In this document: in pieces, positions 1 to 37,668 of the stretch
Layout of the letters: every line of letters begins with the position of its first letter
Numbering within the stretch: the stretch's first letter is position 1
Position numbers and translations under genes: made by a program
DNA from: Bacteroidetes bacterium GWF2_35_48
Lineage (GTDB): Bacteria; Bacteroidota; Bacteroidia; Bacteroidales; GWF2-35-48
Assembly (NCBI GenBank): GCA_001769125.1
Contig: MEOG01000054.1
Span: 1-37,668 of the forward strand
Direction: 5' to 3'
DNA: 37,668 nt
Notes under the pieces: generated by a model
What the model saw: only the letters and a program-made list of their open reading frames with translations
Database searches by the model: none
What the model was told of the DNA's origin: nothing

Positions 1-50
1 ACATTGACAAAGACTCTTTAGTAGCGTAGCAAATATTTTGAAAAAAAATC

Positions 51-347
51 TTAGAAAATTATCATTAAATCTACAAACCTTAAAGTAAAATCCGATACAC
101 CGGGTTTTGTTTCTTTCCAGTCGGTTGCTCCAAGTATTTTAAAGCCTTCCGTATCAAATTTTGTATCTTTGATTGCTATATTGCAAACTCTGTGTGTAAA
201 AATACATTTCACAAGAATTACAACTTCATCACCAGCTGCATACACATCTTTTTTTGATTTCTCATCAATCTTAAACTCAAACTCACAAGCTAAAGAAGCA
301 GCTATAATGCCTGCAAAAAAAACAATGGTCAAAAAAAACTTTTTCAT
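51..347 (-). CDS. Small exported protein, C-terminus possibly truncated
   Basis: 98-residue product with an N-terminal signal peptide (MKKFF, hydrophobic stretch, then ASLAC at about 17-21), so it is probably periplasmic or an outer-membrane-anchored protein. The mature part begins CEFEFK and is rich in beta-strand-like alternation (YAAGDEVVILVK, around 36-47); it has Cys at about 21, 48 and 55. No enzymatic motif is visible and I do not recognise the family with certainty. The last residues after KPG (RFVDLMIIF) change in character from the soluble, charged body to hydrophobic, which may mean a frameshift or premature stop; the window edge prevents checking further. It is divergent from typA with about 190 bp between start codons. 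Confidence 0.6.
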   Translation of the reverse strand: MKKFFLTIVFFAGIIAASLACEFEFKIDEKSKKDVYAAGDEVVILVKCIFTHRVCNIAIKDTKFDTEGFKILGATDWKETKPGVSDFTLRFVDLMIIF

Positions 348-485
348 GCCAATAAAATTTAAAAAAAATTAATAGTGCAAATTTCTTACTTAGATAAATT
401 TTCTGATTATAAAATTCAAACAAAATGTTACAAAATTATGTAAAAATTAAACCTCTATCAAATACATTTTTAAAATTCTCAACAA

Positions 486-520
486 TTGTGCCTGATATGT
501 AAACAGAAAAACTACTTTTG
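486..520 (+). promoter_or_regulatory. Candidate Bacteroidota-type promoter of typA
   Basis: A TACTTTTG box at 513-520 matches the -7 consensus TAnnTTTG, with a TTG at 486-488 as a possible -33 element (24-nt spacing, a little long). The box ends 18 nt before the ATG at 539. A longer reading that starts at the TTG at 518 would begin inside this box, which argues for ATG 539 as the real start. Confidence 0.5.
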
Positions 521-538
521 CAAACATTTTATAAAATA

Positions 539-2347
539 ATGACAGATATAAGAAATATTGCAATTATCGCGCATGTTGACCATGGTAAGACCACGTTGGT
601 TGACAGAATACTTTATCAGGTAAAACTTTTCAGAGATAATCAGGAAGTAAAGGAACTTATACTTGATTCAAATGATCTGGAACGTGAAAGAGGAATAACC
701 ATTTTATCAAAGAATGTTTCCGTTCGGTATAAAGGAATAAAAATAAACATTATTGACACACCAGGTCACTCTGATTTTGGTGGAGAGGTTGAAAGAGTTT
801 TAAATATGGCTGATGGTGTTCTTTTATTGGTTGATGCTTTTGAAGGTCCTATGCCACAAACGCGTTTTGTACTTCAAAAAGCATTAGAACTTGGATTAAA
901 ACCAATAGTTGTTGTTAATAAAGTTGACAAACCCAACTGCAAACCCGATGAAGTTCAGGAGTCCGTTTTCGAGCTTATGTTTGCATTGGATGCCAGTGAA
1001 GAACAGTTAAATTTTCCGACTGTTTTCGGATCTTCAAAACAAGGATGGATGAGTGAAGACTGGAAAAATCCGGGAACAGATATTACTTATCTTTTAGATA
1101 CAATAATAAAACACATACCCGCACCGGAAAAACGTGAAGGTACATTACAATTACAAATCAGTTCGCTTGATTACTCTTCTTATGTCGGAAGGATTGCTGT
1201 AGGACGCATTTTACGGGGTTCCATTAAATGGGGACAAGCTGTTTCTGTAGTGAAAAGTGATGGCAGCATATTGAAATCAACGGTAAAAGAATTATACCTT
1301 TTTGAAGGGCTTGGAAAAGAAAAAATGAAACAGGAAGTCTGTACCGGAGAGATTGTTGCTGTGCTTGGACCGGAAAATTTTGAAATCGGAGACACCATTG
1401 CAGATATAGAAAATCCGGAAGGTCTCACACGCATTATGGTTGACGAACCTACAATGAGCATGGTATTTACTATCAATAATTCACCTTTTGCCGGGAAAGA
1501 AGGAATTTATATGACTTCACGCCACATTCGCGATCGTTTGTTTAAAGAAATCGAAAAAAACCTTGCTTTACGAGTTGAAGAAACAGAAGCTGCTGAAAAA
1601 TTTCTTGTTTTCGGAAGAGGAATTCTGCATCTTTCTATTTTAGTTGAAACAATGCGAAGAGAAGGATATGAATTTCAACTTGGACAACCCCAGGTACTCA
1701 TTAAGGAAATTAATGAACAAAAACATGAGCCCATCGAATTGTTAACCATTCATGTGCCAGATGAATTTTCAGGAAAAGTTATAGAAATAGTAAGCAGAAG
1801 AAAAGGAGAAATTCTGAATATAGAACCAAGAAACGACAGAACGGCACTTGAATTCAGTATTCCCGCACGGGGACTTATCGGTTTAACCAATAATATTCTA
1901 ACAGCGACAGAAGGAGAAGCAGTTATAGCGCATCGCTTTAAAGCTTATGAGCCATGGAAAGGCGACATCCAGAGTCGCATCAATGGCTCTCTCATTGCCA
2001 TGGAAACAGGCACTGCCGTTGCTTATGCTATAGACAAACTTCAAGACAGGGGCAAATTCTTTGTAGATCCCGGACAAGATGTTTATGTAGGTCAGATTAT
2101 TGGCGAAAATACCAGACAGGACGACATCGTATTGAATGTTACAAAAGGGAAGAAACTCACAAATTTTCGTGCCTCCGGTACAGACGATAAAGCTATGATT
2201 ATTCCTGCAATAAAATTTTCTCTTGAAGAAGCAATGGAATACATAAAGCAGGATGACTACGTAGAAGTAACACCAAAATCTATTCGTTTGCGTAAAATTA
2301 TGCTTGATGAAAATGAGAGAAAAAGGATGAAGAAATCGGATCAATAG
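539..2347 (+). CDS. typA: Translational GTPase TypA/BipA
   Basis: 602-residue ribosome-associated GTPase of the EF-G-like superfamily; it acts in the cytoplasm in 50S assembly and stress or cold adaptation. The N-terminal G domain shows G1 AHVDHGKTT (about 11-19), G2 RGITI, G3 DTPGH, G4 NKVD and a GSSKQG segment in the G5 region. It is followed by a beta-barrel domain II, EF-G-like domains III and V, and the TypA-specific C-terminal domain ([10 protein letters not shown], then the conserved [18 protein letters not shown] region). Length is normal for the family (about 600). I chose ATG 539 because an upstream in-frame TTG at 518 lies within the putative -7 promoter box, and [16 protein letters not shown] is the usual family start. 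It is a monocistronic unit by appearance; the next gene is convergent. Confidence 0.97.
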
Positions 2348-2370
2348 GGGAAATAAAGAATTAAAAAAAA

Positions 2371-2400
2371 TTACGAATTACGAATTACGAATTACGAATT
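2371..2400. repeat. Short heptamer tandem repeat (TTACGAA x4)
   Basis: Four uninterrupted copies of TTACGAA followed by TT, just downstream of the typA stop. It is a small tandem repeat of the kind common in Bacteroidota spacers. The 7-nt unit length is the same as in the large satellite at 15561-16186, though the sequence differs. Confidence 0.85.
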
Positions 2401-2537
2401 GAAAAACAGGTTGTATGCTTTCGGTCTATCTGCTGACAAAGGCAGGCTGCACTGCTACATTAAAAAAATCTATTATTGCTATTTCTCAAATTTAAAATAA
2501 AATCCGTAATAAAATCTTATAGGGATAACTTGTTCCG

Positions 2538-2575
2538 AAAAAAGCATGCAACATAAAATCAATTATGTTGCATGC
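2538..2575 (-). terminator. Rho-independent terminator of the T9SS adhesin gene
   Basis: A perfect 13-bp stem (GCATGCAACATAA at 2544-2556 pairing with 2563-2575) with a 6-nt loop. Read on the minus strand it is followed directly by six T residues (complement of 2538-2543). It starts 28 nt after the stop codon of the minus-strand adhesin gene, which is the textbook position. Confidence 0.88.
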
Positions 2576-2603
2576 AAATCCTTCATGTAATTTTACTCGA
2601 ACT

Positions 2604-5600
2604 CTAATGTTTCACGACTTTAAACTGCTTCACTGTTTTCTCTGAACGTAGGATTAAAATATACGTTCCGGGATTGAGGTTTGATATATTTAGAGATAAA
2701 CTATTCACTCCCTGCATTGCAGAAGCAGAACCTGAAGTATGTTTTTTGCCCATTATATCTACCACCTCATAAGACATGAGCTGATCTGCATAATTTATCA
2801 CAGACACATTCAATGCGCCTTTTGTAGGATTCGGATAAACGCTTACCACATCAAAGCCGGTTTCTTTCGCAAGCTGCGGCGCATTGGGATCTACAAAACA
2901 TTTTGAATCTACCGCAACCCAATCGCTATACGTAAATTTACCATCAAAATCTGTTTGCTTTAACCTGTAATAAGAAATACCCTGCCAGGGATTCCGGTCA
3001 ACAAAATAATAATCTATAACACCATTGTTGTTCCCCGCTCCCGGCACTTTTCCAACAATAAAAATATCTTTCATATTAAGCGACTTTTCAATCTCAAAAT
3101 GCGAATTATTCATCTCCGAAGAAGTAGCCCAGTTGATGTTCATATAAGGACATTCGGATTTTGCAGAGAAAGACAGGAGTTGGATGGGGAGGGGAATATC
3201 CACAGTTTTTGAACCAAATGTGAATGGACTGAATGTTGACCAATTGTCTGAAATAATATATCCGGAAGTACCAGTACCGCCAAGACTGCCTGTTTTTCCT
3301 GTATTTTCCCATTTGTTTTCTGTACTGTTAAAATGAGCTACTACAAGATCGGTGCTTGCAAAATCAGTAAATTGACTGATTGTATTGTCTTCTGTATATA
3401 TAGCTATTTTTTTAACCACGCTGCCTGCATTTTTTGTAATATCCCAGTACTCAATACCGCTTACATGATGTAAAGGAGAAAGTACCTGATACGAATCCCA
3501 TGTAAAATCAAGAATATCATACATTGTATTAATATACTCGCCGGTAAATTCATCGGTTACTAATTCTCCGCTTACATTAATAAGTTTTGCTCTTGACCAA
3601 ACATTGCTTTTACCGATTGGAAAAACAAAATCGGTGTTTCCGATTTTTCTTACAGGTCCTCTCACAAAACTTGTAGCAGAGCCACCTTCGGGAGAAACAG
3701 AAGCACCGCTTATTAAAGTTAAATAATTTACAGGATTCGATTGAATAAAGCCTAATGTAAGCGCAAGCGTATTTGTAACTGTAGTAACATTACCCAGCAT
3801 AACTCTCGAAGAATTTGCTTTGTTGATTGTAAGGTTATAAAAAGTAGTTGCCGTTGAACCACCAAGGTTTTGTTCGCCATTACCACTAAAGGTTACTGTG
3901 CCTGATTGGGGAGTGAAAGTTCCGTTATTTGTCCATGATGATGTAGTCCCGGAAAGAGTGATATTGTAATTTGTTGCTGTTACATCAAGGGTTCTGCCTG
4001 TTTCAATAACTATATTACCTGCAACAGTAGTATTTTGACGGATTTCCCTCGTTCCGTTAAGAACATTATTTTTAATATTTATGTTTTGGAAATTGGCATA
4101 ATTAACCGGATTATCAAGTCTGATAATCTGAGTTCCTGTACGGTGATAAAAGTTGAAAGTACTGCCGCTTAAATTTAGGGTATTAATAATATTACCGTTA
4201 TTTGTTAAGTTCCCATAAACATTAACTGTACCATCATGTTCAAAACTTCCATACAGATAAAAATTGCCGCGAATTGTTAATGAATTATCAGGATTAGTAT
4301 TTCTCCAAAGATTTGCAGCAGGATCTTGAATTATAAGGTCTCCCTGAATATCAACCGGTCCAACCTGCACAACCGTTGAATTATCTTCTGGTTGAATATC
4401 AACCCCAAATTCATTAGCTACTCCGGTTCCTGTAATTCGCGCACCTGTAAGTTTCAAATCAGAAAAACCACTTATTACAGGGCGATTTGTTTTTATTAAT
4501 CCATAATTCATTAAATCGCCTTTAAAAACAGGAACATTAAGTGAATCTGTTGTTCCGAGATTATTTTCACCCGCAGCTCCATTTATTCTCCAATAACCAA
4601 TAAAAAACGTAGATCCAGATTCTATTAATGCCATTTTCTCTAAGGTAAGTCTTCTTGCCTGTCCTACATTGCCAATAGTTTTTGTTCTCCAACCAGTAGA
4701 AAACATACCACTTTTAAGATGAAAATTATTGGCAACACGCATGGGTTTATTAAACATCGATAGGGTATCTGAACTTCGCTCAACAACTACATTATAAAAG
4801 TCAGCTGTTGCTTTTGCAGAACCGTTGAAATTACCATTTGCATCAACAATACTAGAAGAAGAACCTGTAAATTTCACTGTACTAGTGCCTGCATTAAATA
4901 CATTTGCATTTGTCCAACTGCCACCAACATTAAAAGTATGACTTGTCATTGTAAAAGTGCCGGCAGATCGTATTATAAAATCGCCATTCAATGTAAAATC
5001 AGAAGCAAGTGTAGTTGTTCCTCCGTATATCCTTAAATCTGAAGCAGTTGTTCCGGAGCCACTTATTGTAGCTGTGTTATTAATATCAATATCTCTAACG
5101 TTATCGTTTACACTTGTGGCTGTAGTAGTTCCATTAAAATAAATAGGTGAACCGTAAAGGTCAAGAACTTTGCTGCTTTCAATATTCATAGTAGAACCGT
5201 CCTCTGCATTATAAATTCCGTAAACAAGAGTTGATTGATCAGGCCACGAAACACCGCTTGGATTAATTGTATAACTGGCTCCGTTTTTAACATTCAGATT
5301 ATAAAAGCGAGTTCCGATACTTCCTGCAATATAACGACCTACACCAAGTAAATTAACAGTACTCGAACCTGCAGATTCATTTAAAACCCCAGCATTGCTT
5401 ATACTCCCGTATATATTCAGAGTGTTTCCATTCAGAGATAAAGTAGCACCTGAGTTTGCATCATGAATTCCAATACTCGCATCAACTGTTAGATTAGAGC
5501 CTAATGTTGTAACGCTGGTAAGGGCGGGGTCCCTGTAGAATAAAACATCGGCGCCTATAGTTCCACTTCCTGAAAGTGTATTATTTCTGCGAATATAGAC

Positions 5601-8600
5601 TTCGTAATCCCCTGTAGTTGTACCATAATTGTATTTGGGTGACTCTGTTGTAAGCGTTCCATTAAATGTATTAGTTAATGATTCCAAAGAAAGTCTATTT
5701 CCATTTGCTAATGTCAGAGTGGCATTTGCTTGAAGATTAAAATTATTTTTCACAATTACCCTTTCTTCAGGACTTACACCAGATGGATTTAATGTTATGC
5801 TTGCGCCTGAATTTATGGTAAGATTATAAAAAGATGTAGCCAACGTACCACCTATAGATTTTCCTGTACCATTAAATATCACAGTACCTGTTCCGTAAGT
5901 AAATGCACCACTATTAGTCCACGAGCCATTTATGGTCAATGTATGACTTGACATTACAAAAGTTCCTGTATTTAAAAAGAAGTCGCCATTAAAAATAAAA
6001 TCATTCATTAATTGTGTAGAGCCGGAACTTATCTGTAAATCGGCATTTATATTTCCGCTTCCTAAAATCTGACCGCCTGCATTGTTAAAACCTATATCTC
6101 TTGTTCCATCATACACATCAACTGCGCTCAAAGTACCATTAATTGTATTTGTAGCTCCGGAAAGACTGATTGCTTTCCCTGATGCAATTGAAAGAACAGA
6201 ACCGCTGTTCAATGTTATATTTCCGAATGTTGCATGAGGAACACCCGATGTTGAATTTATAGTATAATTAGCTGTACTGCTAAATGTGGTTGCTGCAAAT
6301 GTAGTAGCAGTACTACCGCCTATTGTTTTTCCTGAACCAGTAAAAGTGAGGACTCCACTGCTTCCATCAAAGGTTCCGCCATTATTAGTCCAATTACCTG
6401 CTGCAGAAATATTACGAGTATTTGCGTTAAACGTTCCGACTGTGAGAGTGATATCGCCGGAAACATTAATATCGTACCCATCTAAAAAAACTGTTTTACC
6501 TGTCTTATTAATAACAATATTATTAAATACAGTTGTTATCTTTGCAATACTTAAAGTAAAATCTGAAGCAGTAGTTCCATTTATTAATTCTATAGTGCCT
6601 CCCTGAATATCAACTGTAGAAGTTGCGCTAAAAAACATAGCATCCCATGAAGTTGTTGAACCGTCTGCATCTCCGCAAACATAAAGAGTTCCGCCCAGCA
6701 TACGAAAAACAGAAGTTGTTGCTACAGAAAGTTTATCGGTTGTTGCTGAACCTGCGCCACTCAATGCTACATAAACAGAACCTCCATCTTGTCTGTATAA
6801 TGTTGATGCACTCGCAATAAGTTTTAATTCATCCTGAATATAAACAGTACCTCCTGATTCAACAATCAGTTGCCCTGCAGTAATTTGAATATCGTTGATT
6901 GTTCCTATAGTCCCGGCAGGTGTTCCAGATGTACCACCAGATAATTGATTGCTTCCTACATTCAAATACCCCCCATTTTTAACTGTAACTATTCCACCTG
7001 AATTAATTTGAGTGCGATAGGATGCACCACCTGACTGATGATTAAGGACTCCGCTGATATTAACCACTCCTGAACAATAAATCAAGATTGCCCCATCTAC
7101 TGTAACTTTTGCTCCTGCATTAATCGTTAAAGACTTACATTTATTCGTTACGGTTGTATTATTTATACTCAACCCAACAGTAGTAATATTTGGATAATTC
7201 GTTCCAACAACAGGAATGATAACATCATTCGCTGCAGTTGGAACAACGCCACCAACCCAATTTGTTCCAACATCCCACGCTCCGCTTGTAGTCCCAGACC
7301 ATGTAATAACTCCGGAACTCGATACCGTATTAAACTGCAGTGCACTCGGATAAGCCGATGCCGTACTATTGCACGAAGTAACCGCCTTCACTGTCCAGTA
7401 ATAAGTTGTTCCTGCTGTTAATGAGCCTTGTGTTACGTTTAGATTTGTTGTAGTTCCTCGCCATGAGTAACTGCCTTCATAAGTAACCACAGATGTTGTT
7501 CCAATAGCCCAATAATAAGTAACGGTTGCTGTACCCGTTGGAGTGCCTGCGGCCCAATTTAGTGTTGCTGTTGTTTGACCAATTGCTGTGGTACTCATGC
7601 TTGTTGGTGTTCCTGGGGTCTGGCAGGGAGTTGTAAAATTACCTGTTGCTGCATAAGCAGAAGGATTGTTGCTGCAACCTGTTACAGCTTTAACAGTCCA
7701 GTAATATTGAGTATTCGAGGCAAGCCCGGAAATAAAAGTGCTTGTTACGGGTGAAGTAGTAATTCCTCTTTGGGTATAGTTGGTTTCATAATTTACAGTA
7801 GAATTTGTGTTTATTGCCCAGTAATAGGAAACGGTCGGTGAACCTGCTGTTGCATTTGCTGTCCAGTTCAATGTTGCATCTGTAGGATTCAAAGGAGAAA
7901 CAGCATTTAGAGTAGGAGTTCCAGGTGTGGTACATGCTTTGAAATTAACCGCTGCTGCATAAGAAGAAGCAGTGCTGTTGCAAGAAGTTACAGCTTTTAC
8001 TTTCCAGTAATAGGTTACACCTTCGCTAAGACCAACTACATTAACACTTACTGTCGGCGAAGTGGTTGTGCCTATTTGTAAATAATTAGCTTCATACGTT
8101 ACACCCGAAGATGTTCCCAATGCCCAGTAATAAGTAACAGTTGCAGTGCCTGCCGGAGAGCCTGCAGCCCATGTTAAAGTAGCACTTGTTGCAGTGATGT
8201 TGCTTGTAGTAAGACTTCCAGGTGTACCGGGCGTAACACAGGGAACAACATTAACTTTATAATCTTCAGCTTCTCCCCAACCGTAACTATTGCATGGGTC
8301 AATATCTGTGGATGACCAAACCGCTCTAATGCGCAATCGTTTATTGCCACCAGTTGTTCCCGCAGGTACATTAAAATTAATAACAGCAGCGCTTGATGCT
8401 GCAACATTAACAATCTCTCCTATTTTTTCATTCGCATCCGAAAAATCGCCATCTGCATTGTAATCAATCCATGCAGCTACAGTTTGACCGCCATAAGTTC
8501 CGACAGTAACAGTAAGAGATTGTGTTGCCCCCTCATAAATATTAGCTGCTGCAATGCTGGAATAATAATCGTAATAGAAATTACCCGGCGCTCCTGTTGT

Positions 8601-9542
8601 GTTATCAATCGTACCAAGCTGAACCTGATTTATATAATCCCCGGAACCGGTTCCATAAGAATAATTAGGAGTACAGAGCGATGGAGCAGTAACACATATA
8701 GTAAATGTAGGAGTTGAGGAAACATCTGAAAAATAGTGATAAACTCTGACATAATAAGTTGTCCCATTTGTAAGACCTGTAAGATTTATTGTTTCGGTTT
8801 CTCCTGTATTAGAAATATCCGAACATGCGACGCTAGCACCACCACAACCGCCTGAAAATACTTCAACGACTGCATCAAAACTTGCAGAACCTACTACTGT
8901 TATTGTGTGATAATTTGCAGTTGTAGCTACAAATTTATACCATACATCATCATCTGCTGTACCGACACACCCAGCTTGTGATTGAGTAGCTCCGCTCACA
9001 TTGCCTGTTGTTGCTCCTCCACAGGTTTCCCCTGAAAAAACTGTTAAAAGCGTAGCTTCAGCACAATTATCATTTGCCGGACTTGCTGCACGCCATACTA
9101 AAGTTGTAGCCGTTGTATTTGTTGCGCAATAATATTGTGTAACCAAAACTCTTACTGTTGTTGTAGAAGTTGCTGTCCATTGCAGTTTAGGAAGGATTCC
9201 TGAATAATCATCGCTGTAACAAATAGAAGAAGAACCATCACTGCTTAAAATAGTTAACTGCGCATCATAACTACAAGATCCACCATCTTCAGTAAGTAAA
9301 GACCATTCATACGTTACACCAGATGTAACATTATAAACTCCATATTCTCCTGCATAAATAATTGTACTTACGGCAGTCCATGAGCTGGAAGTTGTCGTTT
9401 GTGTTGCGCTTGGATATTGTGTTCCCCCCGAACACCCTCCTGACAAACACTGCCCCTGAGAAAATAAATATTGAGGGAATAAAAACAACAAACCTATCAA
9501 AAATACAATGCGGAAATTTTTAGCTTGAAAAAACATAAACAA
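2604..9542 (-). CDS. Giant T9SS-secreted, multi-domain adhesin-like protein
   Basis: 2312-residue exported protein. An N-terminal signal peptide (about 1-29, ending YLFSQG) is followed by two beta-sandwich regions; the second (about 150-290, from NDNCAEATLL) resembles pre-peptidase-type domains. A GEVED-type domain ends at about residue 425 with WGEAEDYKVNV. Three tandem fibronectin type III-like repeats follow at about 434-737 (each with TYYW(K/T)VKAVT and a C-x-TPGTP linker). From about 744 to 1990 there is a long Thr/Ser/Asn/Gly-rich repeat region, likely beta-helical, with recurring units around a GK-IGG-ATTFYNLTIN pattern. A Bacteroidota module starting PIQLLSFSAK lies at about 2117. The C-terminus (about 2229-2312) is a type A T9SS sorting domain starting YPNPT and ending FKVVKH. 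It should be exported by Sec, moved across the outer membrane by T9SS and surface-attached. Adhesion is inferred from architecture; no catalytic motif is seen. Promoter and terminator both lie next to it, so it is a single-gene unit. MFFQ (Met-3) is an alternative start. Confidence 0.9.
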   Translation of the reverse strand: MFMFFQAKNFRIVFLIGLLFLFPQYLFSQGQCLSGGCSGGTQYPSATQTTTSSSWTAVSTIIYAGEYGVYNVTSGVTYEWSLLTEDGGSCSYDAQLTILSSDGSSSICYSDDYSGILPKLQWTATSTTTVRVLVTQYYCATNTTATTLVWRAASPANDNCAEATLLTVFSGETCGGATTGNVSGATQSQAGCVGTADDDVWYKFVATTANYHTITVVGSASFDAVVEVFSGGCGGASVACSDISNTGETETINLTGLTNGTTYYVRVYHYFSDVSSTPTFTICVTAPSLCTPNYSYGTGSGDYINQVQLGTIDNTTGAPGNFYYDYYSSIAAANIYEGATQSLTVTVGTYGGQTVAAWIDYNADGDFSDANEKIGEIVNVAASSAAVINFNVPAGTTGGNKRLRIRAVWSSTDIDPCNSYGWGEAEDYKVNVVPCVTPGTPGSLTTSNITATSATLTWAAGSPAGTATVTYYWALGTSSGVTYEANYLQIGTTTSPTVSVNVVGLSEGVTYYWKVKAVTSCNSTASSYAAAVNFKACTTPGTPTLNAVSPLNPTDATLNWTANATAGSPTVSYYWAINTNSTVNYETNYTQRGITTSPVTSTFISGLASNTQYYWTVKAVTGCSNNPSAYAATGNFTTPCQTPGTPTSMSTTAIGQTTATLNWAAGTPTGTATVTYYWAIGTTSVVTYEGSYSWRGTTTNLNVTQGSLTAGTTYYWTVKAVTSCNSTASAYPSALQFNTVSSSGVITWSGTTSGAWDVGTNWVGGVVPTAANDVIIPVVGTNYPNITTVGLSINNTTVTNKCKSLTINAGAKVTVDGAILIYCSGVVNISGVLNHQSGGASYRTQINSGGIVTVKNGGYLNVGSNQLSGGTSGTPAGTIGTINDIQITAGQLIVESGGTVYIQDELKLIASASTLYRQDGGSVYVALSGAGSATTDKLSVATTSVFRMLGGTLYVCGDADGSTTSWDAMFFSATSTVDIQGGTIELINGTTASDFTLSIAKITTVFNNIVINKTGKTVFLDGYDINVSGDITLTVGTFNANTRNISAAGNWTNNGGTFDGSSGVLTFTGSGKTIGGSTATTFAATTFSSTANYTINSTSGVPHATFGNITLNSGSVLSIASGKAISLSGATNTINGTLSAVDVYDGTRDIGFNNAGGQILGSGNINADLQISSGSTQLMNDFIFNGDFFLNTGTFVMSSHTLTINGSWTNSGAFTYGTGTVIFNGTGKSIGGTLATSFYNLTINSGASITLNPSGVSPEERVIVKNNFNLQANATLTLANGNRLSLESLTNTFNGTLTTESPKYNYGTTTGDYEVYIRRNNTLSGSGTIGADVLFYRDPALTSVTTLGSNLTVDASIGIHDANSGATLSLNGNTLNIYGSISNAGVLNESAGSSTVNLLGVGRYIAGSIGTRFYNLNVKNGASYTINPSGVSWPDQSTLVYGIYNAEDGSTMNIESSKVLDLYGSPIYFNGTTTATSVNDNVRDIDINNTATISGSGTTASDLRIYGGTTTLASDFTLNGDFIIRSAGTFTMTSHTFNVGGSWTNANVFNAGTSTVKFTGSSSSIVDANGNFNGSAKATADFYNVVVERSSDTLSMFNKPMRVANNFHLKSGMFSTGWRTKTIGNVGQARRLTLEKMALIESGSTFFIGYWRINGAAGENNLGTTDSLNVPVFKGDLMNYGLIKTNRPVISGFSDLKLTGARITGTGVANEFGVDIQPEDNSTVVQVGPVDIQGDLIIQDPAANLWRNTNPDNSLTIRGNFYLYGSFEHDGTVNVYGNLTNNGNIINTLNLSGSTFNFYHRTGTQIIRLDNPVNYANFQNINIKNNVLNGTREIRQNTTVAGNIVIETGRTLDVTATNYNITLSGTTSSWTNNGTFTPQSGTVTFSGNGEQNLGGSTATTFYNLTINKANSSRVMLGNVTTVTNTLALTLGFIQSNPVNYLTLISGASVSPEGGSATSFVRGPVRKIGNTDFVFPIGKSNVWSRAKLINVSGELVTDEFTGEYINTMYDILDFTWDSYQVLSPLHHVSGIEYWDITKNAGSVVKKIAIYTEDNTISQFTDFASTDLVVAHFNSTENKWENTGKTGSLGGTGTSGYIISDNWSTFSPFTFGSKTVDIPLPIQLLSFSAKSECPYMNINWATSSEMNNSHFEIEKSLNMKDIFIVGKVPGAGNNNGVIDYYFVDRNPWQGISYYRLKQTDFDGKFTYSDWVAVDSKCFVDPNAPQLAKETGFDVVSVYPNPTKGALNVSVINYADQLMSYEVVDIMGKKHTSGSASAMQGVNSLSLNISNLNPGTYILILRSEKTVKQFKVVKH

Positions 9543-9616
9543 TAAAAATTAAACGGTTCTAAACTTTATACGTTTAAAAACTTAAAAGTTACATGAAACT
9601 ACGGGTTAATTACCAA

Positions 9617-9647
9617 CAAATATAAACATATTGGGTGTCTAAACAAA
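9617..9647 (-). promoter_or_regulatory. Near-consensus Bacteroidota promoter of the adhesin gene
   Basis: Read on the minus strand: TTTG (9644-9647), exactly 19 nt, then TATATTTG (9617-9624), matching the consensus TTTG-N19-TAnnTTTG. Transcription would start near 9611, giving a leader of about 70 nt before the ATG at 9542. This is the best promoter match found in the window. Confidence 0.78.
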
Positions 9648-9722
9648 AAAGTTTAGAATTAATTCAAAACCTGGTATTAATTTTTATGTGGGTTTGAAAA
9701 TGGAGTAGGAAATCCCCGCAAA

Positions 9723-9797
9723 CCTGTGAGCCTGCCTGACAGCAGGTTAGGGATAGCCTCCGCACAAGCAATCCCGCAATACCTCACAGGATTGCTT
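9723..9797. repeat. Structured intergenic element with three hairpin arms
   Basis: In the 385-bp spacer between the adhesin gene and nusB. CCTGTGAG (9723-9730) pairs with CTCACAGG (9783-9790). Within and beside it are CCTGC/GCAGG around 9731-9745 and AAGCAATCC (9766-9774) with GGATTGCTT (9789-9797). The first and last arms overlap at 9789-9790, so they are alternative folds. It is GC-richer than its surroundings and the CCTGCCTG/GCAGG part resembles motifs inside the MITE-like copies at 11474 and 25594. The rest of the spacer holds only the two promoters. Confidence 0.55.
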
Positions 9798-9868
9798 ACG
9801 TACTCATACTTCTCCATCTCCATCTTATAAAATATTAAAAAAAATATTCCCGATTATTCAGAAAAAAA

Positions 9869-9899
9869 TTGCAGTTTTCTTAAATTTCATGTAGGTTTG
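9869..9899 (+). promoter_or_regulatory. Candidate promoter of nusB
   Basis: TTG at 9869-9871, 20-nt spacer, then TAGGTTTG at 9892-9899, fitting the Bacteroidota TTG/TAnnTTTG pattern. The expected start site near 9906 lies about 22 nt before the ATG at 9928. Confidence 0.65.
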
Positions 9900-9927
9900 C
9901 AGCGTTTAATTTAAAATTGTTCTTTAT

Positions 9928-10875
9928 ATGGTTAGCAGGAGGTTGTTAAGAATTAAAGCCATGCAGATGCTCTACGCATTTCATCAATCAGAAAACCCTT
10001 CGCTCTCAAAGTTCGAAAAGGAGCTGTTCTTCAGCATTGACAAAATCTATGAACTGTACCATTTAATGCTTCTCTTAATTGTTGATATTTCTGATTTTTT
10101 TGATGAAAGATCAGAGCTTTCTAAAAACAAACACATCCCTACTGAAGAAGAAAAAAATCCCAATACAAAATTTCTCGACAACAAAATAATTAAACAAATT
10201 GCAAATAATAAAAAACTGAAAGAATATTGTAATTCCAACAAATTAAACTGGAGTAATTACCCCGAACTCATAAGAAAATTTTATCAGGAAATTAAAGATT
10301 CTGATGCTTATGCGCAATACATGAGCAATCCTGAAAGCTCCTTCAAATCAGATAAAGAAATAGTAGCTAATATTTATGAAAACATTATTGCAACATCTGA
10401 AAGTCTGCATGAAATTCTGGAAGAAAAATCTATCTACTGGAATGATGATATTGAATTTGTTGTAAGCATGATTATTAAAACAATATACGAATTTCGTGAA
10501 ACACAAAGTGAAGATGCAAAATTACTCCCACTTTTTAAAAATGATGAAGATAGAGAATACATCAAAACTTTGTTCCACAAAGCAATTATGAATCACAAAG
10601 AAAACAGCGAGCTTATTGATCAATTCACAACAAAATGGGATTTGGAGCGCATAGCATTTATGGATATTATCCTTATGGAACTTGCTTTAACAGAAGTTAC
10701 AGAAATCAGCTCTGTTCCTATAAAAGTTTCCATTAACGAATACATTGAAATTTCTAAATACTACAGCACGAATAAAAGCAGTATCTTCATAAACGGAGTA
10801 CTTGATAAAATTATTGACCATCTGAAAAAAACAAATAAAATAAAAAAACTGGGAAGAGGGTTAATGGAGAAATAG
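9928..10875 (+). CDS. nusB: Transcription antitermination factor NusB (long Bacteroidota form)
   Basis: 315 residues. NusB binds boxA RNA with NusE (ribosomal protein S10) in rRNA antitermination complexes. The N-terminus (VSRRLLRIKAMQMLYAF) is the classic NusB start. The conserved C-terminal part lies at about 235-305, with WDLERIAFMDIILMELAL and VSINEYIEISKYYS followed by SSIFINGVLDKI. Proteobacterial NusB is only about 140 residues; the extra internal helices (about 35-165) are usual for Bacteroidota homologues. The gene is preceded by its own promoter and followed without spacing by a strong palindrome at a convergent junction. Confidence 0.93.
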   Translation: MVSRRLLRIKAMQMLYAFHQSENPSLSKFEKELFFSIDKIYELYHLMLLLIVDISDFFDERSELSKNKHIPTEEEKNPNTKFLDNKIIKQIANNKKLKEYCNSNKLNWSNYPELIRKFYQEIKDSDAYAQYMSNPESSFKSDKEIVANIYENIIATSESLHEILEEKSIYWNDDIEFVVSMIIKTIYEFRETQSEDAKLLPLFKNDEDREYIKTLFHKAIMNHKENSELIDQFTTKWDLERIAFMDIILMELALTEVTEISSVPIKVSINEYIEISKYYSTNKSSIFINGVLDKIIDHLKKTNKIKKLGRGLMEK

Positions 10876-10912
10876 TACTGTAAAATCGTTCCATGGAACG
10901 ATTCTACAGTAC
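10875..10912. terminator. Palindrome at the nusB convergent junction (31-nt core shared with 27535)
   Basis: An almost perfect inverted repeat centred on TTCCATGGAA; the outer bases GTACT pair with AGTAC and there is one A/C mismatch. It starts on the last base of the nusB stop codon and ends 7 nt before the stop of the opposing gene. There is no T-tract, so it is a likely but not classical bidirectional terminator or barrier. The 31-nt core at 10879-10909 recurs identically at 27535-27565. Confidence 0.6.
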
Positions 10913-10918
10913 CAAATA

Positions 10919-11407
10919 TTAATTTTTCGGAAGCCTTCTCCTTCCGCAGGGATGTTTACAATTCGCACAATTTCCATTACAACCCCCAGGTGAGATTTTA
11001 ATTTCCTGCTGAAATTCTTTAAAGATTTCTCCATGAGCAAATGCAACAACTGCACTCCATTCGCTGTATAATTTTGATTTTTTCCATGCCCGGACTTTGC
11101 AGTATTTGTAATCGTTGGTTTCAGCGCCCAAAAAACAAGTAAATGTTGTATCTTTTACAATATATTGTTTACAAGAATTGAAATTCAAATTGTCTGAAAC
11201 CCAAAGTTCGTATTTTATTTTTTTACCTGAATTTGTCCATGTGAATGTACAGATAGAATCTGCAACAAAATTAACTGCCGGCGACAAAACCAGAGGTACG
11301 GGAATATTTTTATCAAGCTCTGTTTTGTTATTTTGATATTTGGAAGTTAACGAAAGAAAAAAAGAGGAAAAAATAAAAAAATACGAAATAAAAATAATGT
11401 GCTTCAT
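10919..11407 (-). CDS. Small exported protein with Fn3-like body and Cys-cluster tail
   Basis: 162 residues. An N-terminal hydrophobic signal (about 1-21) precedes a region that looks like a fibronectin type III or Ig-like fold (about 36-128: FTWTNSGKKIKYELWVSDN, then KYCKVRAWKKSKLYSEWSA). The C-terminus has a tight cysteine cluster, GGCNGNCANCKHPCGRRR, with spacing CX3CX2CX3C. That cluster could bind a metal or form disulfides after export; neither can be decided here. I do not recognise a named family. It is convergent with nusB across the shared palindrome. Confidence 0.7.
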   Translation of the reverse strand: MKHIIFISYFFIFSSFFLSLTSKYQNNKTELDKNIPVPLVLSPAVNFVADSICTFTWTNSGKKIKYELWVSDNLNFNSCKQYIVKDTTFTCFLGAETNDYKYCKVRAWKKSKLYSEWSAVVAFAHGEIFKEFQQEIKISPGGCNGNCANCKHPCGRRRLPKN

Positions 11408-11473
11408 AACCTTTGTTTTTAAATGATATCATGAAGATGCAATGCTATTAAAAATCCATAAATGAAACACTAT

Positions 11474-11646
11474 CTAGTATCCGTCCATAAAGTCAGTGTT
11501 TGGTTCAGAATGTTCGAGAGCAAGCCTGCCTTGCCGGTAGGCAGGGCTTTCGCAGTGTTGAAAACCAAGGAGTTTACTTTTGTAAATGACTGTTTTCAAC
11601 ACAAGAGTAACGCAGCTATCGGACATTATGGACAAACACTATCTAG
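11474..11646. mobile_element. MITE-like element, copy 1 (173 bp)
   Basis: A non-coding 173-bp element with imperfect terminal inverted repeats: CTAGTATCCGTCCATAA at the left, and CTAGATAGTGTTTGTCCATA when the right end is read on the other strand. It contains a CCTGCC/GGCAGG hairpin (about 11526-11545) and a second hairpin, GTGTTGAAAAC (11555-11565) pairing with GTTTTCAACAC, whose loop carries GGAGTTTAC. It is about nine-tenths identical by eye to the 173-bp copy at 25594-25766 and shares ends and loop with 24251-24459. It has no transposase, so it would need one in trans. Confidence 0.75.
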
Positions 11647-11708
11647 CCTTTTATATCGTGGCGATAATAAACTTTAAATGCAAAATTACAATAAACTTTT
11701 AAAACTTT

Positions 11709-12929
11709 CTACTGAAGATAGTCAGTTATCCATTGCCATGCTGGGATTACTTTTATGCATAAATTATCTTTTTTAAAATTATCTGTTTGACTTTGGGTAA
11801 TAATGTATGCTTCTTTTTTGTTAAAAAATTTCATAGCCTCAAATAAGCCGTTTACTTCTCGCTCAATATTTAAACTGTTAATTTCTGAACATACCTGATA
11901 TAATTCTTGGGGTATTCCTCTTTCGGCAGTTATAAAATCACATTCGCCTTTACCCTGAAAATAAAAAATTTCGTTTCCTATTCTTCTTAAATGCAAATAC
12001 ACTAAATTCTCAAGGATATGACCTTCATTTTTCGAGAAAATAATTTTATTTTGATGATAAATCCCTAAATCTATTACGTATATTTTTAACGGATTTCGTA
12101 TCTGTTTTTTTAAGGAATAATCGAATAATGGTACAAATTCTATCAAATAAGCATCTTTGAGATAAGAAAAATAATCTAAAATAGTTGTGCTTGATTTTAT
12201 ACCAAACATTCCTTTTAACTTATTGGCTGATGCTAAATTGCCAATATTCGACAATAAATAAACCGTTAATTGCCGTAAGGAATTTACATCTCGAATATTG
12301 TGCCTAATAGCAATATCTCTTATTATAATATCGTCTAATAAATCATTTAGATATTTATTATAATTGGTACGCAGATAATCGGGCATTCCTCCTTTTTGAG
12401 TGTATGTTTTAAATGTTTCTTCGCTTGGTTTCGATTTTTTAAATTGTAAAAACTCTTTGTACGAAAATGGAAATAATTCAGTAGAAAAATGCCTTCCCGT
12501 AAGATGTGTACCTAATTCTTTACTCAGTAATGATGCATTTGAACCTGTTATATAAATCAGAAAATTCTCACGCAGTAGCATATTTACAAATATTTCCCAG
12601 CCCTCTACAATTTGTATTTCATCAAAAAATAGAACTTTTGTTTTACGTGCAATTATTTCGGAATATAATCGCTCTAAATCGTTAGTAACTATACCTGCCA
12701 AACGAGGGTCCTCAAAATTCAAAAACAGTCCTTCTTTTGGAAAAAAATGATTTTTAACTTGTAATTGCAGTGTGCTTTTGCCACATCTTCGTAATCCGGT
12801 TATAATGCTCACAAATCCCCTTGCTTGGGGGATTTGGGGCAATAACTCACGCTCTATACTTGTATTTTTTGCAGTATAACCGACCTGTTGGCTATCTATT
12901 ACACTTGCAAATATTTGTTGTGTTATCAT
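11709..12929 (-). CDS. AAA-type ATPase with DUF4143 C-terminal domain
   Basis: 406 residues. The N-terminal P-loop ATPase has Walker A GLRRCGKST (45-53), Walker B VLFFDEIQ (about 99-106) and a sensor-like TGSNASLLSKE (about 127-137) followed by LTGR. The C-terminal DUF4143 region includes IYVIDLGIYH and LENLVYLHLRR, then GECDFITAERG and YQV, a pattern like a degenerate PD-(D/E)XK nuclease fold. Such proteins are common, often solitary accessory genes in Bacteroidota and archaea; their substrate is not established. Next to it lies MITE-like copy 1 (63 bp past the stop), so the region may be horizontally mobile. A good promoter lies directly upstream. Confidence 0.88.
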   Translation of the reverse strand: MITQQIFASVIDSQQVGYTAKNTSIERELLPQIPQARGFVSIITGLRRCGKSTLQLQVKNHFFPKEGLFLNFEDPRLAGIVTNDLERLYSEIIARKTKVLFFDEIQIVEGWEIFVNMLLRENFLIYITGSNASLLSKELGTHLTGRHFSTELFPFSYKEFLQFKKSKPSEETFKTYTQKGGMPDYLRTNYNKYLNDLLDDIIIRDIAIRHNIRDVNSLRQLTVYLLSNIGNLASANKLKGMFGIKSSTTILDYFSYLKDAYLIEFVPLFDYSLKKQIRNPLKIYVIDLGIYHQNKIIFSKNEGHILENLVYLHLRRIGNEIFYFQGKGECDFITAERGIPQELYQVCSEINSLNIEREVNGLFEAMKFFNKKEAYIITQSQTDNFKKDNLCIKVIPAWQWITDYLQ

Positions 12930-12948
12930 ATTGTAGGTTTTACCACTG

Positions 12949-12975
12949 CAAATGTAAGATATTTTTCAATTACAA
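12949..12975 (-). promoter_or_regulatory. Candidate promoter of the DUF4143 ATPase gene
   Basis: Read on the minus strand: TTG (12973-12975), 16-nt spacer, TACATTTG (12949-12956). The start site would be near 12943, leaving a leader of only about 14 nt before the ATG at 12929. The spacing is slightly short. Confidence 0.5.
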
Positions 12976-13159
12976 TGGGAGATATTTGTTTTTTTTGTCG
13001 GATAGTCTGATTATTTGCTTTTATCTTCCAAGTGTCTTCGTTTTTTGCATTCAGAAGCATTTTTGCTTTTTGGGCTTTTAGTTACAAAAGCGAGATGACT
13101 TTGCTGATAACATTTTTTCATATAACAATAAAATACTTTTTAAAATGCAAAAAGAAATT

Positions 13160-14107
13160 CTATTTGTTCTCTTCTTTCTCATAAGCTTCCACAATATCTT
13201 GCACTAACTTATGGCGGATAATATCTTTTTTATTGAAAGGTATAATTGCAATACCAGGAATATCTTTTAATATTTTTGTAGAATGTATCAAGCCAGACAT
13301 TTTTTTATCAGGAAGATCTATTTGCGTGAGGTCTCCGGTTACAATGAATTTTGAATGTTTCCCCATTCTTGTCAGAAACATTTTTATTTGGTTGATGGTT
13401 GCATTCTGTGCTTCATCGAGAATAGCAAAAGCATTTTCTAAAGTACGACCGCGCATATAAGCCAAAGGAGCAATCTCAATGATTCGCTCTGTGATAAGTC
13501 CTTCCAGCTTTTTAGGCGGAATCATATCTGCAAGCGCATCATACAAGGGTTGAAGATAAGGATCGAGTTTTTCTTTTAAATCACCAGGTAAAAATCCTAA
13601 TTTTTCACCAGCCTCTACTGCAGGCCGACTTAAAATAATTTTTTTTACTTCTTTATTCTTCAATGCCCGCACAGCAAGCGCTATTGCGGTATACGTCTTT
13701 CCTGAACCGGCTGGACCAATTGCAAAAAGAAGATCGTTCTTATAATAAAGATCAACCAGTACCTGCTGATTTATTGAACGAGCCTTAATCGTACGTCCAT
13801 TATTTCCAAATAGAAGCGCATCTGCACTATCGTCTTTAAAAGAAGCAAAATCTGTTGAACCAGATAGAAATCGCTCCATCTCTATATCTGAAAGCGAATT
13901 ATGCCGGACAATATAATCTATCAGAAAATTAATTTTATCTTCAACATTAGAAATTTCTGTTTCCTCACCCATAATGCGTAACTCAGTTCCACGACCAACA
14001 ATTTTAATTTTAGGAAACGCTTTTTTAAAAAGATTCAGTTTTGAATTATTAATTCCATATAAAGCGATAGGGTCAATTTCTTCAAGATAAATAATTTTTT
14101 CTGTCAT
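13160..14107 (-). CDS. phoH: PhoH family ATPase
   Basis: 315 residues, normal for the PhoH/YbeZ group. A short N-terminal KH-like region (about 30-65) precedes the P-loop domain with Walker A GPAGSGKT (131-138), the signature SRPAVEAGEKLGFLPGD, Walker B AILDEAQN (about 230-237) and TGDLTQIDLP. The family binds RNA and ATP and is linked to RNA metabolism through YbeY-type partners; no ybeY is visible here. It is divergent from the DUF62 gene, with 139 bp between start codons that likely hold promoters for both; none of them matches consensus well. Confidence 0.94.
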   Translation of the reverse strand: MTEKIIYLEEIDPIALYGINNSKLNLFKKAFPKIKIVGRGTELRIMGEETEISNVEDKINFLIDYIVRHNSLSDIEMERFLSGSTDFASFKDDSADALLFGNNGRTIKARSINQQVLVDLYYKNDLLFAIGPAGSGKTYTAIALAVRALKNKEVKKIILSRPAVEAGEKLGFLPGDLKEKLDPYLQPLYDALADMIPPKKLEGLITERIIEIAPLAYMRGRTLENAFAILDEAQNATINQIKMFLTRMGKHSKFIVTGDLTQIDLPDKKMSGLIHSTKILKDIPGIAIIPFNKKDIIRHKLVQDIVEAYEKEENK

Positions 14108-14246
14108 TATTTTTTCGATTTTTAATACAATTCTTATTCTATTTTATAAATTTGCAAAACACCAAAAATAAACATTATACTTTGAATTTTCGGGATTCAT
14201 TATAAAATTATTTCTTTGTAAGACAAAATTAATTTGAATAAAAATT

Positions 14247-15043
14247 GTGGCAAACATTACCCTCATAAGTGACTGGAAAAATAATGATTTTTACGTAGCA
14301 GCAGTAAAAGGAAAAATATTGAGTCTTTTCCCGCAAGCCTCTATTATAGACGTTTCTCATCAGGTAGACATGTTCAGCATTATGCAGGCCGCTTTTCTAT
14401 CAAAAAATTCGTATTCTATTTTTCCAAAAGGCTCTGTACATATCGTTGCGGTTAACCATGAAGGAGACACGCAACGTAACTCTCTTGCTGCCTTTTATGA
14501 CGACCATTATTTCCTTAGTTCTGACGATGGTCTTTTAAGTTTAATTTTTGAAAGTGAGCCACAGGAAATAGTGAAAATCAACAATTCCTCAACAAATCAA
14601 GAGGGAGTTGATACATGCTTATCTTTTCCTGAAATGACTCATCTAGCTTACGCAGCGGCAATGATAGCGCAAGGAAAACAATTAAGTGAAATCGGAGAAC
14701 CTGTTACAGAATACACAAAGCTACTATCTTTTTTACCGCAGTATGATGGCAATTCTATTACTGGAAATGTTGTGTTTATTGATACATATAAAAATATAAT
14801 TACGAATATTCCGAAATCGCTTTTCGATCAGGTAGGGAAAGGACGCCGCTTTGAGATGATGCTGCAAAGTTATTATTATAAAATATATAAAATCAATAAA
14901 ACATATAGTGAAACTATTGACGGAGAATTACTCGCGCTTTTTAATTCACTCGGCATGCTTGAAGTTGCAATAAAAAACGGACAAGCCTCTGATATGCTCA
15001 ATCTCACTGTCAATTCAAGCATAAATATTAAATTCTTTTCTTA

Positions 15044-15044
<1 letters not shown>
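14247..15044 (+). CDS. DUF62 / SAM hydroxide adenosyltransferase-like protein with altered active-site triad
   Basis: 265 residues with a GTG start. The DUF62 fold is supported by ISDWKNNDFYVAAVKG (about 7-22, the TDFGxxDxYVGxxKG motif), IIDVSHQV (33-40, the DITHxV motif), FLSSDDGLLSL (89-99, the PDNGL motif) and the C-terminal segment SITGNVVFIDTYKNIITNI (GxVxxIDxFGNxxTN). Active family members hydrolyse S-adenosylmethionine to adenosine and methionine with an Asp-Arg-His triad. Here, by eye alignment, the Asp of VDPGVG is Asn-70, the Arg is kept (Arg-77) and the His of FHGRD is Pro-128. The protein may therefore bind SAM without normal hydrolysis, or use another mechanism. Its stop overlaps the start of the PAS gene by one base (TAATG), implying translational coupling. 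Confidence 0.85.
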
Positions 15045-15421
<377 letters not shown>

Positions 15422-15558
15422 TGAAGATTTGAAGATGATATGATTTGAAGATTTGAAGATGATATGATTTGAAAATTTGAAGATGATATGATTTGAAGAT
15501 GTGAAGATTTGAAGATTTGAAGATGATATGATTTGAAGATTTGAAGATGTATTAATTT
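15422..15558. repeat. Degenerate ATTTGAAG / ATGATATG tandem repeat
   Basis: A run of ATTTGAAG units mixed with GATGATATG, with small variants (TGTGAAG, GAAAATTTG). It directly joins the GATT tract to the heptamer satellite, so three different short repeats form one block of about 800 bp. Confidence 0.9.
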
Positions 15559-15560
15559 GA

Positions 15561-16186
15561 TGACTGCTGACTGATGACTGATGACTGTTGACTGATGACT
15601 GATGACTGATGACTGATGACTGATGACTGCTGACTGATGACTGATGACTGATGACTGCTGACTGCTGACTGCTGACTGATGACTGCTTCAACTGCTGACT
15701 GCTGACTGCTGACTGCTGACTGCTGACTGCTGACTGATGACTGCTGACTGCTGACTGATGACTGTTGACTGCTGACTGATGACTGCTGACTGCTGACTGA
15801 TGACTGATGACTGATGACTGATGACTGCTGACTGATGACTGATGACTGATGACTGCTGACTGATGACTGCTGACTGCTGACTGCTTCAACTGCTGACTGC
15901 TGACTGCTGACTGCTGACTGATGACTGATGACTGATGACTGCTGACTGCTGACTGATGACTGTTGACTGCTGACTGCTGACTGCTGACTGCTGACTGCTG
16001 ACTGCTGACTGATGACTGATGACTGATGACTGTTGACTATTGACTGCTGACTGCTGACTGCTGACTGATGACTGATGACTGATGACTGATGACTGATGAC
16101 TGTTGACTGTTGACTGTTGACTGTTGACTGTTGACTGTTGACTGTTGACTGTTGACTGTTGACTGTTGACTGTTGACTGTTGACTG
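15561..16186. repeat. TGACTGN heptamer satellite, about 626 bp
   Basis: An array of roughly ninety 7-nt units TGACTGC, TGACTGA and TGACTGT in varying order, ending in a pure run of TGACTGT units (about 16100-16180). Two interruptions read GACTGCTTCAACTGC (near 15681 and 15879). The 7-nt period keeps a minus-strand frame open as a repeating SAVSSHQ pattern, but it is not a gene by appearance. It ends about 80 bp before mutS2. Confidence 0.95.
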
Positions 16187-16267
16187 ATACGACTGAAGAT
16201 TATTGCCTGAAATAGAAAAACCCAGTAAAAAAGTTAATAATCAAACTAAATTTTAATTATTTTTATT

Positions 16268-18757
16268 TTGCTATATCCAACAAACTTTGAATTAAAAATT
16301 GAATTTCATAAAATCAGGGAACTGATTAAAGAAAAGTGTCTTTCTGCGCTGGGATTGAAGAAAGCGGAAGAAATGTCATTCATGCACTCGTATGAAACTA
16401 TTTTAATTTCTCTTCTGCAAACAAATGAAATGAAAACAATATGTAATATGGAAAATTCTTTTCCTGTTACCAATTATTTTGATGTTTCGCATTTTATCTC
16501 CAAAATAAAAATTGAAGGTTATTATCTCGAAGCAGAAGAACTTTTCGATTTGCAACGATCGCTTGATACAATAAAATCTATTCTGAATTTTTTCAAAAAT
16601 AAATCAGAAGAAGAATATCCGCAGTTGCTAAAGCTTTCACAACCAATTAAAGTGCATTCGTATATTTCAGACCGCCTTGACGGGATACTAAATAAATACG
16701 GACAAATAAAAGACAATGCATCAAAAGAATTAGCAGAAGTAAGGCGAACACTGCATCAAAAACAATCTACCGTTTCCTCGAAACTTACCAAAATTCTGAA
16801 GCAAGTACAGCATGAAGGCTGGGTAAGTTCAGATCTTTCATTAACAATCGTAAATGGAAGAACCGTTATTCCTATTGATTCTACGTATAAAAGAAAAATA
16901 AAAGGATTGGTGCATGATGTAAGCGCTACAGGAAAAACAGCTTATATTGAACCGGAAGAAATTGTTGAAATCAACAATGAAATAAAGGAGCTTGAATTTG
17001 CAGAACGAAGAGAAATAATAAAAATTCTACTCAAGTTTACAGATGATCTCAGACCTTATTTAGATGATATTGCTGCATCCATGGAATTTCTCGGAGAGAT
17101 TGATTTCATACGCGCAAAAGCACTGTATGCAATAAGAATTGATGCTATTCTTCCGGCTATTTCAAAAGATCCTGTCGTTTCTCTTGTAAATGCACGCCAT
17201 CCGCTGTTGCAAGCTTTACTAAAAAAAGAAAAAAAGGATATTGTTCCTTTAAGTTTGCATTTAGATGATGCCAGCAGAATTTTGCTTATATCAGGTCCGA
17301 ATGCAGGAGGAAAATCGGTTTGTCTGAAAACAACCGGACTTTTGCAATACATGATGCAGTGCGGACTTCTCGTCCCTACAGGCGGAAGTTCTGATATGGG
17401 AATTTTTGAAAATATTTTTATAGATATTGGCGATGAACAATCTATAGAAAATGATTTGAGCACCTACAGTTCTCATTTAACAAACATGAAATTTTTCATG
17501 AAGAATTGCAATGAAAAAACAATGATTCTGATTGATGAATTCGGTACAGGAACAGAGCCCATGCTTGGAGGAGCCATAGCAGAAGCTGTGCTTGAAAATA
17601 TATGCAAAACAAAAACATTTGGAGTACTTACCACTCATTACACAAACCTGAAACATTTTGCAGCATTTACAGAAGGAGTAATTAACGGAGCAATGCTTTT
17701 CGACAATCAGAGAATGCAGCCAATGTTTCAGCTTGAATCAGGAAAGCCGGGAAGTTCTTTTGCATTTGAAATTGCAAGAAAAATAGGACTTCCTGAAGAA
17801 GTTATTTTAAATGCAGAATCCAAGGTTGGAAAAGAACATATTTTTTTCGACAAACATCTGCGAAGCGTATTGCGCGACAAGCGTTACTGGGAAAATAAAA
17901 GAATGAAAATCCGTTCTTCAGAAAAACAATTGGAAGAAACGCTGATAACGTATTCCGAAGAAATGGAGAAATTTCAAAAAGAGAAAAAAGAACTACTCAA
18001 AAAAGCAAAAAATGAAGCTCAGGAAATTCTGAATTCTGCAAACAAGCAAATTGAAAACACAATACGTATAATTAGAGAAACTCAAGCGGATAAAGAAAAA
18101 ACAAAAGAAGCACGTGAGGAAATAACAAAGCTGAAAAATAACATCACGCCGGATATAAATCCTGATGAAGAAAAAATCTTACGAAAGATTGAAAAGATAA
18201 AAGAAGTCCGGCAGCAAAAAATTAAAAAAATTGAAGAAGAAAATCCAGCTCCCAAAAAAGAAATTCCTGAAATAAATATTACCGATTATCAACCCGGCGA
18301 TCTGATAAAAATTAAAAACAAAGAAGCTATCGGAGAAATTATTGATAGCAGTGGACAAAATCTTGTGGTTGCATTTGGTCAGATGATTTCAACAATTAAA
18401 AAAGACGATGCAGAAAAAATAAGTAAGAACGAATACAAAAAGCACCAGCAAACAAAAAAACAAGGCTCGCATCTTTCTATTCTTGAGTCAATGCATAAAA
18501 AAAGACTTGAATTTAAAACCAGCATAGACATCAGGGGTATGCGCGGAGAAGCAGCGATACAGCTCATCACAAACTACATTGACGAAGCGATTATGCTTGA
18601 TATTTCTGAAGTAAGGATTTTGCACGGAAAAGGGAACGGAATATTGCGGCAATTATTACGCGATTATCTACGTTCTGTTCAGCTTATAAAATCAATTTCC
18701 GATGCGCCAATAGAATTTGGAGGAGATGGGATTAGCGTTGTGAAGCTGGGGATGTAA
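16268..18757 (+). CDS. mutS2: Endonuclease MutS2
   Basis: 829 residues from a TTG start (LYPTNFELKIEFHKIRELI, the usual family N-terminus; no better ATG). MutS core and clamp regions are followed by the ATPase with Walker A GPNAGGKS (about 343-350), FIDIGDEQSIENDLSTYSSH and Walker B LIDEFGTGTEP (about 420-430). A charged coiled coil follows at about 530-670. The C-terminal Smr nuclease domain (about 755-829) has DIRGMRGEAA and HGKGNGILRQLLR. MutS2 acts on branched recombination intermediates and, in some species, rescues collided ribosomes, rather than in mismatch repair. All key motifs are intact. It is immediately downstream of the heptamer satellite; a functional link is not implied. Confidence 0.96.
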   Translation: MLYPTNFELKIEFHKIRELIKEKCLSALGLKKAEEMSFMHSYETILISLLQTNEMKTICNMENSFPVTNYFDVSHFISKIKIEGYYLEAEELFDLQRSLDTIKSILNFFKNKSEEEYPQLLKLSQPIKVHSYISDRLDGILNKYGQIKDNASKELAEVRRTLHQKQSTVSSKLTKILKQVQHEGWVSSDLSLTIVNGRTVIPIDSTYKRKIKGLVHDVSATGKTAYIEPEEIVEINNEIKELEFAERREIIKILLKFTDDLRPYLDDIAASMEFLGEIDFIRAKALYAIRIDAILPAISKDPVVSLVNARHPLLQALLKKEKKDIVPLSLHLDDASRILLISGPNAGGKSVCLKTTGLLQYMMQCGLLVPTGGSSDMGIFENIFIDIGDEQSIENDLSTYSSHLTNMKFFMKNCNEKTMILIDEFGTGTEPMLGGAIAEAVLENICKTKTFGVLTTHYTNLKHFAAFTEGVINGAMLFDNQRMQPMFQLESGKPGSSFAFEIARKIGLPEEVILNAESKVGKEHIFFDKHLRSVLRDKRYWENKRMKIRSSEKQLEETLITYSEEMEKFQKEKKELLKKAKNEAQEILNSANKQIENTIRIIRETQADKEKTKEAREEITKLKNNITPDINPDEEKILRKIEKIKEVRQQKIKKIEEENPAPKKEIPEINITDYQPGDLIKIKNKEAIGEIIDSSGQNLVVAFGQMISTIKKDDAEKISKNEYKKHQQTKKQGSHLSILESMHKKRLEFKTSIDIRGMRGEAAIQLITNYIDEAIMLDISEVRILHGKGNGILRQLLRDYLRSVQLIKSISDAPIEFGGDGISVVKLGM

Positions 18758-18875
18758 AGAGTTGCAGGTTGCAGGTTGGTTGTTATATTTACCACTAAGA
18801 CACTAAGGGCACTAAGAAACACTAAGGGGGACAAGTTGTTGCAAGTTGCAGGTTGGGAGTGTTGCAGGTTCTATT
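18758..18875. repeat. Dispersed low-complexity spacer (GTTGCAGGTTGCAGG and ACTAAG repeats)
   Basis: Between the convergent mutS2 and serine-hydrolase genes. It contains tandem GTTGCAG(GTTGCAG), CCACTAAGACACTAAGG and further CACTAAG units, then GTTGCAAGTTGCAGGTTG again. Similar GGTTGCAGGTTGCA words recur near 20710-20730. No terminator hairpin is evident. Confidence 0.8.
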
Positions 18876-20054
18876 CTATTTCAATAATTCATCAACAAGT
18901 TCTTTTCTGAAATCTGTAAACACTTGTTTCAAAGAGCTGGAGCCGTTGGTGCCATAATTAACCAAATATGAAAGTGTAATATCTTTATGAGGAAAATAAA
19001 AAAGATCGGATGTATAAGCCAAATCGCGACCTCTGTGACCAACCGCCCATTGCGTGGAATCTCTGTCCATAAAATCTCTCACTACGGTTATACCAAAAGA
19101 ACGATTTTGACCTTCTTCTTCAGGAGTAAAAGTGAGCATCGTGTTTAAAGAAACTTGTGAAAGAAGCACTTTTTCACGAAATAATTTTTCAATAAAAATC
19201 TGCATATCATGAACGGTTGCATACAATCCGCCGTAACCATTTCCGCTCCCAGTGTTATAATTCGACATATTCAAAATAGTGCCGTTATTATGCAAATCAT
19301 AATATCCCTGTGCTACAAATCCCGGTAAAGATTCATGCCAGTGATAATACGTATCATTTAATCCAAGAGGATTAAGAATCTTTTCCCGAAGCAATTCAGC
19401 ATGATTTCTTCCGGTAGCTTTTTCGATAACCATAACTACAAGCAAAAGATTCGTATTGGAATATTTAACATCCGAACCTGCATCAAAATAGGCATCTTTC
19501 CCTCTAACGTATTTTAGTAAATCATCGGGCTTCCAAAATTTTCCCTGATTATTTAATATTTCAAGATAAAATCCTGAATCAGTAATAACATCATATATTC
19601 CGGAAGTATGATTGCATATCTGACGGATACTGACTTTATCTGCATTTTGAATGTCTTTTATATCATCTTTGGAAAGCCATTTTGAAATTGGATCATCCAG
19701 ATTTAACTTGCCTTCTTCAACCAACATCATAACAAGTGCGCCAACAAAAAGCTTGGTAACACTGGCTATTTTTGAGATATGGCAATCTTTCATTTTAACT
19801 TTATTTCCAATATCTGCCATTCCAGAGGCACCCGACCACAATCCCTGCTGATTTCTTATAAGCATTGAAATTCCGGGCAAACCCTTTTTTGTATATTTGT
19901 CAATAAGCGACTGAAATATTTGTGCCTTTGGATGCGCTGCCGAGACATCGGTAAATTTACAAGTACAATCGCCTGTGTTTTTTATCTCATCTTTAGAGCA
20001 GGAAATAAAAAAGAATGTAAGTAAAAAGCTAATTAAAATAAATTGATTTTTCAT
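18876..20054 (-). CDS. Serine hydrolase (beta-lactamase/DD-peptidase fold) lipoprotein
   Basis: 392 residues counted from MKNQFILISF. The N-terminus is a lipoprotein signal (FFFISC, acylated Cys-19) followed by SKDE, which fits the Lys plus two acidic residues that serve as an export signal for surface lipoproteins in some Bacteroidota. The catalytic domain has SxxK as SVTK (Ser-98, Lys-101), YSN (198-200) and a late GHRG (H-x-G class), typical of class C beta-lactamase-related esterases and D-amino-acid peptidases; the substrate cannot be told. The frame is open further upstream, but that would overlap the preceding gene; the ATG at 20054 lies 11 nt after its stop, so the two are probably co-transcribed. 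Confidence 0.88.
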   Translation of the reverse strand: MKNQFILISFLLTFFFISCSKDEIKNTGDCTCKFTDVSAAHPKAQIFQSLIDKYTKKGLPGISMLIRNQQGLWSGASGMADIGNKVKMKDCHISKIASVTKLFVGALVMMLVEEGKLNLDDPISKWLSKDDIKDIQNADKVSIRQICNHTSGIYDVITDSGFYLEILNNQGKFWKPDDLLKYVRGKDAYFDAGSDVKYSNTNLLLVVMVIEKATGRNHAELLREKILNPLGLNDTYYHWHESLPGFVAQGYYDLHNNGTILNMSNYNTGSGNGYGGLYATVHDMQIFIEKLFREKVLLSQVSLNTMLTFTPEEEGQNRSFGITVVRDFMDRDSTQWAVGHRGRDLAYTSDLFYFPHKDITLSYLVNYGTNGSSSLKQVFTDFRKELVDELLK

Positions 20055-20065
20055 TTCTCTGTAAA

Positions 20066-20683
20066 TTATTTTTTTGTTTTTGAAAAATTCAAAGGGATAC
20101 GCGCGCCTATATGAACAGATGTATTCGGAAGCAAAGGAACATATTGTTTTACAAAAGGTATTTGCATCCAAATCTGATAGGTAAAAAAAGCAGAAACATT
20201 CGTACCTCTTAATCTGTGCGCAATAGAAAAAGAAGCGCTGGGAAGAATAAATTGCGGTCTGCCAAAGGAGTTGGCATTTTCATATTCTCCATTTTCATCT
20301 AGCTTATAAACACCGGTAGCAGGAATAGAATGAAGGTAACCCAAACCTAAACGAGCTTCAAGAGTCAGCCTTATTTTAAAGCAATAACGATAACCTGTTT
20401 CTGTATATAATTGTATTCCGTGCTGTGCATACTTATGGTAAAAATAAGCAATCGTTGCAGTTTGAATTATTTGTTTTTTCGGATTTTTGTTGAGTTGAAA
20501 TTCAGTACCTGCCGAAATTCCGGGATGCAAAGGTAAGGTTAATAACCCGACAAAGCCACTTCCTGGCAATTTAGTTCCATTATTAAAAAGGGTAACATTT
20601 AATGGCAGACGAAGCGTATCCTGGGCTTTGATAAAACTAAATGGGAAAAAAATAAAAGCTAAAAGTACAATTTTTTTGGTCAT
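20066..20683 (-). CDS. Exported barrel-like protein of unknown function
   Basis: 205 residues with a signal peptide (about 1-20, ending FIKAQ). The mature part alternates hydrophobic and polar residues in several amphipathic strands (for example GIQLYTETGYRYCFKIRLTLEARLG region, 92-117, and TSVHIGARIPLNF near the C-terminus), as in small outer-membrane beta-barrels. No family motif recognised. It precedes the serine-hydrolase lipoprotein by 11 nt on the same strand and probably shares its transcript. Confidence 0.72.
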   Translation of the reverse strand: MTKKIVLLAFIFFPFSFIKAQDTLRLPLNVTLFNNGTKLPGSGFVGLLTLPLHPGISAGTEFQLNKNPKKQIIQTATIAYFYHKYAQHGIQLYTETGYRYCFKIRLTLEARLGLGYLHSIPATGVYKLDENGEYENANSFGRPQFILPSASFSIAHRLRGTNVSAFFTYQIWMQIPFVKQYVPLLPNTSVHIGARIPLNFSKTKK

Positions 20684-20732
20684 GGTATAATGTTTATCTA
20701 TATTTCAGGTTACAGGTTGCAGGTTGCATAGT

Positions 20733-20783
20733 AACCGTAGGTTGAGCTGCCTGTGGCGCTTTGCGACATCGAAACCCACGGTT
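20733..20783. repeat. Hairpin with split TGAGC...TCGAA core
   Basis: AACCGTAGG (20733-20741) pairs with CCCACGGTT (20775-20783) with one mismatch. Between them are TTGAGC and ATCGAAA, the two halves of the core found intact at 20791, 24021, 24091 and 24122, separated by an insert of about 20 nt. Confidence 0.6.
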
Positions 20784-20790
20784 TACCCTC

Positions 20791-20812
20791 TGACTGAGCG
20801 GAGTCGAAGTCA
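20791..20812. repeat. TGAGCGGAGTCGAA hairpin element, copy A
   Basis: Core TGAGCGGAGTCGAA flanked by TGAC on the left and GTCA on the right, which pair. It lies between the SDR gene and the barrel-like protein gene. Confidence 0.75.
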
Positions 20813-20831
20813 GCGAAGTCAAAACCCACAA

Positions 20832-21707
20832 TTAAACTTTAAAAAAGCTCATTTTTTCTTCCATTATCTGCGACAAGCCGCATAAATTATCGCTCATACC
20901 CCATAGCAACTCCCGGTCTTTTTTATTAAAACAACAATTCTGTGCACGAATTTCTTTTTTCTTTGAAAAATACTTACCGTTTACATTGGTAATTTGTTCA
21001 GATATAGCAAGCCATATTCCTGTTTCAGCAGCTTTTTCAGGAGTTCTCATGAAAGGTCTGAAAAAAGAAAACACAAAACCAACAAAACCTTTAAGTTCTT
21101 TCGCGAATCCAGTACTTACAATACCGGGGTGATAACAATTTACAGTAACATTTGTTCCCTGTAATTTTTCAGCAAGCTCGAATGTGAACATAATATTTGC
21201 CAGCTTAGACTGGCTGTATGCTTTCATAGGAGTATACCCCTCATGAAAATTCAAATCATCAAAATTAATTTTCCCAATCCTTTGCGCTTCTGATGCAACA
21301 TTTACTATACGAGCAGAACGAGCTGCTTTTAAATTGTCGAGTAATAATCCGGTAAGTAAAAAATACGCAATATAATTTGTAGCAAAAGTTTTTTCCAAAC
21401 CATCAGGAGTCATCTCAAATTTTTGAAATATAGCTCCGGCATTATTTACCAATACATCAATTACAGGATAATCTCCTGATATTTCTTCTGCCAGCCGTAT
21501 TATGTCTTGCTGTATAGATAAATCTCCAACATATAAACGCACATTCGGATTTTCAGTATCTTCAATAATGTTGAGCCGTATCATCTCACCTTTATCTCTG
21601 TTTCTGCAAACCATAATAACGCTTGCGCCCAAAGAAGCAAGTGTTACGGCTGTTGCTTTCCCAATGCCCGATGTTGCACCGGTTATTACACAAATCTTTC
21701 CCTGCAT
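20832..21707 (-). CDS. Short-chain dehydrogenase/reductase (retinol dehydrogenase-like)
   Basis: 291 residues with a complete classical SDR set: cofactor motif TGATSGIG (9-16), CRNRDKGE after the second beta strand (suggesting NADP preference through the Arg residues), NNAG (88-91), catalytic Ser-139, and YSQSK with Tyr-164 and Lys-168, followed by CYHPGIVSTG. The overall pattern is that of the retinol dehydrogenase/WW-oxidoreductase-like group; the natural substrate is unknown. The C-terminal 60 residues contain IRAQNCCFNKKDRELLW, typical of this subgroup. It may head the minus-strand unit with the two exported proteins, but repeats lie in the 148-bp gap. Confidence 0.92.
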   Translation of the reverse strand: MQGKICVITGATSGIGKATAVTLASLGASVIMVCRNRDKGEMIRLNIIEDTENPNVRLYVGDLSIQQDIIRLAEEISGDYPVIDVLVNNAGAIFQKFEMTPDGLEKTFATNYIAYFLLTGLLLDNLKAARSARIVNVASEAQRIGKINFDDLNFHEGYTPMKAYSQSKLANIMFTFELAEKLQGTNVTVNCYHPGIVSTGFAKELKGFVGFVFSFFRPFMRTPEKAAETGIWLAISEQITNVNGKYFSKKKEIRAQNCCFNKKDRELLWGMSDNLCGLSQIMEEKMSFFKV

Positions 21708-21722
21708 ATTTTAAATTTTCGG

Positions 21723-21730
21723 CAAATATA
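21723..21730 (-). promoter_or_regulatory. Possible -7 promoter box of the SDR gene
   Basis: TATATTTG on the minus strand, a full TAnnTTTG match ending 15 nt upstream of the ATG at 21707. No clear TTG lies at the -33 distance. Confidence 0.4.
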
Positions 21731-21829
21731 TAAAAATGAATATTGAACATCTCACGTTTCATAGAATATTGCATAAAAAATTGCACAAATCATTTAATGT
21801 ATATATTTTTACCTTATAATAAATAACCA

Positions 21830-23965
21830 ATGCGCGTTCAAACAAAAATATTATTGCTGATCATTCTCGTTTTCCTGATATTTATTATTTTCCTTTTAGG
21901 TTTTCTCTATTTAAGGAACGAACAAAATAATGCTATTGCCGAAGAAAGGAAAGAAAGACAGAAAACAAATATCAAAACAGTAATCAATCTTCATACAAAA
22001 AGTATGGCTGAAACTGTAAGTGATTATGCAGTATGGGATGAAATGGTTCGATTTGTAAATAAACCTGATGATCTTTGGGCGCAAGATAATTTATTGTATA
22101 CATTAAAATTTTATCATATTGATGCGATATGGGTTTACAACGAAAAATACGAACTAGTTTATCATGTAAACCAGATAGTGGGGTTCAGAAATAAAACCGT
22201 ACCTGTTCCTATAGAAGCTTTGAAAAAAATACAGAAACAAAGAACATTCATTTATCACAGTTCTCTGCATCCGTCAAATATTCAGATTTGCGGTTCATCC
22301 ATTCATCCAATTAAAGATATTAACCGGTTGACAGAACCAAAGGGCTTTCTGCTTATGGGAAAACTTTGGAATAATACGTATATAGATGAATTATCAAAAC
22401 TAACAGGTACCCGGATTTTCTTTAAAGATACCCGAAAAAATAAATTATCACATTTGAAAACTGATTTTGTGAATATCTATCCCTTGCACGATTACAAAGG
22501 AAATAAAATTACGGATGTCGTTTTTATTAAGGATAATCCCTTTCTTAGCATTCTGCAAAAAGAATCCTTTACATTTATAATTTTCTTTTTAATTCTTGCA
22601 GTAATTATGCTGAGTCTTTTTGTTCTGACTTTTCATAAAATGGTAAGCATCCCATTGGGAAAAATATCTAAAAGCCTTACAAAAAGTGATATCAGCCTGC
22701 TTACATTAAAAAATAAAAAAGATGAATTCGGACAAATTTCAGGATTAATAAAAAAATTCTATGAACAAAAAGAAATTCTTGAAGAACAAATACAAGAGAA
22801 TATTCTGAAAACAAAACTTATTGAAGAAAGCGCACGGACTTTTAAAAATTTCATAGAACAATCCTCAGACGGAATTCTGATTTTTGATCAGTCAGGATTA
22901 CTGATTCAATATAATTCTGCAATACTAAAATATCTTGAAAAGGATTCTAATTCTATCGCTGAAATAAAGATGTGGGATTTGCATAACAAAATGATTCATG
23001 AAAAGCTGAATACAAAAATAATGGATCAGAATTATCTGGAAAAAATACAAAATGCCCTAAAGAATAAAGAAGCAGATTTCTTTAATTTCCGAAATGAAAT
23101 TTATATTGAAATCCCCCCGGATAAGAGGCTTTTTGCAACTCAAACCATTTTCCCAATTGTTACAGAAGATCAATTTTTGGTAGGAATGATAATCAGGGAT
23201 ATTACCAAATTAAAAGAAGCAGAAAATGAAATTATTCGAGCCCTTTCCAAAGAAAAAGAATTGCATGAATTAAAGACTCAGTTTGTATCTACGGTTTCCC
23301 ATGAATTCAGAACTCCCATGACTATTATCTATTCCAATCTCCAATTAATGGAAAGCATAAAAGATAAAATGAGTCCGGAGGAAATTTCAAAAAGTTATTC
23401 GAGGGTTTATACCGCAATAAAACAAATGACTCAAATACTCGATCAGGTTAATCTGGTAAACAAAGATATGGCAGGAAAACTGATTTACAAACCCTATGCT
23501 GTAAATTTAGAAACCTTCGTTAAGCAACTCGTTGATGAATTATCATCCCTCAGTCAAAAAGTAAAAATAGAACTTGTATTTAAAGAAGAATTCGGAGTGA
23601 TATATTTTGACCCCACTCTTACTCAGTACATCATTATGAATTTGCTTTCAAATGCAATTAAATTTTCATTACAATCAGATACAGTTTTATTCATAATATC
23701 AAAAATAAACCAATCTATACATATAGAAATTACAGATCATGGAATTGGAATACCGAAAGAAGATCAGCATCGCCTTTTTGAAGCCTTTTTCAGAGCAAGA
23801 AATGCAGCAAATATAAAAGGAACAGGACTTGGTTTATCCATAGTAAAAAGAAGTGTGGACATTCATAATGGTGCTATTAATTTTGAAAGCGAAGAAGGTG
23901 CAGGTACGAAGGTTACTGTAATTTTACCGTTTGGAGAAAAAAGTGTGGATGAAAAAATAATTTGA
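21830..23965 (+). CDS. Membrane sensor histidine kinase (CHASE4-HAMP-PAS-HisKA-HATPase)
   Basis: 711 residues. TM1 at about 7-26 and TM2 at about 247-269 enclose an extracytoplasmic CHASE4-like sensor with the characteristic AETVSDYAVWDEMVRFV segment (about 62-78). A HAMP linker (about 270-325) and a PAS domain (about 340-465; SSDGILIFDQSGLLIQYNSA) follow. The kinase core has the H box SHEFRTP (about 489-495), the N box YIIMNLLSNAIKFS (about 600-613), DHGIGIP and GTGLGLSIV. Autophosphorylation on His in the H box and transfer to a separate regulator are expected, since there is no receiver domain. The likely partner is the response regulator at 24475, about 500 bp downstream on the same strand. 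Confidence 0.93.
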   Translation: MRVQTKILLLIILVFLIFIIFLLGFLYLRNEQNNAIAEERKERQKTNIKTVINLHTKSMAETVSDYAVWDEMVRFVNKPDDLWAQDNLLYTLKFYHIDAIWVYNEKYELVYHVNQIVGFRNKTVPVPIEALKKIQKQRTFIYHSSLHPSNIQICGSSIHPIKDINRLTEPKGFLLMGKLWNNTYIDELSKLTGTRIFFKDTRKNKLSHLKTDFVNIYPLHDYKGNKITDVVFIKDNPFLSILQKESFTFIIFFLILAVIMLSLFVLTFHKMVSIPLGKISKSLTKSDISLLTLKNKKDEFGQISGLIKKFYEQKEILEEQIQENILKTKLIEESARTFKNFIEQSSDGILIFDQSGLLIQYNSAILKYLEKDSNSIAEIKMWDLHNKMIHEKLNTKIMDQNYLEKIQNALKNKEADFFNFRNEIYIEIPPDKRLFATQTIFPIVTEDQFLVGMIIRDITKLKEAENEIIRALSKEKELHELKTQFVSTVSHEFRTPMTIIYSNLQLMESIKDKMSPEEISKSYSRVYTAIKQMTQILDQVNLVNKDMAGKLIYKPYAVNLETFVKQLVDELSSLSQKVKIELVFKEEFGVIYFDPTLTQYIIMNLLSNAIKFSLQSDTVLFIISKINQSIHIEITDHGIGIPKEDQHRLFEAFFRARNAANIKGTGLGLSIVKRSVDIHNGAINFESEEGAGTKVTVILPFGEKSVDEKII

Positions 23966-24020
23966 TGATGATTTGATGTGCTGATGTGTTCTGAGTTTAA
24001 AGTTTCAGGTTTAAACTGTA

Positions 24021-24149
24021 GACTGAGCGGAGCCGAAGCCAAAGTTTCAGGTTTCAGCTTTAAAGTTTAAAGTTTCGGGTATCAAGCCGCAGGTTGAGCG
24101 GAGTCGAAACCTGAGTTTAAGCGGTGACTGAGCGGAGTCGAAGACACCG
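24021..24149. repeat. Three TGAGCGGAG(T/C)CGAA hairpin elements, copies B-D
   Basis: Copy B at 24021-24040 (GAC-core-GCC, weak pairing), copy C at 24090-24113 (CAGGT-core-ACCTG, perfect) and copy D at 24122-24149 (CGGTG...CACCG, with AC/GA mismatched next to the core). The same 14-nt core is kept while the paired flanks differ. Between them are AGTTTCAGG/AAAGTTT low-complexity repeats. Confidence 0.75.
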
Positions 24150-24250
24150 AGTGTTAATGTGAAAATTTGAAAATTAGTTACACAAAAAGATAAAAAAAAA
24201 GTAAAAAACAGAAACCAATAAGCAACCTTTTAATAAAATTAACGACTATT

Positions 24251-24459
24251 ATTAGTGTTTGTCATAATGTCCGAGCATCGCACCAGCTGGCTCAAACAAC
24301 CACCGGTTGTTTGTCCTGTTATGCTCATAATAAAAACCAGTCATTTACATCAAGTAAACTCCTGTTTTTTACTATTTCACAAGCATTTCGGCAAGCTCAA
24401 TGTATCACCTTGAACTCGAACATTCTGAATCAAACACTATATTATGGACAGACACTAAT
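24251..24459. mobile_element. MITE-like element, copy 3 (divergent, 209 bp, reverse orientation)
   Basis: Terminal inverted repeats ATTAGTGTTTGTCATAAT (24251-24268) and ATTATGGACAGACACTAAT (24441-24459) differ at two places. Relative to copies 1 and 2 it is reversed. It keeps the CTCGAACATTCTGAA end segment and the loop words AGTCATTTAC and AGTAAACTCC. However, the stem around that loop is now AAAAAC/GTTTTT, and an extra CAAACAACC/GGTTGTTTG palindrome is present near 24293-24313. It occupies most of the space between the kinase and regulator genes. Confidence 0.68.
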
Positions 24460-24474
24460 TTAAAAACAAAAGCT

Positions 24475-25455
24475 ATGAAAAAAGTTCTACTGATTGAAGA
24501 TGACAAAGACCTGTGTGAGACGATTTCTCTGTTTCTCGGGAATAATGAATTTATTGTGTATACGGCTTCTGACGGTATTCAGGGAGTGCAGGAGGCGGTA
24601 AAAATAATACCGGATATAATAATTTGTGATATTGCCATGCCAAATCTTGATGGATATGGAGTTTATGAAACGCTTAGAAACATAAACATAACGACTGCAA
24701 TTCCCTTTATTTTTCTTACTGCAAAAACAGAGGTTCGAGATATTAGGGCTGGTATGAATTTAGGAGCAGATGATTATATTACAAAACCGTTTGAGCATAT
24801 TGATTTACTACAGGCTATTCAGATCAGAATTGAAAAACAAAAAAAATTAAATGCTATAACAGAAAAAAAATTCCTGAGTATTCTGGATAATCCAATCAAC
24901 GGCGTTTTTATTTTTCAGAATAAACAACTCATTTATGCAAATAACAAACTGGCTGAAATGCTGAACGAAGACCCGGAACAAATAAAAAATGATTCCCTTG
25001 ATAATTTTATTGTAAATTATATCCATAAAGATAACAGACCGGAACTGATTAAATATTTTCAGAAAGCCTCACTAAATGAAGCTGAATCAACACTCCTACT
25101 GGTAAATATTCTACATAAGAATAAAACGCATAAACTTTACAATCTTTTCTTGAAAACAACAACAATAAACGATAAAGCTTCTGTTATTGGATATGTGGTT
25201 GAAGCTGTTTCCAAAAGCGAAAAAGATGACGATAATAAACTCGCAGAGGTTGATACAGATTTAATTTCCAGCAGAGAAAAAGAAGTGTTGCTTCTTATTT
25301 GTCATGGTATGGTAAATAAAGAAATTGCCGATAAATTGAATATCAGCAAAAGAACTGTAGACAGGCACAGAGACAACCTGATGAAAAAAACCCATTCACG
25401 AAATACGGCTGAATTGCTTATTAATTCGATCAAACTGGGACTTGTAGAATTATAA
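24475..25455 (+). CDS. Response regulator, REC-PAS-LuxR type
   Basis: 326 residues from MKKVLLIEDD. The receiver domain has acidic pair Glu-8/Asp-9, phosphoacceptor Asp-52 (IICDIAMP) and the conserved Lys in DDYITKPF (about 101-108). A PAS-like region follows (about 125-255; DNPINGVFIFQNKQLIYANN). A LuxR-type HTH completes it (about 262-326; SSREKEVLLLICHGMVNKEIADKLNIS as the start of the domain, then KRTVDRHRDNLMKK). It should bind DNA after phosphorylation, most simply by the kinase upstream. An upstream in-frame ATG at 24400 exists, but the added 25 residues are translated MITE-like sequence, so 24475 is preferred. Confidence 0.92.
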   Translation: MKKVLLIEDDKDLCETISLFLGNNEFIVYTASDGIQGVQEAVKIIPDIIICDIAMPNLDGYGVYETLRNINITTAIPFIFLTAKTEVRDIRAGMNLGADDYITKPFEHIDLLQAIQIRIEKQKKLNAITEKKFLSILDNPINGVFIFQNKQLIYANNKLAEMLNEDPEQIKNDSLDNFIVNYIHKDNRPELIKYFQKASLNEAESTLLLVNILHKNKTHKLYNLFLKTTTINDKASVIGYVVEAVSKSEKDDDNKLAEVDTDLISSREKEVLLLICHGMVNKEIADKLNISKRTVDRHRDNLMKKTHSRNTAELLINSIKLGLVEL

Positions 25456-25487
25456 TCTGCCGTTACGCAAAATGATTTTTATAAATC

Positions 25488-25556
25488 AGTCGGAAGCATG
25501 AAGCTCGAAGTCGGAAGCACGAAACAGCTTCAACTTCCAGCTTCCGACTTCCGACT
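25488..25556. repeat. Imperfect inverted repeat after the response regulator
   Basis: AGTCGGAAG (25488-25496) pairs with CTTCCGACT (25548-25556); inner repeats of GTCGGAAGC and its complement allow a long imperfect hairpin. It may terminate the regulator transcript but lacks a clear T-tract. Confidence 0.5.
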
Positions 25557-25593
25557 TTAATCTCAATTTCCACAATTTGCGAAACATAAATTA

Positions 25594-25766
25594 TAATTAG
25601 TCTGTCTATAAAGTCATTGTTTGATTCAGAATGTTCGAGAGCAAGCCTGCCTTGCCGGTAGGCAGGGCTTTCGAAGAATTGAAAACCAAGGAGTTTACTT
25701 TGGTAAATGACTGTTTTCAATTCGAGAGTAACGCAGCTATCGGACATTATGGACAAGCACTAATTA
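25594..25766. mobile_element. MITE-like element, copy 2 (173 bp)
   Basis: Same length and orientation as copy 1 and about nine-tenths identical. The ends are TAATTAG and CTAATTA, an inverted pair. The hairpin next to the conserved loop is GAATTGAAAAC pairing with GTTTTCAATTC, where copy 1 has GTGTTGAAAAC with GTTTTCAACAC: two pairs changed on both sides. The right end provides the stop codon of the gmhB-like gene. Confidence 0.75.
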
Positions 25767-26267
25767 CAATTCGCCCTTTACAATTTTCTGACAAAAAGGA
25801 TATATGTTTTCATTTTGTTGTATCTTTATTCCTTTAAGTCCTGCCTTTTTGCCAGCCGTAATATCGCGTTCGGCATCGCCTATAAAATAAGACTGCGAAG
25901 CATCAATATTAAAACGGGATATAGCTTTTTCAACTAATAAAGAATCAGGTTTTCGACACAAACATTTTCCATCAAATTCAGGGTGATGCGGACAGAAATA
26001 TACTTCTTCTATTTTTATTTTCTCTGCCAAAAATAAATTACACATAAATGTATTTACATTCTCTGCATCTGCAATAGAATAAAGCTTTTTAGCGATACCA
26101 CTCTGGTTAGAAATTACAATAAAAATAAATCCACAATCACGCAGCAGTGAAAGTCCTTCGATAACGCCTTCATTAAGTTTCAAATCATCAGGATTGGAAA
26201 TATAATATTTTTCATGAACCCAATTTAGGGTGCCATCGCGATCTAAAAAAACTGCTTTATTTTTCAT
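25764..26267 (-). CDS. gmhB: HAD phosphatase, D-glycero-D-manno-heptose 1,7-bisphosphate phosphatase type
   Basis: 167 residues of the HAD histidinol-phosphatase subfamily. Asp-9 and Asp-11 lie in FLDRDGT, SNQSG is at 53-57, and FIGDAERD (128-135) carries the late acidic residues. A zinc-loop signature CPHHPEFDGKCLC (92-104) with Cys-92, His-94, Cys-102 and Cys-104 is the mark of GmhB. GmhB removes the C7 phosphate in ADP-heptose synthesis for LPS core. No gmhA or hldE is visible nearby, so a histidinol-phosphate or other sugar phosphatase role remains possible. The stop codon lies in the end of MITE-like copy 2, so the last few residues may have been altered by insertion. Divergent from the PagL-like gene. 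Confidence 0.85.
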   Translation of the reverse strand: MKNKAVFLDRDGTLNWVHEKYYISNPDDLKLNEGVIEGLSLLRDCGFIFIVISNQSGIAKKLYSIADAENVNTFMCNLFLAEKIKIEEVYFCPHHPEFDGKCLCRKPDSLLVEKAISRFNIDASQSYFIGDAERDITAGKKAGLKGIKIQQNENIYPFCQKIVKGEL

Positions 26268-26353
26268 CAGAAAATATTTGATTACAAAGTTGTAAAAAAA
26301 AACTATGCAACAAAGGAATTTTTGTAATTTGCGAACAAAATCAAAATCAGGAA

Positions 26354-27526
26354 TTGAAAAAGCTTATACTATATTTCCTATTTGCAATAATACCTTTTGC
26401 ACTTATTCATGCGCAGGACAGTCTGCAAAAAAAAAAGTTTCCTGTCATTGAAACAGCAATACACACGGGCTATCTGATAAAAAACTATCCCCATCTTCCA
26501 AACTCAACAAATACTTTTTCTGCTGAGATTTATGCAGGAATCCAAACTTATGGAAACAAAGAATGGAACAGCCACTTTCGTTATCCTCAGGTTGGAATTT
26601 CACTGCTTTATAATTATTTCGGAAATGATTCTGTTTTTGGCAGAAATATTTCCGCGCTCCCGAATTTTACTTTCAGGCACGGAAAAGCTGATAAATTTCA
26701 TGGAGAATTAAGACTGGGACTTGGAATTGCCTACTTTACAAAAATCTATAATATTCGGGACAATCCTACAAATCTGTATATTGGTTCACGACTTACCAAT
26801 GTTTCACACGCATCCTATAATATTGTAAAATTCGTTCATCCTTATCTGGCAATAAAAACAGGCATTTCTGTATTTCATTTTTCAAACGGACACTACCAAC
26901 TTCCGAATATAGGAATGAACATTCCATCATTTAATCTTGGTCTAAAATATTTTCCAAATAAAATGCCGGTAATAAGAAACAACAAAATTGACAGTTTTGA
27001 TAACAAATGGTTATTTAACGCAAGGCTTGGCATAGGCTGGCACGAATTCGGCTATTCCACATACCCTGCCGGAGGACCTAAATATCCGGTATATTGTGGA
27101 ACATTTTACGTTTCAAAAAGATTTACAGCAATCAACAAACTTAAACTTGGTTTATTTGTAAATTATTACACGAGTTTTTATGATTTCATTACAACGCAGG
27201 AAATATACAAAAACAAACAAGGTCTGAAATCCAGCGTAGCTTCTGTTTTTATAGGACATGAATTTGTGTCAGGGCATTTTGGATTTGTCGCAGAAGCCGG
27301 AATAAATATCTACAATCCGTTTTTCAATAAATTTATACGTTTGTATACCGATAAACCAGAACTCTCTTCAATATTGAAATCAATATCCAACAATAAACTG
27401 GGATTTCAGTATTATCCCATATCCTCATTAAAAAGCGGTCATAATAAATTATACATCGGCGCATATATAAAAGCAAATCTGGGGCAGGCAGATTTTTTGG
27501 AGTGGAGTGTGGGGTATAGTTGGTAA
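26354..27526 (+). CDS. PagL-like lipid A 3-O-deacylase / acyloxyacyl hydrolase
   Basis: 390 residues from a TTG start (no in-frame ATG fits the signal peptide). The signal peptide is about 1-20 (ALIHA then QDS). The mature protein looks like an outer-membrane beta-barrel, and the segment ISVFHFSNGH (171-180) has the H-x-S-N motif (His-175, Ser-177, Asn-178) of PagL, which removes the 3-O acyl chain of lipid A. It is much longer than proteobacterial PagL (about 170 residues); the second half has further barrel strands, and this longer form is common in Bacteroidota. Beside the heptose-phosphatase gene it suggests an LPS-related pair. The C-terminal WSVGYSW ends in an aromatic residue, as barrels usually do. 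Confidence 0.78.
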   Translation: MKKLILYFLFAIIPFALIHAQDSLQKKKFPVIETAIHTGYLIKNYPHLPNSTNTFSAEIYAGIQTYGNKEWNSHFRYPQVGISLLYNYFGNDSVFGRNISALPNFTFRHGKADKFHGELRLGLGIAYFTKIYNIRDNPTNLYIGSRLTNVSHASYNIVKFVHPYLAIKTGISVFHFSNGHYQLPNIGMNIPSFNLGLKYFPNKMPVIRNNKIDSFDNKWLFNARLGIGWHEFGYSTYPAGGPKYPVYCGTFYVSKRFTAINKLKLGLFVNYYTSFYDFITTQEIYKNKQGLKSSVASVFIGHEFVSGHFGFVAEAGINIYNPFFNKFIRLYTDKPELSSILKSISNNKLGFQYYPISSLKSGHNKLYIGAYIKANLGQADFLEWSVGYSW

Positions 27527-27572
27527 TTGGGAATTGTAAAATCGTTCCATGGAACGATTCTACAGTCCCAAT
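27526..27572. terminator. Palindrome at the pagL-like/aspS convergent junction (same 31-nt core)
   Basis: The 31-nt core at 27535-27565, centred on TTCCATGGAA, is identical to 10879-10909. Its flanks differ but still pair: ATTGGGA (27526-27532) with TCCCAAT (27566-27572). It starts on the last base of the pagL-like stop codon and ends 5 nt before the aspS stop, so it probably serves both genes. Confidence 0.62.
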
Positions 27573-27576
27573 TCAA

Positions 27577-29328
27577 CTATTGTTTCTTTACGATTAAATT
27601 CAATTCGTTCAATTGCAATTCTGAAATAACAGATGGTGCGTCAATCATAACATCACGACCTTTATTATTTTTTGGGAATGCGATATAATCCCTTATAGAA
27701 TCGGAACCTCCGAAAGAAGAGCAAAGTCTGTCGAACCCAAAAGCAATACCCCCATGCGGTGGTGCTCCGTATTTAAAAGCATTCATCAGAAACCCGAATT
27801 GTGCTTCAGCTTCTTCTTCAGTAAAACCAAGAATTTTAAACATTTTTTGCTGTAATTCTTTATTGAAAATACGGATAGAGCCTCCACCAATTTCGACGCC
27901 ATTTATGACAAGATCGTAGGCATTTGCATTCACTGCACCCGGGTCTGTTTCGAGCAAAGCAACGTGTTCAGGTTTTGGAGAAGTAAACGGATGATGCTTT
28001 GCAAAATACCTGCCCGATTCTTCGTCCCACTCTAATAATGGAAAATCAACAACCCAAAGAGGCGCATAAATAGCTGCATCACGCAATCCGAGACGGGAAC
28101 CCATTTCGAGGCGCAGCTCGCAAAGCGCTTTTTGGGTTTTTTCTTTCTGCCCTGCTACAACCAATAACAAATCTCCGGGTTTCGCATTAAAAGCAGCAGT
28201 CCATTTTTTTAACTCTTCTTCATTGTAAAATTTATCAACAGAAGATTTAATAGTGCCATCATTATTGAATTTTACGTAAATCAATCCTGTTGCTCCAATC
28301 TGCGGTTTTTTCACAAAGTCAGTGAGTTCGTCTGTCTGTTTTCTGGTATACTCTGAACAGCCTTCAGCGCAAATTCCAACGACCAATTCTGCATCATCAA
28401 AAACTTTAAAACCTTTATTCTTCACGATATCATTTAATTCAACAAAACGCATCCCGAAACGGACATCAGGCTTATCACTTCCATAATACGTCATCGCATC
28501 AGAATAAAGCATTCTTGGAAATTCATACAAATCAATATTTTTTATTTTTTTAAACAAATGCTTTATCAAACCTTCAAAAGTATTTAACACATCTTCCTGC
28601 TCAACAAACGACATTTCGCAATCAATCTGAGTAAACTCCGGCTGTCTGTCAGCGCGCAAGTCTTCATCTCTGAAGCATTTCACAATCTGAAAATACTTAT
28701 CATAACCGGCAATCATTAACAATTGCTTGAAGGTTTGCGGCGATTGAGGCAATGCGTAAAATTCACCTTCATTCATGCGGGAAGGAACAACGAAATCCCG
28801 AGCGCCTTCGGGAGTTGATTTGATCAGATAAGGTGTTTCAACTTCAAGAAAACCGACATTATTTAGATAATTTCTTGTTTCCATTGAAAGCTGATGTCGC
28901 AGAAACAAAGCCTTTTTGAGAGAATTTCGTCGCAGGTCAAGATACCTGTATTTCATCCTTAATTCTTCGCCACCGTCGGTATTATCTTCAATTGTAAATG
29001 GTGGGATCTCAGAAGGATTAAGCACTTTAATACTTTCAACTTTAATTTCAATTTCCCCGGTTGGAATATTCAAATTCTTTGAGACACGCTCTATTACAAT
29101 ACCCTGAATCTGCACTACATATTCTCTTCCAAGAGTTTTTACCTGACTGATCAAGCTTGGATCTACAGAACCCTCGTCAAAAGCAAGCTGTGTGATTCCA
29201 TAACGATCGCGTAAATCCAGCCAAATCATTCCGCCTTTATCCCTTATACGCTGTACCCAGCCGCATAAAGTTACTTTTTCATTATTATTTTTTAATGTTA
29301 ATTCTCCGCAAGTGTGTGTACGATACAT
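27577..29328 (-). CDS. aspS: Aspartyl-tRNA synthetase
   Basis: 583 residues, bacterial-type class IIb enzyme that charges tRNA-Asp. An N-terminal OB-fold anticodon-binding domain (about 1-105; [22 protein letters not shown]) precedes the catalytic domain with motif 2 [18 protein letters not shown] (about 220-237), the bacterial GAD insertion (about 285-410) and motif 3 [10 protein letters not shown] with ATP-binding Arg (about 537-546). The length is as usual for bacteria. A single gene by layout, ending at the shared palindrome. A GatCAB-dependent non-discriminating role cannot be excluded from sequence alone. Confidence 0.97.
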
Positions 29329-29646
29329 AATATTTCTTTTGTTAAATTTTTATTCAAACATGCAAAAGTGCATTTTTTTTTTTAATTATACTTCGATAAG
29401 TGCAATAGCCTGAAAAATTCATTAAACGTATTTAAGGAAGAAAAGGAGTAGGAGATAAAGGAGGAAATAGTGTAGTGCTTCGTTGCCACGGCGACAAATT
29501 CAGCGTAGCAGAAAAGGAGTGGGAAAGATATGTTAAAAGACAGCTTTTAAAGTATTGTTAAACATACACATTTTTATGATACATGTTTTTTAAAATTTCT
29601 AATTTAACCGCCGGAAATTATTTAATAATCAAATATTTTAATTATC
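29329..29646. other. Intergenic region between aspS and pckA
   Basis: About 318 bp between divergent genes. It contains an A/T-rich start, a purine-rich stretch with GGAGTAGGAG and AAAGGAGTGGG (about 29441-29525) around a GC-richer GTTGCCACGGCGACA, and then the pckA leader. No convincing TAnnTTTG promoter was seen for either gene, though both must have one here. Confidence 0.6.
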
Positions 29647-31269
29647 ATGAAAAATACTATTGATCTTAGTAAATATGGTATTTCTGAGGTTCAGGAAATT
29701 TTTTATAATTTATCTTATGATGAATTATACAAGCACGAAACAAATCCGGCTCTGGAAGGTTTTGAAAAAGGTTTTGTTACAGATACAGGTTGTGTGGCAG
29801 TAGACACGGGTGTATTCACAGGTCGTTCGCCAAAAGACAAATACATCGTAAAAGAAGACGAGTCTAAAAAAAATGTATGGTGGACAAGCCCAACTCGTAA
29901 AAGTTCAGACAACAAGCCTATTTCAGATGATGTATGGAAGCATCTTGTAGGTTTATCTCAAAAACAACTCACAGGAAAAAAATTATATGTAACCGATGCC
30001 TTTTGCGGAGCCAATCCTAATACGAGACTTAAAATAAGAGTTATTACAGAAGTTGCATGGGTTCAACATTTTGTGAAAAATATGTTTATCCGACCAACAG
30101 AAGAAGAACTCAAAGATTTTGAGCCCGATTTCGTGATGCTGCATGCCTGTAAAACAACAAATCCTTTATGGAAAGAACAAGGATTGAACAGCGAAGTTTA
30201 TGTCGCATTTAATATTAAAGAAAAGATGGCTGTTGTTGGAGGATCTTGGTATGGTGGAGAAATCAAGAAAGGCTTTTTCTCTATAATGAACTATTATCTG
30301 CCTCTGAAAAATATGGCCGCCATGCATTGCTCTGCTAATATGGGCAAAGATGGCGATACAGCAATTTTCTTTGGTCTATCCGGAACAGGAAAAACAACCC
30401 TCTCCGCAGACCCGAAACGTTTGCTTATTGGAGATGATGAACATGGCTGGGATAATGAAGGAACATTCAATTTTGAAGGCGGTTGCTATGCAAAATGTAT
30501 AAACCTTAGCAAAGAAAATGAACCCGATATTTACAATGCAATAAAAAAAGATGCGCTGCTGGAAAATGTAGTTTACGAAAAAAACACAGGGAAAATATTG
30601 TGGGCAGACGGTTCTAAAACAGAAAACACACGCGCTTCTTATCCTTTGTATCATATAGAAAACATTGTAAAACCCATATCAAAGGGCGGTCATCCGAAAA
30701 ATATTATTTTCTTAACGGCAGATGCTTTCGGCGTACTTCCACCTGTTGCAAAACTGAACTATGACCAGACAATGTATCATTTCCTTAGCGGCTATACAGC
30801 TAAAGTCGCAGGAACAGAAAGAGGAATTAAAGAACCTTCTCCAACATTCTCGTCCTGCTTCGGAGCGGCATTTCTTCTGCTGCATCCAACTGTGTATGCG
30901 CAACAATTAGCTACGAAAATGAAAGAACACGATTCTTCTGCATACCTTGTAAATACAGGCTGGATTGGGGGGCCTTACGGTGTAGGAAAACGTATTGATA
31001 TCCCTTCAACCCGCGCTATTATTGACGCTATTTTAGATGGCTCATTAATAAATGAAGAATATGAAGAAATGCCGGTTTTTGGCCTCATGATTCCCAAAAA
31101 AGTTAACAACGTGAAAAGCGAAATCCTGAACCCGCGTAACCTGTGGGCTAATCCAGCAGATTGGGATGCATCAGCGTTAAATCTTGCAAAAAAATTCATT
31201 GCAAACTTTGAAAATTTCACAGACAATGAAGAGGGAAAACGTTTAGTAACAGCAGGACCCAAAGCATAA
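29647..31269 (+). CDS. pckA: Phosphoenolpyruvate carboxykinase (ATP)
   Basis: 540 residues. Converts oxaloacetate and ATP to phosphoenolpyruvate, CO2 and ADP (gluconeogenic direction), or the reverse in fermentative Bacteroidota. [12 protein letters not shown] (about 58-69), the kinase-1a loop [14 protein letters not shown] (about 244-257), LIGDDEHGW (about 259-267, metal-binding Asp) and the [15 protein letters not shown] region are all intact. Normal length (about 530-540). The next gene starts on the base after the stop codon, so the two are co-transcribed. Confidence 0.97.
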
Positions 31270-32127
31270 ATGACCACAAACGCTGTTTATATTAATTATA
31301 ACGGCACATTCCATAAAGCCGAAAACCCTGTTCTCTCTCATAAGAACAGGGCTTTCTGTTTTGGAGATGCCGTATTTGAGACAATGTTTGCATATCAGGA
31401 AAAAGTTTATTTTTTTTCAGATCATTTTGAGCGATTACAAAAAAGTATGAAGCTCCTGAAAATGTCTATTCCAGATAATTTCAGCGAAGTTTTTTTTCAT
31501 GAGGAAATTTTAAAACTGATGAGAAAAAACCGATTTTACAAAGGAGTCAGAGTGCGTTTAACTATATTTCGAAATGATGGGGGGTATTATACCCCTTTGA
31601 GTAATGAAATTTCATATATAATAGAAGCAAGCCCTCTTGAAACAATTAAATATAAAACACAAACAAAAGGGCTACACATCTGCCTTTACAATGAATCTTT
31701 CAAGCCGGAAAATAATTTTAACAGCATTAAAACCGCAAATTCCTTATTCTATGTGATGGCTGGTATTTTCAAAAAAGAAAAAGGATTTGACGATTGCATT
31801 CTCATAAACAAACAAGGACACATTGTGGAGGCTTTAAGCTCCAACCTTTTTTATTGCAGAGGGAAAAATATCTTTACTCCTCCCCTCTCCGATGGCTGTG
31901 TTGAAGGGATCATGCGAAAACAAATTATAAGAATAGCGCATAATAACGAATTTCAGGTAAACGACACGAATTCCTTTACTCCAGATGTTCTAAAAGAAGC
32001 AGATGAAATTTTCCTAAGCAATGCAGTTCAGGGAATCCAATGGGTACTTGGCTATGAAGACAAAAGATACTTTCACGATGTATCAGCGTTTCTTTTTGAA
32101 AAACTGAAAGCTGAATTTAATTCTTAA
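31270..32127 (+). CDS. Class IV PLP aminotransferase (aminodeoxychorismate lyase-like)
   Basis: 285 residues of PLP fold type IV. Catalytic Lys-154 lies in NSIKTANSL, Glu-187 in IVEALSSNLF (the E-SxxN phosphate/PLP contact), and an N-terminal GDAVFETM (32-39) matches the family start. PLSDGCVEGIMR is the usual substrate-loop segment. Candidates are 4-amino-4-deoxychorismate lyase (PabC, folate pathway), branched-chain aminotransferase or D-amino acid aminotransferase; FGDAVFE with the moderate length favours PabC-like. It abuts pckA with zero spacing, and its last 11 nt overlap the end of the convergent gene. Confidence 0.87.
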   Translation: MTTNAVYINYNGTFHKAENPVLSHKNRAFCFGDAVFETMFAYQEKVYFFSDHFERLQKSMKLLKMSIPDNFSEVFFHEEILKLMRKNRFYKGVRVRLTIFRNDGGYYTPLSNEISYIIEASPLETIKYKTQTKGLHICLYNESFKPENNFNSIKTANSLFYVMAGIFKKEKGFDDCILINKQGHIVEALSSNLFYCRGKNIFTPPLSDGCVEGIMRKQIIRIAHNNEFQVNDTNSFTPDVLKEADEIFLSNAVQGIQWVLGYEDKRYFHDVSAFLFEKLKAEFNS

Positions 32128-33154
32128 TCTGTTTGTTGAAATGCTCTGCTAAAATCTGTAGACCATTTTCCTTCATAACAAAATGACTGATTAATTTTTC
32201 TGCTCCTCTAACCGCTTCCTGATTCGTTAATGAATGATTTTTTATCTTAGGAAGAATTGCTTTAAAAGAAATTCCTGTTAGCCTGCATGTATTTTCCATC
32301 AACTCGTAAAACAAAGCCTTGTCTTTAATTTCACCTAATTCACGAATTAAAACACTCATGCCCATGTATGCGCCGGTATGAATAGTTATTGGAGAAATTC
32401 CATCCTGACAAGATTGTTGTTTATTAAAAGGATTACTTTTTTCTTTAGGAGTAATATAACCTGAAAGCTGACTTCCTGTCTTGTATTTTGAGAATTGTAA
32501 TCTTCCCTGCAAAGCAATTCTGTAAATTGGAAACCAGCGCAACCTTCTTCTCACTTCATGAACACCTTCTTCCGTGTCATTGATATTGATTTCGCCACTT
32601 CTTAATTTCAAATCCGTTTTAATTGCCTCATCCCTAAAAAAAGCAAGCATTTTTGCATTTTCTTTTGCATCATTTTTAGACCATTCTGTATCTTTTAAAA
32701 GATTTAAAACCTCATCACAACAAGGAGAAGCAAAACTGCTTCCGTGCAAAGGAACGACCCATCCATCAGAATAAAGACGATTTTCAAGTGTTCCAAGCGT
32801 CATTAAAAATTTCTCATTAAGGTATTTTAAAATCTTTTCGTTCAGCTTTAATTCTTTCGACAAATTAAGAAAACCAGACCAATAGTCATAAGCTCCAAAA
32901 CTGTCTTCAACAGACTTGAAAAGCTTCAGTAAATTTTCAAAAATGACACTATTTTTTCCTATTTTTCGATGTATTCTCGAAAGACCTTCCATATAAAAAA
33001 AAGGTGTTCTTAAATCCTGCTGATAAAAATAATGACCATACTGCCCATGTATATTGTAGGAATGCTCTTTCCCTTTTTGGACTACAGTATCATTAATTTT
33101 TGTTAATTGCGTAACATAAGAACTGATGAAATGTTTGTTATTTGTTGCTTTCAT
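32117..33154 (-). CDS. Unrecognised 345-residue protein with CHAD-like motif
   Basis: Mostly helical and charged, with no signal peptide or membrane segment. A segment GVHEVRRRLRWFPIYRIALQG (210-230) resembles the H-x-x-R-x-x-x-R-R-L-R helix of CHAD domains (polyphosphate-binding, often next to polyphosphate-related enzymes), but only this helix is convincing, so the assignment is uncertain. Other features are HGQYGHYFYQQD (about 36-47) and HGSSFASPCCDE (about 136-147). Its end overlaps the pabC-like gene by 11 nt, tail to tail. I do not name a function. Confidence 0.65.
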   Translation of the reverse strand: MKATNNKHFISSYVTQLTKINDTVVQKGKEHSYNIHGQYGHYFYQQDLRTPFFYMEGLSRIHRKIGKNSVIFENLLKLFKSVEDSFGAYDYWSGFLNLSKELKLNEKILKYLNEKFLMTLGTLENRLYSDGWVVPLHGSSFASPCCDEVLNLLKDTEWSKNDAKENAKMLAFFRDEAIKTDLKLRSGEININDTEEGVHEVRRRLRWFPIYRIALQGRLQFSKYKTGSQLSGYITPKEKSNPFNKQQSCQDGISPITIHTGAYMGMSVLIRELGEIKDKALFYELMENTCRLTGISFKAILPKIKNHSLTNQEAVRGAEKLISHFVMKENGLQILAEHFNKQIKN

Positions 33155-33248
33155 ATTTTAAAATTTTTGATATTACATGTACTTTACCTCTAAATAATTC
33201 TTTCGAACGTAAAATGATTTTTTTATTAGCGATTTTTTTATTAGCCAG

Positions 33249-33315
33249 AAGTCCTCAGTCCTCAGCCCTTTTGACTGCCTGACTGCCGACTTTTTTAACT
33301 GCCAACTGTCAGCTT
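33249..33315. repeat. Low-complexity CTCAGTC/GACTGCC spacer
   Basis: Within the spacer upstream of the CHAD-like gene: AGTCCTCAGTCCTCAG, then GACTGCCTGACTGCCGACT and AACTGCCAACTG. It uses the same GACTGC words as the satellite at 15561. The rest of the 33155-33428 spacer is A/T-rich and otherwise plain. Confidence 0.6.
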
Positions 33316-33428
33316 CCTCTTCAATTTGTAAAGATAAAAAAATACCATGAATAAATAAAATCCTAATCAAGACAAATTATTACTTTTCAACAATATAAAC
33401 ATTTAATACAAAATTTTATTAAATAAAT

Positions 33429-33458
33429 TTTGTATGCTATAAAATATTATTATTTTTG
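33429..33458 (+). promoter_or_regulatory. Promoter of the FISUMP lipoprotein gene
   Basis: TTTG (33429-33432), 18-nt spacer, TATTTTTG (33451-33458), a good Bacteroidota match. The start near 33465 is about 19 nt before the ATG at 33484, and it rules out an in-frame upstream start at 33430. Confidence 0.68.
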
Positions 33459-33483
33459 TCATAAATCAATTAATAAATTGACA

Positions 33484-34419
33484 ATGATTCGTACTTTTAA
33501 TTTGGGAATATTCCTTATTATAATATTAGGCTTCATTTCATATTCCTGTAAGAAAAACACAAATGACAGCCCTGATAATCTAAACAATCAAACAGAGCTG
33601 CAAAATCCGACAACACCTCTTTACCCTTTTCCTGCTGATGCTTCCGTTGATCAGATACTGATTACACTTTCTTGGACAGCTTGTACTGACCCACAAGGCG
33701 ATGCAGTGGTTTATGATTTATATTTAGGAAATAATTCGAACCCTCAGCTTTTTGCAAGTGGAATTACAGAAGCAACGTATGAAATTTCAATATTGCAAGC
33801 AAATACAACGTATTACTGGAAAGTTGTTGCTAAAGATCAGCAAGGAAATACAACACAGAGCAATGTATGGAATTTTCGTACCAGCCAGTACACAGGTTCA
33901 GGAACAATAAGCGACCCACGCGATAACCATTCTTATCAATATCAGCAAATAGGCGATAAAGTATGGCTGAAAGAAAATATCTCTCTCGAAACAACTTCTG
34001 GTTCTTATTTTTATAATAATGATGCAATTTATTCAGAATACGGAAGATTGTATGATTTTGAAACGGCAAAATCTGTTTGTCCACAAGGCTGGCACATTCC
34101 CTCTGAAGAAGAATGGATGCGTACAATTAATTATTTGGGAGGAACAACTGTTGCTGGTGGGAAAATGCGTGAACAAGGAACTTCCCACTGGAACGTTAAT
34201 CCAACAGAAACGGACAACAGTAGTAGCTTTACAGCATTAGCTGGCGGATTGAAAACAAATACAAATTTTATTAACATTGGCTATGAAGCCTCTTTTTGGT
34301 CATCCACAGAAGGAGCAAGTTCTGCAACCTATTTCAGTATTGACCATATTGATTCTGACATTCAGAAAAAATTTACTTTCAAATCGTATGGTATGTCGGT
34401 AAGATGTGTTAAAGATTAA
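33484..34419 (+). CDS. Lipoprotein with Fn3-like and FISUMP (Fib_succ_major) domain
   Basis: 311 residues from MIRTFNLGIF. The lipoprotein signal ends SYSC, with acylated Cys at about 22 followed by KKNTND. Residues about 45-130 form an Fn3-like domain (LSWTACTDPQGDAVVYDLYLG, then TTYYWKVVAKDQQGNTTQSN). Residues about 145-311 are a FISUMP domain: DNHSYQYQQIGDKVWLKEN, GRLYDFETAKSVCPQGWHIP, SFTALAGG and FWSST, ending YGMSVRCVKD. The domain is frequent in Bacteroidota and Fibrobacteres cell-surface proteins; its role is unknown. Tethered to the outer membrane and likely surface or periplasm-facing. An upstream in-frame start at 33430 would put a non-signal sequence before the signal peptide, so I reject it. 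Confidence 0.88.
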   Translation: MIRTFNLGIFLIIILGFISYSCKKNTNDSPDNLNNQTELQNPTTPLYPFPADASVDQILITLSWTACTDPQGDAVVYDLYLGNNSNPQLFASGITEATYEISILQANTTYYWKVVAKDQQGNTTQSNVWNFRTSQYTGSGTISDPRDNHSYQYQQIGDKVWLKENISLETTSGSYFYNNDAIYSEYGRLYDFETAKSVCPQGWHIPSEEEWMRTINYLGGTTVAGGKMREQGTSHWNVNPTETDNSSSFTALAGGLKTNTNFINIGYEASFWSSTEGASSATYFSIDHIDSDIQKKFTFKSYGMSVRCVKD

Positions 34420-34593
34420 TGACATTTTGATACATTTTCAAAATCCTTTTCTGAAAAATTCTATTACGTTTTTACTTCAATATCCAAAACCGGAAACAAA
34501 CAGAGCAACCATTCTGTATTGCATTCAGCCTATCGAAATATGAATTTTTGGGTCAGCTAATGCGGATGATTGGCGTTTTTTTGCAAATACTAA

Positions 34594-35163
34594 AAATATT
34601 ACAAAGCGCGTAAAGTAAGCGTAAATGTTGCATCTCCGGAAGGTAAAGGATTGTTTGCTTTTGATGCGGGAATAAGATATTCCAAAGGATATTATTATTT
34701 GTTCACGGCTTCTTTGTTTGAATCAAAATATACAGGAAGCGATGGTGTTGAAAGGAACACGGCATTTAACGGAAATTATGTTTTCAATACACTTGTAGGA
34801 AAAGAGTTTAAATTATCGGAAGACAAATCTCTGGTGCTTGATGTGAAAGTAACGTTTGCCGGAGGAAAAAGATATACGCCTATTGATGAAGTTGCCTCAT
34901 TAACGCAGGGGGGTAATTTTACAACAGTATATTTTGAGAATCAAGCTTACAGCAAACAGTTTGAACCATATTTGAAAGCAGATGTTAAAATCGGGTTTAA
35001 ACTCGATAGAAAAAAAATAACTCAGGAATGGCAGTTTTTTATTGAGAATGTTACCAATCAGAAAAATGTGCTGATGCAGTCTTACAGCAAATCAAAACAG
35101 GCTATTGTAAATACATATCAATTGGGAATATTTCCAATGATGCAATATAAGTTGTATTTTTAA
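34594..35163 (+). pseudogene. TonB-dependent receptor C-terminal remnant
   Basis: The readable frame contains KVSVNVASPEGKGLFAFDAG and continues FTASLFESKYTGSDGV, VGKEFKL, VDVKVTFAGGKRYTP and the terminal strands to the aromatic C-terminus KLYF. This is the end of a TonB-dependent receptor beta-barrel of the SusC/CirA type. An in-frame stop lies at 34591, and no plug domain or signal sequence precedes it. Upstream 34420-34590 reads only fragments in shifted frames. About 190 residues of a normally 700-1000-residue protein remain, so it is almost certainly a decayed gene. Confidence 0.8.
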
Positions 35164-35270
35164 AATTTTAATTTCAGAACCTTTGTTTTATATAACAAAA
35201 AAAGATTTTGCAGATATGCTTCAAATTGCACAAGAAGAGGGATTCCTGTTACATTCTCAAATGAAATAAT

Positions 35271-36185
35271 ATGAATGAGACAAAAAAAATAGCTGTTTTT
35301 GGTGGTACAGGTTTGTATGGAAGTAAAGTTGTGGAAAGTTTACTGCTGAAAAATATTCAGGTCAGAATGTTAACTAGAAATTCACAAAATATTGCGAAAT
35401 ATAAGAGTAAATCGGTTGAAGTGATTGTTGGCGATGTTCTGAATACAGCTGATATTATTCATACATTGGAAGGCGTTGATGGAATTGTTATTTGCTTGTC
35501 TGCCATGACCAGTAAACTTATTCGAAAAATGCGACAAATAGAGAGAGATGCTGTTCTTGAAATCATGAAACAGGCAAAAATTTTCGGTATAAAAAGACTG
35601 GTTTATATGTCGGGTTATGAATTAAGAACCGATGTATTAAAAAAATTGAAAATCGAAAAGTTTGGTGATATAAAAATTGAAATGGAGGAGTATATCAAAC
35701 AATCCGATTTTAATTGGACAATTCTTGGCGATGCGCCCTCTTTCGATTTATTTTTTGCTTTTTATAAAAATGGAAAAATGATGGTTCCCGGAGGTGGCTA
35801 TAAATCAGTTCCTGCGATTTCCGCTGTTGATGTAGGTGAAATAACCGCACAGGCAGTTTTACGAAACGATCTGGATAAGCAAAGACTCAAACTTACCGGA
35901 CCCACTGCCTATACTTTTCCTGAAGTAGCGAAGCTCATTTCTGAAATTATTGGTAAAAAAGTGGTACACAAAAAAATTCCGTTAGCAATTATTTGTTTCG
36001 TTTCTATTATACTCTTGCCTTTTAACCCTTTTCCCCGATACTTATATCAGGCATTAAAAATGTTCAACAATTTTCCGGAAGACCTTGCTACAAAAGTTCC
36101 GCAGGATCATCACCTGCTGCGACAATTGTTCGATTACGAACCAATAACTTTGGAAATGGAAATTAAAAAGCGACTTCTCTCTTAA
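35271..36185 (+). CDS. NmrA-like atypical SDR (NAD(P)-binding)
   Basis: 304 residues. The N-terminal Rossmann motif AVFGGTGLYGSKV (8-20, GGTGxxG) and VIVGDVLNTADI are typical of the NmrA/atypical SDR group; LVYMSGYE follows. The catalytic YxxxK is not evident, as in many NmrA-like proteins that act as redox sensors or isoflavone reductase-like enzymes. LTGPTAYTFPEVAKLISEI (about 208-226) is the usual substrate-binding helix. A hydrophobic segment near 238-253 (IPLAIICFVSIILLPF) suggests membrane association of the C-terminal part. It stands alone between the TonB-receptor remnant and the beta-helix gene. Confidence 0.85.
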   Translation: MNETKKIAVFGGTGLYGSKVVESLLLKNIQVRMLTRNSQNIAKYKSKSVEVIVGDVLNTADIIHTLEGVDGIVICLSAMTSKLIRKMRQIERDAVLEIMKQAKIFGIKRLVYMSGYELRTDVLKKLKIEKFGDIKIEMEEYIKQSDFNWTILGDAPSFDLFFAFYKNGKMMVPGGGYKSVPAISAVDVGEITAQAVLRNDLDKQRLKLTGPTAYTFPEVAKLISEIIGKKVVHKKIPLAIICFVSIILLPFNPFPRYLYQALKMFNNFPEDLATKVPQDHHLLRQLFDYEPITLEMEIKKRLLS

Positions 36186-36285
36186 ATTAAATGTTACCAA
36201 CAAGCCAAGGAAAGGACAGGGTATAATAACTCATCAATTTATGAACTCAAAAATGGTTAAGTCTGAATATATACTATAAAAAGCT

Positions 36286-37587
36286 ATGAAAAGGTTATCT
36301 GTTTTTCTTGTGTTAAGTTTTTTGTTTCTTTCTTATGTTGTTGCACAAACCACATATTTCATTGATTTTTCAATCGGAAATGACAGTTGGAATGGTACTT
36401 CTCCTTCGTCAGCCTGGCAGACATTATCAAAGGTAAATGCAACAAGTTTTCAACCAGAAGACAGTATTTTATTTAAACGAGGAGAAAGTTGGCGGGGTCA
36501 GCTAGTTCCGGTATCAGGCAACGCTTCTGCAAGAGTATATTATGGTGCCTATGGTTATGGCTCACTTCCGCTTATAATGGGTTCTGAGAACATGTACCAG
36601 ACATCCGACTGGGTCTTGGAATCATCGAATATATGGCTATGCACATCAACTGCTTCTACGGATGTTGGTAATATCATTTTTGATAATGAAAGCCATGCCG
36701 GAATAAAAAAATGGACAGTAAGCGAACTTCAGGCTCAAGATGATTATTACTATAATCTGGCAACAGGTGAACTAAGAATGTATTCTGTCGGTAACCCTGC
36801 AAGCGTGCATACCGTTATCGAATGTGCTTTGAGAAACCATGTGATTAATCAAATAGGCAGATCCTATATAACTTATGAAAATCTTGCTATAAAATATGGT
36901 GCTGCACATGGCTTTGGCGGTGGCAACACATCAAATATTACCATTCGGAACTGTGAAATATCATGGATTGGCGGTGGTGATCTGAATATGAATGGTCTGA
37001 TCAGATTCGGAAATGGGATTGAATTCTGGAGCAACGCATCCAACCATTTGGTAGAAAATAATAAAATATGGCAAATCTATGATACAGGTGTTACGAACCA
37101 GAGTAATTCATACGCTGTTCAAGAAAACATCATATACCGTAATAATGTTATCTGGAACTGCGGAATGGCTGCAGTAGAGATTTGGAACCGACCTTCATCA
37201 TCCATAACCAGAAAGATATGGTTTGAAAACAACACATGTGTTAATATGGGGCATGGTTGGGGCATGCAGCGGCCTGATTACATGGGCTTCTGTTATGCTG
37301 CATGGTCCAATACTTCACAAACAGACTCTGTTTTAATCAGAAACAATATTTTTGTAAATCCGTTGAGATCCTTCTATGTTTTTAATGAATTGCCAACATT
37401 TCTATCAATGAAATGCGATTTCAACTGCTATTACGAAAATAATACCACCGATACATTTTTATATAATTACGGTATCACTGAAGCTGTGTTTATGCAAGAT
37501 TTTACCACCTATCAAACCAACACAAATGATGACTGGAATAGTATTCTCTCAAACCCGCTCTTGGTTGATGAGATAAATAATAACTAA
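36286..37587 (+). CDS. Secreted right-handed beta-helix protein, apparently truncated
   Basis: 433 residues with a signal peptide (about 1-20, ending YVVAQ). It has the usual start of pectate-lyase-like Bacteroidota proteins: YFIDFSIGNDSWNGTSPSSA (the DxSNGNDxWxGxSPxxAW pattern) and then SILFKRGESWRGQL. Parallel beta-helix repeats follow (ITIRNCEISWIGGG, LVENNKIWQIYDTG, IIYRNNVIWNCG, IWFENNTCVNMG, VLIRNNIFVNP). They are proposed to bind or cleave polysaccharides, but no catalytic set is certain. The protein ends SNPLLVDEINNN, where relatives go on with xFHLQPGSPAID and a sorting domain. After the stop the same frame reads HFSLQ, so a nonsense mutation is likely. Confidence 0.82.
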   Translation: MKRLSVFLVLSFLFLSYVVAQTTYFIDFSIGNDSWNGTSPSSAWQTLSKVNATSFQPEDSILFKRGESWRGQLVPVSGNASARVYYGAYGYGSLPLIMGSENMYQTSDWVLESSNIWLCTSTASTDVGNIIFDNESHAGIKKWTVSELQAQDDYYYNLATGELRMYSVGNPASVHTVIECALRNHVINQIGRSYITYENLAIKYGAAHGFGGGNTSNITIRNCEISWIGGGDLNMNGLIRFGNGIEFWSNASNHLVENNKIWQIYDTGVTNQSNSYAVQENIIYRNNVIWNCGMAAVEIWNRPSSSITRKIWFENNTCVNMGHGWGMQRPDYMGFCYAAWSNTSQTDSVLIRNNIFVNPLRSFYVFNELPTFLSMKCDFNCYYENNTTDTFLYNYGITEAVFMQDFTTYQTNTNDDWNSILSNPLLVDEINNN

Positions 37588-37653
37588 CATTTCTCACTTC
37601 AGTTTTGCAGTTATAAACATTTGATTGTTAATAAATTAGCTTCCATATTTGCA

Positions 37654-37661
37654 TAATTTTG
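37654..37661 (+). promoter_or_regulatory. Possible -7 promoter box at the window end
   Basis: TAATTTTG matches TAnnTTTG, and a TTG at 37625-37627 is the nearest upstream element (26-nt spacing, too long). It would serve a gene outside the window. Weak. Confidence 0.3.
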
Positions 37662-37668
37662 TGTACTT

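Follow-up and report, generated by a model that had tools for sequence, protein, structure and literature searches.

A short hairpin repeat in Bacteroidetes bacterium GWF2_35_48 is probably a tiny non-autonomous mobile element, about 24 nt long, which the arrangement of its copies suggests spreads by insertion into the apex of other hairpins. In this REP-like hairpin it is the tip that is conserved, not the stem. Across the genome, the same palindromes occur filled and empty, the unit has a fixed size and insertion point, copies are nested within copies, and the stems covary; we infer from these sequences that the filled and empty forms came to differ by insertion in recent history. What was a vague "REP-like" repeat now has a measured size (24 nt) and a target rule, the palindrome apex, including the repeat's own loop, and one genome supplies the natural filled and empty controls. 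Apex insertion would account for hairpins with unrelated stems sharing a single tip.

Conserved tips and variable stems

The window, by which we mean the whole 37,668-nt stretch of DNA that was analysed, contains the core TGAGCGGAGTCGAA four times, always on the plus strand and in one case with a T/C change. At up to two mismatches, four core matches are found, a number reached in none of 100 shuffles. Two of the copies are 24-nt hairpins with 5-bp stems: CTGAC and GTCAG pair perfectly around the core at 20795-20808 (hairpin 20790-20813), and CAGGT and ACCTG enclose the core at 24095-24108 (hairpin 24090-24113). In the hairpin at 24122-24149, the arms CGGTGAC and GACACCG around the core at 24129-24142 pair throughout, apart from a single A.A mismatch, which one base pair separates from the core. 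The fourth copy, at 24013-24047, is degenerate, with the T to C change in its core (24024-24037), a poorly pairing inner GAC/GCC and a paired outer AAACT/AGTTT. Locating the cores thus bears out the initial annotation, which had described four copies of a 14-nt core with one T/C change and had correctly counted three of the four flanks as well paired. It had also reported a fifth copy at 20733-20783, split by an insert. This plus-strand copy is real, but within its AACCGT/ACGGTT stem it carries a 31-nt core (TGAGC...TCGAA, 20743-20773) rather than a 14-nt core plus an inserted 24-nt unit. The same 31-nt core recurs identically once among the loci examined, on a different stem (locus L116, contig C46). 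No Rfam family matches the window at gathering scores, and a search through the text of a set of open-access papers found no mention of the exact core strings.

At up to one mismatch, the genome holds 180 copies of the core and none of the reversed pattern. A comparison of flanks, set beforehand as a check on chance pairing, found paired flanks in most copies: a perfect stem of at least 3 bp abuts the core in 117 of the 149 copies read with flanks, whereas shuffled partners reach 8% on average and 15% at most. The first three inner positions pair at frequencies of 0.96, 0.85 and 0.97, against 0.51, 0.37 and 0.38 after shuffling. Pairing of the core flanks is far beyond chance genome-wide, and the idea that it arose by chance is not borne out. 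Most copies (122/149) are intergenic, and the median distance from gene 3' ends is 43 nt. With its high copy number, mostly intergenic location and covarying stems, the repeat deserves the name of REP-like family that it had been given. The hairpins do not stand out in ViennaRNA DNA folding (z from -1.84 to +0.82 over seven stretches); as read from the sequences, the support for them is covariation, not folding energy.

Filled and empty palindromes

The palindrome TCGTTCCA^TGGAACGA has 32 copies in the genome, 23 empty and 9 filled; empty targets lie in the window at 10886-10901 and 27542-27557, with no strand assigned. The TCGTTCCATGGAACGA inserts measure 24 nt in six cases and 23 nt in three, all nine are exactly central, and three have the YT-form tip. 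Another palindromic repeat, CCCCGAG..CTCGGGG, is present in 27 copies. Eight are filled with a 24-nt unit and all of these are 43 nt long, while the 19 empty copies comprise eight of 19 nt, 24 nt shorter than the filled form, and 11 of 20 nt. The loops TAT, AAT and TCC are found in filled and empty copies alike, which suggests independent insertions at this repeat. Because both palindromic repeats exist in filled and empty versions, the outer stem being the palindrome that also occurs empty, we take the 24-nt unit to be an insertion. The filled and empty targets compared within this genome are paralogues rather than orthologues. Five filled TCGTTCCA copies have similar outer flanks, and some of the filled sites may therefore derive from a single composite that was copied. 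A blastn search across 118 named bacterial stretches and 120 viral ones yielded no orthologous filled and empty pair.

Four copies are nested in the core of another copy as exact 24-nt inserts. Removing exactly 7 + 14 + 3 = 24 nt restores the outer core in 4 of the 157 copies in this genome, always as TGAGCGN^AGYCGAA, and any other non-equivalent removal does so in at most two, mainly from adjacent copies. Once the 24-nt unit is removed, the flanks of 18 of the 157 form a palindrome of at least 6 bp, compared with a maximum of four in 50 shuffles. Of the copies whose outer stem is asymmetric, 39 carry the extra bases on the 5' side and one carries them on the 3' side. Furthermore, the single target TGAGCGN^AGYCGAA carries differing inner stems (CAG/CTG, CAG/TTG and TGC/GTA), and hence the inner stem moves as part of the insert. 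The initial annotation had suggested that stems might be made by copying flanking DNA. This idea is rejected for the nested copies, where one target bears different inner stems, and it is not supported for well-resolved copies generally; it is not judgeable for 51 of the 157, where a continuous stem of at least 6 bp runs from the core with no tag and the border of the unit is therefore unreadable.

Proposed apex insertion and its alternatives

In the route we propose, the element would consist of the 14-nt core as the hairpin tip and 10 nt that usually form a stem of 3-5 bp, often with a 4-nt 5' tag; this tag is YYTG in 26 of 157 copies here and GTCA or of CGTT type in other bacteria. Insertion would be exact, without target duplication, into the apex of fold-back structures: palindromic repeats, probably terminator-like hairpins, and the loop of the element's own core. 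Successive insertions would then produce telescoped hairpins whose outer stems are site-specific and whose newest tip is constant, which is why the core would look constant and the stems variable but paired. The mobile form may be single-stranded and folded, most likely as DNA that replication exposes, and it may be handled in trans by an enzyme. More tentatively, the 14-nt tip seen in many phyla might mark a 24-nt mobile element that multiplies by inserting at hairpin apices without a Y1 enzyme, either through an RNA step or through a general cell enzyme that acts on single strands once folded.

A hairpin with a 5' tag, inverted doublets and the lack of target duplication fit HUH chemistry. 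We nevertheless think it unlikely that these hairpins, like classical REPs, are moved by a genome-encoded REP-associated Y1 (HUH) tyrosine transposase (RAYT). The genome does contain IS200-type Y1 genes, and one of these, on contig C140, is preceded by two cores at distances of about 590 and 650 nt. It also contains L038, a RAYT-like gene that matches NF047646 at 64 bits, short of the cut-off of 80. Yet no core lies within 1.5 kb of L038, and none of 20 RAYT genes in 15 core-bearing genomes has a core of the GNA or YT form within 800 nt; a single looser match, TGAGCAC, accompanies the RAYT gene at L436. RAYT matches occur in 29 of 33 core-rich genomes against 160 of 214, an excess that is not significant (p = 0.12), and PF01797 matches are absent from four core-rich, near-complete genomes (G061, G251, G088 and G060). 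The RAYT link for which the initial annotation had advised a search is thus not supported. The repeat resembles the GTAG REPs of REPIN/RAYT systems in its 5'-tagged hairpin and, in other genomes, its inverted doublets, but it differs in that GTAG ends 3-6 nt before the core in only 1 of the 157 copies, none of the 20 RAYT genes has it as a flank, and the four core-rich genomes named above lack Y1 matches. G061, a single contig that is 100% complete, has 192 core copies and no Y1 match; counts this high in complete genomes make the search for another enzyme a concrete one.

It also seems rather improbable, if a little less so, that a short hairpin RNA enters the apical loop of another RNA hairpin and is then copied to DNA. 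The targets are hairpin apices, some of them terminator-like (L122, L146), and an RNA intermediate has reportedly been proposed for similar cyanobacterial SDR repeats. On the core strand, G.T near-pairs exceed A.C near-pairs by 22 to 4 in the 157 copies, although one subfamily (TGC/GTA) accounts for many of the 22, and 81 distinct flank types give only 10 to 4; elsewhere the count is 27 to 10. The orientation of the copies argues against an RNA route, since between co-directional genes the core strand is antisense to transcription more often than sense (61 to 33, p = 0.005, uncorrected for the relatedness of copies). Least probable in our judgement is a non-mobile tip, such as a protein-binding site or an RNA-stability or terminator element, that is kept by selection while the stems drift through compensatory change. 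Strong covariation around a constant tip, the interchange of GNA and YT tips, and the mostly intergenic position close to gene 3' ends would all be expected of such a site, and the selection on the fold raised by the initial annotation is compatible with the covariation and the interchangeable tips. Conservation alone, however, does not extend to exact 24-nt differences between filled and empty sites, nesting inside the repeat's own core, or absence from most relatives, all of which are signatures of insertion.

Related repeats in other genomes

The distribution of the core is patchy, with per-genome counts that range from 0 to 192. Of the 247 genomes in the phylum sample, 15 contain the reversed control pattern, and genomes with one or two copies are therefore not evidence. 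Since a 14-mer would have an estimated 1,900 or so chance matches in 257 Gb, statements about phyla rest only on copies with stems. Stems of at least 3 bp are found in 72 of 117 first-per-locus copies, compared with 8.5% after shuffling. The excess of GNA in our spacer census arises by construction, because its loci were fetched by the GNA core.

In other Bacteroidota, the core forms the tip of TGTC- or CGTC-tagged inverted doublets, which places it near the CGTC-REP and SDR repeats. All 24 copies sampled from G061 have GTCA (mostly TGTC + AT) at the place of the tag, as do many doublets read from other Bacteroidota, and inverted pairs are present in G061, G131, G135, G162, G170, G225 and G265. 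Nostoc SDR elements, as Elhai and colleagues are said to have described in 2008, are 21-27 nt long, share a common fold with compensatory changes, are nested in their own copies and are set in heptameric repeats. Our 24- or 23-nt units likewise sit in their targets without duplication and nest in themselves, but, compared by description, they differ from the Nostoc elements in which palindromes they occupy and in sharing one core across many phyla. A published report describes SDR5 as inserting into the HIP1 palindrome precisely at the junction of its nucleotides 3 and 4 (PMC4390886).

The CGTC-tagged REP superfamily consists of small intergenic palindromes with alternative stems and head-to-head doublets, scattered unevenly over several phyla, Bacteroidetes among them, and without an associated transposase; the 2013 survey reported no known mobiliser, and one family, in H. 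neapolitanus, was found inside palindromes (Di Nocera et al. 2013, PMC3733652). Our repeat is similarly small, mostly intergenic, patchy and variable in its stems, has GTCA in the tag position in G061, and lacks a dedicated transposase as regards Y1/RAYT. In its own genome, by contrast, CGTC or TGTC stands at the foot of only 2 of 157 copies (CCTC not counted), where the superfamily has CGTC, TGTC or CCTC and a stem starting with AT, and an opposite-strand partner lies within 120 nt in 16 of 157, where head-to-head doublets should predominate. Also unlike CGTC REPs, the unit sits at the exact centre of repeats that exist empty as well. Identity of the repeat with the four CGTC REP families of that survey (PMC3733652) is possible.

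Beyond Bacteroidota, Sphingobium algorifonticola carries an inverted doublet at its nuoI-nuoJ and nuoJ-nuoK junctions, and the 3.6-kb nuoJ locus has no copy in 10 of 10 other alphaproteobacteria. At a Nostoc locus (L231), two 24-nt units read by eye are nested in an outer copy. Viral contigs contain 157 copies, 88 with a stem of at least 3 bp as a raw count. A composed 30-nt query matched 158 plasmid records; among the 60 matches listed, 35 carry a TerD-family gene from Pseudomonas, and a similar gene is present in a further two.

Probable insertion at hairpin apices

The repeat has a 14-nt core with a GNA centre held between paired flanks. The reading that suits it best is a hairpin element of 24 nt that inserts at the apices of hairpins, kin to the CGTC REPs and the cyanobacterial SDRs. 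Searching its own genome for TCGTTCCA followed, after a gap of 0-30 nt, by TGGAACGA, we found 34 places. In 23 the palindrome is uninterrupted, in 9 the unit (core plus adjoining stem bases) sits at its centre, and 2 bridge neighbouring half-sites. Six of the nine inserts measure 24 nt and three 23 nt, the latter carrying a 13-nt core. Two of the empty copies, each the 16-nt palindrome TCGTTCCATGGAACGA, lie in the window at 10886-10901 and 27542-27557, and the palindrome belongs to a repeat family with 32 exact copies; among 15 loci, 3 (both window copies included) lie in convergent ORF gaps, 11 in co-directional gaps and 1 in a divergent gap. The palindrome CCCCGAG/CTCGGGG occurs at 27 places, filled in 8 (43 nt) and empty in 8 of 19 nt and 11 of 20 nt. 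The filled loops TAT, AAT and TCC each recur in an empty copy, and the best explanation is that a single 24-nt unit inserted independently at each.

Of 157 copies in this genome, 4 regain an outer core when 24 nt (7+14+3) are deleted, always at one constant loop point; other, non-equivalent deletions do so in at most 2. Removal of the unit leaves a palindrome of at least 6 bp in 18 of the 157, with a maximum of 4 in 50 shuffles; at the same offset, none of 196 copies at loci from named organisms does so. The nesting test on those 196 copies gave one 24-nt case (locus L232), at a different point of the core, and by eye we saw a doubly nested copy in Nostoc (L231) and one nested copy at L198. 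Where outer stems are asymmetric, the extra bases lie 5' in 39 copies and 3' in 1.

Pairing and placement of the copies

The core occurs four times in the window, at 20795, 24024, 24095 and 24129 (shuffled windows average 0.10), always between genes; the flanks that the initial annotation gave for these copies agree with the window sequence, small position shifts aside. One neighbour of a core is the gene for a short-chain dehydrogenase, on the minus strand at 20832-21707, and a core-bearing gap separates a CHASE4 histidine kinase (21830-23965) from a response regulator (24478-25455). Across the genome (5.98 Mb in 142 contigs, of which the window is C54) 64 copies match exactly, and the number rises to 180 when one mismatch is allowed; the core read backwards has no match; a sister core, TGAGCGAAGTCGAA, has 66 copies.

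That annotation had proposed a REP-like family with stems fitted to each site, and the pairing it described recurs when genomic copies are gathered and their flanks compared. Among the matches listed, at least 149 distinct copies have flanks, and 117 of 149 pair over at least 3 bp; in 1,000 shuffles the share that does so never exceeds 15%. The three positions next to the core pair in 96%, 85% and 97% of these copies, compared with 51%, 37% and 38% after reassignment of the 3' flanks, and still in 93%, 86% and 94% once repeated flanks are merged into 81 distinct 6+6 types. By mechanical ORF calls, as opposed to curated genes, 122 of the 149 fall in gaps between ORFs: 94 in co-directional gaps, 20 in convergent and 8 in divergent ones. 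Another 20 overlap an ORF of at least 90 aa, and 7 lack a neighbouring ORF on one side. For 61 of the 94 copies in co-directional gaps the core lies on the antisense strand (p = 0.005, copies treated as independent), a mild argument against an mRNA-borne function.

Elsewhere in the window, the heptamer TGACTGC stands in about 89 tandem copies (15561-16186), adjoined by GATTTGAA-type arrays (15379-15560). Heptamer arrays have reportedly been seen around cyanobacterial SDR repeats.

Hairpin tip and folded strand

The core varies chiefly at its seventh base, and 147 of 149 copies have the GNA form, although the search pattern partly restricted other spacers. A second tip of 13 nt, with YT replacing GNA, appears in three of the nine inserts found through the palindrome search, which required no core. 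Stem-bearing 4-nt spacers have the form YTGY in 5 of 5 copies here and, among other organisms, in 18 of 29, at loci fetched by the 5-nt-spacer (GNA) core, a retrieval that biases 5-nt spacer frequencies. We take the core to be a structured tip in which tandem G.A pairs (TGAG/CGAA) carry GNA or YT as the closing loop. GNA and CTTG mini-hairpins are known for their stability; ViennaRNA folding did not detect the tip with tandem G.A pairs. A 31-nt core, TGAGCTGCCTGTGGCGCTTTGCGACATCGAA, is identical at 20743-20773 in the window and at 944-974 of locus L116 within two different stems, making a second tip type. In a further variant with a long core, seen at three loci (L071, L073 and L074, on contigs C10, C105 and C123), TTGAGC and ATCGAAACC enclose an inner hairpin similar to GCAGAGCAGAGCCGAAGC.

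On the core strand, G.T near-pairs outnumber A.C (22 to 4 in this genome, and 27 to 10 elsewhere, related copies included), a hint that this may be the strand that folds. Spread of the unit by an RNA route is improbable, and we judged it slightly more so because the G.T excess shrinks to only 10 against 4 among the 81 distinct flank types.

Kinship, enzyme and distribution

Tested for the tag that defines the CGTC superfamily and for its arrangement in doublets, the copies of this genome failed on both counts, and we thus claim no membership for them. The shared core, together with tagged copies in other Bacteroidota, makes a common origin likely. In those other Bacteroidota, most of the doublets examined are inverted and many are tagged TGTC or CGTC; in a 400-kb sample of genome G061, GTCA occupies the tag position in 24 of 24 copies, 23 of which have a stem of at least 3 bp.

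A RAYT transposase, suggested initially as the gene to look for, did not emerge as a partner of the core. Among the 33 genomes that hold at least 10 copies, 29 have a RAYT-family match, versus 160 of 214 others (p = 0.12), and four core-rich genomes, G061 (192 copies), G251 (33), G088 (19) and G060 (19), have no RAYT and no Y1_Tnp match. No core of the GNA or YT type lies within 800 nt of any of 20 RAYT genes from 15 core-bearing genomes; one of these genes has a looser TGAGCAC match. In the present genome, one IS200-type gene is preceded by two cores, at distances of about 590 and 650 nt. For CGTC repeats, Di Nocera and colleagues (PMC3733652) likewise report that no adjacent transposase was found.

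The core is present in 19 of 60 sampled relatives (reversed control: 1) and in 82 of the 247 genomes of a phylum sample (reversed control: 15), 33 of which hold at least 10 copies. A 14-mer scan of named genomes matched at least 118 stretches. Among the matches listed, 61.5% of 117 loci pair over at least 3 bp (8.5% when shuffled), and the records in this stem set include Spirochaetales, Ignavibacteria, Woesebacteria, Scalindua, Nostoc, Sphingobium, Omnitrophota and Ruminococcus. Sphingobium algorifonticola has doublets in two nuo operon junctions, and the whole 3.6-kb nuoJ locus is free of copies in 10 of 10 other alphaproteobacteria. The core also turns up in many IMG/VR viral contigs (L288-L407), where 88 of the 157 copies pair over at least 3 bp.
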